Assembly: GCF_003234655.2 (NCBI RefSeq)
Contig: NZ_CP126271.1
Location: 2,356,001 to 2,420,000, forward strand
Reading direction: 5' to 3'
Source of the DNA: Curtobacterium sp. MCLR17_007
GTDB lineage: Bacteria > Actinomycetota > Actinomycetes > Actinomycetales > Microbacteriaceae
DNA length: 64,000 nucleotides
Positions 1-64,000 of the stretch are shown in pieces. Every line of letters begins with the position of its first letter. Within the stretch, counting starts at the first letter, position 1. The notes under the pieces are model-generated. The model searched no databases. It was not told where the DNA came from and saw only the letters and a list, made by a program, of their open reading frames with translations. A program made the translations under genes and the position numbers.

Positions 1-480
1 CGGGATTTCTCGGGCCCCGTGCTACTTGGGATACACATCCGGCCATAACACCATTTCGTCTACGGGGCTGGCACCCACTACGGCCCGGCTTTCAAACCGG
101 TTCGACTATGATGCGCTGTAACCGCCCCAGTCCGGCAGAACTGAGCGACGTGTCCCACAACCCCGACCATGCAACGCCCGCCGGCTATCACACATGATCG
201 GTTTAGCCTCATCCGCTTTCGCTCGCCACTACTCACGGAATCACATGTTGTTTTCTCTTCCTGTGGGTACTGAGATGTTTCACTTCCCCACGTTCCCTCT
301 ACCCGCCCTATATATTCAGGCGGGAGTCACCAGGTCACAAAAGCGCCTGGCGGGGTTTCCCCATTCGGAAATCCTCGGCTCACAGCTCGATTATCAGCTC
401 CCCGAGGCTTATCGCAGATTTCTACGTCCTTCTTCGGCTCCAGATGCCAAGGCATCCACCGTTTGCTCTTAGAAACTTGA
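1..480 (-). rRNA. rrl: 23S ribosomal RNA, 5' part (runs off the window)
   Basis: The reverse complement begins near 480 with the conserved actinobacterial 23S start (GGTCAAGTTTCTAAGAG then GGTGGATGCCTTGGCATC) and continues to the left edge. Only about 480 nt of roughly 3.1 kb are present; the rest and any 5S gene lie outside. The 5' end is uncertain by a few bases. Small reading frames across this stretch are not genes. Confidence 0.96.
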
Positions 481-2457
<1,977 letters not shown>

Positions 2458-2677
2458 AAATTACAACCAACACCGAAGTGCCAGCGAGTTGATTCTGACT
2501 GTTGACTGTCTACTGACAATCTTCAATCCAAAAGGAATTGTCTCCGGACCCCCACCGAAGTGAAGGTCACGGGGTCAATAAATTGGCATTGACAATGTGC
2601 ACGCTGTTGAGTTCTCAAGGACCAGACGCACCGGGCTTCTTCTTCCTTGTCGGAATGCCCGCCCGGGCAACTTCGGT
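2458..2677 (-). other. rRNA operon leader
   Basis: This stretch lies between the candidate rRNA promoter and the 16S gene. On the minus strand it contains CCTTGAGAACTCAACAG (near 2610-2626), a boxA-like antitermination sequence that resembles the one in the 16S-23S spacer. It is AT-richer than the rest of the window, with direct and inverted segments expected of the RNase III processing stem around 16S. No coding gene is supported. Confidence 0.7.
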
Positions 2678-2706
2678 ACTGTACCACTACTTCAGTGGCG
2701 GTCGAA
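2678..2706 (-). promoter_or_regulatory. Candidate rRNA operon promoter
   Basis: On the minus strand a TTCGAC hexamer (2701-2706) is separated by exactly 17 nt from TACAGT (2678-2683), a good match to the actinobacterial primary sigma factor consensus. It lies about 220 nt upstream of 16S, before the boxA-like leader. Further promoters could lie in the sequence up to about 2900, but I could not pick them confidently. Confidence 0.6.
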
Positions 2707-2923
2707 TCGACCGGCTTCATTGGAGTGGGTGGTCCCGCTTGAGGTCGGCGTGGTCGGACTGCGTCTTCCGGGGCTTTCGCTCCGTGTGACCGTCTCGGCT
2801 TCTCCGCCGCACCTTTGGGGTGACGAGTAAGAACACTACGGGTGATCCCGGGATCGGGCAAACCGGGGCCACACGACGGCGTGTCGCCCGGAACGACGGG
2901 GAACAGGTGTCGAACAACGACGA

Positions 2924-2955
2924 CGGGCCCGGTGTCCGCGTGGACATCGGGCCCG
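2924..2955 (-). terminator. Terminator hairpin after the FAH-family gene
   Basis: A 14-bp inverted repeat (2924-2937 with 2942-2955, one G-T pair) encloses a 4-nt loop. It starts 20 nt past the stop of the FAH-family gene and lies upstream of the rRNA promoter, so it probably separates the two transcription units. There is no clear T-run, as is common for high-GC actinobacterial terminators. Confidence 0.7.
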
Positions 2956-2975
2956 CTGGTCGTGACGGGTCGTGT

Positions 2976-3746
2976 TCAGTGCCGGGCGATGACGGGGTTC
3001 TTCAACGTGCCGATCCCCGAGATGGTGACCTCGACGACCTCGCCGTCGCGGATCTCCCCGACGCCGGCGGGCGTGCCGGTCAGGATCACGTCGCCGGGGA
3101 GCAGTGTCCAGATGGACGAGACGAACTCCACGAGCGACGGGATGTCGTGGACCATCTCGCTCGTGGAGGCGACCTGACGCAGGTCGCCGTCCACCCGGGT
3201 TTCGAGCCGGATGTCCGACGGGTCGATCTCGGTCTCGATCACCGGGCCGAGCGGGCAGAACGTGTCGAAGCCCTTCGCCCTCGCCCACTGGCCGTCACGT
3301 GCCTGGAGGTCACGAGCGGTGACGTCGTTGGCGATCGTGTACCCGAGGATCACGCTCGCGAAGTCCTCACGCTTGACGTTCTTGGCGAGGGAGCCGATCA
3401 CGATGGCGAGTTCGCCCTCGTGGTCGACGCGGCCGATGCCCTCGGGCAGACGGATCGGGTCCTCGGGTCCGATGACGGCGGTGTTCGGCTTCAGGAACAC
3501 CACCGGGTCGTCACCCGACACGTCGTCCATCTCGGCGGCGTGCTCGGCGTAGTTGAGGCCGACACCGATGACCTTGGACCGCGGGATCACCGGTGCCAGG
3601 AGCTTGGCCTCGGACAGGGGCACCCGCTCCCCCGTCGTCTCGAACCCCTGGTACATCGGGTCCCCCGCGAGCACCACCAGTGCGCGCTCGTCGAGGATGC
3701 CGTACCGGGGGTCTTCACCCTTGCTGCTGAACCGTGCGATCTTCAC
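2976..3746 (-). CDS. Fumarylacetoacetate hydrolase (FAH) family protein
   Basis: 256 aa. The C-terminal FAH-type fold is recognisable from VIGVGLNYAEHAAEM, then DHEGELAIVIG (the H-x-E-x-E metal-binding region), GYTIANDVTARDLQ and GDVILTGTPAGVG. Family members are Mg-dependent hydrolases, isomerases or oxaloacetate decarboxylases acting on diketo acids; the substrate cannot be read here, and it is too short to be the eukaryotic-type FAH. I prefer the GTG start at 3746: it gives the family-typical MKIARF, and a TAGGGT hexamer (3753-3758) ends 6 nt before it, so the mRNA is probably leaderless. The ATG one codon upstream (3749) is the alternative. It lies 30 nt after ilvE but has its own promoter-like sequence. 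Confidence 0.88.
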   Translation of the reverse strand: MKIARFSSKGEDPRYGILDERALVVLAGDPMYQGFETTGERVPLSEAKLLAPVIPRSKVIGVGLNYAEHAAEMDDVSGDDPVVFLKPNTAVIGPEDPIRLPEGIGRVDHEGELAIVIGSLAKNVKREDFASVILGYTIANDVTARDLQARDGQWARAKGFDTFCPLGPVIETEIDPSDIRLETRVDGDLRQVASTSEMVHDIPSLVEFVSSIWTLLPGDVILTGTPAGVGEIRDGEVVEVTISGIGTLKNPVIARH

Positions 3747-3776
3747 CATTCGACCCTACCGACGACGGAGCCGGGA

Positions 3777-4886
3777 TCAGGACGCGTCGGTCAGCTTGGT
3801 CATCCACCCGTGCGGGTCGGGACGACGGCCGGACTGGATGTCGGTGAGTTCCTGGCGCAGGGACATCGTGAGCTCGCCCGCGCCCTCGGTCGGCGAGCCG
3901 ATCGTGAAGCCGTCGCCCCGGAGTTCTGCGATCGGGGTGACCACCGCGGCCGTCCCGCAGGCGAACGCCTCGGTGATCGAGCCGTCCGCCACGCCGTCGC
4001 GCCACTCGTCGAGCGTCACGCGGCGCTTCTCGACCGTCAGACCGCGGTCCTCGGCGAGCTGCAGGATCGAGTCACGCGTGATGCCCTCGAGGATCGAGTC
4101 GGAGTCCGGCGTCACGAGGGTGCCGTCTGCCTTGACCAGCACCACGTTCATGCCGCCGAGCTCTTCGAGGTACTTGCCCTCCTCGGAGTCGAGGAACATC
4201 ACCTGCTGGCACCCGTGCTCGTACGCCTCTTGCTGCGGAAGCAGGGACGCAGCGTAGTTGCCGCCGGTCTTGGCTGCCCCGGTCCCGCCGCGGCCCGCGC
4301 GCGCGTAGGTCGTCGAGAGCCAGATCGACACGGGCTTCGGTCCGGACGTGAAGTACGCGCCGGCCGGGCTCGCGATGCAGTGGTAGGACACGGCCTGAGC
4401 GGCGCGGACACCGAGGAAGGACTCGGTCGCGATCATGAACGGCCGGAGGTACAGGCTGGTCTCGGGCGCGGACGGCACCCAGTCGACGTCGGTGCGCACC
4501 AGTTGCCGGATGGACTCGACGAAGACCTCGACCGGCAGCTCGGGCAGCGCGAGCCGGCGAGCGGACCGCTGGAAACGTCGCGCGTTCGCGTCCGGACGGA
4601 AGGTCCACACCGAACCGTCGGCGTGCCGGTACGCCTTGAGTCCCTCGAAGATCTCCTGGGCGTAGTGCAGGACGCTGGCACTCGGGTCGAGCGAGAGCGG
4701 GCCGTACGGGTGGATCGAGGCGTCGTGCCACCCTCCGTCGACCGTCCACGAGACCGAGGCCATGTGGTCGGTGAAGTGCTTGCCGAAGCCCGGGTCCGCC
4801 AGGATGACCTCGCGCTCGGCGGCCGCTCGGCGTGCTTCGGACGGGGTGGTGGAGAACTCGAGTCCGAAGACCGTGTCAGTGCTCAT
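3777..4886 (-). CDS. ilvE: Branched-chain amino acid aminotransferase
   Basis: 369 aa, PLP fold type IV, close to the long actinobacterial BCAT form. It performs the last step of Leu, Ile and Val synthesis, moving the amino group between glutamate and the branched 2-oxo acids. Visible family features are EIFEGLKAYRHADGSVWTFRP near residue 80, the PLP-lysine region TGGNYAASLLPQQEAYEHGC (K at the TGGNYA context), EELGGMNVVLV and EAFACGTAAVVTPI in the cofactor phosphate cup. The start follows an AAGGGAG ribosome site (minus strand, about 4895). It lies 15 nt downstream of leuB, so it is very likely cotranscribed with leuB and serA. Confidence 0.95.
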   Translation of the reverse strand: MSTDTVFGLEFSTTPSEARRAAAEREVILADPGFGKHFTDHMASVSWTVDGGWHDASIHPYGPLSLDPSASVLHYAQEIFEGLKAYRHADGSVWTFRPDANARRFQRSARRLALPELPVEVFVESIRQLVRTDVDWVPSAPETSLYLRPFMIATESFLGVRAAQAVSYHCIASPAGAYFTSGPKPVSIWLSTTYARAGRGGTGAAKTGGNYAASLLPQQEAYEHGCQQVMFLDSEEGKYLEELGGMNVVLVKADGTLVTPDSDSILEGITRDSILQLAEDRGLTVEKRRVTLDEWRDGVADGSITEAFACGTAAVVTPIAELRGDGFTIGSPTEGAGELTMSLRQELTDIQSGRRPDPHGWMTKLTDAS

Positions 4887-4901
4887 CGGTGTGGCTCCCT
4901 T

Positions 4902-5975
4902 TCAGGCCGTGGTGGTGCGCGCGGTGACCGCGGCGGCGATCGCGTCGCCGATCTCGGCCGTACTCCGCTGCGTGGTCCCCCGGTCAGCCAGGTCCGCTTC
5001 CACGGCCCGCGTCACCGCCGTCGCGAGGTCGCCCCGACCGATGTGGTCGAGGAGGAGTGCGACGGAGAGGACGGCAGCCGTGGGATCGGCCTTCTGCTGG
5101 CCCGCGATGTCCGGCGCGGATCCGTGCACCGGCTCGAACATGCTGGGGAAGGTGCCGTCCGGGTTGATGTTGCCCGAGGCCGCCAGACCGATGCCGCCGC
5201 TGATCGCGCCGGCCAGGTCGGTGATGATGTCGCCGAAGAGGTTGTCGGTGACGATGACGTCGAACCTAGCAGGCTCCCGCACCATGTGGATGGTCACGGC
5301 GTCGACGTGCTGGTAGTCCACGGTGACGTCGGGGAACTCCTGTCCGACGGCGGCCACCGTGCGCTGCCAGAGCGCGCCGGCGTGCACGAGCACGTTGCTC
5401 TTGTGCACGAGTGTCAGGTGCTTCCGCGCGCGACGGTTCGCCAGGTTGAACGCGTACCGAACGGTCCGCTCGACGCCGAACGCCGTGTTCAGCGACACTT
5501 CTGTCGCGATCTCGTGCGGCGTGCCGACGCGGATCGCTCCGCCGTTGCCGACGTAGGGCCCCTCGGTGCCTTCGCGCACGACGACGAAGTCGACCTGCCC
5601 GGGGTCGGCGAGCGGGCTGACCACCGAGTCGTACACCGTGGTCGGACGGAGGTTGACGTAGTGGTCGAACGCGAACCGCAGCTTGAGCAGCAGCCCGCGC
5701 TCGATGATCCCGCCGGCCAACCGCGGGTCACGCGGGTCGCCGCCGACCGCACCGAGCAGGATCGCGTCGTGGGACGCCACCGCGGCCAGGTCGTCGTCGG
5801 TGAGGATGTCGCCCGTCTCGAGGTAGCGCGTCGCCCCGAGGGCGTAGGGGGTCTCGCGCACGTCGATCTCGCCGTCCGCCACCGCGTGCAGGACCTTGAG
5901 TGCCTGCTCGACGACCTCGGGCCCGATGCCGTCGCCCCGGATCACCGCGAGGTCGAGCGTCTGCGTGTTCGTCAT
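4902..5975 (-). CDS. leuB: 3-isopropylmalate dehydrogenase
   Basis: 357 aa, normal length for LeuB. It oxidises and decarboxylates 3-isopropylmalate with NAD+ in leucine synthesis. Features include [20 protein letters not shown] at the N-terminus, [26 protein letters not shown], the substrate-binding [46 protein letters not shown] and the C-terminal [21 protein letters not shown]. The open frame extends upstream, but the extension is serine/arginine-rich shadow sequence inside ser[12 protein letters not shown] at 5975 is the natural start. It is 13 nt downstream of serA and 15 nt upstream of ilvE. leuA, leuC and leuD are not in the window. Confidence 0.96.
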
Positions 5976-5988
5976 GGCCGTCCCGTCC

Positions 5989-7578
5989 TCAGAGGGTGAT
6001 GTCGATCTCGCGGAGCGAGGACGCGTCGATCGTCGACCGGACGTGCTCGAGGATCTCGGTGGGGACCGGCGAGTCGACGGTGAGGACGCTGAGCGCCTGA
6101 CCGCCGGCGGCCTGTCGCGCGATCTGCATGGCGGCGATGTTGATGCCGGCCTCGCCGAACTCCTTGCCGTACACCGCGACGATGCCCGGGCGGTCGGTGT
6201 AGTCCATGACCACGTGGTGCCGGTCGAGGGCGACCTCGACGTCGTAGCCGTTGATCTCGACGAGCTTCTCGACCTGCTTGGGTCCGGTGAGCGTGCCGGA
6301 CACGCTGATCGCCGGGCCGTCGGACTGGGCACCCCGGATCGTGAGCACGTTGCGGTACTCGGGGCTGTCGGCGTCGGTGATGAGCCGCACGCTGACCCCG
6401 CGCTGCTCGGCGATGAGCGGTGCGTTGACGTAGGAGACCTGGTCGCTGACGACGTCGGTGAACACGCCCTTGAGCGCCGCGAGCTTCAGCACGCTGACGT
6501 CGTACTGCGCCAGCTCGCCGTGCACCTCGACGTCGATGCTCGTGACCGGCGAGGTCGCCAGCGCCGTGAACACCTGGCCGAGCTTCTCGACCAGCGGGAT
6601 GCCGGGACGCACGTACGGGTCGATGACGCCACCGGCGACGTTCACCGCGTCCGGGACGAGTTCGCCGCCGAGTGCGAGCCGCACCGACTTCGCGACGGAC
6701 ACACCCGCCTTCTCCTGCGCTTCGTCCGTGGAGGCACCGAGGTGCGGCGTGACAACGACGTTCGGCAGGGACACGAGGGGCGAGTCCGTCGGCGGCTCGG
6801 ACACGAAGACGTCGAGGCCGGCGCCCGCGATCTGGTTGCTGGTGAGCGCACGGTGCAGTGCGTCTTCGTCAATGAGGCCACCGCGGGCGACGTTCACGAC
6901 GAACGCGGTCGACTTCATCATCGCGAACTGCTCGTCCGAGATCATGCCGAGGGTCTCCGGCGTCTTCGGCATGTGGATCGTGACGAAGTCCGCACGCTTG
7001 AGCAGGTCGTCGAGGGAGACGAGCTCGACCCCGAGCTGCTGCGCACGGGCCGTGGTGACGTAGGGGTCGTGTGCGATGACCGAGACACCGAAGGCCTGCA
7101 GGCGCTGGGTGATGAGCGCGCCGATGCGACCGAGGCCGATGATGCCCACCGTCTTCTCGTAGAGCTCGACACCGGTGTACGCGGACCGCTTCCAGGCCCC
7201 GGCAGCCAGCGAGGCGTGCGCGGCGGGGATGTGCCGAGCGAGCGACAGGATGTGCCCGACCGTCAGCTCGGCGGCGGAGATGATGTTCGACGTCGGCGCG
7301 TTCACGACCATCACGCCGGCCGTGGTGGCCGCCTTGATGTCGACGTTGTCGAGGCCGACGCCGGCACGGGCGACGACCTTGAGGTTCGGCGCCGCGGCGA
7401 TCGCTTCGGCGTCGACCTTGGTGGCGGAACGCACCAGGATGGCGTGCGCATCGCCGAGGGAGGCCAGGAGTGCCGGGCGGTCGGTGCCGTCCACGTTCCG
7501 GATCTCGAAGTCGGGCCCGAGGGCGTCGACGGTGGCGGGCGAGAGTTCTTCGGCGATCAGGACGACCGGCTTCGGCAC
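5989..7578 (-). CDS. serA: D-3-phosphoglycerate dehydrogenase
   Basis: 529 aa, the long type I form found in mycobacteria. It commits 3-phosphoglycerate to serine synthesis using NAD+. The NAD-binding motif is [19 protein letters not shown] (around residue 145); catalytic-region signatures are [17 protein letters not shown] and [17 protein letters not shown]. After the catalytic core come the allosteric-substrate-binding domain (about 310-450) and a C-terminal ACT domain ([20 protein letters not shown]), the site of serine feedback in homologues. The start is GTG at 7578 behind a GAGGAAACAG ribosome site. It is first in the serA-leuB-ilvE run. Confidence 0.96.
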
Positions 7579-7736
7579 AGTTGCTGTTTCCTCACACGAG
7601 ACGGGCGGTGTCCGCTCATGCTATCGACGCCGCAGGCTGCGTTACGACCGCCGGCGGCGGCCTGTGGAGAACTGCATGACGGCAGGGAGGGGCGTGACGG
7701 CGCCGCCACGCGCCTGCTGTCCGTCGACCCGTCGGG

Positions 7737-8111
7737 TCAGGAACCGATGCGGAGCGTCGAGGACACGTACTGCAGCAGCGTGAACCACAGCGCGGAGACC
7801 GCACAGAGCGCGGCGACGAAGACCACGACGGTGCGGAGCAGGTCCATCCGACGCGACACCAGCCACGCCACGACGAAGCCCACCGGGGCGATGAGGACGT
7901 CGATGACCAGGACGGTCCACGGAGTCGCGGTCTCGAGACCGGTGCCGCCGTTCTTGCGGACGAACTCGTTGAAGTCGGCCACCGACTTCGCGACGCCGAC
8001 GAGGTTGCCGACCGCCTGCCACGTGACGTAGGCCAGGCACAGCGCCGCCACGACCCAGACGACCGCCTTGCCCGGCGTGACGGTGCGCGGGCGCCCCGGG
8101 ACGACGCTCAC
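7737..8111 (-). CDS. Small integral membrane protein, function unknown
   Basis: 124 aa with three predicted hydrophobic segments ([36 protein letters not shown] and [22 protein letters not shown]). The GTG start at 8111 overlaps the stop of the upstream gene as GTGA, so the two membrane proteins are translationally coupled and probably work together. I recognise no enzymatic motif. A 158-nt gap separates it from serA downstream. Confidence 0.75.
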
Positions 8112-8572
8112 CCGAAGCTCCTGGTCATGATGAAGGGCCACGGGATGAGCACGACGGCGCCCACGAGCAGCCAGATGAACTTGGTGCGGTTGCGGCTGCC
8201 CTGTCCGAGCCAGAGCGTGGCGGCGAACCAGAACGCCGGCGCCATGATCGCGAGCACGCGCATCAACTCGGACACGAAGCCGGCGACACCGGTTCCCGTG
8301 ACGGTCAGCAGGCTCGCGCTGACCAGCCAGGCGACCGTGTAGAGCAGGTAGACGCCACCGAACACGCCCATGCCGACCAGGGCGCCGGAGCCGAGCGGCT
8401 GCTCGGCGTCCGGCTCGGGACGGACCTTCGCGCGGACCGGGTTGTGGGCGGCGTCGACGTGCGTAGCGTCGTCGGCGTCGTCCCACGAGAGGGCGGCGTC
8501 GTCGTCGTGGTCGACGGCGCCGTCCGGCGGGGAGGCCGCGCCGCCGTCGTGTGCGGGAGGTGCCGGGGTCAT
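8108..8572 (-). CDS. Integral membrane protein with acidic N-terminal tail, unknown function
   Basis: 154 aa. A soluble, Asp-rich tail (about 60 residues, including DHDDDAALSWDDADDATH) precedes four hydrophobic segments (for example VGMGVFGGVYLLYTVAWLVS and WLLVGAVVLIPWPFIMT). The start is the ATG at 8572: TAGAAT (8580-8585) ends 7 nt before it, indicating a leaderless mRNA; a GTG two codons upstream is unlikely. It overlaps the next membrane gene by 4 nt. Conserved neighbours of this sort occur in Microbacteriaceae, but I know no function. Confidence 0.78.
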   Translation of the reverse strand: MTPAPPAHDGGAASPPDGAVDHDDDAALSWDDADDATHVDAAHNPVRAKVRPEPDAEQPLGSGALVGMGVFGGVYLLYTVAWLVSASLLTVTGTGVAGFVSELMRVLAIMAPAFWFAATLWLGQGSRNRTKFIWLLVGAVVLIPWPFIMTRSFG

Positions 8573-8620
8573 GCCCACGATTCTACGAGAGGCACGGGCA
8601 CCGGACTGACCCGGTCCGGC

Positions 8621-9811
8621 TCAGGCGTCGGCGGCCTGGGTCTGCAGCACTTCGGCGACGACGTCGCGGACGGCCGGGAAGAGCGGGTGGCTCTCCATCA
8701 GGCCGGTGAGGATCTCGGTGAGCGCGTGGGCGGTCGCGCCGGAGCGGAGCAGCGCGTGCAGCTCGATCGACTCGGGGTCGTCCTGGTCGTCGAACTCGAG
8801 TGCCACGCGGATCGCGCCGAGCAGGTGGTCGACTGGCATCCCCCGTTCGGCCAGCTGTGCTGCCGGGCCCACGAACCGCTCTCGTCGACCGAGCTTGCGG
8901 AGCGGGTTGCGCCCGACCCGGACGGTGCTGTCGGGCAGGTGCGGGTTCGCGATGCGCGCGAGGTTCGCGGCGACGTAGCGCGCGTGCTCGGCCGGGTCGA
9001 ACCCGTGCTTGGCGATGAGCAGTTCGGTGGTCTCGGCGAGCACGCCGTCCACCTCGGCCCGGACGTCGTGGTCCTCGAGGGCTTCGCGGATGAGCCGGAT
9101 CCCCCGCACGGTGCCGTGGTAGGCCGCCGTCGCGTGCGCGGTGTTGACCGTGTAGAGCTTCCGCTCGACGAAGGGCTGCAGGTCGTCGACCCAGGTGACG
9201 CCCTGGATCGCGGGCGGTTCGGCGTCGGAGTCGGCGAAGGGGGTGCGCTCGATGACCCACTCGTAGAACGGCTCGAGGACGACGTCGAGCCCGCCGGACT
9301 GCCCGAGGACGCCGGACTGGTCGGGGACGATCCGGTCGATCGCGCAGTTCGCGAAGACGGCGGCGACGTCGCGGTCCTCGAGGATCGGGGCGCGACGGAT
9401 GCTGGCGTGCAGCGAGTCCGTGGCGTTGAACGCGTTCTCGCAGGCGACGATGGTGACGTCCCCGCGGTCGAGCGGGCGTGCCGCCAGCCCCTCGGCGATG
9501 ACCGGCGCGACGAGCGGCAGGGTGCGGGCGCCGACCGCCGTGGTGACCACGTCCGCCTGCGCGATGGCCTGGACGACGCGGTCGCGGTCGGTCTTGCTGT
9601 TGAGCGCGCGGAACCCGTGGACCAGGTGTTCGACCGGCATCTCGCCCACCTCGTGGACGACGAAGCGGCCGGCTTCGTTGAGGGCCGAGACGACACGCTC
9701 GTCGACGTCGACGAAGGTCAGCTCGTAGCCGCTGGCGACGAGGAACTGACCCACGAACCCGCGCCCGATCTTGCCGGCGCCGATGTGGACCGCTCGTTTC
9801 GTCACCGCCAT
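8621..9811 (-). CDS. mtlD: Mannitol-1-phosphate 5-dehydrogenase
   Basis: 396 aa, polyol-specific long-chain dehydrogenase/reductase. It interconverts mannitol 1-phosphate and fructose 6-phosphate with NAD(H). The N-terminus VHIGAGKIGRGFVGQFL is the MtlD dinucleotide-binding signature, followed by FVDVDE; the catalytic segment is KLYTVNTAHATAAYHG (residues about 213-228), with the family Lys, Asn and His. No PTS mannitol permease or regulator is nearby, so it may serve mannitol metabolism as a compatible solute rather than uptake. It lies between ilvC and unknown membrane genes. The region just upstream holds a 24-bp tandem repeat. The symbol could also be applied to a broader mannitol dehydrogenase subgroup. 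Confidence 0.9.
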   Translation of the reverse strand: MAVTKRAVHIGAGKIGRGFVGQFLVASGYELTFVDVDERVVSALNEAGRFVVHEVGEMPVEHLVHGFRALNSKTDRDRVVQAIAQADVVTTAVGARTLPLVAPVIAEGLAARPLDRGDVTIVACENAFNATDSLHASIRRAPILEDRDVAAVFANCAIDRIVPDQSGVLGQSGGLDVVLEPFYEWVIERTPFADSDAEPPAIQGVTWVDDLQPFVERKLYTVNTAHATAAYHGTVRGIRLIREALEDHDVRAEVDGVLAETTELLIAKHGFDPAEHARYVAANLARIANPHLPDSTVRVGRNPLRKLGRRERFVGPAAQLAERGMPVDHLLGAIRVALEFDDQDDPESIELHALLRSGATAHALTEILTGLMESHPLFPAVRDVVAEVLQTQAADA

Positions 9812-9876
9812 CCGATGATCATCCCATGCGGATCGGGCGTCGCCTGACGGGTGCCACAGGTGCGTGCACGCTGCGG

Positions 9877-9934
9877 GCCGGTGGTGCGCGCCGCCTGGGC
9901 GCCGGTGGTGCGCGCCTGGTGGGCGCCGGTGGTG
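9877..9934. repeat. 24-bp tandem repeat upstream of mtlD (2.4 copies)
   Basis: Two 24-bp units starting GCCGGTGGTGCGCGCC (9877-9900 and 9901-9924) are followed by ten bases of a third (9925-9934). They lie 66 nt upstream of the mtlD start in a 216-nt gap. The period equals eight codons, and one minus-strand frame reads them as repeated TTGA-x-x-AR, but I see no other sign that this frame is a gene. Confidence 0.75.
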
Positions 9935-9970
9935 GTGGAGAGCTGCTGCATACCGTTCGGGTCACATCGA

Positions 9971-10004
9971 GAGGCGGCGGTGCACGGGTGCACACCGCCG
10001 CCTC
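9971..10004. terminator. Terminator hairpin after ilvC
   Basis: A perfect 12-bp arm GAGGCGGCGGTG (9971-9982) pairs with 9993-10004 across a 10-nt loop that itself contains a short TGCAC repeat. It begins 24 nt past the ilvC stop, so it most likely ends the ilvB-ilvN-ilvC transcript. Confidence 0.7.
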
Positions 10005-10027
10005 GTCATCGAGTGGTCTGGGGAAGA

Positions 10028-11053
10028 CTACCGCGCGGCAGAACCGTCGACGTAGTCGGAGTCGGACTGCTTCCACGCGAACAGCGCACGCAGCTCGCGA
10101 CCGGTCGCCTCGATCGGGTGCTCCTCGCCCTTCTTGCGCAGGGCCGTGAACTCCGGGGCGCCTGCGTCCTGGTCGTCGATGAAGCGCTTGGCGAAGGTGC
10201 CGTCCTGGATGTCGGACAGCACGGCCTTCATGTTCTCCTTGACCTCGGGCGAGATCACCCGGGGGCCGGACACGTAGTCGCCGAACTCGGCCGTGTCGGA
10301 GATGGACCAGCGCTGCTTGGTGAGGCCGCCCTCCCAGATCAGGTCGACGATCAGCTTGAGCTCGTGCAGGACCTCGAAGTACGCGATCTGCGGCTGGTAG
10401 CCGGCCTCGACCAGGGTCTCGAAGCCGTACTGGATGAGCTGCGAGGTGCCACCGCAGAGGACGGCCTGCTCGCCGAACAGGTCGGTCTCGGTCTCCTCGG
10501 TGAACGTCGTCTTGATGCCGCCCGAGCGGAGACCGCCGATGGCCTTCGAGTACGACCACGCGAGGTCCCAGGCGCTGCCGGAGGCGTCGACCTCGACGGC
10601 GACGATGACGGGGACGCCGCGGCCGGCCTCGTACTCACGACGGACGGTGTGGCCGGGGCCCTTCGGTGCGACGAGCGACACGTCGACGCCCTCGGGGGCC
10701 TGGATGTAGCCGTAGCGGATGTTGAACCCGTGGCCGAAGACCAGGGTCGCGCCCTGCTTGAGGTTCGGCTCGATGTCGTCGCGGTAGACGATGCGCTGGA
10801 CCTGGTCCGGAGCGAGGATGACGACGACGTCCGCCCACTTCGTGACCTCGGCGGGCGTGTGGACCTCGAAGCCCGCCTCTTCGGCCTTCTGGCGGCTCTT
10901 CGAGCCCTCCTGCAGACCGATCTGCACCTCGACGCCGGAGTCGCGGAGGTTGAGGGCGTGGGCGTGGCCCTGCGAGCCGTAGCCGATGACCGCGACCTTC
11001 TTGCCCTGGATGAGCGTCAGGTCGGCGTCGGCGTCGTACACGATGTCAGTCAC
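10028..11053 (-). CDS. ilvC: Ketol-acid reductoisomerase (NADP+), class I
   Basis: 341 aa, the short class I length. It isomerises and reduces acetolactate or acetohydroxybutyrate in Val, Leu and Ile synthesis with Mg2+ and NADPH. The dinucleotide-binding segment is [21 protein letters not shown] (residues about 17-37); the C-terminal knotted domain carries the metal-binding region with [17 protein letters not shown] and [15 protein letters not shown]. The start is GTG at 11053 with an AGGAG ribosome site about 12 nt upstream. It is the last gene of ilvB-ilvN-ilvC, 45 nt after ilvN, and a hairpin follows its stop. Confidence 0.97.
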
Positions 11054-11098
11054 GGTGCGTGATCTCCTTGTTGGTGGTTCGGTCGGAGCCGGGGGCGC

Positions 11099-11599
11099 TC
11101 AGCGCACCCGGTCGGTGATGCTCTTCGGTCCGCGGCCCATGCCGAGGAGGCCGGCGCGCGCCAGCTCCTTGATGCCGTAGGGCTCGAGCACGCGGAGGAT
11201 CGCCTGGATCTTGCCGGGGTCGCCGGTCACCTCGACGATGAGCGAGTCGTTCGCGACGTCGACGACCTGGGCGCGGAACAGGGTCACTGCTTCGAGCACG
11301 GCCGAGCGCGTCTGGTTGTCGACACGGACCTTCACGAGCATGTGCTCGCGCTGGACCGACTGCGAGAAGTCGAGTTCGACGATCTTGATGACGTTGACGA
11401 GCTTGTTGAGCTGCTTGGTCACCTGTTCGAGCGGCAGGTCCTCGACGTCGACGACCACAGTGATGCGGGACAGGCCCTCCACCTCGGTGTTGCCGACCGC
11501 GAGCGACTCGATGTTGAAGCCCCGTCGGGCGAACAGCCCGGCGACACGGGTCAGCAGACCGGGCTTGTCCTCGACCAGGAGCGACAGGACGTGGCTCAT
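11099..11599 (-). CDS. ilvN: Acetolactate synthase small (regulatory) subunit
   Basis: 166 aa. It binds the catalytic subunit IlvB and confers valine feedback through its N-terminal ACT domain ([31 protein letters not shown]); the C-terminal half ([18 protein letters not shown] onward) is the second conserved domain. The open frame extends upstream inside ilvB, but the ATG at 11599 overlaps the ilvB stop as ATGA, the usual coupled arrangement, and gives the family N-terminus [11 protein letters not shown]. Confidence 0.96.
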
Positions 11600-13419
11600 G
11601 CGGGTTCTCCCGTCATGTCGGCGTCCTCGTCGTCCCAGGTGGGGGCGAGTTCGCGGGCGTACTCGATGGAGGAGTTGCCGGTCCCCTGCGGGACCATCGG
11701 CCAGACCATGGAGTCGCGGCTGACGACGAAGTCGATGACGACCGGCCGGTCGTTCGTGTCGAGCGCGAGCTGGATGGCGGCGTCGACCTCGTCGGCCTTC
11801 TCGACGCGGATGCCGAGGGCACCGTACGCGTCGGCGAGCTTGACGAAGTCCGGGACCCGACGCGTGCCGTGACCCGTCTGCAGGTCGGTGAACGAGTGCC
11901 GTCCGTCGTAGAACAGGGTCTGCCACTGCCGCACCATGCCGAGCGACGAGTTGTTGATGATCGCGACCTTGATCGGGATGTCGTTGATGACGCAGGTCGC
12001 GAGTTCCTGGTTCGTCATCTGGAAGCAGCCGTCACCGTCGATCGCCCAGACCACGCGGTCGGGCTGGGCCACCTTGGCACCCATCGCAGCGGGGACCGAG
12101 TAGCCCATCGTGCCGGCCCCACCGGAGTTGAGCCAGGCGTTGGGGCGCTCGTACTTGATGAACTGCGCCGACCACATCTGGTGCTGGCCGACGCCGGAGG
12201 CGAAGACGCCCTCGGGTCCGGTCATCTCGCCGATGCGCTTGATGATCGCCTGCGGGGCGAGCAGCCCGTCGGTCGGTTCGGTGTAACCGAGCGGGAAGTC
12301 GGTGCGCAGCTGCTCGAGGTGCGCCCACCAGTCGGTGATCGAGGCGCGGTCGTCGACGGGGACGTCGGCCCACGCGGCGGTGAGGTCGACCAACACCTCT
12401 CGCGCGTCACCGACGATCGGCACGTCGGCGTAGCGGATCTTGGAGATCTCGGCCGGGTCGATGTCGACATGGACGACCTTGGCGTCGGGCGCGAAGTCGT
12501 CGACCTTGCCGGTCACGCGGTCGTCGAAGCGGGCGCCGAGCGCGATGATCAGGTCGCTCTCCTGCAGCCCGAGCACTGCCGGCACCGTGCCGTGCATGCC
12601 CGGCATGCCGAGGTGCTGCGTGTGCGAGTCGGGGAACGCACCGCGCGCCATCAACGTCGTGACGACGGGCGCCCCGGTGGCCTCGGCGAACGCGAGGAGC
12701 TCGGCCGACGCGCCGGAGCGGATGACGCCGCCGCCGACGTAGAGCACCGGGCGCGAGGACTCCGCCAGCAGCTGGGCCGCGGCGGTGATCTGCTTGCCGT
12801 GGGCCTTCGTCACCGGGCGGTAGCCGGGCAGGTCGACCTTCGGCGGCCAGACGTACGGTGCCGACTTCTGCTGCGCGTCCTTGGTGATGTCGACGAGCAC
12901 CGGGCCGGGCCGGCCGGTGGTCGCGATCTGGTACGCCGCAGCGATCGTCGCGGGGACGTCCTCGGGCTTGGTGACCAGGAACGAGTGCTTCGTGATGGGC
13001 ATCGTGATGCCGACGATGTCCGCCTCTTGGAAGGCGTCCGTGCCCATCAGGGTCGAGAACACCTGGCCGGTGATCGCGATGAACGGCACCGAGTCCATGT
13101 AGGCGTCCGCGATCGCGGTGACGAGGTTCGTCGCTCCGGGACCGGACGTGGCGATGGCGACACCGACCTTGCCGGACGAGGACGCGTAGCCCTCGGCGGC
13201 GTGCCCGGCGCCCTGCTCGTGCCGGACCAGGACGTGGCGGATGGTCTTCGACGCCATGAGCTCGTCGTAGAACGGGATGATCGCACCACCGGGCAGACCG
13301 AAGACGTCGGTGATCCCGAGGTGCTCGAGGGACCGCAGGACGGCCCCCGACCCGGTGAGGACCTCCGGCGAACGGCGCGCTCCGGTGGCCGCGGACAGCG
13401 GTGTTGCTTCCGTGGGCAT
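11596..13419 (-). CDS. ilvB: Acetolactate synthase large (catalytic) subunit
   Basis: 607 aa, ThDP enzyme. It condenses pyruvate with pyruvate or 2-oxobutyrate, the first common step of branched-chain amino-acid synthesis. Visible features: [15 protein letters not shown], the catalytic glutamate in [15 protein letters not shown], the FAD-binding middle domain, and the ThDP/Mg motif [16 protein letters not shown] followed by [13 protein letters not shown]. The ATG at 13419 follows an AGGAAA ribosome site and trims 75 residues of upstream shadow sequence. It lies 46 nt downstream of ilvD. I see no leader peptide or attenuator ahead of it, so it may depend on ilvD read-through or a promoter inside ilvD. 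Confidence 0.97.
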
Positions 13420-13465
13420 GTGGGGTTTCCTGCCTGGAGAGATGGCGATGATGCGGGTGTCGACG

Positions 13466-15160
13466 CTAGCCCGTGACCGCGCCCTTGGCGGCGGACTGGA
13501 CGAGCTTGGCGTACTTCGCGAGGACTCCGCGGGTGTAGCGCGGGGGCAGCGGCGCCCAGCCGTCGCGGCGGGCCTCCAGCTCGGCCGGGTCGACCAGTAG
13601 GTCGAGCGAGCGAGCCGCGATGTCGACACGGATGCGGTCGCCATCGCGCACGAACGCCACTGGACCTGCGTCCACGGCTTCCGGTGCGATGTGGCCGATG
13701 CAGAGGCCGGTTGTGCCGCCTGAGAATCGACCGTCGGTCAAGAGTAGTACATCCTTGCCCAGACCCGCGCCCTTGATGGCCGCGGTGATCGCGAGCATCT
13801 CGCGCATGCCGGGGCCGCCCTTGGGACCCTCGTAGCGGATGACGACGACGTCGCCCTTCTGGATCCGGCCCTCGGTGAGGGCGTCCATCGCCGCACGCTC
13901 ACGGTCGAACACGCGCGCGGGCCCTTCGAAGACCTCGGCGTCGAAGCCGGCGGTCTTCACGACGGCGCCCTCGGGGGCGAAGGAGCCCTGCAGGATCGTC
14001 AGGCCGCCGGTGGCGTGGATCGGGTTGTCGATCTTCCGGAACACCTCGCCGTCGAGCTCGGGCGGGTCGATCTCGGCGAGGTTCTCGGCGACGGTCTTGC
14101 CCGTCACGGTCATGCACTCGCCGTGCAGCAGTCCGGCGTCGAGCAGCGCCTTCATGATGACCGGGATGCCGCCGTTGCGGTCGACGTCGACCATGACGTA
14201 CTTGCCGAACGGCTTCATGTCGGCCAGGTGCGGGACCGTCGAGCCGATGCGGTTGAAGTCGTCGAGGCTGAGCTCGACCTCGGCCTCGTGCGCGATCGCC
14301 AGCAGGTGCAGCACGACGTTGGTGGAGCCTCCGAGGGCCATCGCGACGGCGATCGCGTTCTCGAACGCTTCCTTGGTCATGATCTGGCGCGCCGTGATGC
14401 CGTGCTTGAGCATGTTCACGACGGCTTCGCCCGACCGGTGCGCGTAGTAGTCACGGCGACGGTCGGCGCTGGGCGGCGCGGCGGAACCCGGGAGGGACAT
14501 GCCGAGTGCCTCGGCGACGGACGCCATCGTGTTGGCCGTGTACATGCCGCCGCAGGCGCCCTCGCCCGGGACGATCGCGCACTCGATCTCCTTGAGCTCC
14601 GCCTCGCTCATGGTGCCGGCCTTGCACGCGCCGACGCCCTCGAAGGAGTCGATGATGGTGACTTCCTTCATCGTGCCGTCGGCCTGCTTCACGTAGCCCG
14701 GCATGACCGACCCGGCGTACAGGAAGACGCTCGCCAGGTCGAGGCGCGCAGCAGCCATGAGCATGCCGGGCAGGGACTTGTCGCAGCCGGCGAGCAGCAC
14801 CGTGCCGTCGAGGCGCTCGGCGTTGACGACGGTCTCGACGCTGTCCGCGATGACCTCGCGCGAGACGAGCGAGAAGTGCATGCCCTCGTGGCCCATCGAG
14901 ATGCCGTCCGACACCGAGATCGTGCCGAACTGCAGCGGGTACCCGCCGCCGCCGTGGACGCCTTCCTTGGCGCCCTGGGCGAGCCGGTCGAGGCTCAGGT
15001 TGCAGGGGGTGATCTCGTTCCAGGACGAGGCGATGCCGATCTGCGGCTTCTCCCAGTCCTCGTCGCCCATCCCGACGGCCCGCAGCATGCCACGCGAGGT
15101 GGTTGCTTCGATCCCGTCGGTGACGACCCGGCTGCGCGGCTTCACGTCGATGTCAGGCAT
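13466..15160 (-). CDS. ilvD: Dihydroxy-acid dehydratase
   Basis: 564 aa, iron-sulfur enzyme of the IlvD/Edd family. It dehydrates 2,3-dihydroxy acids to the 2-oxo acids of Val and Ile. Cluster cysteines lie in [28 protein letters not shown] and the following [14 protein letters not shown]; the C-terminus carries [23 protein letters not shown]. The start is ATG at 15160; TAGACT (15167-15172) ends 6 nt before it, so the mRNA is probably leaderless. It leads the ilvD-ilvB-ilvN-ilvC gene run. Confidence 0.97.
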
Positions 15161-15266
15161 GCGCTGAGTCTAGGACGGATTGGGATACCAGCGGCGCACG
15201 TCTATGCGTCCGCATGGTGATGGGCCGGGTGGGAGGCTCGGCACGAGCCCGCCACGCCGGCGCGCC

Positions 15267-16064
15267 TCAGCGCGTGGCGCGGAGCCTGGCCAGCTGCTTC
15301 AGGACGTCGGTCAGGGCCGCCGGGTCGGCGACGCGGTGGCCAGCGAGCGTGTCGCCCTCCCCCACCTTCACGCCGACGTCACCGTCGCCGAGCACGCGGA
15401 AGGCGTCCTCGTCGGTGACGTCGTCCCCGGCGAAGAACACCGCGTCCGCACCCCGCAGCGCGCGCAGTCGGTCGATCGCGTCGCCCTTCGTGACGTGCCG
15501 GACGGCGAACTCGAGGATGTCCTTGCCGCCGCGCTCGAGCACGTCGGCGTCCGCCTCGTGTGCGGCCGCACTGGCCGCGGCGTCCGCCTCGGCAGCGACC
15601 TCGGCGCTGACCCGGCGGGTGTGCACGCCGTGGCCGGCCGGCTTGTGCTCGATGACGACACCGGGGAAGCGCTCCCCCACGGCGTCGAGCGCCGCGCCGA
15701 TCCGCGCGACGCGAGCCTGTTCGTCCTCGGTCAGCGCCGCCTCGTCGTGGCCGTCGACGCGCCACTCGACGCCGTGCGAGCCGACGAGCGACATGCCGTC
15801 AGGGGCCTGCGAGACCCGAGCGAGGCTGTCGAGCGGCCGCCCGGAGACCAGGACGACCTCGGTGTCCTTCGCGCGCTGCAGGGTCAGGACGGCCGCCCAG
15901 CTGCCCGGCAGCGCACCGACCTGACCGGGGTCGTCCGCGAACGGGGCGAGCGTGCCGTCGAAGTCCAGCGCGACCAGCAGGCGGTCGACCGCCGCCAGGT
16001 CCGCGAGGGCCGTGTCGAGCCCTGGAGCTGCCGACTCGTCGGCGTGCGGTGTCTGCTCAGGCAT
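15267..16064 (-). CDS. otsB: Trehalose-6-phosphate phosphatase
   Basis: 265 aa, HAD superfamily. It removes phosphate from trehalose 6-phosphate made by OtsA. Motif I is LLVALDFDGTLAPF, with both catalytic aspartates; motif II is VVLVSGRP; the C-terminal acidic motif is FFAGDDVTDEDAF. The start at 16064 (MPEQTPHADE) overlaps the otsA stop by 8 nt, a coupled arrangement; a start ten codons upstream (16094) would overlap more. It is the last gene of the otsA-otsB pair. Confidence 0.93.
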   Translation of the reverse strand: MPEQTPHADESAAPGLDTALADLAAVDRLLVALDFDGTLAPFADDPGQVGALPGSWAAVLTLQRAKDTEVVLVSGRPLDSLARVSQAPDGMSLVGSHGVEWRVDGHDEAALTEDEQARVARIGAALDAVGERFPGVVIEHKPAGHGVHTRRVSAEVAAEADAAASAAAHEADADVLERGGKDILEFAVRHVTKGDAIDRLRALRGADAVFFAGDDVTDEDAFRVLGDGDVGVKVGEGDTLAGHRVADPAALTDVLKQLARLRATR

Positions 16065-17643
16065 CACGGTCCTCCCGGGTGTCCTCGGCGGCACGCGCGG
16101 TCTGCGCGTCCTGGTCGAAGATGGACATGTTGTCGGTCTGGGCCTCGCGGTGCGCCGGCTCGGCGCCGGACGGGTCGATCCGTGCGGTGCTCGGGGCGTG
16201 TCGGTCGAGCGCCTCGAGGAACGAGCGCGACCAGCGGGCCACGTCGTTGTCGCGGACGCGCTTGCGGAGCGCGCGCATGCGCGTCGAGCGCTCGCGGCGC
16301 GGCATCTCGATGGCGCGTTCGATCGAGTCCTTGAGCGCCCCGATGTCGTGCGGGTTGATGATCACCGCCTGCTTCAACTCGTCGGCGGCACCGGCGAACT
16401 CGGACAGGATGAGCACGCCGTCGTTGTCGAACCGGGTCGCGACGTACTCCTTGGCGACCAGGTTCATGCCGTCGCGCAGGGCCGTGACGAGCATGATGTC
16501 GGCGGCGAGGTAGAGCGCGACCATCTCCTCGCGCGGGTAGCCGTGGTGCAGGTAGGAGATCGGCTGGTGGCCGATGGTGCCGAGGTCGCCGTTGATCCGG
16601 CCGACGCTCAGCTCGATCTCGTCGCGGAGCGTCTTGTAGGTGTCGACGCGTTCGCGGCTCGGACTGGCGACCTGCACGAGCGTGGCGTCCTCGACCCGGA
16701 TGCGACCGTCCTCGACGAGCTCGCCGAAGGCCTTGATGCGGTGCCGGATGCCCTTGGTGTAGTCGAGGCGGTCGACGCCGAGCAGCACGGTCTTCGGGTT
16801 GCCGAGCCCCTGCCGGATCTCGCGGGCACGCTCCTGGACCTCGGGCCGCCTGGCGATGTCCTCGAAGCTCTCGGCGTCGATCGAGATCGGGAAGTGCCGC
16901 GCCTCGACGTGTCGGACCGTGATGCCCTTGCGGCTGCGGGGTGCGTCGGGGTCGTCGACCGGCACGTCGATCGTGGTGCCCTTGGTCGTGTAGCCCTTGA
17001 TGTGGCGGACGGCGCGCAGGAAGTCACTCGCGTCGTCGTGGCGCTGGAAGCCGATGACGTCGGCGCCGAGCAGCCCGTCGAGGATCTGCGCGCGCCACGG
17101 CAGCTGGGCGTAGATGCCGACCGGCGGGAACGGGATGTGGTTGAAGAAGCCGATCGTCAGGTCGGGACGGAGCTCGCGCAGCAGGGCGGGGACGAGCTGC
17201 AGCTGGTAGTCCTGCACCCAGACGATGCCGTCCTGCTCGGTGATCTCGGCGATCTGCTCGGCGAACCGCTTGTTCACGCTCTTGTAGGCGATCCACCAGT
17301 CGCGGTGGTAGCTCGGGTGCTCGATCACGTCGTGGTAGAGCGGCCAGAGCGTGTCGTTGCTGAAGCCCTCGTAGTAGTCCTCGACGTCGGACGCACTGAG
17401 CGGGACAGGGACGATGTGGATGCCCTCGTTGTCGAACGGCTCGACCGCGACGTCGGGCTGTCCGACCCACCCGACCCAGGCGCCGTCGTTCGCGCGCATC
17501 ACGGGCTCGAGCGCCGTGACGAGCCCACCGGGTGAGTGCCGCCAGCCCTCGTTGCCGTCCTCGTCGACGACGCGGTCCACCGGCAACCGGTTCGAGGCGA
17601 CGACGAAGGAGTACTTGCTGGACGAACTGGAGGGAGCAGACAC
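16057..17643 (-). CDS. otsA: Trehalose-6-phosphate synthase
   Basis: 528 aa, GT20 family. It joins glucose from a nucleotide sugar to glucose 6-phosphate. Features: VVASNRLPVDRV and WRHSPGGLVTALEPV near the N-terminus, VWVQDYQLQLVPALLRE, GFFNHIPFPP, LLGVDRLDYTKGIRHRI and the C-terminal ALRDGMNLVAKEYVA with LILSEFAGAADEL. The last 50 residues are a polar tail of no clear role. The start is GTG at 17643; TAGTTT (17650-17655) ends 6 nt before it, indicating a leaderless transcript. The pair probably makes trehalose for osmotic or desiccation tolerance. Confidence 0.95.
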   Translation of the reverse strand: MSAPSSSSSKYSFVVASNRLPVDRVVDEDGNEGWRHSPGGLVTALEPVMRANDGAWVGWVGQPDVAVEPFDNEGIHIVPVPLSASDVEDYYEGFSNDTLWPLYHDVIEHPSYHRDWWIAYKSVNKRFAEQIAEITEQDGIVWVQDYQLQLVPALLRELRPDLTIGFFNHIPFPPVGIYAQLPWRAQILDGLLGADVIGFQRHDDASDFLRAVRHIKGYTTKGTTIDVPVDDPDAPRSRKGITVRHVEARHFPISIDAESFEDIARRPEVQERAREIRQGLGNPKTVLLGVDRLDYTKGIRHRIKAFGELVEDGRIRVEDATLVQVASPSRERVDTYKTLRDEIELSVGRINGDLGTIGHQPISYLHHGYPREEMVALYLAADIMLVTALRDGMNLVAKEYVATRFDNDGVLILSEFAGAADELKQAVIINPHDIGALKDSIERAIEMPRRERSTRMRALRKRVRDNDVARWSRSFLEALDRHAPSTARIDPSGAEPAHREAQTDNMSIFDQDAQTARAAEDTREDRDA

Positions 17644-17663
17644 GCACCGAAACTACCAGCGGC

Positions 17664-17711
17664 CCGTCACACCGGACCGGAGGGGGCCGTCACACCAGAC
17701 CGGAGGGGGCC
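17664..17711. repeat. 23-bp direct repeat in the otsA-corA divergent promoter region
   Basis: The stretch CCGTCACACCGGACCGGAGG and its following bases (17664-17688) are repeated at 17687-17711 with a single G-to-A change, giving a 23-bp period. The repeats sit in the 87-nt gap between the divergent starts of otsA and corA, just upstream of the likely -10 hexamers of both genes, so they could be a shared operator or a replication-slippage product. Confidence 0.75.
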
Positions 17712-17730
17712 GGTCGGTAGGCTCGTGGCC

Positions 17731-18702
17731 ATGGTCAGCACGCGCTCGTGGCGGAACGGATCGGCAGCCGAGCGGGACTTCCCGGTGGAGCGGGTGTCGG
17801 ACTGCATCGCCGACGGCGACGGCTTCGTGTGGGTGGACTACACCGATCCGGACGCCTCGGACCTGCGACAGCTCGAGGACGAACTGGACATCCACGCGCT
17901 GGCGGTCGAGGACGCCGTCGAGCGCGGTCAGCGCCCGAAGCTCGACCGGTACCGCGACAGCCTGTTCCTGGTGGTCTACGACGTCCAGGGTCGTGACCGC
18001 GACGGCGGGCTCGTCACCCGCGAGGTGAAGGCGTTCGTCACGAAGCACGCCCTGGTGACGATCCACGGTCCCGAGGTGGACACGGCCGCGATGGAGCGTC
18101 GCCTCACCTCGAACGCCGACCTGGCGGGGCACGGGGTGCCGTGGCTCGTGTGGGGGTTGCTCGACTCGGTGGTCGACCACGCGACGGCCGAGATCGAGGC
18201 CATCGAGCAGGACATCGACGACCTCGAGGACGACCTGTTCGAGCGGGGCGACCCCCGCGAGCAGCAGATCCAGCGCCGGTCGTTCGCGCTGCGCAAGGCG
18301 CTCGGGGTCATGCGCCGGCTGGTGGTCCCCACGAAGGACAGCGTCGCCTCGCTGTTGCACGGTGACGCCGAGACCGTCGCCGACGGGGTCCGGCCCTACT
18401 TCCGCGACGTCGAGGACCACCTCGTCTCCATCGCCGACTCGGTCGAGGAGCTCCGCGATGCCGTGTCGAGCGTGCTGGACACCAACCTCAACCTGGCCTC
18501 GAACCGGCAGAACACGGTCATGAAGAAGGTCACGAGCTGGGCGGCGATCATCGCGATCCCCACGGCGATCACGGGGTTCTTCGGGCAGAACGTGACGTTC
18601 CCGGGTGAGAGCTCGTGGAGCGGGCTGTACCTGTCGCTCTCGCTCATCGTGGTGACGTCGCTGGTGCTCTACCGCGCGTTCAAGCACCGCGACTGGCTGT
18701 AG
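17731..18702 (+). CDS. CorA-type divalent cation channel with GQN signature
   Basis: 323 aa. A long cytoplasmic domain with EIEAIEQDIDDLEDDLFERG helices is followed by two C-terminal membrane segments (about 267-288 and 297-318), as in the CorA pentameric channels for Mg2+ and Co2+. The selectivity-loop signature, normally GMN, reads GQN here (G285-Q286-N287 in TGFFGQNVTFPGE); such variants are common among actinobacterial CorA-like proteins and could change ion preference. The ATG at 17731 is preceded by TAGGCT (17718-17723) with a 7-nt gap, so translation is probably leaderless; longer frames upstream are not supported. It is divergent from otsA. Confidence 0.88.
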   Translation: MVSTRSWRNGSAAERDFPVERVSDCIADGDGFVWVDYTDPDASDLRQLEDELDIHALAVEDAVERGQRPKLDRYRDSLFLVVYDVQGRDRDGGLVTREVKAFVTKHALVTIHGPEVDTAAMERRLTSNADLAGHGVPWLVWGLLDSVVDHATAEIEAIEQDIDDLEDDLFERGDPREQQIQRRSFALRKALGVMRRLVVPTKDSVASLLHGDAETVADGVRPYFRDVEDHLVSIADSVEELRDAVSSVLDTNLNLASNRQNTVMKKVTSWAAIIAIPTAITGFFGQNVTFPGESSWSGLYLSLSLIVVTSLVLYRAFKHRDWL

Positions 18703-18812
18703 TCCGGGAGCACCGGCCGGACCGCACCGTGCGAGGTTCGCGGCCGCACCCGGCGGGCAGCACCGTGCGAGCTTCGCGCCCCGTGCCGGGTTGATGGTCC
18801 CGTGCGAGGAAC

Positions 18813-18862
18813 CAACCGCGCACGAGACGAGCAACCGCGCACGAGACGAGCAACCGCGCACG
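18813..18862. repeat. 19-bp tandem repeat (2.6 copies) between corA and the transporter gene
   Basis: The unit CAACCGCGCACGAGACGAG occurs at 18813-18831 and 18832-18850, with the first 12 bases again at 18851-18862. The surrounding 200-nt gap (18703-18903) between two convergent genes also has three short variants of CCGTGCGAGG(T)TTCGCG-like sequence (near 18726, 18763 and 18799). No gene and no convincing terminator hairpin was seen in this gap. Confidence 0.75.
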
Positions 18863-18903
18863 GGCCCGGAACTCGGCACCGTGCTCCCGCGCCCCGCGCG
18901 CCG

Positions 18904-20055
18904 CTACAGCCGCAGCGCCAGCACGCCGGCGACGACCGTCAGCGGTGCGACGACGCAGCCGAGCGCCATGTACCGACCCCACGACAGGTGCACGCCCTCG
19001 GCGGCGAGCCGCGCGTGCCACAGCAGCGTCGCGAGCGAGGCCCACGGCGTGATGAGGCAGCCGGCGTTCACGCCGATCAACAGCGCGGCGTAGCGCAGGG
19101 CCTCGTGGCCGGCTGCCGGCTCGAGCACCAGGTATGCGGGCAGGTTGTCGATCGCGTTCGCGGCCACCCCGCCCGCACCGGCGAGCACCAGGAGCGACCC
19201 GGTCCCCGTCCCGCCCGGCAGCGCGTTGACGATCGGGTCGGTGATGCCGGTCGTGTGCAGCGTCTCGACGACGACGAACAGACCCGCCGCGAAGACGAGC
19301 GTCGACCACGGCACCCGCGAGGGCTTCAGTTCGGACGGTGCCCGGAAGGCCGCGACCACGACGAGCGCGACGGCAGCGACCACGGCGGCGATCCACACCG
19401 TGACCCCGGCGGTCAGGGCGATCACGAGGGCCACCAGGACGATCGAGGCCGCCGTGAAGAACACCCGGTCGGCCGGGGGTCGGACCGTGACGGGCGTGTA
19501 GCGGCCGAACAGCTTGCCGCGGAACACGACGAGCAGCACCGCGCACGGGACCACGACGCCGGCGAGTGCGGCCCAGACCATGAGCCCGGCGAACGGGATC
19601 GGACCGTCGAGCCCGATCCGGTCGACGGCGAGCAGGTTCGTCAGGTTCGACACGGGCAGCAGCAGCGAAGCGGTGTTCGCGAGCCAGACGGTGGTCAGTG
19701 CGAACGGCATCGGGGGCAGGTCGACGCGGCGGGCGAGGGCGATGACGATGGGCGTCAGCAGCACGGCGGTGGTGTCGATCGACAGGAACACGGTGCAGAG
19801 CACGGCGAGGACGACGACCGCGCCCCAGAGCCCGATCGTGCGGCCGCCGCCGATGCGCGCCGCGACGTCCGCCAGACGGTCGAAGACCCCGGCGTCAGCG
19901 GCGAGCTCGGACACGATCGTCAGTCCGAGCACGAACCCGAGCACGGGCAGGACACGGTCGGCGAGTTCGACCAGGTCGGGGACGGGCAGCAGACCGAGGG
20001 CGACGCACACGGCACCGACGACCAACAGGACTGCACCGATGACGGCTTGACGCAC
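18904..20055 (-). CDS. ArsB/NhaD/SLC13-type ion transporter family membrane protein
   Basis: 383 aa, about eleven hydrophobic segments. The layout (LGFVLGLTIVSELAADAGVFD, then FLSIDTTAVLLTPIVIALARR, NTASLLLPVSNLTNLLA and a second half with NAIDNLPAYLVL and GVNAGCLITPWASLATLLW) is that of the IT superfamily, which includes ArsB arsenite pumps, citrate carriers and NhaD antiporters. The paired S-N/D-N-L motifs in the two repeats fit the substrate-binding hairpins. There is no arsR, arsC or arsenite ATPase gene nearby, so I do not assign arsenite efflux. The start is ATG at 20055. Confidence 0.82.
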   Translation of the reverse strand: MRQAVIGAVLLVVGAVCVALGLLPVPDLVELADRVLPVLGFVLGLTIVSELAADAGVFDRLADVAARIGGGRTIGLWGAVVVLAVLCTVFLSIDTTAVLLTPIVIALARRVDLPPMPFALTTVWLANTASLLLPVSNLTNLLAVDRIGLDGPIPFAGLMVWAALAGVVVPCAVLLVVFRGKLFGRYTPVTVRPPADRVFFTAASIVLVALVIALTAGVTVWIAAVVAAVALVVVAAFRAPSELKPSRVPWSTLVFAAGLFVVVETLHTTGITDPIVNALPGGTGTGSLLVLAGAGGVAANAIDNLPAYLVLEPAAGHEALRYAALLIGVNAGCLITPWASLATLLWHARLAAEGVHLSWGRYMALGCVVAPLTVVAGVLALRL

Positions 20056-20141
20056 TGCGACTCCTTGGTGAGCGGCCGCGATCGGCGGCGCTCCAATGTA
20101 GCGACCAGTAGCGTGGAGGCCGACGACGACAGGAGGAATCC

Positions 20142-20333
20142 GTGCGCAAGTTCTTGTTCAACGGTGCGGTGTGGAGTTCGATCATCAGCGGCTACAGCGT
20201 GATCCAGACCACGCGGCAGGGTCCGCGCGACTGGCGGCTCGCCCTGACGTGGGTGGCCTGGTTGTCCACCACGATCGTGGCGATCGGCACGGTGGTGGAG
20301 GACGACCGCGCGGTCCGGTCGCGCCAGCCGTGA
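20142..20333 (+). CDS. Small conserved-looking protein, unknown function
   Basis: 63 aa starting at GTG (20142), with a strong AGGAGG ribosome site 7 nt upstream and a perfect terminator palindrome 15 nt after the stop. These flanking signals support a real short gene. It has a weakly hydrophobic middle (LALTWVAWLSTTIVAIGTVVE) that may be one membrane segment. I know no function. Confidence 0.65.
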   Translation: MRKFLFNGAVWSSIISGYSVIQTTRQGPRDWRLALTWVAWLSTTIVAIGTVVEDDRAVRSRQP

Positions 20334-20347
20334 CCTGAACGCTCCAT

Positions 20348-20391
20348 CAGACGGGAGGCCCGGTGCCAGCTGGCACCGGGCCTCCCGTCTG
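20348..20391. terminator. Perfect 44-bp palindrome, bidirectional terminator
   Basis: The segment is a perfect inverted repeat (each arm 22 nt: CAGACGGGAGGCCCGGTGCC followed by AG, then its complement) centred at 20369/20370. It lies between the convergent small gene (ends 20333) and mscS (ends 20407), so it can terminate both. Its arm belongs to the GGAGGCCCGGTGC family found at several other gene ends in this window. Confidence 0.85.
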
Positions 20392-20406
20392 CTCTCGGGG
20401 GTGCGG

Positions 20407-21567
20407 CTACCGCTCGGACGGCGGGATCTTCGCGGTCTGGATCGGACCGGTGAAGAGCGCTCCGCGCTCGTCGTCCTCGCCGAAGAGCGAGCTGTCCCCC
20501 TCGGCGGAGCGGCCGCGCGGCCGCGCCGGCACGCCGGGTTCGGCGAGCTGCACCCGCTGGATCGGCAGCGCGTCCGGGTGGGTGCGCTGGATCCAGTCGA
20601 CCATCTCCTCGCGGACGTAGCAGCGCAGGTCGAACAGGCCGCCGGCGTCCGGAGCCGTCACCAGGATGCGGACGCGCACGAGCCCGCCGACGGCGTCCGT
20701 GACCTGCAGGACCTTCGTGCGGCGGTCCCAGATCGTCGAGGTCTCGAGGATGCGGTCGAGCTCCTTGCGCATCTCGGCCGGGCTGACCCGCCAGTCGAGG
20801 TCGAACTCCACGGCGCCGAGGAGCTCGCTGCTGGTGCGGGTCCAGTTCTCGAACGGGGTGCTCGTGAAGTAGGTCGAGGGCAGCACGAAGCGTCGGTCGT
20901 CCCACAGGTGCACGACGACGTAGGTGAGGGTGATCTCCTCGATGCGACCCCACTGCGTCTCGACCACGACGACGTCGTCGACACGGATCGATCCCGAGAA
21001 CGCGAGCTGCATGCCGGCGATGACGTTGCCGAGGGTCGACTGCGCGGCCAGGCCCGCGATCACCGAGATGAGTCCGGCTGACGCGAGGACGCTCGCGCCG
21101 GCGGCCTCAACCCCCGGGAAGGTCAGCAGGATCGCGCCGACGCCGATGATGACGAGCACCGCGACGGTGACCCGTCGCAGGATCAGGACCTGCGTGCGGA
21201 CCCGGCGGGCGACGCGGTTGTCGGGGACGTCGACGCGGTAGCGGTGCAGCCCGAGGCTCTCGAGGAAGACCGCGAGCTCGCACGCCAGCCACGTGCCGAC
21301 GCCGATCGTCGCGACGAGGAACGCATGCGAGACGTGCCCGCGCCACGGGGACGCGTCGCTGTCGGGGACCGAGGTCGCGAACGCGACCCAGAGCGACGCG
21401 ACGAGCAGCATGGTCCTGGCGGGGTGCTTGGTGCGACGGGAGAGCGCGGCGGCCCAGCGCTCACGGCGTCCGAGCGTGCGGAACACCAGGTGGAGGACGA
21501 GGGCGGCCACGGCGGTCGCGAGCAGGGCGAACCCGACCGCGATCAGGAGGCGGAGGAGGATGTCCAT
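20407..21567 (-). CDS. MscS-family small-conductance mechanosensitive channel
   Basis: 386 aa. N-terminal membrane helices (about residues 5-30, 52-65, 82-100 and 130-150) are followed by the pore-lining helix region [30 protein letters not shown], with the Gly/Ala pattern of MscS TM3, and the beta domain starting [42 protein letters not shown]-terminal tail of about 50 polar residues is unassigned. The start is ATG at 21567 and the huge upstream extension of the frame is shadow sequence. It is divergent from the amino-acid permease (76 nt between starts). It probably releases solutes on osmotic downshock. Confidence 0.9.
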
Positions 21568-21642
21568 CCGACCATGGTGCCGGATCGACGACGTCCGTCG
21601 TCCAGGCCGCGGACAAGTCGATGCGCATGTAGCGTGTCGGCC

Positions 21643-23178
21643 ATGACAGCGCAGAACGACACGGGCGTGGACCGTGCGAAGGCGAACGACTTCTCGCACG
21701 AGCAGGAGGGCTACCAGCACGGGCTGAAGCCCCGGCAGCTGCAGATGATCGCGATCGGCGGCGCGATCGGTACCGGTCTCTTCCTCGGTGCCGGTGGACG
21801 ACTGCACACGGCGGGGCCGGCCCTGGCGGTCGTCTACCTGATCGCCGGCGTGTTCGCGTTCTTCATCCTGCGGGCACTGGGCGAGCTGGTGCTGCACCGC
21901 CCGTCCTCCGGCTCGTTCATCTCCTACGCACGCGAGTTCTACGGTGAGAAGTTCGCCTACGCAGCCGGGTGGATGTACTTCCTCAACTGGGCGATGACGT
22001 CGATCGTGGACACCACCGCGGTGGCGCTCTACCTGCAGTACTGGCGCGCGTTCACGGCCGCGCCGCAGTGGCTTCTCGCGCTCATCGCGCTGGTCGTCGT
22101 GCTGGCCGCGAACATGGTCGCGGTCAAGGTGTTCGGTGAACTCGAGTTCTGGTTCGCGATCATCAAGGTCGTCGCCCTGGTGGCGTTCCTGGTCGTCGCC
22201 CTGGTCTGGCTGATCTTCGCGTTCCCCGTCGAGACCGGTGGCGAGGCGGTCCGGACGGGCTTCTCGATCTGGCAGGACAACGGCGGTCTGATCCCGAACG
22301 GCGTGCTGCCCGCGGTGCTCGTGGTGCAGGGCGTCGTGTTCGCCTACGCCGCGATCGAGCTCGTCGGCACGGCGTCCGGTGAGACCCAGGACACCGAGAA
22401 GGTGATCCCCCGCGCGATCAACTCCGTCGTGCTGCGCATCGCCGTGTTCTACGTCGGGTCGGTCGTGCTGCTGTCGCTCCTGCTGCCGTACACGTCGTAC
22501 AAGGAGGGTGAGAGCCCCTTCGTGACGTTCTTCTCGTCGCTCGGCAACCCGCAGGTCGGTGTCGTCGTCGGGTCGATCATGAACTTCGTCGTCCTCACCG
22601 CCGCGCTGTCCTCGCTCAACGCCGGGCTGTACTCGACCGGCCGCGCACTGCACTCGATGGGCATGAACGGGTCCGCACCGAAGTGGACCACGAAGATGAC
22701 CAAGGGCGGTGTGCCGTTCGCCGGCATCCTGCTCACCGCGGCCTTCACGGTCGCCGGCGTCGCCCTGAACTACTTCGTCCCCAGCCAGGCGTTCGAGATC
22801 GCACTGAACATCGCGAGCCTCGGCATCATCACCGCCTGGGGCACGATCATCCTGTGCCAGATGCGCCTGCGGCAGTGGGCGAAGCAGGGCCTGGCGAAGG
22901 AGCCGTCGTTCAAGCTCCCCGGCGCCCCGGTGACCTCGTGGTTGACGCTGGCGTTCCTGGTCTCGGTGCTCGTGCTGATGGCGATCGACTGGCCCGTCGG
23001 CACGCTGACCATCGCGTCCCTCGTCATCATCATCCCGCTGCTGGTCGTCGGCTGGTTCCTGCAGCGCGACCGGATCCTCCGCATCGCCCAGCTGCGCGAG
23101 GGCGTCACCGGCCCCTACCCGGTCACCGGTCGTGACCCGGCGAACCAGGTCCGCCGCGACGCCACGGACAAGGAGTGA
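21643..23178 (+). CDS. Amino acid permease, APC superfamily
   Basis: 511 aa, twelve hydrophobic segments. The N-terminal [25 protein letters not shown] is the amino-acid-transporter signature of the AAT family (GABA, aromatic and basic amino-acid permeases of the GabP/AnsP/LysP type); the substrate cannot be determined. Other family segments are [30 protein letters not shown] and [27 protein letters not shown]. The ATG at 21643 lies 7 nt after TAGCGT (21630-21635), indicating a leaderless transcript; the longer frame upstream overlaps mscS antisense and is not supported. Confidence 0.92.
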
Positions 23179-23249
23179 CGCTGTCCGCGCAGCGCGACCC
23201 GCGTCCGAGCGACGCGGAGCGCTCCGGCGTCCCCCAGTACGATCAGCGG

Positions 23250-23555
23250 GTGCCGGACCGCTCTGCTTCCCCCACGCTCGACCTCCAACTGACCTGGCGT
23301 GGCGCCTTCGGCCGCGTGCGGGTGTTCGCCGACCGGGTGCACGCCGAGACGAGCTACGAGCGCGACGCGCTGCAGCCGGTGCCCATGGACGCACTGCGGG
23401 GCTGGCGCATCCAGCCGTGCGACTTCGACGCGGTGTGCGTGGAGTTCCTCACGCCGGACGACACGTGGCGGGTCCTGCTCGACACGTCCGACGAGCAGGT
23501 CGCGGCGCTGGCGTTGCGCCGGGTCCTGGGGCAGCCGGTGCCCGCCGACTCCTGA
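23250..23555 (+). CDS. Hypothetical protein, 101 aa
   Basis: Reads LDLQLTWRGAFGRVRVFADRVHAET followed by a compact mixed alpha/beta sequence ending LALRRVLGQPVPADS. I know no family. I chose the GTG at 23250 because TACGAT (23238-23243) ends 6 nt before it, a leaderless promoter arrangement. An in-frame GTG at 23175 overlaps the permease stop as GTGA and would give 126 aa and coupling to the permease; both are possible. Codon use matches the neighbouring genes. Confidence 0.65.
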   Translation: MPDRSASPTLDLQLTWRGAFGRVRVFADRVHAETSYERDALQPVPMDALRGWRIQPCDFDAVCVEFLTPDDTWRVLLDTSDEQVAALALRRVLGQPVPADS

Positions 23556-23583
23556 GGCCTGGCAACGACCCCTGCGTCGCGCG

Positions 23584-24411
23584 TCACGCGGTGTACTGCA
23601 TCACCCGGAACGATGCGCCCTGCGGGTCGACGACGTCGGCTGCGCGGGTCGCCGGTCCCTCCCACGTCGCGAGCACACGTCCTCCGAGCGTCGTGACCCG
23701 GGTTGCCGTGTCGTCGCGGTCCTCGACCCCGAAGGTCACGTACCAGTCGTCCGGCCCCTCGTCGACCCGGGCGAGCGCCGCGACGACGTCGGCGAACTCC
23801 GCCGGCGCGCCGGCCTGCCGTTCGCGGATCTGCGGGTCGGACGTCGCCGCGAGGTGATCGCCGTACCCGGGGAGCAGGAGCATCGCGCTCGGGCCCTCCT
23901 GCACCGACGACCGCTCCCAGCCGAAGAGCCGTGCGTAGAACGACAGCGCCGCATCGGGGTCGGTCGAGCGCAGGTCGCTGAGGACCCAGCCGCCGGGAGC
24001 GTTGATGTACTGCGCCCCGAGGCGGTCGCGCGCCTGCCAGAGCGCGAACGTCGCACCGCGCGGGTCGACGCACTCCGCGCCCCGGCCGGCAGCCCCTCCC
24101 GGACCGGCGTCCATCGGTGCCGTCGCCGTCCCGCCGAGGTCGACGACACGAGCTGCGGTGACGTCGACGTCGTCGACCGCGATGGTGGTCCCCCATGCGG
24201 CCGGATCGTCGCTCGAGCCGATCGCGCCGACGTCGTGGCCGTCGACGCTGGCGATCCGGTAGGACCCGGGCGCCGACGGCGGAAGCCGCTCCTCGAACCG
24301 CCAGCCGAACAACCCGCCGTAGAAGTCGGCTGCGGCGTCCGGGTCGGGGAACCGACCCTCGATCCAGCTCGGGACGCCCTGCGGGTACCTGCGTGGTGTC
24401 GCGTCGGTCAT
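23584..24411 (-). CDS. VOC (glyoxalase/bleomycin resistance) family protein, two domains
   Basis: 275 aa built from two tandem VOC modules: PSWIEGRFPDPDAAADFYGGLFGW at the start and GWVLSDLRSTDPDAALSFYARLFGW at about residue 140, each ending in a D-P-x-GA-x-F strand (VDPRGATFALWQ and VDPQGASFRVMQYTA). This two-domain layout resembles mycobacterial CFP32/Rv0577-type proteins. The metal-binding residues of true glyoxalases are not obvious, so no reaction is assigned. The start is ATG at 24411. Confidence 0.88.
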   Translation of the reverse strand: MTDATPRRYPQGVPSWIEGRFPDPDAAADFYGGLFGWRFEERLPPSAPGSYRIASVDGHDVGAIGSSDDPAAWGTTIAVDDVDVTAARVVDLGGTATAPMDAGPGGAAGRGAECVDPRGATFALWQARDRLGAQYINAPGGWVLSDLRSTDPDAALSFYARLFGWERSSVQEGPSAMLLLPGYGDHLAATSDPQIRERQAGAPAEFADVVAALARVDEGPDDWYVTFGVEDRDDTATRVTTLGGRVLATWEGPATRAADVVDPQGASFRVMQYTA

Positions 24412-24510
24412 CGTGGCCTCCGATCGGGTCCGGTTGATGCGCTCCGGTCTACTCCGCCCCGAAGCCGTGCGACCGCCCGATCGCCGGAGCCCACGTCACG
24501 ACCCGATCGG

Positions 24511-25143
24511 TCAGTCGTCGGTGTCGACCGTGTTCGTCACGACGTCACCGGAACCGGCGTCGATCCGGATGCTGTGCTTGGTGCCCGCGGAATCGCGGAC
24601 GTCGCCCTCCCACACCACGGTGCCGGTGTGGTCGTCGAGCCCGAGCTCGGTGACGGTGCCAGCGACGGTGTCGGTGAGCCGACCCGCGGCGTCCTCGACG
24701 TCGAGCTCCGCGGCGGCGACGAACCGACGGTGCTCAGCGTCGTCGTCGGCGTCGGTGTCGTCAGCGCGCGGTGTCCCCTCGGCACGGGTGCCGGCCGCGT
24801 CGGTGTGGACCTCGTGCTCCGCCCCGTCGTCCGTCACGACGAGGACCTCCCACGCCGAACCGTTGCGCTCCTGCTCGACCGAGATCACGGTGCCGGACCC
24901 GACGGCCTTGCGGGCGGTGGCACCGGCGGCGACGAGCGCCTCGTTCGAGTCGGACGCGGTCCGGGCGCCAGCACCGGTGGACGGCCCGGTCCGCGCGGAC
25001 GAGTCGCTCCCGGATGACGAACCGACACCGGCGGTGTCCGTGTCGTCGGAGTCGGCGCAGCCGGTGACGGCGAGGGCTCCGGCGAGCAGGACTGCTGCGG
25101 AGAGGGCGATGCGGCGGGTACGGGGCATGTCGGTGATGGTCAT
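24511..25143 (-). CDS. Secreted lipoprotein with PepSY-like C-terminal domain
   Basis: 210 aa. The signal peptide RIALSAAVLLAGALAVTGC ends in a lipobox (AVTGC, Cys about residue 29), so it should be lipid-anchored outside the membrane. A low-complexity Ser/Asp/Gly linker follows, then two repeats of PepSY-like strands (GTVISVEQERNGSAWEVLVVTDDGAEHEVHTDA and GTVTELGLDDHTGTVVWEGDVRDSAGTKHSIRIDAGSGDVV). Such proteins often accompany two-component systems. The ATG at 25143 follows CAGGCT (25150-25155) by 6 nt. Upstream sits a CTGAAG direct repeat that recurs before the response regulator, suggesting control by that system. HK and regulator genes lie directly upstream on the same strand. Confidence 0.85.
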   Translation of the reverse strand: MTITDMPRTRRIALSAAVLLAGALAVTGCADSDDTDTAGVGSSSGSDSSARTGPSTGAGARTASDSNEALVAAGATARKAVGSGTVISVEQERNGSAWEVLVVTDDGAEHEVHTDAAGTRAEGTPRADDTDADDDAEHRRFVAAAELDVEDAAGRLTDTVAGTVTELGLDDHTGTVVWEGDVRDSAGTKHSIRIDAGSGDVVTNTVDTDD

Positions 25144-25166
25144 GCGGTGAGCCTGCCGACCGGGTG

Positions 25167-25183
25167 CTGAAGCAGACCTGAAG
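25167..25183 (-). promoter_or_regulatory. Direct-repeat operator of the lipoprotein promoter
   Basis: CTGAAG at 25167-25172 is repeated at 25178-25183, an 11-bp period (plus-strand orientation; CTTCAG-N5-CTTCAG on the minus strand). It begins 24 nt upstream of the lipoprotein start and lies over the -35 position relative to the -10-like CAGGCT (25150-25155), the place where OmpR/PhoB-type regulators bind. The same arrangement precedes the response regulator gene. Confidence 0.7.
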
Positions 25184-25268
25184 CGAGCTGGCCGGACGGT
25201 GGACGCCGAGGGCCCGACTCTGCACGGCTCCGGTGCCGAGTGCGTCCGGCGCCGCCTGCACCCGGAGG

Positions 25269-26606
25269 TCAGTCGCTGCGCGGGAGCCGGACGACGAACC
25301 GTGCGCCGCCGCCAGGGGCGTCCTCGACGCGCACGCTCCCGCCGTGCGCCCGGACCGCGTCCCGCACGATCGCGAGCCCGAGTCCCGATCCGCCCTCGTC
25401 GCGGCTGCGGGCCTCGTCCAGCCGGACGAACCGGTCGAAGACCCGCTCGCGCTCCGCCGGCGCGATCCCGCTCCCGTCGTCGTCGACGACGACCTCGGCT
25501 GTGTCGCCCACGGTGCGCACCCCGACGGCGACCCGACCATCCGCGTGCCGGACGGCGTTGTCCACGAGGTTCCGGACCACCCGTCCGAGCAGCCGCTCGT
25601 CGCCGAGGACCCGCGCGGGTCCGATCCCCGAACCGTCCACCGCGACGAGACCCGCCGACCGCACGCGCGCGACCTCCGCCAGGGCGAGGTCGTCGAGGTC
25701 CACCGGGCGTCCCTCCACTGCTCGGCGCTCGTCGAGCCGCGAGAGCTCGAGCAGCCCGTCGACGAGCGCGGCGAGACGGTCGTTCTCAGCCGACACGACG
25801 TCGGCGAGCTCGACGAGGTCGACGCGGTCGGGGTGCGCCCTGGCGACTGCGGCGTGCTGCCGGACCGAGGCGATCGGGGAGCGCAGCTCGTGCGATGCGT
25901 CCGACACGAAGCGCCGCTGCGCCGCCGCCGAGCGGTCCAGCCGCTCGAGCATGTCGTTCATCGTGGCGGCCAGCCGGGCGACCTCGTCCTCCGTCCCCGG
26001 AACGGCGACCCTGGCTCCGCGGGACGCTCCCCCGACTTCCGCGACCTGCCGCCGGATCCGCTCGACGGGGCGGAGTGAGCGCCCCACGACGACCCAGGTG
26101 CCGACACCCATGAGCAGGACGAGGACGGGCACCCCGACGCCGAGCAGCGTCACCACGGTGGTGGTCGCCGTGTCGGCCGCGTCGAGCGAGGCACCGAAGA
26201 CGACGGTCGCCTCGGTGCCGTCCGGCAGGTCGACGTCGTCGGCGACGAGCAACCACCGGTCGCCGTCGTCCGACCACCGCGACTCGTCGGCCGTCGGCAG
26301 CGCGGGCGGGTCGGCGTCGTCCCCGTGCGCCAGGACGCGGCCGCCACGGCCAACGACCTGCACCAGGACCTCGTCGTAGCCGTCGACGGCACGCGCGCCG
26401 TCAGCCTCGACCCGGGCCGTGGCCTGCTCGAGACCGCTCTCGGCGGTGCTCCGGACGCCGTCGAGCAGCACCAGGCGGAGCACGGTGACGAACACCACGG
26501 AGCCCACGACCAGCGCCGCCAGCACCAGCAGCACCGCCGCGAGAGTGGTCCTGGCGCGGACGCTCCGCGGCCACGACGGCGCAGCGCGCTGCGCACCCTC
26601 AGGCAT
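25269..26606 (-). CDS. Two-component sensor histidine kinase
   Basis: 445 aa, orthodox membrane kinase. Two membrane segments (about 20-46 and 150-174) flank an extracytoplasmic domain of about 100 residues; a HAMP region follows (RSLRPVERIRRQVAEV to about 225), then HisKA with the phospho-acceptor His239 in VSDASHELRSPIAS and HATPase_c with RNLVDNAVRHADG (N box), DDDGSGI (G1) and GGSGLGLAIV (G2). The start at 26606 overlaps the response-regulator stop by 8 nt, so the genes are coupled. The signal is unknown. The lipoprotein downstream may modulate it outside the membrane. Confidence 0.94.
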   Translation of the reverse strand: MPEGAQRAAPSWPRSVRARTTLAAVLLVLAALVVGSVVFVTVLRLVLLDGVRSTAESGLEQATARVEADGARAVDGYDEVLVQVVGRGGRVLAHGDDADPPALPTADESRWSDDGDRWLLVADDVDLPDGTEATVVFGASLDAADTATTTVVTLLGVGVPVLVLLMGVGTWVVVGRSLRPVERIRRQVAEVGGASRGARVAVPGTEDEVARLAATMNDMLERLDRSAAAQRRFVSDASHELRSPIASVRQHAAVARAHPDRVDLVELADVVSAENDRLAALVDGLLELSRLDERRAVEGRPVDLDDLALAEVARVRSAGLVAVDGSGIGPARVLGDERLLGRVVRNLVDNAVRHADGRVAVGVRTVGDTAEVVVDDDGSGIAPAERERVFDRFVRLDEARSRDEGGSGLGLAIVRDAVRAHGGSVRVEDAPGGGARFVVRLPRSD

Positions 26607-27276
26607 CGGCCACTGCCAACCGGTACCCGGCGCCGCGCACCGTCTCGATCGTGGCCCGCCCGAACGGCCGGTCGACCTTGCGGCGCAGGTGCCCGACGTA
26701 CACCTCGACGATGTTCGGGTCCCCGTCGAAGTCGACGTCCCACACGTTGTCGATCACCTGCCGCTTCGAACAGACCTGCCCGGCTCGTCGCACCAAGAAC
26801 TCGAGGACCGCGAACTCCCGGCTGGTCAGGTCGAGCGCGACGTCACCGCGGTGAACGGTCCGGGCAGCGGGGTCCAGCACGAGGTCGCCGACGGTCAGGA
26901 CGCTCGGACGCTCCCGCGCGCCGCGCCGCACCAGGGCACGGAGCCGTGCGACGAGCACCGGGTGGGAGAACGGCTTGGTGACGTAGTCGTCGGCCCCGGC
27001 GTCGAGTGCCTCGACCTGGTCCCACTCCCCGTCCTTGGCGGTGAGCATGAGCACCGGGGTCCAGTCCTGGTCGGCGCGGAGCTGCGCGCAGACAGCCCAT
27101 CCGCTGAGCCCCGGCATCATCAGGTCGAGGACGATCGCGTCGTAGTCGAACTCCCGCGCGTGCCACAGCCCGTCGACGCCGTCGTGTGCCACGTCCACGG
27201 CCCAGCCCTCGGCCTCGAGACCCCGTCGGACGCCGTCCGCCAGCCGGACCTCGTCATCGACCACCAGGACACGCAT
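26599..27276 (-). CDS. OmpR-family response regulator
   Basis: 225 aa. The receiver domain has the acidic pair D7-D8, phospho-acceptor D51 (VLDLMMPGLSG) and the conserved Lys in YVTKPFSHPVL; the C-terminal winged helix contains LTSREFAVLEFLVRRAGQV and the recognition segment NIVEVYVGHLRRKVDRPFGR. The ATG at 27276 gives the family start MRVLVVDDE and lies 7 nt after CAGACT (27284-27289), so a 17-residue upstream extension is unlikely. The direct repeat at 27300-27316 over its -35 region suggests that it regulates its own promoter. Confidence 0.95.
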   Translation of the reverse strand: MRVLVVDDEVRLADGVRRGLEAEGWAVDVAHDGVDGLWHAREFDYDAIVLDLMMPGLSGWAVCAQLRADQDWTPVLMLTAKDGEWDQVEALDAGADDYVTKPFSHPVLVARLRALVRRGARERPSVLTVGDLVLDPAARTVHRGDVALDLTSREFAVLEFLVRRAGQVCSKRQVIDNVWDVDFDGDPNIVEVYVGHLRRKVDRPFGRATIETVRGAGYRLAVADA

Positions 27277-27299
27277 GGAGGGCAGTCTGTCGTGCGGCG

Positions 27300-27316
27300 C
27301 TGAAGCGCCGCTGAAG
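27300..27316 (-). promoter_or_regulatory. Direct-repeat operator of the two-component system promoter
   Basis: CTGAAG at 27300-27305 is repeated at 27311-27316 with an 11-bp period, identical in unit, spacing and distance from the start codon (24 nt) to the site before the PepSY lipoprotein. The spacing of one helical turn is that of OmpR/PhoB-type half-sites. With the -10-like CAGACT (27284-27289), it replaces a normal -35 element. Confidence 0.72.
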
Positions 27317-27334
27317 TGGCGGCGCACGCCGCAT

Positions 27335-27378
27335 CGGACGGGAGGCCCGTGGCGGCGCCGCCACGGGCCTCCCGTCCG
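27335..27378. terminator. Perfect 44-bp palindrome, terminator of the SCO4848-like gene
   Basis: Perfect inverted repeat centred at 27356/27357 with arms reading CGGACGGGAGGCCCGTGGCG plus two bases. It lies 24 nt beyond the stop of the small membrane protein gene and upstream of the response-regulator promoter. It is the GTGGCG variant of the hairpin family seen at 20348-20391 and elsewhere. Confidence 0.83.
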
Positions 27379-27402
27379 TCACTCGGTCGCGTCGAGCGCC
27401 GG

Positions 27403-27615
27403 TCAGACCAGCAGCAGGATCCCCGCGATCACCGAGGCGAGGGTGATCGCCATCGCGACGAGCAGCAGGACCAGGTGCACGCGGTAGAACGTGGTCGGGC
27501 GGCCGGATGCGTCACGGGCCCGGGTGTCCTTCGCGACCCGCTGGAAGAAGCGCGGCCAGGCGACCACGTTGAAGAGGGCACCGATGAACAGGACGACTGC
27601 GGCGAAGACGAGCAC
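27403..27615 (-). CDS. SCO4848-like small membrane protein
   Basis: 70 aa with two membrane segments (LVFAAVVLFIGALFNVVAW and VHLVLLLVAMAITLASVIAGILLLV) and a conserved polar loop (PRFFQRVAKDTRARDASGRPTTFYRVH). This matches the actinobacterial SCO4848 family of unknown function. The start is GTG at 27615, 6 nt after TAGGAT, again a leaderless arrangement. Confidence 0.8.
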   Translation of the reverse strand: MLVFAAVVLFIGALFNVVAWPRFFQRVAKDTRARDASGRPTTFYRVHLVLLLVAMAITLASVIAGILLLV

Positions 27616-27785
27616 CGGATGATCCTACCGAGCGGGGCTGGAGCGGCCGGTGCCCGTGCACAGCGATCGGCAGCGCACAGCGATCGGCAGCGCACTGCAC
27701 ACGGCCAGCGGCGGCGCTCGGCCGCCCCCAACGCGGCCGAGTCCCACCGGCGATCACCACACGGATGTAGCAATTGCTACAGACA

Positions 27786-28661
27786 CTACACGGTGGTCGA
27801 GACGTCGTCGAGCCACCCGTTCGGGTCACCGTCGCGCTCCCCACCGTGGCGCGCGCCGGCCACGACACGGAGCCGCGCCGGCCCCGACCAAGCCCGGACG
27901 AGCGCACGACTCGTCGCCAGTGGGACGGTGCGGTCGGCGGCGCTGTGCACGACGAGGAGCGGCATCGTCGCGCCGGTGACGACCGGCGGCCGGACCCGCA
28001 GCGGCACGGGCTGGCCTGCGAGTCGAGCCAGCCCGGGCACCGCGAGCAGCGCGAGCACCCCGTGGCCGAGGGCACGACCGAGCCGGCCACCGCCGACGCC
28101 GTGCGCGATGGTTTGGACCCAGTCGGTGAGCGGCCCCGTGAGCACCACCGCCCGGACCGCGACCGGCAGCGGGCCCGCGCGGTCGAGCACGCGGAGCCAG
28201 AGGAGCGCGCCGAAGGACCAGCCGAACAGGACGACCTCCTGCGCGCCCGACGCGGCGGCGAAGCGGAGCCAGGCGAGGGCCTCGTCGGTCTCACGCTCCC
28301 CGAACCCGTGGCGACGGGCCGGCCACCGTGCCGAGTGCGCTGCGAACAGACAGGTCAGGCCGTGCTCGGCCAGGGCGGGGGCGATCTCCTGGTGCCGGAG
28401 CGGATGCGAGCCGAGGCCGGGCAGTGCCACCGCCCACCGGGTGCCGGCACCGACGGCGGGGGTCACCCAGCCGGGCAGGTCCTGGCCGGCGGCGTCGGGG
28501 ACCGCGACCCGCCGGAGCATCGGCGCCGGCTCGGTCGCCGGGGCCGGGTACAGCGCCGCCGCACGTCGGGCGACGAACGCCAGGGTCGCGACCGCCGTGG
28601 CGGCGAGGCCGACCGTGATGCCCAGTGCTGTCGCGGCACCGCGCCGTGTCCTACGTGACAT
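27786..28661 (-). CDS. Alpha/beta hydrolase with N-terminal membrane anchor
   Basis: 291 aa. An N-terminal hydrophobic helix (ALGITVGLAATAVATLAFVA) is followed by an alpha/beta hydrolase fold: oxyanion region ALPGLGSHPLRHQ, nucleophile elbow FGWSFG (Ser149), acid Asp243 in VHSAADRTVPL and His272 in GARHGGERD, a complete triad. Substrate unknown. The start at 28661 overlaps the end of the upstream membrane-protein gene by 11 nt, suggesting coupling to the XRE / ImmA / membrane-protein set. Confidence 0.87.
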   Translation of the reverse strand: MSRRTRRGAATALGITVGLAATAVATLAFVARRAAALYPAPATEPAPMLRRVAVPDAAGQDLPGWVTPAVGAGTRWAVALPGLGSHPLRHQEIAPALAEHGLTCLFAAHSARWPARRHGFGERETDEALAWLRFAAASGAQEVVLFGWSFGALLWLRVLDRAGPLPVAVRAVVLTGPLTDWVQTIAHGVGGGRLGRALGHGVLALLAVPGLARLAGQPVPLRVRPPVVTGATMPLLVVHSAADRTVPLATSRALVRAWSGPARLRVVAGARHGGERDGDPNGWLDDVSTTV

Positions 28662-29577
28662 CGAGCGCGGCCTCGGCGTGGGCGAGCACGGCGCGTTCGC
28701 GGTCGCTCAGGGACGCCCGGGTGCTGCGGACCCCGTCGTTGATCTCGACGATGAGCCGGCTGAGTCGCGTTGCCGGGTCGTCGGTGGCCGGGTACTCGTT
28801 GTCGCTGCCGAGCCGGGCGTGCAGGGGTGCCAGGGTCGCGATGGCGCGCTCGACGTGCCGCGATCGGCGGGCCTGGGCGACCCGGTGGCCGATGACCAGG
28901 AGCAGCATGCCGGTCGCGACGAAGACCACCGCGCCGGGAGTCAGGACGTCGTACGGCAGCGAGAGCGTTCGGAGGAGGGACAGGTCCCCCAGCACGTGGG
29001 CCAGGTCCATCACCACGACGACGACCATGCGGACGACACCGAACGCCCCGCCGACGACGAGCACCCACAGCCCGACGAGGTCCGTCCGGACGCGGGCTTC
29101 GCGCAGGTGCAGGACGCAGATGACCCCGGTGGCGCCGAGCGCGACACCGAGGTAGACGGTCTGCGCGATCGAGTACACCGCCGCGGACGGGTGGTCGCCG
29201 GCGTCGAGCATGAACGTCGTCGTGGTCGGGGGCTTGTCGAGCACGGCGAACGCAGTGACGATCACGACACCGACGACCGCACAGGACACGATGATCGCGT
29301 TGCGCAGCCAGGGGCCCGCAGCGCCGACGGCCTTGGCCACGCCCCACAGCAGCGTGCTCGTCCCGGCGATCATCAGGCAGTCGCTGACCACGGTCACGAC
29401 GTTGAACCCGCCGAACAGCGGGTCGAGCCACCGGTACAGCGGGTCGACGTTCGTGACGATCGTGGCGCAGAACAGCAGGAACGTGACGGCGAGGGTGCGG
29501 TCCTGGCCGCGCTGCAGGACGAAGAGCACGACGGCGCCGGCGACGAGCAGGACGGCCTGGACGACGGCCAGGATCAC
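28651..29577 (-). CDS. Seven-helix membrane protein of the MAB_1171c type
   Basis: 308 aa: about seven N-terminal hydrophobic segments (residues 3-20, 28-42, 59-75, 92-110, 137-158, 168-190 and 213-232), then a cytoplasmic tail of about 70 residues with LARLGSDNEYPATDDPATRLSRLIVEINDGVRSTRASLSDRE-like helical sequence. Size, topology and the company of an XRE regulator and an ImmA-type protease match the actinobacterial MAB_1171c family (putative transporter or signalling protein, role unknown). The start is GTG at 29577, 55 nt after the protease gene. Confidence 0.75.
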   Translation of the reverse strand: MILAVVQAVLLVAGAVVLFVLQRGQDRTLAVTFLLFCATIVTNVDPLYRWLDPLFGGFNVVTVVSDCLMIAGTSTLLWGVAKAVGAAGPWLRNAIIVSCAVVGVVIVTAFAVLDKPPTTTTFMLDAGDHPSAAVYSIAQTVYLGVALGATGVICVLHLREARVRTDLVGLWVLVVGGAFGVVRMVVVVVMDLAHVLGDLSLLRTLSLPYDVLTPGAVVFVATGMLLLVIGHRVAQARRSRHVERAIATLAPLHARLGSDNEYPATDDPATRLSRLIVEINDGVRSTRASLSDRERAVLAHAEAALDVT

Positions 29578-29632
29578 CGGAGCGTTCCCGTCACCGTGGC
29601 GTCGAGCCAGGTCCGCACCCGCGGCTGTCCGG

Positions 29633-30091
29633 TCATCCGAACACGCCGCGGAAGGCGCTGGGCCGACCGCGGTGGTCGCGGATCAACGCCGCGAGCTCGT
29701 CGGCGAACAGCTCGGCCTCGCGCTCGAACTCGTTCTCGAACAGCCCCCGGGCCATCGCGCGCTCAACCTTGTACTCGGGCAGGTCCGGGATGACGTCGCG
29801 GATGTACGCCGACTGCGCCGAGGCCTCGTGGTGGGCGTGCAGCACGTGGCCGAGCTCGTGTCCGATGACGAACGAGCGGAACGTCGTGGACGGGGTCGGC
29901 GAGATCATGATGAGGTGCTGGTGTTCGAGCGTGGCGACGAAGCCGCAGACCGGCTCGGCAGCGAGGAACGCCTCTTCGCGGACGACGATCGGCTTGCCGA
30001 CGACCTGCGCCGCGGCGGCGACGGCCTGGTCGACGCTCGACCACCCTTCGGCGCGGCCCCGTTCCCAGAAGCGCGCGACATGGCCGGTCAC
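29633..30091 (-). CDS. ImmA/IrrE family metallo-endopeptidase
   Basis: 152 aa. The zinc motif is H78-E-L-G-H82 (FVIGHELGHVLHAHH), with a downstream acidic helix (FEREAELFADELAAL, about 122-136) supplying the third ligand, as in ImmA/IrrE/COG2856 proteases. Family members cleave or inactivate a partner repressor, for example ImmR of ICEBs1 or DdrO in Deinococcus. The start overlaps the stop of the XRE-like gene as ATGA, making that gene the obvious partner. No integrative element genes were seen around it. Confidence 0.87.
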   Translation of the reverse strand: MTGHVARFWERGRAEGWSSVDQAVAAAAQVVGKPIVVREEAFLAAEPVCGFVATLEHQHLIMISPTPSTTFRSFVIGHELGHVLHAHHEASAQSAYIRDVIPDLPEYKVERAMARGLFENEFEREAELFADELAALIRDHRGRPSAFRGVFG

Positions 30092-30528
30092 GGCACGATC
30101 CCCCGCTGCGACTCTTCCTCGATCACGGAGGCGATCCGCCGCAGGGCCTCGGGCGACAGCTCGCCGGGGAACGTCCGTGCCGCGAAGCCGCTGACCCGGG
30201 CCGACCGGAGCGAGCGGACGAGGGCGAGCTGGGCGCCGATGCGCTCGGGGACGTCACTGTCCTCGAGCAGGAAGCGCTCGTCGACCTCGAAGAACCCGGC
30301 CAGCAGCTGCAACAGGGCGGTGTCCCGGTTGCGGCGTCCGTCGCCGGAGAGCATGTACGTCCACTTGGCCCGCGAGAGCGACCCGCCGCGGGCGTCGATG
30401 TACTCCTCGATCGCGGAGAACGGCACCGGGGTCCCGCGCTGGGACTCCTCGAAGTCGAGCAGCAGGTTGAGACGGCGAGCGAGCTCTGCGGCGTCGAGGG
30501 CACCACCCTTGGGTTCCCGTGTCATCAT
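30088..30528 (-). CDS. XRE-like helix-turn-helix regulator
   Basis: 146 aa. The N-terminal half contains a XRE-type helix-turn-helix region (PFSAIEEYIDARGGSLSRAKWTYMLSGDGRRNRDTALLQLLAGFFEVDERFLL) in which a degenerate first helix precedes the usual D-x-x-x-L-x-x-L-A-x-x-F-x-V segment. The C-terminal half is helical and could be the protease-sensitive part. The start is MM at 30528, after an unusual run of eight G in the minus strand that may act as ribosome site. It is first in a run XRE - ImmA - MAB_1171c-like - hydrolase and overlaps ImmA by 4 nt. Confidence 0.8.
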   Translation of the reverse strand: MMTREPKGGALDAAELARRLNLLLDFEESQRGTPVPFSAIEEYIDARGGSLSRAKWTYMLSGDGRRNRDTALLQLLAGFFEVDERFLLEDSDVPERIGAQLALVRSLRSARVSGFAARTFPGELSPEALRRIASVIEEESQRGIVP

Positions 30529-30623
30529 GCTTCCCCCCCCGGACCGCCTCGGGGACACCGCCTGTGCAGACGCAACCCCTCGGATACACGGGAACCCCCG
30601 CCGGAGCGAGGGTTCCTTGTTCG

Positions 30624-30699
<76 letters not shown>

Positions 30700-30753
30700 A
30701 TGCCCGTGTTGCCTGGGCTTCGTTGTGGTGTGTGCCGCAACGGGAATCAACAA

Positions 30754-30759
30754 TAGCAT
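30754..30759 (+). promoter_or_regulatory. Candidate -10 element for bcp
   Basis: TAGCAT at 30754-30759 is a good -10 match about 50 nt upstream of the bcp start, which would give a leader of some 45 nt containing the AGGAG ribosome site. No clear -35 was found; the nearest upstream candidate is weak. Confidence 0.4.
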
Positions 30760-30810
30760 GGGTTTCGCGTGCCCGAGAACACCTGCGGGCACCGACCGAA
30801 CAGGAGCACC

Positions 30811-31281
30811 ATGACCGACCGCCTCACCCCCGGCGACACCGCACCCGACTTCACGCTGCAGGACCAGGACGGCGCCGAACACACCCTCGGAGCGCTGCGC
30901 GGGCGCAAGGTCATCGTGTACTTCTACCCCGCGGCGTCGACCCCGGGCTGCACCACCGAGGCGTGCGACTTCCGCGACAACATGTCGTCGCTGCAGGCCG
31001 CCGGCTACGAGGTCCTGGGCGTGTCCAAGGACGAGCTCCCCGCCCTCAAGCGGTTCCAGCACGAACAGGCGCTGACCTTCCCGCTGCTGAGCGACCCGGA
31101 CCTGGCCGTGCACCGGGCGTACGCAGCCTGGGGCGAGAAGAACAACTACGGCAAGGTCGTCACGGGCACCATCCGCTCGACGATCGTCGTCGACGAGGAC
31201 GGCCGCGTCGAGCTCCCGCTCTACAACGTCAAGGCGACGGGGCACGTCGCGAGTCTGCGGAAGAAGCTCGGCCTGGTCTGA
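30811..31281 (+). CDS. bcp: Thioredoxin-dependent thiol peroxidase (Bcp/PrxQ type)
   Basis: 156 aa peroxiredoxin that reduces hydrogen peroxide and alkyl hydroperoxides. The active site PAASTPGCTTEACDFRD holds the peroxidatic Cys and, five residues on, the resolving Cys of the alpha2-type BCP/PrxQ subfamily; the N-terminus GDTAPDFTLQDQDG and the Arg in TGTIRSTIVVDEDG are also conserved. The ATG at 30811 is preceded by CAGGAG at a good distance. It lies on the opposite strand to the tRNA gene. Confidence 0.94.
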   Translation: MTDRLTPGDTAPDFTLQDQDGAEHTLGALRGRKVIVYFYPAASTPGCTTEACDFRDNMSSLQAAGYEVLGVSKDELPALKRFQHEQALTFPLLSDPDLAVHRAYAAWGEKNNYGKVVTGTIRSTIVVDEDGRVELPLYNVKATGHVASLRKKLGLV

Positions 31282-31291
31282 GCGGTGTCGT

Positions 31292-31726
31292 CTACTCCAC
31301 GCGACGGGCCAGCGCGGCCGTCACCGACTTCGACAGCACCAACGTGATCGCGACCAGGGCGGGCAGCAGCAGTGCCCACCCGACCGACGGCACGCGGAAG
31401 ACGCCCTGGAACGCGCCGATCGCGAGCGCCCCCTGCAGGACCTGCCACACGATGATGCCGCTGCGCACCCAGGGGCGGCGGCGCCAGAGCCCGACGAGCA
31501 TCGAGCCGAGCCAGAGCGCAGCGATCGCCGTCAGGACCGTGAGCGCGATGCCGGAGGCCAGGCTCGAGGCGGGCGAGACCACCACCTCGACCAGCAGGAC
31601 CACCGTCGCCACCACCAGGGCCGCGAACTCCAGCGCGACGACCGCGAGCAGCACGAGCATCGCCCGGGAGCGGGGCTCGCGACGCGGCTCGACGGGGTCG
31701 TACGAGTTCGAGGTGGGCTCAGACAC
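31292..31726 (-). CDS. Integral membrane protein, unknown function
   Basis: 144 aa, four hydrophobic segments after a short polar N-terminus with RREPRSR (residues about 23-48, 55-75, 84-103 and 112-130). This resembles small actinobacterial membrane proteins annotated only as hypothetical. The start is GTG at 31726 behind a clear GGAGG ribosome site. The gene is convergent with bcp (10 nt between stops) and divergent from whiB1. Confidence 0.75.
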   Translation of the reverse strand: MSEPTSNSYDPVEPRREPRSRAMLVLLAVVALEFAALVVATVVLLVEVVVSPASSLASGIALTVLTAIAALWLGSMLVGLWRRRPWVRSGIIVWQVLQGALAIGAFQGVFRVPSVGWALLLPALVAITLVLSKSVTAALARRVE

Positions 31727-31750
31727 AGTGTTCCTCCAGCATTGCAACCC

Positions 31751-31779
31751 TTGATTTGGCCATATCAGTATGGAACGAT
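31751..31779 (+). promoter_or_regulatory. Candidate whiB1 promoter
   Basis: TTGATT (31751-31756) is followed after 17 nt by AACGAT (31774-31779), preceded by TGG, an extended -10. It would give an unusually long leader of about 205 nt before whiB1. The -10 is imperfect, so this is tentative. Confidence 0.4.
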
Positions 31780-31828
31780 GTCCGAGGTCGTTTGGACGGC
31801 ACGATGTGGTGTGCGTCTCCCGTGGTTC

Positions 31829-31849
31829 GATGCTCCTCCCCCGAGCATC
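31829..31849 (+). other. Hairpin in the whiB1 leader region
   Basis: GATGCTC (31829-31835) pairs with GAGCATC (31843-31849) across a C-rich 7-nt loop in the 263-nt gap upstream of whiB1. It may be a leader RNA structure or a dyad operator. No other gene is seen in this gap. Confidence 0.4.
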
Positions 31850-31989
31850 TGCGGGCGTCGGACTCTCCCCGCACGGTTTCCTCCCCACAGGATCCTCCCG
31901 TACGTCACATGAGCATGTGCAGAGTCCTCGAGCCCCGAACCACGGCCCCGGCCTGCCGTTCGAGCATCGACATCAAGGAGCACCACCAC

Positions 31990-32238
31990 ATGGACTGGCG
32001 TGACAAGGCAGCGTGCCTCACCGCGGACCCCGAGCTCTTCTTCCCCGTCGGGAACACCGGGCCGGCTGTTGACCAGATCGAGAAGGCCAAGTCGGTGTGC
32101 GCACGGTGCACCGTCACCGAGATGTGTCTGCAGTACGCCCTCGAGAACAACCAGGACTCCGGCGTCTGGGGCGGCCTCAGTGAAGACGAGCGTCGTGCCC
32201 TGAAGCGCCGCGCCGCTCGCGCGCGTCGCGCATCCTGA
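31990..32238 (+). CDS. whiB1: WhiB1-type iron-sulfur transcription factor
   Basis: 82 aa. Four cluster cysteines C9, C37, C40 and C46 (C-x27-C-x2-C-x5-C) bind a [4Fe-4S] cluster; the turn GVWGG and a basic C-terminus (RRALKRRAARARR) for DNA contact follow. WDRKAAC-type start and DPELFFPVGNTGPA are characteristic of WhiB1/WblE orthologues, which respond to nitric oxide and contact the primary sigma factor. The ATG at 31990 has an AAGGAG site. The neighbouring pdtaS on the other strand matches the M. tuberculosis Rv3219-Rv3220c pair. Confidence 0.95.
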   Translation: MDWRDKAACLTADPELFFPVGNTGPAVDQIEKAKSVCARCTVTEMCLQYALENNQDSGVWGGLSEDERRALKRRAARARRAS

Positions 32239-32270
32239 CACCGCAGCACTGACCGACCAGCACTGACCCT

Positions 32271-32308
32271 CGACGCCCGTCGCGCCCCTCGGGGCACGGC
32301 GGGCGTCG
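32271..32308 (+). terminator. Terminator after whiB1
   Basis: A 12-bp stem (32271-32282 with 32297-32308, one G-T pair) encloses a second short GCCCC/GGGGC stem. It is 33 nt past the whiB1 stop and forms the first of two consecutive hairpins. Confidence 0.75.
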
Positions 32309-32330
32309 TCGTGCCCGGAGCGGCGACCGT

Positions 32331-32375
32331 CTGGAGGCCCGGTGCCGGCCCGCCGGACACGCACCGGGCCTCCAG
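32331..32375. terminator. CTGGAGGCCCGGTGC-family hairpin between whiB1 and pdtaS
   Basis: Perfect 15-bp arms CTGGAGGCCCGGTGC (32331-32345) and its complement (32361-32375) flank a 15-nt loop. It is almost identical to the hairpin at 34731-34775, including part of the loop. It sits between convergent whiB1 and pdtaS genes and could terminate both. Confidence 0.8.
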
Positions 32376-32478
32376 GTGGTCAGCTCCGTACCGCACCGCG
32401 GGACGGACACGACACCGCACATCGGCGCGGTGTCCTGTCCGGCTCCCGGTGCGCTGTCGGTCCGCACCATGACGGGGC

Positions 32479-33978
32479 CTACGCTGCCGCGGTCTCCCAC
32501 CGGAACGGGATGGAGATCGTGACCTCGGTCCCGCTGCCGGTCAGCGTGTGCCAGTCGATCGTGCCGCCGAGCTCGCCCTGGATGAGCGTCCGGACGATCT
32601 GCGTGCCCAGGCCGGAGCCGACCTTGCCCTCCGGCAGGCCCACGCCGTTGTCGCGCACCTGGATCGACAGGTGGTCGTCCGACCGGTGGGCGACAATCTC
32701 GACCTCGCCGTCGCGCCCGTCCAGGCCGTGCTCCACCGCGTTCGTCACGAGTTCGGTGAGCCCGAGCGCGAGCGGCGTGGCAGCCTCGGAGGGCAGCACC
32801 CCGAACTCCCCCGTCTTCTTCGGGTGCACCGTGGTGTTGTGCGACGCCGCGACCTCGGTCACGAGCTTGAGCACCGAGTCGAAGACCTCGTCGAAGTCGA
32901 CGTTCTGGCTGAGCCCGGTCGACAGGGTGTCGTGCACGACGGCGATCGCCGCCACACGACGCATGGCGTTCTGCAGCGACGTCCGCGCCTCGTCGGAGTG
33001 CGTGCGCCGCGCCTGGATGCGCAGCAGCGACGCCACGGTCTGCAGGTTGTTCTTGACGCGGTGGTGGATCTCGCGGATCGTCGCGTCCTTCGTGATGAGC
33101 TCACGCTCCTGGTGCCGCATCTCGGTGACGTCGCGGCAGAGCACCACGGCGCCGATCCGCTCACCGTGGTCACGCAGCGGGATCGAGCGGAGCGTGACGG
33201 TGACGCCCTTCGACTCGATGTCCGCCCGCCACGGGGCACGTCCGGTGACCACGAGCGGCAGGGACTCGTCGACGTCGAGCTGCTGCCCGAGGAGCTCGGT
33301 GGTGACCTCGGCCAGGGACTTCCGCTCGAGCTCTTCCTCGAAGCCCATCCGGTTGAACGCGCTGAGGCCGTTCGGGCTGGCGAACGTCACGATGCCGTTC
33401 GTGTCGAGTCGGATCAGACCGTCGCTTGCTCGTGGGGCGCCTCGGCGCGGACCGGCCGGTGCCCCGAGGTCCGGGAAGTCCCCCGTGGCGATCATCCCGA
33501 ACAGGTCGTTCGCGCTCGCGGTGAAGTTGAGCTCCTGCCGGCTGGGGGTGCGGGACTCGTCCTGGTTCGAGTGCCGGGTGACGACGGCGATCGGACGGTC
33601 GGTCGTCTGCTTGCTCTTCGGGCTGAGCCGACGCAGCACCGGGATCGCCCGCACGCGGGTCGGGGTGTCCTCGTACCAGTCGGGCTCCGCCGAGTCCGTC
33701 ACGCGCGAGCTGCCGAAGCTCTCGGTCACCTGGTCGCGCCACTCCTCGCGGATCTCCTGCCCGACGATGTCGCGGTAGAAGAGCGTCGCAGCGGACGACG
33801 GCCGCGCGTGGGCGACAGCGACGAACGACCCGTCCTCGGCGGTGGGGACCCAGAGCACCATGTCCGCGAACGACAGGTCGGCGAGCAGTTGCCAGTCCCC
33901 GACGAGGAGGTGGAGCCACTCCACGTCCGCTTCGGAGGACCGGCCTTGTGCGAGGACGAGATCACTGAGTGTCGACAC
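32479..33978 (-). CDS. pdtaS: Sensor histidine kinase PdtaS (HisKA_2 type)
   Basis: 499 aa, soluble. It has an N-terminal GAF-type sensing domain (about 1-150), a PAS domain (about 175-285), then HisKA_2 with IREIHHRVKNNLQTVASLLR (phospho-His 305 or 306) and HATPase (LTELVTNAVEHGLDG, VRDNGVGLPEGKVGSGLGTQIV). This is the layout of Rv3220c, which phosphorylates the antiterminator PdtaR (ANTAR) to control RNA-level responses to nutrients and NO. pdtaR is not in the window. The start is GTG at 33978, 6 nt after TAGACT (33985-33990). Confidence 0.94.
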   Translation of the reverse strand: MSTLSDLVLAQGRSSEADVEWLHLLVGDWQLLADLSFADMVLWVPTAEDGSFVAVAHARPSSAATLFYRDIVGQEIREEWRDQVTESFGSSRVTDSAEPDWYEDTPTRVRAIPVLRRLSPKSKQTTDRPIAVVTRHSNQDESRTPSRQELNFTASANDLFGMIATGDFPDLGAPAGPRRGAPRASDGLIRLDTNGIVTFASPNGLSAFNRMGFEEELERKSLAEVTTELLGQQLDVDESLPLVVTGRAPWRADIESKGVTVTLRSIPLRDHGERIGAVVLCRDVTEMRHQERELITKDATIREIHHRVKNNLQTVASLLRIQARRTHSDEARTSLQNAMRRVAAIAVVHDTLSTGLSQNVDFDEVFDSVLKLVTEVAASHNTTVHPKKTGEFGVLPSEAATPLALGLTELVTNAVEHGLDGRDGEVEIVAHRSDDHLSIQVRDNGVGLPEGKVGSGLGTQIVRTLIQGELGGTIDWHTLTGSGTEVTISIPFRWETAAA

Positions 33979-34080
33979 CGGATCAGTCTAGGTGCGGCGG
34001 CCTGTGGAGAAATGACCTCCATCCACAGGTGAACACCTGGTGAAATCCGAATGTTGCATTCACCATACGCTCGGTCTCCG

Positions 34081-34677
34081 ATGGAAGGGGCCGGGGTGGC
34101 GCGGGAAGCACAGCGGATCGATGACGACGCAGAGGGCGAAGCGTGTGGAGTGGGGGCACCGGGGGCGCCGGGGGTACCGAGGCTCCCGGACGACGCGGTC
34201 GTGGGCGGGGGCGGCGACCTGGTCGAGCCCCTCGAGCCGGACGGGCAGGTCGGGCCGGTCGGGCCGGTCGAACCGGTCGGGCCGGTCGGACTGGTCGGGC
34301 CGGTCGTCGGTCGACCGGGCGATCCGGCTCCCCGCACCCTCGATGACCCGGCCGTCACCGCGAAGGCGCTCGCCCTCTGCGTCGCGGAGATCCTCAGCGG
34401 AGCCCGCGAGGTCGACAGCATCGCGCGCTGGATCACCGAGGACGTCCACCGACACCTCCAGCAGCGTGCCGCCTACGCCGCGCGTGCACGGTCGGCGACG
34501 CGCCACCGCGGCCGACGCGCGTCCATCCGGGTCGGCAGCGCCGTCGTCAGCCTCCCGGTCGACGGCGTGGCCGAGGTGAGCGTCGTGGTGCACACACGGT
34601 CACACGCCCGCGCCGTGGCGATCCGGCTCGAGGTCCGCGCCGGGCGCTGGCGAGCCACCGCGATCGGCATGCTCTGA
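34081..34677 (+). CDS. Rv3235 family protein
   Basis: 198 aa. A low-complexity N-terminus rich in Gly, Pro and Val (residues about 20-80, with VGPVGPVEPVGPVGLVGPVV) precedes a conserved alpha/beta domain: ALALCVAEILSGAREVDSIARWITEDVHRHLQQRAAYAARA, then a strand-rich end RVGSAVVSLPVDGVAEVSVVVHTRSHARAVAIRLEVRAGRW. That domain and the position beside secA match Rv3235 of M. tuberculosis, of unknown function. The ATG at 34081 was chosen; an ATG ten codons upstream (34051) exists. A TACGCT hexamer (34066-34071) lies 9 nt before 34081. Confidence 0.82.
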   Translation: MEGAGVAREAQRIDDDAEGEACGVGAPGAPGVPRLPDDAVVGGGGDLVEPLEPDGQVGPVGPVEPVGPVGLVGPVVGRPGDPAPRTLDDPAVTAKALALCVAEILSGAREVDSIARWITEDVHRHLQQRAAYAARARSATRHRGRRASIRVGSAVVSLPVDGVAEVSVVVHTRSHARAVAIRLEVRAGRWRATAIGML

Positions 34678-34730
34678 CGACGCTCTGCCGGATGGTCCGG
34701 AGCGTGCGCGGACACGTCCGACGCGACCGT

Positions 34731-34775
34731 CTGGAGGCCCGGTGCCGGTCCGCCGGGCGGGCACCGGGCCTCCAG
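34731..34775. terminator. CTGGAGGCCCGGTGC-family hairpin after the Rv3235-like gene
   Basis: Arms 34731-34745 and 34761-34775 are identical to those of the hairpin at 32331-32375, with the same 15-nt loop length and seven bases of shared flank (CGACCGT). It lies 54 nt after the Rv3235-like stop. Confidence 0.82.
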
Positions 34776-34840
34776 AGCGGCCGGATGCGGCGGCGGCCAG
34801 GAGACGACCGGGATCGACGGACGACCACCGGGCAGACGGA

Positions 34841-34876
34841 CGTCGGGCCCGGTACCTGACGGCACCGGGCCCGACG
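34841..34876. terminator. Terminator after secA
   Basis: A 16-bp stem with one mismatch (34841-34856 with 34861-34876) and a 4-nt loop, starting 21 nt past the secA stop. Its arm CGTCGGGCCCGGT resembles the hairpin at 2924-2955. Confidence 0.78.
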
Positions 34877-34896
34877 TGGTCGGTCGTGTGGACGGG

Positions 34897-37683
<2,787 letters not shown>

Positions 37684-37827
37684 GTGAACTCCTTACGGGG
37701 TCGTCGCGCGCGGGTGGCGCGCCGATCAGCCAGTCATGCTAGCAACCCGCGGGGGCGGACTGCTGGGAGCAGCGATGTGCGCGGCCCGTCGTCGGACCGC
37801 GCACACCGTGTCGATCGGGGTCAGCGC

Positions 37828-38547
37828 CTAGGCGATCGCGCTGGCGGCTTCCTGCGGCGTGCCCTGGGCCGCGGCGGCGGCGGACGCATCGGCCGTGTCG
37901 GTGCCGTCGAGTCCGATGACGCCGTAGTCCCAGCCCTTGCGCCGGTAGACGACGCTCGGTCGACGGGTCTCGGCGTCGACGAACAGGTAGAAGTCGTGTC
38001 CGACGAGCTCCATGTAGTAGAGCGCGTCGTCGACGGTCATCGGGGCGGCCTCGAACACCTTCTCGCGGATGACGACCGGCGAGTAGACCTCGTCCGCTTC
38101 CTCGCGCGCCTCTTCGTCGACGACGCTGATCGACCCCGTCGCGACGTCCTCGATGAGCTTGCCGTCGGCCGGCACCACGTCCATCCCGTCGAACGCCGAC
38201 CCGGCGGCCTCGGCCACCGACGTCGGACGGTGACGCCCGCGGTGCACCTTCTTGCGGTCGCGCGCCCGACGCAAGCGCTCAGACATCCGTGCGAGGGCGA
38301 GGTCGAACGCCGCGTACTTGTCCGACGCCGCGGACTCGGCGCGGACGAGCGGTCCGGGGCCGATCAGCGTCAGCTCGACGCGGTCCTCGCCCTGACTGCT
38401 GCCACTCTTCTCGTGGTGGCGGCTGATGCGCACCTCGAAGGCGAGGGCGCGGTCGGCGAGCACGTCGATCTTGTCGGACTTCTGCTCGACGTAGGTCCGG
38501 AATCGGTCGGTGATCCCGACGTTCCGGCCTGTGATCGTCACGTCCAT
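37828..38547 (-). CDS. hpf: Long-form ribosome hibernation promoting factor
   Basis: 239 aa. The N-terminal sigma-54 modulation/S30AE domain is MDVTITGRNVGITDRFRTYVEQK to about residue 110; after a linker, the C-terminal dimerisation domain contains FEAAPMTVDDALYYMELVGHDFYLFVDAETRRPSVVYRRKGWDYGVI. Long HPF makes 100S ribosome dimers and protects ribosomes in stationary phase. The ATG at 38547 follows GGGAG; an ATG four codons upstream is the alternative. Confidence 0.94.
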   Translation of the reverse strand: MDVTITGRNVGITDRFRTYVEQKSDKIDVLADRALAFEVRISRHHEKSGSSQGEDRVELTLIGPGPLVRAESAASDKYAAFDLALARMSERLRRARDRKKVHRGRHRPTSVAEAAGSAFDGMDVVPADGKLIEDVATGSISVVDEEAREEADEVYSPVVIREKVFEAAPMTVDDALYYMELVGHDFYLFVDAETRRPSVVYRRKGWDYGVIGLDGTDTADASAAAAAQGTPQEAASAIA

Positions 38548-38726
38548 GGCGGCTCCCATCCGTACTTCGGCGCGTCGCCTCCATCCGGCGACCAACAACG
38601 CCTTGACGGGACACGCTAGACCCGCGGCGCGGCCCGCGTCACGCCATCGCGACACTGCGGCCGGACACCCACCGGATGCACAGTGGACACCGGGCGTCCA
38701 CCCGGGCGACACGCACCGCTCGACCC

Positions 38727-38759
38727 TCGCGAGTCGCGAGTCGCGAGTCGCGAGTCGCG
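38727..38759. repeat. Heptanucleotide repeat between comF and hpf
   Basis: TCGCGAG is repeated four times in tandem (38727-38754), with five more matching bases. The array sits 17 nt from the comF stop and 180 nt from the hpf start. Confidence 0.85.
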
Positions 38760-38775
38760 CACAGCGGTCGCGGCC

Positions 38776-39447
38776 TCACGACTCGACGCTCGCGGTCGCG
38801 ACGCACCGCACCACCCGCCCGCCCGCGGCCCGGACCGCACGGACGGCCTCGGCCATGGTGACCCCGGTCGTCACGACGTCGTCGACGAGCACGACGTCGC
38901 GGCCCTGCACCCCGACCGCCCGGAGCGTGCCGACGGTGGCGTCGACCCGCTCGAGCGCGGTGCGCTCCTTCTGCCCGCCGGCACCGACCGCTCGACGGCC
39001 GCGAACCCGTCGCAGCCGGCCCGTGCCGCGCACCCCACCGCGGCCGAGCAGCAGCACGACGGGGTCGAACCCCCGGCGCCGACGCCCGCGGGGCGACGGC
39101 GGCACCCGGAGCACGCGGGTGCCCGGTGGCGCCGCGGCGAGCGCCTGCCGCACCAGGGCGGCGGTGGGCCGTCCGAGTGGGGTGGCGACGTCGACCCGAC
39201 CGCGCAGCTTCAGTTCGAGCAGCAGCGTGCGCACGAGTCCCTCGTACTCGAAGGCGGCGTCGAGACGCGCCCCGGCGACGAGACGGACGCGACCGGGACG
39301 CGCGGCGAGGTCCGCGCGGCACCGCGGGCAGAGCGCGTGGTCCGGTGCCGCACAGCCCAGACAGCTGACGGGTAGGAACAGGCCGACCACGGCGGCCACG
39401 GCTGCCCACCAGGAGCGGGTGTCGGACGGGGGCGGTGTCGATGTCAT
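38776..39447 (-). CDS. comF: ComF family phosphoribosyltransferase
   Basis: 223 aa. An N-terminal zinc-ribbon-like part with two cysteine pairs (CLGCAAPDHALCPRCRADL, residues about 29-47) precedes a PRTase domain with the PRPP-binding loop DVVLVDDVVTTGVTMAEAV. ComF proteins assist natural transformation in some bacteria, but in actinobacteria the role is unclear; the orthologue is Rv3242c. It lies 98 nt downstream of lpqB. Confidence 0.9.
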   Translation of the reverse strand: MTSTPPPSDTRSWWAAVAAVVGLFLPVSCLGCAAPDHALCPRCRADLAARPGRVRLVAGARLDAAFEYEGLVRTLLLELKLRGRVDVATPLGRPTAALVRQALAAAPPGTRVLRVPPSPRGRRRRGFDPVVLLLGRGGVRGTGRLRRVRGRRAVGAGGQKERTALERVDATVGTLRAVGVQGRDVVLVDDVVTTGVTMAEAVRAVRAAGGRVVRCVATASVES

Positions 39448-39545
39448 GCACCGAGCCTCCCGTCCGCACCGTCGTCGGGTGGCCCGCCCGACGCAACCGT
39501 GGACGGCGGAACCGTCTGCCCGTGCTGTGGAGGAAGGGTTGCTCG

Positions 39546-41240
39546 TCAGCGCTGGATGCCGAGCACCGACGCCGTGACGCCGGTCCGGTCCCAGCCGCCG
39601 CCGGCGGACTGCAGGACCTGCCCGTCGGACATCAGCAGCAGCAGCGCTCCCCCGCTGCCGCCCGCGATCGCCTTCGCGGTGCCGTCCGGTTTCTGCAGGG
39701 TGGTCGCCTGGCCGCCGATCGTGGACCGGACGATGCTCGGCCCGCTCGGGCCCTGGCCGAGCGACGCCACGTCGAGGTCGCTCACCCAGGTCGCCCCGAC
39801 GGCGGTCCCCGTCGCGGCCTGCAGCCGCACCGGGGCGCCGAGTGCCGTCGGGGTGCGGTCCGAGTCACGCACGATCGCCATCACGTAGAGGGCGGGCCCG
39901 CCGTCGGTGTCGATCAGCGCGAGGGCCCTGGTCGAGTCGCGCGACACCTGGAAGGACACGAGTTCGCCGTCGGGCAGCGTCGAGGTCACCTGGTGCTGGT
40001 CGCCGCGGAAGCCCCACGCCGTGATGGTGCGCGGGTTCGACGACTGCGCGGTCCAGACGAAGCCCTGGTCGTCGACGGACGGCGGGATGAGGTCCTGGCT
40101 GTCCGTGAGGCGCACGGGCTTCTTCCCGCTCTGCACGACGAAGACCCCGGCGTCGGTGCCCACCGCGACGTCGGTCCCCGACGCGGTGATCGCGACGGAC
40201 TCGGGGGACAGCGCTGCGACGGCGTCGCCCACCCCGCTGGCCAGCTTCGCCACGTCCCCCGTGCCGGGTGCCGCGTAGCCGACGGCCTTCCCGTCCACGA
40301 CGAGGGGCCGGGGGTCGACGTCGGGGTTGACGACCGCGCTGGTGCCGCTCGAGTCCGGGACCGCGAACGTGGTGCCCTCGGCGGTGATCTGGACCGACGA
40401 CACGGTGGCCACGGAGGACAGCGACCGGGCCAGCTGTTCGCGCATCCGCACGCGGTCGACGGTGGTCGCTCGGAGTGCGTCCTGGGAGAGGTCGACCTGC
40501 GCGCTGCCGTTGTCGACGGTCACGGCGTTCAGGGAGAGCTGGGTGCCCTCGGGGAACGAGGAGAGCACGGCACCCTTCATCCAGTCGGCGGGACCGGCGA
40601 GCAGGGCGCTGACGATCCGGGTGCTCGTCGACGACCGGGCCAGGAACCAGCGTTCGTCGGGCACCAGGTACCGGTACGTCGGGTCGTAGAAGTACAGGGC
40701 GTGGGCCTGGAACACCTGTCCGAAGCTGACCGGGGTGAGGATGATGCCGTCCGGCGCGTAGCTGATCCGCCACTGGCCGTCCTGCCTGGTGAACTGGAAG
40801 GTCAGCGTCGACGAGGTGGGGCGGACGGCCTGGGTGTACTCGCCGTCTCCGTCGACCGTCGCGCTCGCCGTCAGCGTGTAGGTCAGCTCGCGGTCCCCGA
40901 CCTGTTCGACGTCGCCGTCGCCCTGCCGGATCGTGGTGCTCTGCCGCGGGTTCCACTTCTGGGCGAACGAGTCACTGAGGAACTCGCGGGCGACGGCGTA
41001 GTTGTCCTGCGCGCCCGTGGCGGCGTTCACGAACCCGCGCAGGATCGCGCTCTGGCTCGAGCCGTCCTCGGGGGCACTCGGGCGGTAGTCCACGCCGGAC
41101 ACCGACTCGTCCTTGAGGCTCTGCCCGGTGCGGACCGGGCCGCCGGTGGGGATCGCGGCGCAGGCCGACACCGCGACGAGCGTCACGGCGGCGAGCACGA
41201 CGGCGAGCACGCGGCGGGTGCGGGAGGCGGTGCGGGTCAT
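39546..41240 (-). CDS. lpqB: Lipoprotein LpqB
   Basis: 564 aa. The signal peptide RRVLAVVLAAVTLVAVSAC ends in a lipobox. A GerMN-type domain (about residues 150-290) is followed by a beta-propeller-like C-terminal half. LpqB interacts with the sensor MtrB on the outer face of the membrane and tunes MtrAB signalling in mycobacteria. Its ATG overlaps the mtrB stop as ATGA. Confidence 0.94.
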   Translation of the reverse strand: MTRTASRTRRVLAVVLAAVTLVAVSACAAIPTGGPVRTGQSLKDESVSGVDYRPSAPEDGSSQSAILRGFVNAATGAQDNYAVAREFLSDSFAQKWNPRQSTTIRQGDGDVEQVGDRELTYTLTASATVDGDGEYTQAVRPTSSTLTFQFTRQDGQWRISYAPDGIILTPVSFGQVFQAHALYFYDPTYRYLVPDERWFLARSSTSTRIVSALLAGPADWMKGAVLSSFPEGTQLSLNAVTVDNGSAQVDLSQDALRATTVDRVRMREQLARSLSSVATVSSVQITAEGTTFAVPDSSGTSAVVNPDVDPRPLVVDGKAVGYAAPGTGDVAKLASGVGDAVAALSPESVAITASGTDVAVGTDAGVFVVQSGKKPVRLTDSQDLIPPSVDDQGFVWTAQSSNPRTITAWGFRGDQHQVTSTLPDGELVSFQVSRDSTRALALIDTDGGPALYVMAIVRDSDRTPTALGAPVRLQAATGTAVGATWVSDLDVASLGQGPSGPSIVRSTIGGQATTLQKPDGTAKAIAGGSGGALLLLMSDGQVLQSAGGGWDRTGVTASVLGIQR

Positions 41241-42901
41241 CGGGAGGAGTCCTCTCGTGGGCCGTCGTACGGCTCGTCGAGTTCGGGCAGCCGGATCGCG
41301 GACGTGGCCGTCGGCTCCTGCCCCTGCCGCGGCACGGTCAGCACGAACGCCGACCCTTCGCCGGGCCGGGACCAGACGTCGATGCGGCCGCCGTGGAGCT
41401 TGGCGTCGCCCAGGCTGATCGCGAGGCCGAGCCCGGTGCCGCCGATGGTGCGCTTGCGGCTGGGGTCGGCCCGCCAGAACCGGTCGAACACGCGGGTGGT
41501 GTCCTCCGGGGGCATCCCGACGCCGTGGTCGCGCACGGCGATCGCCACGGTCCTGGCGTCGCTGTCGACGACGACGTGCACGGGCTTGGCGTCGCCGTGC
41601 TCGATCGCGTTGCCGACCAGGTTGCGGAGGATGCGGCGGATGCGGCGGGCGTCGAGTCGCATCGTCGTGTGGCCGCCCGGTGTCGCCAGGCGCAGCTCCA
41701 CGCCGGCCCGTTCGGCGAGCGGACGGAACTCGTCGACGATGTCGGTGGTCAGCGCGGCCGGGACGACGAGCTCGGTCTCGAGCTCGACCGCCTGGGCGTC
41801 GTAGCGCGAGATCTCCAGCAGGTCCGACAGCAGCAGCTCGAAGCGCTCGATCTGGTCGTGCATGAGCTCGGCGGACCGGCTGATCGCCGGCTCGAAGGCG
41901 TGGCGCGCGTCGTAGAGCACGTCGCCGGCGAGCCGGATCGTGGTGAGGGGGGTGCGGAGCTCGTGCGAGACGTCGGACACGAACCGCTGCTGGACGCGGG
42001 AGAGCTCGGCGAGCTGGGTGATCTGTCGGCTGACCGCGTCCGCCATGCCGTTGAAGCTGCGCGCCAGGGTCGCGACGTCGTCCTGCCCGCGCACCGGGAT
42101 GCGCTCGTCCAGACGCCCGGCCGCGATCTTGCGGCTCGTCTCGGCGGCGCCGCGGATGGGCACGACCACCAGCCGCACGACGAGCGACGTGACCAAGGCG
42201 ATGAGCACGATGAGCGCCACACCGCCGATCGACAGTGTCTGGGAGACGAAGTCGAGGGTCTGCTGCGCGTCCGACAGGTCGTAGACCAGGTACAGCTCGT
42301 ACTGGCCGGCGCTCGGCACCTGCAGCGTCGAGCCGACGACGATGCCGGGTTCCCGTCGGCCGCCGTCATCCAGGCGGACGGCCTGCAGGTGCAGTCGGCC
42401 GGTGTTCTTGCCCACTTCTCTCCGGAGCGCGTCGGTGATGACGGCGTCCGGGAACTCCTGGCTCGCCCGGTTCTGCAGCGTCTGCGGTGTGGACTGGTCC
42501 GGGGACCGCTCGATGGCGATGCTCGTCCCGCCCGGGCTGGTCGTGTTCGACAGGATGGCGCGCTGCGCCTCGTTCTGCAGCGTCTCGAGTTCGGACTGGT
42601 TGTTGTCCTCGGCCGCGGTGGCGGCGTCGAAGATCCCTTGCGCGACGTTCGTGGCCCGTGCGGACTCGGCCTCGATCTGATCACGCCGCTGTGCGTAGAC
42701 GTTGCTCGAGATGCTCAGCATGACCGCGGTGCCGATGACGGCAACCGCGAGCCCGGTCGTGGCGACGGTGATCGCCACGGACCGGACCATCAGGGAGCGC
42801 CGCCACAGGAACGCGAACCCGCGCCACCCCCGTCTGGCCCAGTGTCGGAGTCGTCGGCGCACGCGCCCCAGGCCCGACGAGCCCGAGGTCGTCGGCGGCA
42901 C
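41237..42901 (-). CDS. mtrB: Sensor histidine kinase MtrB
   Basis: 554 aa. Two membrane helices (about 41-64 and 224-248) flank an extracytoplasmic domain; HAMP (PIRGAAETSRKIAAGRLDERI), HisKA with His313 (VSDVSHELRTPLTTIR) and HATPase (LRNLVGNAIEHGD, VRDHGVGMPPEDT, GGTGLGLAIS) follow. MtrAB controls cell-wall and osmoprotection genes. I chose GTG at 42901, five nt after the mtrA stop and with GGAG upstream; much longer open frames above it are shadow sequence. It overlaps lpqB by 4 nt. Confidence 0.95.
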   Translation of the reverse strand: MPPTTSGSSGLGRVRRRLRHWARRGWRGFAFLWRRSLMVRSVAITVATTGLAVAVIGTAVMLSISSNVYAQRRDQIEAESARATNVAQGIFDAATAAEDNNQSELETLQNEAQRAILSNTTSPGGTSIAIERSPDQSTPQTLQNRASQEFPDAVITDALRREVGKNTGRLHLQAVRLDDGGRREPGIVVGSTLQVPSAGQYELYLVYDLSDAQQTLDFVSQTLSIGGVALIVLIALVTSLVVRLVVVPIRGAAETSRKIAAGRLDERIPVRGQDDVATLARSFNGMADAVSRQITQLAELSRVQQRFVSDVSHELRTPLTTIRLAGDVLYDARHAFEPAISRSAELMHDQIERFELLLSDLLEISRYDAQAVELETELVVPAALTTDIVDEFRPLAERAGVELRLATPGGHTTMRLDARRIRRILRNLVGNAIEHGDAKPVHVVVDSDARTVAIAVRDHGVGMPPEDTTRVFDRFWRADPSRKRTIGGTGLGLAISLGDAKLHGGRIDVWSRPGEGSAFVLTVPRQGQEPTATSAIRLPELDEPYDGPREDSSR

Positions 42902-42906
42902 GGGAC

Positions 42907-43581
42907 TCAGGCTCCCCCGGCGCGGTAGCCGACGCCGCGGACGGTGGTCACGATGCGCGGGGCGTCCGGGTCGTGCTCGATCTTCGCGCGGAGGCGCTGG
43001 ACGTGCACGTTCACCAGTCGGGTGTCCGCCTTGTAGTGGTAGCCCCAGACCTGTTCGAGCAGCATCTCGCGCGTGAAGACCTGGTTGGGCTTCTCGGCGA
43101 GGGCACGCAGCAGGTCGAACTCGAGCGGGGTGAGCGCGATGACGGCGTCGCCGCGGCGGACCTCGTGCCCGGGGACGTCGACGGTGAGGTCCCCCACGTG
43201 CAGCACGGTGGCGTCCGAGGCCGCCGGACGCAGCCGGGTGCGGATGCGGGCGACGAGCTCCTTCGGGTTGAAGGGCTTCACGACGTAGTCGTCGGCGCCG
43301 TTCTCGAGCCCGGCGACGACGTCGGACGTGTCGCCCCTGGCGGTGAGCATGATGATCGGCGTCCCGCTCTCGGCACGGATGCGGCGGCAGACCTCGATGC
43401 CGTCGATGCCGGGCAGCATCACGTCGAGCAGGACCAGGTCGGGCTTGGTCGCGTGGAAGGCGTCGACCGCGTCGTTGCCGTCGGCGCTGAACTCCGGCTC
43501 GTAGCCCTCGGAACGGAGGACGATGCCGATCATCTCGGCGAGGGCCTGGTCGTCGTCGACGACGAGGATGCGCGGTGTCAT
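42907..43581 (-). CDS. mtrA: Response regulator MtrA
   Basis: 224 aa OmpR-family regulator. Receiver: acidic D9-D11, phospho-acceptor D53 (VLLDVMLPGIDG), K102 (YVVKPFNPKEL). Winged helix: LTPLEFDLLRALAEKPNQVFTREMLLEQVWGYHYKADTRLVNVHVQRLRAKIE, the characteristic MtrA DNA-binding sequence. The ATG at 43581 gives the family start MTPRILVVDDD. It is first in mtrA-mtrB-lpqB and divergent, with 145 nt between, from the membrane-protein/MoxR operon. Confidence 0.97.
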   Translation of the reverse strand: MTPRILVVDDDQALAEMIGIVLRSEGYEPEFSADGNDAVDAFHATKPDLVLLDVMLPGIDGIEVCRRIRAESGTPIIMLTARGDTSDVVAGLENGADDYVVKPFNPKELVARIRTRLRPAASDATVLHVGDLTVDVPGHEVRRGDAVIALTPLEFDLLRALAEKPNQVFTREMLLEQVWGYHYKADTRLVNVHVQRLRAKIEHDPDAPRIVTTVRGVGYRAGGA

Positions 43582-43726
43582 GTGATGAGGACTCTTCGGT
43601 GGCATGCGGACGTACCCGGCCGGGCACGTGTCCTTCACGATAGCCGAGTGCCCCACGGCGGCGGGTTTTCCGCCAGGATGGTCGTGTCCGCGCCGTGCCG
43701 CGCGGCCGATGTGAGGGGGCGGTTCC

Positions 43727-45118
43727 ATGGCGGGCGACGAGTGGCGCGTACCCGGTGCGTCCGACGGGCCGGACGACCGACCGGGAGGCCCGGTGCAGCC
43801 CCCGACGCAGCCCGCATCCGCGGGACCCGCCGGGGCACCGCCGTGGCCGGGTCAGCAGGGACCGCAGGGACCGCACGGCCACCAGGGCTGGGCCGGCCAG
43901 CAGCCGCCGCCACCGCTCCCGCCCGGGCAGCGCCCGGTCATCCCGCTGCGACCGCTCGGACTCGGCGACGTCCTCGCGGGGGCGTTCATTGTCTTCCGTC
44001 GCAACGCCCGCGTGCTGGTCCTGTGGGCGGTGCTGCTCTCCGGCGTGCTCGGACTGGTGTCCACCCTGGTCACGACGTTCGGCCAGCGGACGCTGCAGTC
44101 CCGCATGCTCTCGGCCGTCGACGGCGGGTCCGACGCGGACAGCATCATCGCGGGCAGCGCGACGCTGTACCTCGTCCTCGCGGTCGCCGTGCCGTTCCTG
44201 GCGTACCTGGGCCGCGGCTTCCTGGTCGCGCCGGTCGCGGTCGACACCGGGCAGCGCGTGCTCGGACGCCGGGGCACCTTCCGCGGGCTGTGGTCCCTGC
44301 TGGCAGGACGCCGGTGGAGCGTCGTCTGGTGGATCCTGCTGCAGCTCGGCGCCGGGGTCGTCGTCGGCGGCCTGTTCGTCCTGGTCGGCTTCGGCCTGCT
44401 CGGTGCGGTGACGGCGAACGACGGCAACGGGGTCGTCGGTTTCGTGCTCGGCATCATCGGCATGGTCCTGGTGTTCGTCGTCCTGCTGGCGTTCCTGACG
44501 ACGCGGTTCGCGTTCACGGTCCCGACCATCGCGCTCGAGGGCCGGGGCGTGTTCTCGGCCGCCGCCCAGTCGTGGCGGCTCACCCGCGGTGCGTTCTGGC
44601 GCACGTTCGGCATCCTGCTGCTCGTGCAGGTGGTGTTCGGCTTCGCGGCGAGCATCGCCGGTCTGCCGCTCTCCCTCGGCGCCACCCTGGTGTCCGGCGT
44701 CTTCGACCCGCTCGGCCAGACGGATTCCGGGTCGGGTGCGTCCGTCGGGGCGGTCGTCGCCCTGGTCGTCGGCAGCCTGCTCGTGATCGCCGTGCAGTGT
44801 GTCACTGACGTGCTGAGCGCGTCGGTGACGACGTTCCTGGCGATCGACCGCCGCATCCGCACCGAGGCCCTCGACCAGCGGATCGCCTCGCACCTCGAGA
44901 CCGGGCAGCCGGGTGACCCGTTCGCCCCGGCCGATCCGGTCGCCCGGCCACCGTGGACCGCCCAGCAGCAGTGGCCGCAGCAGCAGCCGGGGCAACAGCC
45001 GTGGCCGCAGCAGCAGCAACAGCCGTGGCCGCCGCAGCACCCGGGGCAGCCGCCGGCCGGGCAGCAGCCGCCGCGGCCGCCGCAGTGGGGACCGCCCCGT
45101 CCCGGCGGCCACGGATGA
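43727..45118 (+). CDS. Glycerophosphoryl diester phosphodiesterase membrane domain protein
   Basis: 463 aa. A Pro/Gly/Gln-rich soluble N-terminus (about 80 residues) leads to six or seven membrane segments with the pattern PLRPLGLGDVLAGAFIVFRRNARVLVLWA and FLTTRFAFTVPTIALEGRGVFSAAAQSWRLTRGAFWRTFGILLL seen in the GPDPase_memb family; no phosphodiesterase catalytic domain is attached. The C-terminal 70 residues are Gln/Pro repeats (WPQQQ). It starts the five-gene overlapped operon to DUF58 and is divergent from mtrA. Confidence 0.85.
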   Translation: MAGDEWRVPGASDGPDDRPGGPVQPPTQPASAGPAGAPPWPGQQGPQGPHGHQGWAGQQPPPPLPPGQRPVIPLRPLGLGDVLAGAFIVFRRNARVLVLWAVLLSGVLGLVSTLVTTFGQRTLQSRMLSAVDGGSDADSIIAGSATLYLVLAVAVPFLAYLGRGFLVAPVAVDTGQRVLGRRGTFRGLWSLLAGRRWSVVWWILLQLGAGVVVGGLFVLVGFGLLGAVTANDGNGVVGFVLGIIGMVLVFVVLLAFLTTRFAFTVPTIALEGRGVFSAAAQSWRLTRGAFWRTFGILLLVQVVFGFAASIAGLPLSLGATLVSGVFDPLGQTDSGSGASVGAVVALVVGSLLVIAVQCVTDVLSASVTTFLAIDRRIRTEALDQRIASHLETGQPGDPFAPADPVARPPWTAQQQWPQQQPGQQPWPQQQQQPWPPQHPGQPPAGQQPPRPPQWGPPRPGGHG

Positions 45119-45756
45119 CGGGCGTCGACCCGGACCAGGCGCGACGGTTGCTCGAGCGCGAGCTCGCGAAGCAGGACTACAGCGGCGCGCACGTGACCTG
45201 GTGGGACCGCGCGTCGCGCTCGTTCCTCGACTGGCTCGGCACGATCGGTCCGGACGGCCTGGGTTCCGAGGGGTTCGGGCGCACCGTGCTCGTCATCGCG
45301 ATCGTGGTCCTGGTCGCGGTGGTGGTGCTCGTCGTCGTCGCACGCGGGCTCCCCCGTCGGCGAGCCAGGCTCGCGGCCTCGGCCGACGGCGGGGTCTTCG
45401 ACGCCGACGACCAGCGCACGGCCGCCACGCTCGCCGCCGCAGCCCGACGGGCCTTCGACGCGGGCGACCACGACCAGGCCGTGCTCGAGGGCTACCGCGC
45501 GATCGCCAGGGGCCTCGGTGAACGCGACCTGGTGCCGGACGTCCCCGGCGCCACCGCCCGCGCGATCGCCGACCGCGCCAGCACGCCCTTCCCCGGGCTC
45601 GCGGACCACCTGCACGTCGCCGCGGTGACCTTCGACGCGGTCCGCTACCTGGGCGCCCGTGCCGACGAGCCCGGCGCACGGCAGGTCCTCGAGACCGAAC
45701 GGACGCTCCGCGGGACCCGTCCGGCCCGGGTGGGCGGACCGGCGGTGCCCGCATGA
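45115..45756 (+). CDS. DUF4129 domain membrane protein
   Basis: 213 aa: a short N-terminal cytoplasmic or outer region (DPDQARRLLERELAKQDYSG), one membrane helix (TVLVIAIVVLVAVVVLVVVA, residues about 58-77) and a C-terminal DUF4129 domain with AARRAFDAGDHDQAVLEGYRAIARGLGERDL. Its ATG overlaps the preceding stop (ATGA) and its stop overlaps the next start. DUF4129 often sits beside MoxR and DUF58 genes. Confidence 0.86.
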   Translation: MTGVDPDQARRLLERELAKQDYSGAHVTWWDRASRSFLDWLGTIGPDGLGSEGFGRTVLVIAIVVLVAVVVLVVVARGLPRRRARLAASADGGVFDADDQRTAATLAAAARRAFDAGDHDQAVLEGYRAIARGLGERDLVPDVPGATARAIADRASTPFPGLADHLHVAAVTFDAVRYLGARADEPGARQVLETERTLRGTRPARVGGPAVPA

Positions 45757-47050
45757 GCACCACGACCACGCCGCGCCGACACCGGGACGCCGACCCGACC
45801 GCGGACCCGACGGCTCCGGCCGGGTCACGGCGTGAGGGCCGCTGGACGCGGACCGGGCTCTGGGTCGCGATCGCGCTGATCGGCGTCCTGCTCGCGGCGC
45901 TGACCGCCGCGGTGGGCGGCGGGGACGGGCCGACCGACACGCCGCTCGACCCGACCTCCACGACGGCGAGCGGGTCCCGGGCGCTCGTCCGCGTCCTCGA
46001 GCAACAGGGCACCGCCGTCAGCATCGTGCACGACGTCGACCGCCTCGACACGGACGCCGGCACGGTCTTCGTCGACGACTCGGCCGGCGTCCTCGCCCCC
46101 GCGGTCGCCCGACGCATCGCGCGCTCGGCACCCGACGTGGTCCTGGTGACGACGAACCCGGGCGTGCTCGAGGCCTTCCGCACGCGGGCGACCCCGGCCA
46201 CCACGGTCGAGTCCGCCGACACCGTGTCCACACGCGGCTGCGCCATCCCCGCGGCGAGCGCCGCCCGTCGCGTCTCGACCGCCGGGGTGAGCTACACCGT
46301 CCGTGAGTCCGACACCCTCCGCTGCGCCCCGACCGGCTCCGGCAGCGACCGGACCTGGGGGCTCGTGCAGACCTCGACCGCCGCGGGCGTCGTCACCCTC
46401 GTCGGCACCACGGGCGCCTTCCGGAACGACACCGTCACGACCGCGGGCAACGCCGCCCTGGCGCTCGGGCTGCTCGGCGGCGGCGACCGACTCGACTGGT
46501 ACGTCCCAACGACGGGCAGCGCGGACGCCGCGCCGTCGCTCGGCGGCCTCGCGCCGCCGTGGGTGCCGAGCGCCCTCGCCCTGCTCGGGGCCGTCGCCGT
46601 GGCAGCCGCCGTGTGGCGTGGCCGACGGCTCGGCCCCCTCGTCGTCGAGCAGCTCCCCGTGGTGGTCCGCGCCGCCGAGACCACCGAGGGCCGCGCCCGC
46701 CTGTACGCCAGGACCCGCGACCGGACCCACACGCTGGACACCCTGCGGATCGCCGCGGTGCGTCGCACGGCACGCCTGCTCGGGCTGCCCCGGTCCGCGC
46801 ACGTCGACGAGGTGGTGCGCCGCGCCGCCGCGGCCACCGGCCGCACGCCCGGTGCGGTGGGTGCCGTGCTCGTCGGTGGACCGACCGCCGACGACCGCGC
46901 ACTCGTGGACGGAGCGGCCGCACTCGACGAACTCGAGCGCGCCGTGACGCGAGCCGTCGCCGGGGACGCACCACGGGCCTCCCCTCCGACCACCCCGGCA
47001 CCCTCCGACCAGCCCCGCCAGCCGACCGACCCCCGACCAGGAGGACGACC

Positions 47051-47054
<4 letters not shown>
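45753..47054 (+). CDS. DUF4350 domain membrane protein
   Basis: 433 aa. One membrane helix near residue 36-54, an extracytoplasmic alpha/beta domain with SGSRALVRVLEQQGTAVSIVHDVDRLD (the DUF4350 GATase-like fold), a second helix near 270-290 and a cytoplasmic tail with LDTLRIAAVRRTARLLGLP. It overlaps both neighbours by 4 nt. The last 40 residues (Pro/Ser/Thr-rich) contain the DNA half-element ACGGGCCTCCC of the hairpin family (near 46974). Confidence 0.84.
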
Positions 47055-48030
<976 letters not shown>

Positions 48031-48031
<1 letters not shown>

Positions 48032-49365
48032 TGGCCATCTCGGGGCGGTTCGTCGCGCTGCTCGCCGTCGGGATCGTCCCCACGGTGCTGTTCGGCAGCG
48101 GATGGGGCGCGCTGGCGTGGGTCGGCCTCGTGCTCGTGGCGGGCGCGGTCGACGTCCTGCTGGCCGCCGACCTCGGCACCGTCCGCGTGGAGCGACGGAT
48201 GCCCCGCCTGGCACGGCGCGACACGACGACGGACGGCACGCTCGTGCTCGCCAACGACGGGCAGCGGGCACTGCGCGCCGTGGTCCGCGACATGTGGGAG
48301 CCCTCCGCGGGCCACACGCCGCTCCGGATGCACCTGGACGTCCCCGCCGGTGAGCGACGGACCGCACGGATGCGCTTCGCCCCGTTCCGGCGTGGCCGTC
48401 GGCGCACCGCGGGTGTCGCCGTGCGGGCCTTCGGGCCACTCGGCCTGGCCGCCCGCCAACGTGTGCTCGACGCGCCCGCCGAACTGGTCGTCACGCCGCC
48501 GTTCCGGTCGCGGCGGCACCTGCCCTCGCGCCTGGCGCGGCTGCGCGAGCTCGACGGCGAGACCACGTTGCAGCTGCGCGGGCACGGTACCGAGTTCGAC
48601 TCGCTCCGGGACTACGTGCGCGGGGACGACGTCCGGTCGATCGACTGGCGGGCGACGGCACGCCGCCAGGACCTCGTCGTGCGGACCTGGCGCCCGGAGC
48701 GGGACCGGCGGGTGGTGGTCGTGGTCGATGCCGGACGCGCCGGTGCCGGCCGGGTCGGGGACGAGCCCCGGCAGGACACCGCCATCGAGGCGGCGCTGCT
48801 CGTGGGTGCGCTCGCCGCCGCCGCCGGCGATCGGGTGGACCTGGTCGTGATGGACGACCGGGTGCGTGGCCGGGTGCACGGCGCCACCCGGGTGGACGTC
48901 GTCCAGCGGTTCGGCGAGACCCTTGCGCTCGCGGAGCCCGGGCTCGCCGCCACGGACTGGGCCGCGGTGCCGGCGATCGTCGACGCCGTCACGACACAGC
49001 GTTCGCTCGTCGTGCTCGCCACGAGCCTGGACTCCGTCGGTGCCTCCGGTGACCTGCTCGCGGTGCTGCCGGCACTCGCCCGGCGCCACGCGGTCGTGGT
49101 GACGGCCGTCGAGGACCCGGCCGTCGGCGCGATGGCGACCGGCGACACAGGTGCCGACCGCGGCGACCGCACCACGGGCCTCCCGTCGGCCGCCGGTCGC
49201 GACGTCCACCGGCGGGCTGCGGCGGCCCGCACCCTGCTCGACGCCGACGGCGCTGCGGACGTCGCTCGACGCATCGGCGTCGAGGTCGTGCGCGGCACTC
49301 CGGAACAGGTGCCGCCGTCGGTCGCCGACGCCTACCTGCGCGCCAAGGCGACCGGGAGGCTCTGA
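48031..49365 (+). CDS. DUF58 domain protein
   Basis: 444 aa. Two hydrophobic segments near the N-terminus (about 7-45) precede the DUF58 core LRGHGTEFDSLRDYVRGDDVRSIDWRATARRQDLVVRTW (about 190-230), followed by a VWA-like fold with a degenerate metal site (VVVVVDAGRAG). The GTG at 48031 shares one base with the MoxR stop TAG (TAGTG), tight coupling. Together with MoxR it makes the ATPase and substrate-binding pair typical of these operons. A half-copy of the hairpin element (ACGGGCCTCCCGTC) occurs inside it near 49174. Confidence 0.9.
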
Positions 49366-49427
49366 CCGGCTCCGGTTCGCCGGCTGCGGCCGTGCGCGGC
49401 GGGACACCGCGGCGTCGCACCAAGCCG

Positions 49428-49472
49428 TCGCGCCCCGCTGCGCGCACCGCGCCCCGGTGCGCGGGGGCGCGA
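49428..49472. terminator. Two-step hairpin between the DUF58 and SpoIIM-type genes
   Basis: TCGCGCCCC (49428-49436) pairs with 49464-49472, and an inner stem GCGCACCG/CGGTGCGC (49442-49449 with 49455-49463 region) extends it after a 4-nt bulge. The two flanking genes are convergent, so it can act in both directions. Confidence 0.65.
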
Positions 49473-49506
49473 TGTCACCCCGGGGGCGCGAACCACGGCG
49501 GACCGC

Positions 49507-50502
49507 TCAGCCGGCGACGATGGCCGAGGCGCCGCGGTCGAACTCCTCGACGTCCCCGCGCTCACCCGCCCGGACCGCACGACCGCCGATGACCCACTGG
49601 TAGTACAGGACCGCGGCCAGGGCGACGGTGCCGATGCCGATCTTGACCGGCCAGGGCCAGTCCTGCCGCGTGACGGTGCCCTCGACGATGCCGGAGAGCA
49701 GCAGCGTGAGCACCAGGCCGATCGCAACGGCGACGAGCGCCCGGCCGTCCTCGGCCAAGGCCTGTGCACGGGTGCGTGGGCCGGGGGCGATCCAGGACCA
49801 GCAGATCATCAGCCCGGCGCCCCCGGCGAGGAAGATCGAGTACAGCTCGAGCTGGCCGTGCGGGGCGATGTAGAGGAAGAAGTCGCCCAGGCGCCCCTGC
49901 GAGTGCATGATCGACGCCGAGACCCCGAGGTTGAGGGCGTTCTGCAGGATCGAGTACGGGACGAACAGCCCCGTGATGCCGAACGCGACCATGCTCGCGG
50001 CGATGTACGCGTTGTTCGTCCACACCTGTGCGGTGAACGCCCCCAGGCCGTGGTCGGAGTAGTAGTCGACGAAGTCCTGGGTGGCGTACTGCCGGAGCGC
50101 GGCGTCCGTGCCGAAGGTCGCGACCGCGCCGGGCGTCGTGCTGATCCAGACCGCGGAGACCGCGGCGACGACGACGGTCGCGACGGCCACCCAGATCGTC
50201 ACCCAGCGGATGCGGTGCAGCGCCGCGGGCAGCTGCCGGCCGAAGAACGTCGTCAGCACGGTGAGCGGATCGGCCGGCGTGCCGGTGAACCGGAGCCGGG
50301 CTCGGTGCAGCGTCAGCGAGAGCCGGTCACCCGTGGCAGAACGCGGGACGGCGCCGCGGATGCGTGCCAGGTCGGTCGCGGCGGCCTGGTACCCCGCGAC
50401 CAGCCGGTCGACGTCCTCGCCAGTGGCTGGTCGACGTGCCGCGAGGCGGTCGAGGTCCTGCCACCCGTCACGGTGGACCTCGGCGTAGGCGTCCAGGTCC
50501 AT
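49507..50502 (-). CDS. Stage II sporulation protein M (SpoIIM) domain membrane protein
   Basis: 331 aa. A soluble helical N-terminus (WQDLDRLAARRPATGEDVDRLVAGYQAAATDLARIR) leads to about six membrane segments with the SpoIIM/DUF95 pattern NNAYIAASMVAFGITGLFVPYSILQNALNLG and HGQLELYSIFLAGGAGLMICWSWIAPG. The organism is not a sporulator in any recognised sense; the family is common next to RDD and MoxR genes in actinobacteria, role unknown. It is divergent from the RDD gene (47 nt). Confidence 0.88.
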   Translation of the reverse strand: MDLDAYAEVHRDGWQDLDRLAARRPATGEDVDRLVAGYQAAATDLARIRGAVPRSATGDRLSLTLHRARLRFTGTPADPLTVLTTFFGRQLPAALHRIRWVTIWVAVATVVVAAVSAVWISTTPGAVATFGTDAALRQYATQDFVDYYSDHGLGAFTAQVWTNNAYIAASMVAFGITGLFVPYSILQNALNLGVSASIMHSQGRLGDFFLYIAPHGQLELYSIFLAGGAGLMICWSWIAPGPRTRAQALAEDGRALVAVAIGLVLTLLLSGIVEGTVTRQDWPWPVKIGIGTVALAAVLYYQWVIGGRAVRAGERGDVEEFDRGASAIVAG

Positions 50503-50549
50503 GCGGCTCCCCCTCGTGCGCGGTGCGGTCCTTCGGCCAGTATGGTCCC

Positions 50550-51419
50550 ATGCCGAAGCGATCGACGCCCCGTGACCTGACGGATGCGCGGTTCGTCCGG
50601 ACGCTCGACGACGCCGGTGACGAACTCGTCGTGGGCGAGGCCGTCGCGCTCGACGTGCTGCCCGCCGGCATCGTGCTCCGCCTGGCGGCCGCGCTGCTCG
50701 ACGGGCTCTGCCTGGTCGCGCTGTACGTCATGCTGCTCATCGGGCTCGCGCGGGTCTGGCCCCGCGGACTCGACGACGCCTGGCAGGCCGCTGCGCAGAT
50801 CGCGTCACTGGTCGTCGTGCTCGTCCTCGTGCCCGCCGCGGTCGAGACCGTCACGCGCGGCAAGAGCGTTGGCCGGTACGCCTTCGGCACGCGGGTCGTC
50901 CGGCTCGACGGCGGCGCGGTGTCGTTCCGGCACGCCTTCACCCGCGCCCTGGTCGCCCTGCTCGAGCTCTGGGGCACGTTCGGCTCGCTGGCGTTGCTCG
51001 TGGCGCTGTTCGGCTCGCGGCCGCGGCGGCTCGGGGACCTGCTCGCCGGCACGGTCGTGCAGCACGAACGGCTCCCCCGTACCCGCGACCCGGTCGTGCT
51101 CCTCCCGCCGACGCTGACGGGCTGGGCGTCCGTCGCCGACGTCCGGGTACTGCCCCAGCGGCTCGAGAACCGCCTCGGGGCGTTCTTCCGCGGGGCGGCG
51201 ACGGTGCAGCCCGCACTGCGCGAGGCCACGGCGCGCGCCCTGGCGTCCGAGGTGGCCGCGTACGCCCACCCCGTGCCGCCGGTTCCGGCCGAGGACTTCC
51301 TGGCCGGGGTCGTCGCGCTCCGCCGGGGCCGCGACCGTCGGGCGTTCGAGGCCCGTGCGCGGGTGCTCGCCGACGCCGGCGCGGCGGCGACGGCGCGGCC
51401 GCCGGGCTTCCCGCGCTGA
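50550..51419 (+). CDS. RDD family membrane protein
   Basis: 289 aa. The N-terminal part has the RDD family layout: LPAGIVLRLAAALLDGLCLVALYVMLL (Arg-Asp at the first helix, with D in LLDG), a second helix, then GKSVGRYAFGTRVVRLDGGAVSFRHAFTRALVALLE and RLGDLLAGTVVQHE. The final 120 residues are soluble and helical. The ATG at 50550 was chosen; a long N-terminal extension overlaps the SpoIIM gene antisense. Confidence 0.88.
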   Translation: MPKRSTPRDLTDARFVRTLDDAGDELVVGEAVALDVLPAGIVLRLAAALLDGLCLVALYVMLLIGLARVWPRGLDDAWQAAAQIASLVVVLVLVPAAVETVTRGKSVGRYAFGTRVVRLDGGAVSFRHAFTRALVALLELWGTFGSLALLVALFGSRPRRLGDLLAGTVVQHERLPRTRDPVVLLPPTLTGWASVADVRVLPQRLENRLGAFFRGAATVQPALREATARALASEVAAYAHPVPPVPAEDFLAGVVALRRGRDRRAFEARARVLADAGAAATARPPGFPR

Positions 51420-51458
51420 CGGCCGCGGCGCGGCGTGCGTCGCACCCCTGAACAGACA

Positions 51459-51484
51459 TCGCGCCCCGTGGAGACGGGGCGCGA
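51459..51484. terminator. Terminator between the RDD and sahH genes
   Basis: An 11-bp perfect stem TCGCGCCCCGT/ACGGGGCGCGA (51459-51469 with 51474-51484) with loop GGAG lies midway between the convergent RDD gene (stop 51419) and sahH (stop 51534). It resembles the outer stem of the hairpin at 49428-49472. Confidence 0.75.
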
Positions 51485-51533
51485 CGTCGGCGAACGGGCG
51501 CGAACTGCGGAAAGGGGCTCGACGGCCCCCGCC

Positions 51534-53009
51534 TCAGTAGCGGTAGTGGTCCGGCTTGAAGGGGCCTTCGACGGGAACGCCGATGTAGGCGGCCTGCTCC
51601 GGGCGCAGGGTCGTCAGCCGGACGCCGAGGGCGTCGAGGTGCAGGCGCGCGACCTTCTCGTCCAGGTGCTTCGGCAGCACGTAGACCCCGGTCGGGTACT
51701 CCGACCGCCGGGTGTACAGCTCGATCTGGGCGAGGACCTGGTTCGTGAACGAGTTGCTCATCACGAAGGACGGGTGCCCGGTGGCGTTGCCGAGGTTCAT
51801 CAGCCGCCCCTCGCTGAGCACCAGGATCGAGCGACCGGTCGGCAGACGCCACTCGTGCACCTGCGGCTTGATCTCGACCTTCTCGGCGCCGGCGAGCGAC
51901 TCCAGGCCCGCCATGTCGATCTCGTTGTCGAAGTGTCCGACGTTCGCAACGACCGCCAGGTGCTTGAGCGCGAGCATGTCGTCGACGCCCACCACACCGA
52001 GGTTGCCCGTGCACGTCACGACGATGTCGACCTGGTCCACGACGTCCGACAGGCGCGCGACCTGGTAGCCGTCCATCGCCGCCTGCAGCGCGCAGATCGG
52101 GTCGACCTCGCTGACGATGACGCGTGCGCCCTGGCCGCGCATCGCCTCGGCGGCGCCCTTGCCGACGTCGCCGTACCCGACGACGAACACGACCTTGCCG
52201 CCGATCAGCACGTCGGTCGCCCGGTTGAGGCCGTCGGGCAGCGAGTGCCGGATGCCGTACTTGTTGTCGAACTTCGACTTGGTGACCGAGTCGTTGACGT
52301 TGATCGCGGGGAACCTCAGGTCACCGGCGCGGAACAGCTCGTACAGGCGGTGCACCCCGGTGGTGGTCTCCTCGGTGACGCCCTGCACGTCCGCGGCGAT
52401 GCGGGTCCACCGGTCGGGCGACTCGGCCAGCGAGGCGGCGATGGTGTCGAGGACGATCCGGTACTCGGTGCTCGCGTCGGCTCCGGCGTCCGGGACGCGC
52501 CCGGCTGCCTCGGCATCGGCTCCGGTGTGCACGAGCATCGTCGCGTCCCCACCGTCGTCGAGGATCAGATTCGGGCCGGTCCAGGACGCACCGGCCGCTG
52601 CCGCCTCGGCGCTCCAGTCGAAGACCCGGCTGGTGCACCACCAGTACTCCTCGAGCGTCTCGCCCTTCCATGCGAACACCGGCACCCCCGCGGGGGTGTC
52701 GACGGTGCCGTCCGGCCCGACGGCGACGGCGGCCGCGGCCTCGTCCTGCGTCGAGAAGATGTTGCAGCTGGCCCAGCGGACCTGGGCACCGAGCGCCGTG
52801 AGGGTCTCGATGAGCACCGCGGTCTGCACCGTCATGTGCAGCGAGCCCGCGATCCGGGCACCGGCGAGCGGCTGCGCCGGACCGAACTCCTCGCGGAGCG
52901 CCATGAGCCCCGGCATCTCGTTCTCGGCGAGACGGATCTGGTGGCGACCGGCCGCGGCGAGGCCGAGGTCGGCCACGCGGAAGGGTGCGGCCTGCGTCTG
53001 GGTGGTCAT
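51534..53009 (-). CDS. ahcY: Adenosylhomocysteinase (S-adenosylhomocysteine hydrolase)
   Basis: 491 aa, the long actinobacterial form with the extra segment around residues 150-200. It splits S-adenosylhomocysteine into adenosine and homocysteine, closing the methyl cycle. Features: [48 protein letters not shown] (catalytic Lys/Asp region), NAD-binding [20 protein letters not shown] and the C-terminal [22 protein letters not shown] with PFKPDHYRY end. The ATG at 53009 is 6 nt after CAGACT (53016-53021). In M. tuberculosis the orthologue is Rv3248c, near mtrA. Confidence 0.97.
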
Positions 53010-53062
53010 GGCGCCAGTCTGACACGCGGTCCGTGGGCACGGTCCGAGACTGCGCACGGTGA

Positions 53063-53106
53063 CGGACGGGAGGCTCGGTGCGGGCCAGCACCGGGCCTCC
53101 TGTCCG
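53063..53106. terminator. GGAGGC-family hairpin after the DUF3499 gene
   Basis: A 19-bp stem with two G-T pairs (53063-53081 with 53088-53106) and a 6-nt loop. The arm CGGACGGGAGGCTCGGTGC is a one-base variant of the family arm at 20348-20391. It begins 14 nt past the DUF3499 stop. Confidence 0.82.
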
Positions 53107-53119
53107 GTCTCCGGTCCGG

Positions 53120-53341
53120 TCAGTCCGCGGTGCGCTCCTCGCGGAGCGGCGCGCGTCGGATGACGTGCCAGCCCTGCGGCACGCGCAGGCCGGCGGCGTG
53201 CCGGGCACAGAGGTCGTATCCGTGCGGTTCGATCCGGGTCGAGAGCGGGCCGACGACCACCATCGAGTCGCCGTAGTCGTACGTCAGGGTCGCCGAGGCG
53301 CTCGCGCCACAGGCGACCTTGCTGCAGATCCGTACGTCCAT
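53120..53341 (-). CDS. DUF3499 family protein
   Basis: 73 aa. The conserved core is [31 protein letters not shown] and [24 protein letters not shown], with three cysteines and a histidine arranged like a small zinc ribbon (CSKxxC ... CxxH). The orthologue is Rv3258c, function unknown. I chose ATG at 53341 (MDVRICSK) over a 12-residue longer form. It is divergent from the Rv3259-like gene, 56 nt apart, as in M. tuberculosis. Confidence 0.87.
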
Positions 53342-53397
53342 CCCGTGGACGACCCTACCGGCCCGCCCGACGGACACCCGCCGCGTACGATGTGGGG

Positions 53398-53838
53398 ATG
53401 CGCCGCAAGCCCCGACTCGTCATCCCGGTCGACCGTGGCCGAGGACGCTCCCGTCACGGTCGTGGCTACCGTTCGAGCATCACCGGCCCGGAACTCGCGC
53501 CGGTGATCACGCGGGCCGAGGCGTTCGACCGCCTGGTCGGCGACACCGCGCACTACCTGCTGGGGCTGTGGCCCGACGAGCTGCAGGGTGTGGTCTTCCA
53601 GGTCGCGGACATGCCCACCGACACGGCCGTGCCGGAGTCGATGCCGCGCTGGCGGGTCGAACACGACGAACGCCGCGTGACCGTGTACCGGATCCCGGTC
53701 GAGCGCCTGGCACGCTCACCCGAGAAGGACGACACCGATCGCCGCGTGGTCGTCGAGACCGCGGTGTTCCGCGCGGTCGCCGAGCTCATCGACAAGGACC
53801 CCTGGGACCTGGCGCCCGACCGCTACCGGCACTGGTGA
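53398..53838 (+). CDS. Rv3259-like protein (metallopeptidase-family fold, HExxH not visible)
   Basis: 146 aa. A basic N-terminus (RRKPRLVIPVDRGRGRSRHGRG) precedes a domain with DRLVGDTAHYLLGLWPDELQGVVFQVADMP and VTVYRIPVERLAR, ending VVVETAVFRAVAELIDKDPWDLAPD. Position and size match Rv3259, whose family is annotated as metallopeptidase (DUF1025-like). The helix where a HExxH would be expected reads VFRAVAELI, so catalytic activity is doubtful. The ATG at 53398 is 6 nt after TACGAT (53386-53391), leaderless. Confidence 0.78.
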   Translation: MRRKPRLVIPVDRGRGRSRHGRGYRSSITGPELAPVITRAEAFDRLVGDTAHYLLGLWPDELQGVVFQVADMPTDTAVPESMPRWRVEHDERRVTVYRIPVERLARSPEKDDTDRRVVVETAVFRAVAELIDKDPWDLAPDRYRHW

Positions 53839-53844
53839 GCCGCT

Positions 53845-53975
53845 GCCCGTCCGGGGCCGACGTGCACCGGGGGGTGCGCCCGTCAGGGGTAGACGTGCAC
53901 CGGGGGGTGCGCGCCCGTCAGGGGTGGACGCGCACCGGGCTGCGCGCGCCCGTCAGGGGTAGACGCGCACCGGGG
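53845..53975. repeat. 33-35-bp tandem repeat, four copies, covering the DUF5719 gene's 3' end
   Basis: Copies start at 53845, 53878, 53913 and 53948 with core GCCCGTCAGGGGTAGACG followed by YGCACCGGG. The last copy contains the stop codon of the DUF5719 gene (minus strand, 53953-53955), so the other three look like duplications of the gene's last codons beyond the stop. Confidence 0.85.
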
Positions 53976-55365
53976 TCGAGACCTCGCTGGCCGGACGCAC
54001 CGGGAACCCCGCGACGCCGTCCCGGCCCGCGTAGCTGACGCCCGCCACCAGACCGCGGGCTCCCGTGATCTCGAGCTGCTTCGAGGCCGGCACCGACACG
54101 GTCGCGGTCGACTGCGACGGGACCTCGACGGTCTGCCGGTCGTCGCCCGAGCGGATGGTGACCTCGGAGTCGCGGGTCGTGGGGTTCACCAGGTCCATCC
54201 GGGCGGCGGCACCGGCTGCCACGGCGGTGATCGCGCGGGACCCGAGGGGCTCGGCCGAGGCGAACCACCCCAGGTCGGTGGCGCCGTCCTCGGTCGGGGT
54301 GGTGGTGCGGGCACCGGTGACGACGGGCTGGGTGGAGCTGACGGTGAACGAGTACCGGCCGTCCGGGAAGTCGTCGAGCGCCACGTCCGTGACGACCCCG
54401 GGCTCGGCCGTGGTGTTCACGGTCGTGCCGCCGCCGTCCGCCGTGGTGATCCCGAGCGTCACCCGGGCCGACTCCGTGCCCGGCACGAAGATGCGCACGA
54501 CCGGAGCAGCGTCGGCGGTGTCGTCGCCACGCTGGGACTCCTGCGCGCCCCGGAGCGCGACCGCGGGGATGACCTGGTTGCGGGAGGGAGCCGCACCGCC
54601 GGACACGATGTCGAACCCGCCGGGGGTGAGCGTCCGGACGACGCTCTCCTGCATGTGGGCGACGATCTGCCCGCCGGACGAGGTGACGTGCACGACGGTG
54701 GAGCCCTGGTCGGACACGAACCCGGACAGCGGGACGACCTTCTGCGAGTTCGGCGCCACCACGATGCCCGTGGTCCCGGGGGCACTGACGAGCCCGGTCG
54801 CGTCGTGGATCTCCAGGTCGACGGTCGCGTTGACGTCGGTCGGGTTCGACAGGGTGATCAGGCTGGTGCGCCCGGTCTCGGTCGAACCGCCCACGAGCCA
54901 CGTCGACTGCGAGGGGTCGTCGCACGACGCGGCCGCGATGCCGACCAGGTCGCCGTCGGACACGCTCTGGTAGCTCGACCCGGCGACCTGCGGGGTGCGG
55001 TCCCCGGCCGGTGCCGTGAGCAGCGTGGGGTCGCTGCTGCCGGTCGTCGAGGCCTGCAGGTCGGTGCGGTCGACCGTCTGCCCGGTGGTGGCCGTGGCGA
55101 TCGTCGGACGGCCGACGGTGCTGGCGGTGGTCGCGTCGTTGCCCGCGTCGTCCGACAGGCGGAGGGCACTGCCCGCGCAGACGCGCTCGGCGTCGGCCGG
55201 CACGGGGGTCACGGTGCGTCCAGCCGGTCGTCCCGGGGTCTCGGACGTGCCGATCGTGTGCGCGGCCGCGATGGTCCCAGCGGCCACCACGACGGCGATC
55301 GCGGTGGCGGTCCCCCGGATGACCCAGCGCCGCGTGGTGGAGGTGCGCTGCGTGGTGGCGGTCAT
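53953..55365 (-). CDS. DUF5719 family exported protein
   Basis: 470 aa. One N-terminal membrane helix (RWVIRGTATAIAVVVAAGTIAAAHTI) anchors an extracytoplasmic beta-rich protein with repeated VTLGITTADGG, LVNPTTRDSEVTI-like strands. DUF5719 proteins are encoded with the large GT2/membrane protein in actinobacteria and are presumed to act in envelope polysaccharide handling. The ATG overlaps the GT2 gene's stop as ATGA. Its 3' end lies in a tandem repeat; three extra copies follow the stop. Confidence 0.87.
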   Translation of the reverse strand: MTATTQRTSTTRRWVIRGTATAIAVVVAAGTIAAAHTIGTSETPGRPAGRTVTPVPADAERVCAGSALRLSDDAGNDATTASTVGRPTIATATTGQTVDRTDLQASTTGSSDPTLLTAPAGDRTPQVAGSSYQSVSDGDLVGIAAASCDDPSQSTWLVGGSTETGRTSLITLSNPTDVNATVDLEIHDATGLVSAPGTTGIVVAPNSQKVVPLSGFVSDQGSTVVHVTSSGGQIVAHMQESVVRTLTPGGFDIVSGGAAPSRNQVIPAVALRGAQESQRGDDTADAAPVVRIFVPGTESARVTLGITTADGGGTTVNTTAEPGVVTDVALDDFPDGRYSFTVSSTQPVVTGARTTTPTEDGATDLGWFASAEPLGSRAITAVAAGAAARMDLVNPTTRDSEVTIRSGDDRQTVEVPSQSTATVSVPASKQLEITGARGLVAGVSYAGRDGVAGFPVRPASEVSTPVRVYP

Positions 55366-58214
55366 TCGTCGCGCTCCTCGTCGAAGGTGGTGGCGGGTTC
55401 GTCGGCCTCGATCACGTTCGAGGTGGCGCGGCGACGGCGGGGCGCGGTCGGGACGGCGAGCAGGGCGGCTGCGCCGAACACCACGCCGAGCACCACGAGG
55501 TACAGCGCGTGCGTGGCCTTGGTGGCGGCGGACCCGGTGCTCGTCCGGTCGACCCGGCCGTCGTAGAGGAAGAGCTGCCCGTTCGTGGTGTCGCCGATGC
55601 TCGTGAACCGCGCGTCCTGGCCGATCGCGCCGGCCGCCCGGTCGTGCACCTGCTGCGCGAGGGCGTCGTCGGACGCGTCGTCGAGCAGCACGAAGCTGAT
55701 GCCGAGCTCACGGAGTGCGGGCTCGGGGTCGTAGCCGCTGCGGCTCGCCAGGTTGCCGGCCAGGGTCGCCAGCCGGGCGCCGGACCGGCTCAGCGAGAGC
55801 GCCGTCGCGTCGAGCGTGTTCTGGTCGTCGAGGGTCGAGCCCTGCCCGCGCTCGAGCGAGACCGCGAGGGACCCGTCCGACTGCGGGTCGACCACGAGGG
55901 TGCCGACGTCCGGGTTCGCCTGCGCCTCGGCGTTGACGTAGGCGCTGAGGACCCGGCCGGTCGTCGGCTGGATGGCGGTGTTGCCGAGGTAGAACGCCGC
56001 GAAGGCCGGAGCCACCGCGACGCCGGCGAACACCGTCGCGACGAGACCGACGACGGGTGCCTGGCGCGGCAGGGTGTCGACGCCGATGCAGGCGGCCACG
56101 ACGATCGCGAGCCAGTACACGCTGAGGCCGCTGCCCGGCCACACGATCGTGGTGGTGGACCCGACCCCGGTGACGGCGACGTGGGTGGCGGCGAAGGCGG
56201 TCGCGAACCCCAGCAGACCGGCGAGCAGGGCCGTGCCCGCGACCGACCAGCGGTGCCCGAGCATCGCCCCGAGGGCGCTCGCGGCGATCGGCAGCGCCAG
56301 GACGGCCAGGGCGACGGGGAGCGCCGCGGCGACCAGGTCGAGCGGGGAGCTCGCCGACAGCCAGCCGTTCCAGTCGGGCAGGGGCTGCCCGATCGCGAGC
56401 TGCAGTGCCGAGGGTGCCCGGGTGGCCGAGGGCACGCCCGGGTCGGCGAAGACGCCGAGCAGGTTGCCGCGTGCGACCTGCGTCAGGACGAGCGGGACGA
56501 ACAGCACCGCTGCCGGCACCGGGATGAAGACCCGGCGGTGCGCGTGCCGCCACCCGGCAGCCAGTGCGACGAGCCACCCGATCAGCAGGACGGGCAGCAG
56601 CGACGGCGCACTCGCGGCGACCGCGGCGAACAGCAGGGCGGCGCCCGATGCCGAGGCCCACGACCGGTGCGCCTCGAGCACGGTGAGGAACAGCCAGGGC
56701 AGCAGCACGTGCGCGATGACGGCACCGAGGTGCCCCGTCGTCACGGCACCGACCAGGGCGGGGGCGATCGTGTACAGCGCGGCGCCGATCACGGGCACCC
56801 ACGTACGGGTGGTCAGCTTCCGCACCACGAACCACGCGCCGAGTGCGGACACCGGGAACGCCAGCAGCATGACCACGACGACGGCGGTGGACGGCGACCA
56901 GAACACGATCGAGCCGAGCACGGCGAGCACCGCGGCGAACGGGTCGCTCGGGCCGGTGGACCCGGTGCCGAGCGAGTGGAAGCCGTAGCCCACGTTCTGC
57001 CACAGCTGCGACACCGTGGTCGACATCGGCAGCAGTCCGCCGCCGGTCAGAGCGGGCGAGCCGAGCAGCGGGAACAGCGTGACGACGCTCAGCAGCGCCG
57101 CCGCGAGCACGACCCAGATGCCCCCGTCGCCGAGGAAGGACGCCCGCGCGACCGGGGCGTCCTCGACCCGTGCGAGCTCCACGTCACGCGAGGTGGTGCG
57201 ACGCTCGTGCACACGGCGCCAGCTGATGCGCAGGGGCTCGACCGCGGCCCACCCGAGTCGCTTCGAGCGCGCCAGCGCCCTGCGGGAACGGGCGACACCG
57301 CCGCCGAAGGCCACGGCGACCGCCGCGGCGAGCTCACCGGACACGGCTGCGGGGTGCTTCGCGACGAGGTGTCCGACCGCGCGGCCGATCGCGAAGGGCA
57401 CGAGGGTGAGCCAGTGGATCCAGAGGACCCCAGCGGGCGCGTAGGTCATGCGCCGGTGCAGCTGGGCCTGCCGGTGCAGGCGCACGCGGCGGGCCTCGGA
57501 CACGCGCTTGCGGCCGAACTCCTCGATCGGGCCGGTGGTGCTCGCGCGCGCGTCCGGCACGACGGCGACGCGGTGCCCGGCCAGACGGACCCGGACACAG
57601 AAGTCGAGCGCGGCGTCGACGTCGGGCAGTGCGGAGTCGAACCCGCCGAGCGTCTTCCACACGGAGCGGCGGACCAGCATGCCGCCGGCGGCGACCGCCA
57701 TGACGTCGGTGTTGCGGTCGTGCTGCCCCTGGTCGAGCTCGTCCTGCACGAGGACCACGGAGCGACCCATCCGGGTCATGCTCTCGCCGAACGCCCGGAT
57801 GCGGGACGGGTCCTCGACCGCGGTGAGCTTCGGACCGGCCACGGCGACGGACGGGGCGATCTCGACCGCGGCGAGCATCTCGGCCAGCGCGGTCGGGGCC
57901 GGGGCGTTGTCGTGCCCGATGAGCCAGAGCCACTCGTCGACGGCTTCGTCGGGCTCGGGGTGCGGTGCAGCCTGTTCCCCGACGGCGACCGCGTCCCCGA
58001 ACGAGCGGCCCGCGGGGATCCGGGTGAGCTGCGCGGAGCCGCCGAACTCGAGCTGGGCGGTGGAGCCGTCGGTCGACCCGACGTCGACGACGACCAGGTT
58101 CTCGGGGTGCCGGGTCTGGTTCGCGAGGGCGGCCAGGGTCCGGTCGAGGTGGTCTGCCCCGTTCGCGACGACCAGGACGGCAGTGACACGGGGCTGAGCG
58201 GAACTGGGCTGCAT
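55362..58214 (-). CDS. Large glycosyltransferase family 2 / multi-spanning membrane protein
   Basis: 950 aa. The N-terminal third is a GT2 (GT-A) domain: VTAVLVVANGADHLDRTLAALANQTRHPENLVVVDVGSTDGSTAQL, a D-N-A at GHDNAPAP and LDFCVRVRLAGHRVAVVPDA. The rest holds about thirteen hydrophobic segments (from residue about 400) and a C-terminal extracytoplasmic part with LVVDPQSDGSLAVSLERGQG, then a last helix and a polar tail. It is fused as in other actinobacterial GT2-membrane proteins next to whiB2; the acceptor is unknown. The ATG at 58214 was chosen; TAGAGT lies 10 nt before it. Confidence 0.88.
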   Translation of the reverse strand: MQPSSAQPRVTAVLVVANGADHLDRTLAALANQTRHPENLVVVDVGSTDGSTAQLEFGGSAQLTRIPAGRSFGDAVAVGEQAAPHPEPDEAVDEWLWLIGHDNAPAPTALAEMLAAVEIAPSVAVAGPKLTAVEDPSRIRAFGESMTRMGRSVVLVQDELDQGQHDRNTDVMAVAAGGMLVRRSVWKTLGGFDSALPDVDAALDFCVRVRLAGHRVAVVPDARASTTGPIEEFGRKRVSEARRVRLHRQAQLHRRMTYAPAGVLWIHWLTLVPFAIGRAVGHLVAKHPAAVSGELAAAVAVAFGGGVARSRRALARSKRLGWAAVEPLRISWRRVHERRTTSRDVELARVEDAPVARASFLGDGGIWVVLAAALLSVVTLFPLLGSPALTGGGLLPMSTTVSQLWQNVGYGFHSLGTGSTGPSDPFAAVLAVLGSIVFWSPSTAVVVVMLLAFPVSALGAWFVVRKLTTRTWVPVIGAALYTIAPALVGAVTTGHLGAVIAHVLLPWLFLTVLEAHRSWASASGAALLFAAVAASAPSLLPVLLIGWLVALAAGWRHAHRRVFIPVPAAVLFVPLVLTQVARGNLLGVFADPGVPSATRAPSALQLAIGQPLPDWNGWLSASSPLDLVAAALPVALAVLALPIAASALGAMLGHRWSVAGTALLAGLLGFATAFAATHVAVTGVGSTTTIVWPGSGLSVYWLAIVVAACIGVDTLPRQAPVVGLVATVFAGVAVAPAFAAFYLGNTAIQPTTGRVLSAYVNAEAQANPDVGTLVVDPQSDGSLAVSLERGQGSTLDDQNTLDATALSLSRSGARLATLAGNLASRSGYDPEPALRELGISFVLLDDASDDALAQQVHDRAAGAIGQDARFTSIGDTTNGQLFLYDGRVDRTSTGSAATKATHALYLVVLGVVFGAAALLAVPTAPRRRRATSNVIEADEPATTFDEERDE

Positions 58215-58400
58215 GACGGGCGTCACTCTACGGTTCTGGAGGACCGGTGCCGGACCGTCGGGACGGCGCGCCGTGAACCTGTGGAGACGATCACCGCACG
58301 GTGTGCGACGGGCGAGCCGGGCCTCCACGGCTGGTCCCCGGCGCCGTGGTCGCAGGCGCCCATGGCGCACGCCCGGACGGCGCCGGCGCGCCGTGACCGC
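58215..58400. other. Gap downstream of whiB2 with a split copy of the hairpin family
   Basis: No gene was seen. Near 58234 the sequence TTCTGGAGGACCGGTGCCGG matches the left arm and loop start of the 32331 hairpin with two changes, and near 58315 CCGGGCCTCCA matches the right arm. About 60 nt separate them, so this looks like a decayed or interrupted copy at the end of the whiB2 transcript. Confidence 0.5.
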
Positions 58401-58730
58401 TCAGGCGCGCTTGCGCAGCTTGCGACGCTCGCGCTCGGACAGGCCGCCCCAGATGCCGAAGCGCTCGTCGTTCTCGAGCGCGTACTCCAGGCACTGCGAC
58501 CGGACCTCGCACGAGGTGCAGATCTTCTTGGCCTCGCGCGTCGAGCCGCCCTTCTCGGGGAAGAATGCCTCGGGGTCGGTCTGCGCGCAGAGCGAGTCGA
58601 CCTGCCAGGCCAGTGCATCGTCCTGGTCCGTCTCGGGACGCCGGACTCCGGGGACGCCGAGCGCCACGGGGTCGACGTGCCAGTCTTCCGGAACTCCGGC
58701 GTGGAAGTCGGAACCGCTCACCCTGATCAC
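58401..58730 (-). CDS. whiB2: WhiB2/WhmD-type iron-sulfur transcription factor
   Basis: 109 aa from the GTG at 58730. Cluster cysteines are C48, C71, C74 and C80, with ICTSCEVRSQCLEYALEND and the turn GIWGGLSERERRKLRKR, characteristic of WhiB2/WhmD (Rv3260c), required for cell division and septation in mycobacteria. A GAGGA ribosome site lies 9 nt before this GTG; an ATG at 58757 would add nine residues. The promoter upstream is unusually good, and the leader is about 57 nt. Downstream lies the GT2 gene. Confidence 0.93.
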   Translation of the reverse strand: MIRVSGSDFHAGVPEDWHVDPVALGVPGVRRPETDQDDALAWQVDSLCAQTDPEAFFPEKGGSTREAKKICTSCEVRSQCLEYALENDERFGIWGGLSERERRKLRKRA

Positions 58731-58793
58731 CCCTTGGTTTCCTCGCTCGCAACCCATCGCCCCGAACCCTGTCGGGCGATGTCGTTGCCTGTA

Positions 58794-58822
58794 ATTACAG
58801 CGGTGTGATTCCCAAAGGTCAA
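58794..58822 (-). promoter_or_regulatory. whiB2 promoter
   Basis: On the minus strand TTGACC (58817-58822) is separated by exactly 17 nt from TGTAAT (58794-58799). The -10 lies within the palindrome TGTAATTACA (58790-58799), which could be an operator overlapping the start site. It is the best sigma-A-type promoter seen for a protein gene here. Confidence 0.65.
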
Positions 58823-58924
58823 GTCGCGGATCATAGAAGGCTCTGACCGTTCCGGCGTGTCATGTCCCCCGTACGGGCGTGTCGCGGCAGTTCTGTCGGC
58901 AGTCCGGGGGACGTCCCGTGTCCC

Positions 58925-59887
58925 TCAGCCGACGCGGCGGCGGGCCTCCCAGGCGCTGGTGACCATCTGGTCGAGGGTGTGGCGCATCGCCCACTCGAGG
59001 TCGCGAGCGGCCGCTTCGCCGGTGGCGACGATGCGCGCCGGGTCTCCCGCGCGCCGCGGGGCCACGTCGGGCTCGAAGTCGATGCCGGTGCCGCGGGCCA
59101 TCGCGTCCATGATCTGCCGGACGCTCACCCCGTCACCGCTGCCGAGGTTGTAGGCGCGCTCGAGGGGCTCACCCGACTGGAGCTTCCGCGCCGCGACGGC
59201 GTGCGAGTGCGCGAGGTCGGCCACGTGCACGTAGTCGCGCACGCAGGTGCCGTCCGGCGTCGGGTAGTCCGTCCCGTTGATCCGCGGCGTGCGGCCGGCC
59301 AGCAGCGCGTCGAACACGAGCGGGAACAGGTTGTGCGGGCTGGCGTCGTACAGGTCCGGCTCCCCCGAGCCGACGACGTTGAAGTAGCGCAGCGACGTCG
59401 TGGTGAAGCCGCGGGCGACCTCCATGTCGCGGAGCAGCCACTCGCCGATCAGCTTCGACTCGCCGTAGGGCGACTCCGGGAGCTTGGGCGTGGACTCGAC
59501 GACGTTCTCGACGTCCGGCGTGCCGTACACGGCGGCGCTCGACGAGAAGACCACCTTGTCGACGTCGACGTCCGCCATCGCCCGCAGCAGCGTCGCCATC
59601 CCGGTGACGTTCTGCTCGTAGGTGTGCAGCGGCCGCTCGACCGACACCCCGGCGTACTTGAACCCCGCGACGTGCACCACCCCGGTCACGCCGTGGTCGC
59701 GCATCGTCCTGGCCAGCAGCTCGCCGTCCAGGATCGTGCCCTCGACGAACGGCACGTCCGTGGGCACGAAGCCCCGGAAGCCGCTCGAGAGGTCGTCGAA
59801 CGCGACCGTGTCGATGCCGGCGGCGCCCAGGGCGCGGACGACGTGGGACCCGATGTACCCGGCACCGCCGGTGACCAGCCAACTCAT
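58925..59887 (-). CDS. galE: UDP-glucose 4-epimerase
   Basis: 320 aa extended short-chain dehydrogenase. NAD-binding WLVTGGAGYIGSHVVRAL; catalytic Tyr-x3-Lys in SPYGESKLIGEWLL with SSSAAVYGTP before it; RAYNLGSGDGVSVRQIM near the C-terminus. It interconverts UDP-glucose and UDP-galactose for envelope sugars. The ATG at 59887 gives the family start MSWLVTGGAG and is 7 nt after TAGCGT (59895-59900), so an ATG three codons upstream is unlikely. Confidence 0.92.
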   Translation of the reverse strand: MSWLVTGGAGYIGSHVVRALGAAGIDTVAFDDLSSGFRGFVPTDVPFVEGTILDGELLARTMRDHGVTGVVHVAGFKYAGVSVERPLHTYEQNVTGMATLLRAMADVDVDKVVFSSSAAVYGTPDVENVVESTPKLPESPYGESKLIGEWLLRDMEVARGFTTTSLRYFNVVGSGEPDLYDASPHNLFPLVFDALLAGRTPRINGTDYPTPDGTCVRDYVHVADLAHSHAVAARKLQSGEPLERAYNLGSGDGVSVRQIMDAMARGTGIDFEPDVAPRRAGDPARIVATGEAAARDLEWAMRHTLDQMVTSAWEARRRVG

Positions 59888-59991
59888 GCTGGTCACGCTA
59901 GCGGACCCGTGCGACGCGTCCGGTGCGACCGCGCGGCCGGTGCGGGACGCGTGCGTGGAGCCGCAGCGTCCGACCGGGCCGACGGGATGGG

Positions 59992-61203
59992 TCAGGTCGT
60001 CGGCGTGCCCGTCGCGATGAAGACCGTCGACGTCAGCCCGGTCGCGGAGTCGGCCTCGACCGTGACGTCGCCCTCGTCCGGCGTGACGAAGCAGGACTCA
60101 CCCTGCCGCAGCAGTGTGGCCGACGTCGCGCCGACCAGCGTCACCACGCCCTCGGTGCAGACGGCGATCGAGGGACCGGAGAGCGGGGCGACGCCGCCCG
60201 TGCTCAGGCCGACCGGCCCGCCGTCGCCCGTGACCCGGACGAGTGCGAAGCCCACCCCCTCGGGGGCGAAGCGGTCGACACCGACCGCGAGCTGCTCCGG
60301 CTCGAGGAGCGGCGCCGGGTACGCCGTGAAGTCGAGCACGCGCAGGAGCTCCGGTACGTCGACGTGCTTCGGCGTGAGGCCACCGCGCAGCACGTTGTCC
60401 GACGGAGCCATCAGCTCGATGCCGAGGCCGTCGAGGTAGGCGTGGATGTTGCCGGCCGGCAGGTACATCGCCTGGCCGCGGGTCAGGGTGACGCGGTGCA
60501 TCAGCAGCGAGACCACGATGCCGGGGTCGCCGGGGTACGACTCGGCGAGTGACGCCACGGTGGCGGTGTTCGGGCTCGGGTCCTGCACGTCCTGGGCCAG
60601 GTGGCTGGCGGCGTCGATGACCGCCTGTGCGGACGGGTCGGCGGTCTCGAGCCAGCGGACCGTGTCCTCGAGGCCCTGCTGCAGGTGTGCCACGAGGGGG
60701 CCGAGCCGCCCGCTGCCGGCGTCCAGCACTTCGACGTCGGCCAGTGTCTCGCCGACCGGACGGAAGCCGCTGAGTGCCTCGAACCGCTCGCTCAGCGCCA
60801 CGACCAGCTCGGGCTTCGGGAACGGGTCCTTGTAGTTGCGCGCGGGGTCGTCGACCGGGACGCCGGCTGCCTCTTCGCGATCGAAGCCCTCGCGCGCCTG
60901 CTCCGGCGTGGGGTGCGCCTGCAGCGAGAGCGGTGCCGCAGCCGCCAGGACCTTGAGCAGGAACGGCAGGCCCGTGCGGTCGTCGCCGAGCGCGGTGTGC
61001 GGCTCCGCGGCGATCCAGTCGAGGACGGTGTCGGCGCCCCCGACCATCGCCGGGTTGACGACGACGCTCGGGCTGCCGGGGTGGGCTCCGAGCCAGAGTT
61101 CGGCCTGCGGAGCGCCGGTGACGGTCCGCCCGAGCAGCTCCGGGATGGCCGTGACGGATCCCCAGGCGTAGTCGCGCGGGGTGTTGGTGATGCCGAGGAA
61201 CAT
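59992..61203 (-). CDS. manA: Mannose-6-phosphate isomerase, class I
   Basis: 403 aa cupin-type zinc enzyme. It interconverts mannose 6-phosphate and fructose 6-phosphate, feeding GDP-mannose. Features: NTPRDYAWGSVTAIPELLG, zinc ligands in SLQAHPTPEQAREGFD (Q-x-H) and further E/H residues in PKPELVVALS, and the C-terminal GQAMYLPAGNIHAYLDGLGIELMAPSDNVLRGGLTPKHVD. The ATG at 61203 lies 6 nt after TACGCT (61210-61215). Its M. tuberculosis counterpart Rv3255c lies in the same neighbourhood. Confidence 0.95.
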   Translation of the reverse strand: MFLGITNTPRDYAWGSVTAIPELLGRTVTGAPQAELWLGAHPGSPSVVVNPAMVGGADTVLDWIAAEPHTALGDDRTGLPFLLKVLAAAAPLSLQAHPTPEQAREGFDREEAAGVPVDDPARNYKDPFPKPELVVALSERFEALSGFRPVGETLADVEVLDAGSGRLGPLVAHLQQGLEDTVRWLETADPSAQAVIDAASHLAQDVQDPSPNTATVASLAESYPGDPGIVVSLLMHRVTLTRGQAMYLPAGNIHAYLDGLGIELMAPSDNVLRGGLTPKHVDVPELLRVLDFTAYPAPLLEPEQLAVGVDRFAPEGVGFALVRVTGDGGPVGLSTGGVAPLSGPSIAVCTEGVVTLVGATSATLLRQGESCFVTPDEGDVTVEADSATGLTSTVFIATGTPTT

Positions 61204-61247
61204 GAGCCGAGCGTATCGGCCGCTCGCACGGCGTTAGCCTGGTCCCC

Positions 61248-62627
61248 GTGACGAACACCTGGCCCCTGGCCCGCGGAGCCGTGTCCGAGCGCGAGGCCTT
61301 CGCCTTCGCTGCCGCCGTCCTGTTCATCGTGTTCGCCGGCGACGCGCTCCCGAACACCCTGACGTGGTACGGCGCGGCCGTCGTGTGGGCCCTCGCCGGA
61401 GCCTGGGGCGTCGTGCTGGCGGTACGGGCGAAGCCGACGATCCAGCGGACGCCACGAGCGCTGTGGATCTTCCTCGGGTGGTGCCTGGTGACGACGCTGT
61501 GGTCGCACTGGTGGGCGGCCACGCTCGCGAGCATGGTGGCACAGGTCCTCTGTGCCCTGGTGGCGTTCGTCATCGCGTCGACACTGACCTGGCGGCGGAT
61601 CCTCGACGCCCTCAGCGTCGCCATGCGCTGGGTGCTCCTGCTGTCGCTCCTGTTCGAGGCCGTCGTGGCGGTCGTCGTCCGACACCCGATCGCACCGATC
61701 TGGACCCACTACGGCGACCGGCACATCCCCGACGCCTTCTACTTCTCACGAGCGGAGCTCTTCACCGGCGGGCGCATCCAGGGCCTGCCGGGCAACGCGA
61801 ACCTGCTGGCGATGGTCGCGCTGCTCGCCGCGATCGCCGTCGCCCTCCAGCTCGCCGAGGGCCGCATCCGCCGTGCCCGGGCGATCGGCTGGCTCGTCGT
61901 CGCAGCGGTGGTGTTCGTGCTCGCACGCTCCTCGACGATCGTCGTGGCGGCCGTCGTCGTCGCGGTGGTGGCGCTGGTGGCCCTGTGGATCCGGCGGACC
62001 CCCACCGAGCGCCGGACCCCGCGCTACCTCGCCGTCGCCGGTGTCGCCGTCGTCGTGGTCGCCGTCGGGGTGACGGCACGCGGCGCGCTGCTCGGGCTGC
62101 TCGGCAAGAGCTCGGACCTGACCGGACGCGGCGAGATCTGGTCGCAGGTGCAGGGCCTCATCGACCAGCACCCGGTCGTGGGGTGGGGCTGGATCGGCTA
62201 CTGGTGGCCCTCGATCCCGACGCTCGCCGACCTGGCGCACCGCAAGGGCGTCACGTACCTGCAGGCGCACGACGCGTACCTCGACGTGTGGATGCAGACC
62301 GGCATCATCGGGCTGGTGCTCTTCGCGATCTACGTCGTCACGACGCTGTCCCGCTCGTGGGCCTCGGCGACGCGGATCGGCTACGACGCCGCACTCCGCC
62401 CCCGGACCTTCGACGCGGTGTCGCTGCTGCCCCTGCTGGTCGTCGTGGCGCTCCTCGCGCAGTCGGTGGCCGAGTCGCGGTTGCTCTACCAGGGCAACTG
62501 GATCCTCTTCGCCCTCATCGCGATCAAGTCCCGGATCGTGCTGGTCGGCGAGGAGCCGGTGTCGATCGGTGACGGCCCGCGCACGCCGCCCGCGAAGCGC
62601 GAGTTCCGCTGGGCCGGCACGCGCTGA
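61248..62627 (+). CDS. O-antigen ligase / polysaccharide polymerase-like membrane protein
   Basis: 459 aa, about twelve hydrophobic segments. The Wzy/WaaL-type signatures are GRIQGLPGNANLLAMVALLA in mid-protein and the periplasmic loop LTGRGEIWSQVQGLIDQHPVVGWGWIGYWW followed by AHDAYLDVWMQTGIIGLVLFA, where the H-x-x-Y/L region is catalytic in homologues. It probably polymerises or ligates envelope or exopolysaccharide chains. The GTG at 61248 lies 7 nt after TAGCCT (61235-61240), a leaderless arrangement; it is divergent from manA, 44 nt apart. Confidence 0.87.
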   Translation: MTNTWPLARGAVSEREAFAFAAAVLFIVFAGDALPNTLTWYGAAVVWALAGAWGVVLAVRAKPTIQRTPRALWIFLGWCLVTTLWSHWWAATLASMVAQVLCALVAFVIASTLTWRRILDALSVAMRWVLLLSLLFEAVVAVVVRHPIAPIWTHYGDRHIPDAFYFSRAELFTGGRIQGLPGNANLLAMVALLAAIAVALQLAEGRIRRARAIGWLVVAAVVFVLARSSTIVVAAVVVAVVALVALWIRRTPTERRTPRYLAVAGVAVVVVAVGVTARGALLGLLGKSSDLTGRGEIWSQVQGLIDQHPVVGWGWIGYWWPSIPTLADLAHRKGVTYLQAHDAYLDVWMQTGIIGLVLFAIYVVTTLSRSWASATRIGYDAALRPRTFDAVSLLPLLVVVALLAQSVAESRLLYQGNWILFALIAIKSRIVLVGEEPVSIGDGPRTPPAKREFRWAGTR

Positions 62628-62642
62628 CCCCGTCCGAGCGGC

Positions 62643-63983
62643 TCACCGTCCGCCGAGCACCAGCGTGCAGGGCAGCGTCGTCCCCCATGGTGCCGTCTTC
62701 GCGTGCACCACACCCGACGGGTCGGCCCGGCACGCGTCCGTCTGCGACGCGACCTGCGGACGCCATGCCGGTCCCCCGCTGCGTTGCGTGTCGCCCGGCG
62801 CGACGTTCGTGACCGCCGCCGCGACCACCACCGCGATCGCCAGCCACCCGACCGACGCCCCGCCGATCGCGAGCCACGTCGAGCCGGCGTCGACCGACCG
62901 GCTCCGTCGGTCGATCAGCACCGATGCGGCCAGGACGACGCCCTCGGTCAGCAGCACGGCGGAGGCCGCCGCGTAGCGCGTCGGTGGCGCCGCGGTGAAG
63001 GCGGTGACCGCCTGCTCGCCCCACTGCCCGTTCGCGCTGGCGTTGAGGACGAGTGCGGCGGTCCACACCACGACGGAACCGATGCCGAGCGCCAGCACCT
63101 GCACCCGCGCGCGCCACGGACCGACGACGACCGCGACGACCAGCAGCACGGCCACGAGGACTGCGGGGAGGACCACGACGACGGCGCCGTGGTGCTCGAC
63201 CGCCGCGGCGACCGACCCCACCCGCCGGGTCCACGCCCCGGCGAGCGGCTGGAGCAGGTACCCGTGGACGACGTCCCGGATGCTCGGGTCCCCGGGTCGC
63301 GAGGCACGCTCGGTGGTGAGCGCGGTCGTCACCTGCGCGGCACCGGCGAGCACCGTGGCCACGGTGACCGGCAGCGCGCGGAGTCGGTCCCGGAGGCCCG
63401 GGCGCCACCAGGCGACGACGAGCAGGGGCGCGAACAGCAGCGTCTGCGGTTCGGTGAGGACGGCGCCGAGGGCGAGCACCGCGACGAGCGCGGACCCCCA
63501 CCACGTGCGGACCCGCGCGGCGAAGAGCCACGGAACCAGCACGAGCATGAACCAGTGCAGGTTCGCGGCGTTCCCGCTGATCTCGAAGGGCACGACGGGC
63601 ACCACCACGGGCACGGCCGCGAGCACCACGCGGAGCGGCCACGCGGGCACCAGGTCGCGCGCGAGCACGAACACCGCGGCCGAGACGACCCCGACGACGA
63701 CGCAGCACGCCCCGGCGACGGTGACCGCGTACTCCTCGATCGGACGCGCGAACCCGAGGTCGACGACCAGTCGCGGCAGCAGGTGCAGGTACCCGGCGTA
63801 CGGACGGAGCAGCGAGTCGACGGGCCCGTCCGCCAGCCGGTCGCGGAAGAAGGGCCCGCCGTCCTCGGCCCAGACCGTCGCCCGGGTGACCGGGCCGAGG
63901 CGGTACCAGGCGCCGGCGGTGGCGACGACGAGCACGACCAGCGCGGCGACCGCCGTGGGCAGGGTCCTCGGCGCGCGATCCAT
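62643..63983 (-). CDS. Multi-spanning membrane protein, possibly a GT-C-type glycosyltransferase
   Basis: 446 aa, about ten hydrophobic segments. The first extracytoplasmic loop has VWAEDGGPFF, an acidic pair in the position where GT-C transferases that use lipid-linked sugars carry their catalytic D/E residues. Family assignment is tentative. It is convergent with the polymerase-like gene (15 nt between stops) and starts at ATG 63983, 17 nt from the window edge. Confidence 0.65.
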   Translation of the reverse strand: MDRAPRTLPTAVAALVVLVVATAGAWYRLGPVTRATVWAEDGGPFFRDRLADGPVDSLLRPYAGYLHLLPRLVVDLGFARPIEEYAVTVAGACCVVVGVVSAAVFVLARDLVPAWPLRVVLAAVPVVVPVVPFEISGNAANLHWFMLVLVPWLFAARVRTWWGSALVAVLALGAVLTEPQTLLFAPLLVVAWWRPGLRDRLRALPVTVATVLAGAAQVTTALTTERASRPGDPSIRDVVHGYLLQPLAGAWTRRVGSVAAAVEHHGAVVVVLPAVLVAVLLVVAVVVGPWRARVQVLALGIGSVVVWTAALVLNASANGQWGEQAVTAFTAAPPTRYAAASAVLLTEGVVLAASVLIDRRSRSVDAGSTWLAIGGASVGWLAIAVVVAAAVTNVAPGDTQRSGGPAWRPQVASQTDACRADPSGVVHAKTAPWGTTLPCTLVLGGR

Positions 63984-64000
63984 CGCCGGCAGACGCTACC

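Follow-up and report, generated by a model that had tools for sequence, protein, structure and literature searches.

The genome of a Curtobacterium (Microbacteriaceae) carries a two-component system next to a gene for a PepSY lipoprotein, and the same direct repeat precedes both the response regulator (RR) gene and the lipoprotein gene. The question raised by this locus is whether these repeats are the operators of the adjacent RR, in such a way that the system would activate its own genes together with a surface protein acting back on the kinase, as had been proposed in a preliminary description of the sequence. The repeats were followed in the 64-kb stretch of DNA analysed (the window), in the whole genome, in the genus and in other organisms.

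The Two-Component System and Its Lipoprotein

The features of the locus, in window positions, are the following:

26599..27276, minus strand: OmpR/PhoB-family RR, 225 aa, ATG at 27276, receiver and Trans_reg_C domains
25269..26606, minus strand: sensor histidine kinase (HK), HAMP, HisKA and HATPase_c domains (Pfam)
24511..25143, minus strand: PepSY lipoprotein, 210 aa, ATG at 25143, lipobox-like VTGC ending at C29
27300..27316, minus strand: operator A, CTTCAG-CGGCG-CTTCAG, 5' of the RR gene
27284..27289, minus strand: -10-like hexamer CAGACT, 10 nt past operator A and 7 nt from the RR ATG
25167..25183, minus strand: operator B, CTTCAG-GTCTG-CTTCAG, 5' of the PepSY lipoprotein gene
25150..25155, minus strand: -10-like hexamer CAGGCT, 11 nt past operator B and 6 nt from the lipoprotein ATG

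The regulator belongs to the OmpR/PhoB family, as a Pfam profile search detected a receiver (PF00072, E 1e-27) and a Trans_reg_C winged helix (PF00486, E 2.4e-24), and residues D51, T79 and K101 were read from its sequence, D51 being the phospho-acceptor aspartate. Two closer assignments were rejected. As a PmrA (BasR) orthologue, the protein reached 160.9 bits with the PmrA model, for a cut-off of 330, and the half-site is CTTCAG, not CTTAA; as a member of the CzcR/SilR/CopR heavy-metal subfamily, it reached 232.2 bits with TIGR01387, for a cut-off of 279.2. The start of the kinase gene overlaps the RR stop, and the kinase is 99% identical to that of the Curtobacterium sp. Leaf183 locus.

The lipoprotein gene adjoins the kinase gene, and its product matches PF03413 at 3.2e-08. 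Its structure model shows two predicted PepSY-type domains (about 63-128 and 132-207), which resemble 4exr, YpmB and UipA. Lipobox residues G28 and C29 are invariant among 34 aligned lipoproteins; a lipobox count of 50/50 was set aside, because the lipoproteins in it had been chosen by a lipobox-like motif. Upstream of the RR promoter, positions 27337-27376 of the window form an inverted repeat without mismatches, the two arms of 20 bases adjoining each other, which may be the terminator of the small membrane-protein gene located before it.

Operators in the Window and in the Genome

Operators A and B are read on the minus strand, as are the RR and lipoprotein genes. Both 17-mers were recovered with zero mismatches where the preliminary description had placed them, and the distances that it gave proved correct, with 24 nt between the repeat and the start codon of either gene, and CAGRCT standing 10 nt (RR) or 11 nt (lipoprotein) after the repeat, then 7 or 6 nt before the ATG. 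Each is a direct repeat with a period of about 11 bp over the -35 region, as in sites of the OmpR/PhoB type. The window by itself is weak evidence, because CTTCAG-N5-CTTCAG with up to two mismatches was found four times in its 64 kb for 1.62 expected, a number reached in 9 of 100 shuffles.

Throughout the 3.8-Mb genome, the exact CTTCAG-N5-CTTCAG occurs three times, compared with once for the reversed control. The half-site is better described as GCTTCAG, since, among the 50 systems of the genus considered below, the upstream half-site is preceded by a G in 45/50 (RR) and 49/50 (lipoprotein) cases, and the downstream half-site always (50/50 at either gene). A genome search with GCTTCAG-N4-GCTTCAG, allowing up to two mismatches, gave 17 matches (64 for the control), and the three with 0-1 mismatch are the sole ones among them to be followed, after 10 or 11 nt, by NANNNT. 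These three elements are operators A and B plus a third site:

G000:C1:1850078-1850094 (L001:1501-1517), outside the window: site C, full operator-hexamer element

Site C is flanked on one side by a second RR/HK pair (with regulator RR2) and on the other by a divergently encoded membrane protein with a high content of Pro, Gly and Ala, for which a profile search gave no match to a PepSY domain. RR2 and the reported RR (hereafter RR1, of system 1) are 45% identical. Assignment of site C to system 1 was rejected, as the site is kept in 11 genomes lacking this system. A random frequency over the genome, which would have spoken against an operator, was not seen, with 3 of the 17 matches being full elements and 126 of the 128 copies in the genus lying at two loci. 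The idea of a chance pair was likewise discarded, since the 0-1-mismatch sites alone have the hexamer and the copies track two-component genes.

Conservation in the Genus Curtobacterium

The genus of the window's assembly was sampled with 66 genomes. The kinase was matched in 51 of them, and 50 orthologous systems were used, G013 being dropped for having a kinase match with neither lipoprotein nor site beside it. Lipoprotein site B is exact in 50/50 systems, and RR site A is exact in 36 and has one changed base in 14. The 100 sites were picked without requiring the hexamer, and NANNNT was found at 10-11 nt in all of them, with a spacing of 11 in 50/50 lipoprotein promoters, and of 10 in 46 and 11 in 4 RR promoters. 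The mean information of the 12 core bases is 1.92 bits (A) and 2.00 bits (B), compared with 0.33 and 0.79 at bases -40 to -11. Orthologous promoters retain the repeat both in the genus (n = 50 systems) and, for the most part, at the 35 RR loci of other genera (see below).

Two further observations concern the surroundings of the half-sites. In the 50 lipoprotein orthologues, positions -7, -6 and -5 upstream of operator B are C, A and G in 49, 49 and 50 cases, respectively, often as part of GAACAG or ACCAG, and may represent a third, weak half-site. Before the RR gene, a tandem expansion in 11-bp steps was detected in two genomes, with four CTTCAG half-sites in L133 (G046) and three in L131 (G054).

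Altogether, 128 exact copies were counted in the 66 genomes (21 for the reversed control), overlapping tandem copies being counted separately (three in G046, two in G054), and no genome has more than four. System 1 accounts for 89 copies, 37 are beside RR2 and 2 are elsewhere. One of these stray copies, in G015, has no hexamer; the other, in G024 (L235:2007-2023), is a full element with hexamer, 22 nt before a lipoprotein-like gene without Pfam match, a possible extra target in one species. RR2 was matched in 38 genomes, and site C is exact in 37 of them and has one mismatch in G020. Taking as absence the lack of a match at E 1e-80 (kinase) or 1e-60 (RR2), system 1 occurs without RR2 in 23 genomes, RR2 without system 1 in 11, both in 27 and neither in 5. 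These five genomes have zero exact copies, two of them being 88% and 73% complete.

Operators in Other Genera and Other Organisms

In a family draw of 150 genomes, the RR was matched at threshold in 39, spanning 27 of 85 genera. From the 40 matches outside Curtobacterium, 35 were examined (left out: three in G280, one in G347 and one in G300; least similar). Requiring the hexamer and allowing up to two mismatches, the element was found 5' of the RR gene in 25 of the 35 loci and 5' of the gene that follows the kinase in 22, the control giving 0, with 17 exact in each group; it is lacking on the RR side in 10/35, downstream in 13/35 and on both sides in 6. The spacing in such scans is not independent evidence because the hexamer was a criterion, and the 35 loci were rescanned without it. 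With up to one mismatch, the rescan gave 23 sites on the RR side, where the control had 0, and 22 on the downstream side, where it had 2. The RR sites have NANNNT at a spacing of 11 in 21 cases and of 10 in one, for a background of 0.021 per position, and the downstream sites have it at 11 in 21 cases.

Outside the genus, the distance from the operator to the RR start codon goes from 23 nt (9 of 25 sites) up to 127 nt, so that the repeat keeps a constant distance to the hexamer and not to the start codon. The position compatible with a leaderless start, with the start codon at 23 nt, is limited to those 9 of the 25 RR sites. As for the proteins behind the downstream operators of other genera, 12 of the 18 scanned match PepSY, 7 above the curated cut-off and 5 below it, and in the remaining 6 the scan gave no PepSY match; this set excludes L271, L290 and L297, and the L237 protein is covered by the scan of L188, which stayed below the cut-off.

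The element was also searched, with the hexamer required, at further loci from other organisms. Where the RR is at least 50% identical, it was found in 9 of 22 loci, 3 before the RR and 6 in divergent position (control 0), and where the RR is less similar (n = 36) it was found in one. Eight proteins behind such sites, selected by eye as PepSY-like, gave 7 PepSY matches, 6 of them above cut-off. A class-wide scan with the bare 17-mer was noisy, with matches in 46 of 148 genomes and 68 hits compared with 44 for reversed controls. Inspection of 29 of these loci showed the hexamer at 10 or 11 nt in 7, by eye before secreted, membrane or RR genes, and most of the others look like chance.

Proposed Circuit and Alternative Explanations

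We propose, with a probability of roughly 0.84, that A and B are sites of their own RR, which would activate the RR-HK operon and the lipoprotein, and that the latter would tune the kinase. OmpR/PhoB-type regulators activate from head-to-tail repeats of 11 bp placed immediately upstream of a -10-like hexamer, and the preliminary reading in these terms stands, as the repeats found 10-11 nt above such a hexamer fit activators of that family. The phosphorylated RR would bind head-to-tail over the -35 region of both promoters, raising, by positive autoregulation, the expression of the RR-HK operon and activating, from the second copy of the operator, the surface lipoprotein with two PepSY domains. 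In Curtobacterium both transcripts probably start at or beside the start codon, as leaderless messengers. The lipoprotein would most likely touch the extracellular domain of the kinase, a metal or a signal of envelope stress possibly being involved, and would tune its activity, probably as a negative feedback. This contact and its effect are suggested as most likely by the likeness to DbfQ-DbfS (cited part of PMC12714742) and by the neighbourhood of UipRS-UipA (cited part of PMC8963506). The autoregulated circuit first put forward is well supported by the sequence, but its operator is not private, being common to the paralogous RR2, at whose own locus it is also found in the 11 genomes without the reported system.

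Having this second locus in mind, the two systems could be cross-wired, with RR2 also binding A and B, and RR1 also binding site C. In favour of this, site C is exact in all but one of the RR2-bearing genomes, it has NANNNT at a spacing of 10 in 16/16 cases checked (16 of 37), and the recognition region DPN[IL]VEV...LRRK is common to both regulators. However, their DNA-binding domains are 48% identical, scarcely above the identities to other regulators of the genome (up to 46%), and the stretch DPNVVE, similar to the one they have in common, is found in a third regulator (L178). Besides, system 1 alone (23 genomes) and RR2 alone (11 genomes) each retain their own sites, so neither system needs the other. 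Cross-wiring is for us a tentative possibility with the odds somewhat against it, and the presence of the same operator at the RR2 locus means that sequence alone cannot assign the regulator where both coexist (27/66 genomes). It is, in turn, very improbable that the adjacent RR has no part in A and B and that these are sites of RR2, or of some other regulator, alone; RR2 does have the same element at its own locus, but at least one exact A/B site is present in all 50 system-1 genomes, 23 of them without RR2 match.

The position of the sites also allows a repressor to be considered, since they overlap the expected position of the -35 hexamer, and an RR covering this region could silence both promoters. 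Activators that substitute for the -35 contact need a fixed spacing to the -10 hexamer, and the constant 10-11 nt found here suits activators of this kind and makes repression unlikely; BqsR, with a TTAAG operator of 11-bp period and the last pentamer overlapping the -35, activates, according to the cited part of PMC4682146. The fixed hexamer spacing would also agree with a sigma-factor promoter of which the CTTCAG repeats were a component, instead of sites for a regulator, but this is scarcely credible when two half-sites 11 bp apart are conserved, three or four appear in tandem in G054 and G046, respectively, and the copies track two-component genes.

Starting from RR1 as the activator at A and B, a more ambitious picture can be drawn, which we consider possible and somewhat less probable than its opposite. 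The loop would be near-closed, the conserved strong regulon consisting only of its own operon and the PepSY partner, with the lipoprotein as the main output, capturing a surface ligand (perhaps iron or another metal) and reporting to the kinase, and the paralogous system would employ this operator word to control another surface protein, in such a way that two kinases would speak one DNA code. Given the low copy number (up to four per genome, 126/128 at two loci), the strong regulon would be predictable from sequence.

Comparison with Known Systems

PepSY-two-component modules are a kind of system already known, and for the CTTCAG-N5-CTTCAG operator we found no earlier description in the open-access literature. 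With this operator, a class of PepSY-partnered sensor systems in actinobacteria would have a concrete DNA code, and the sharing of the operator among them makes the control of UipA-type proteins by UipRS-type systems testable.

The comparisons that follow refer to the cited parts of the respective papers. Judging from sequence and by analogy, the nearest named module would be UipRS-UipA, and the mode of action would be like those of DbfQRS and BqsRS-BqsP. In Microbacterium, UipRS lies upstream of a tandem-PepSY surface protein, UipA (PMC8963506), and in the system described here two-component genes are also upstream of a surface protein with two predicted PepSY domains. The protein behind the downstream operator in G345 (L282), whose RR is 73% identical, matches UipA chain 7ath at E 4.9e-8, which links the family of the reported systems to the UipRS-UipA module; four other proteins compared with UipA gave no match or E 0.079.

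In DbfQRS from Vibrio cholerae, the PepSY protein is encoded next to the RR and HK, the operon is positively autoregulated, and DbfQ binds the sensor domain of the DbfS kinase outside the membrane and biases it to phosphatase action (PMC12714742). The Curtobacterium locus falls within the vicinity defined for such modules, a PepSY protein within four genes of the HK/RR (PMC12714742), its gene being adjacent. This DbfQ logic, applied here, would give a positive loop with a PepSY brake or co-sensor. There are two differences, as co-transcription with dbfRS is predicted for dbfQ (PMC12714742), whereas the PepSY gene here is preceded by a separate promoter with another copy of the operator, and DbfQ-DbfS binding was measured, whereas the contact here is proposed by analogy.

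Regarding the operator, the PmrA/BasR box CTTAAG-N5-XTTAAT is a hexamer direct repeat with a 5-bp spacer, bound head-to-tail (PMC3973317), and has the same repeat layout, with CTTAAG in the place of the CTTCAG found here. In Pseudomonas aeruginosa, the PepSY proteins BqsP and BqsQ have been proposed to regulate BqsRS (PMC4282423), and BqsR is an activating RR that acts at bqsP through the direct repeat TTAAG-N6-TTAAG over the -35 region (PMC4682146). The repeat described here can be read as TTCAG-N6-TTCAG, with the same 11-bp period and a difference of one base per half-site. The genome of BqsR has 432 operators with up to two mutations (PMC4682146), whereas the longer word of the Curtobacterium system, when up to two mismatches are allowed, is matched 17 times, and the hexamer accompanies 3 of these matches.
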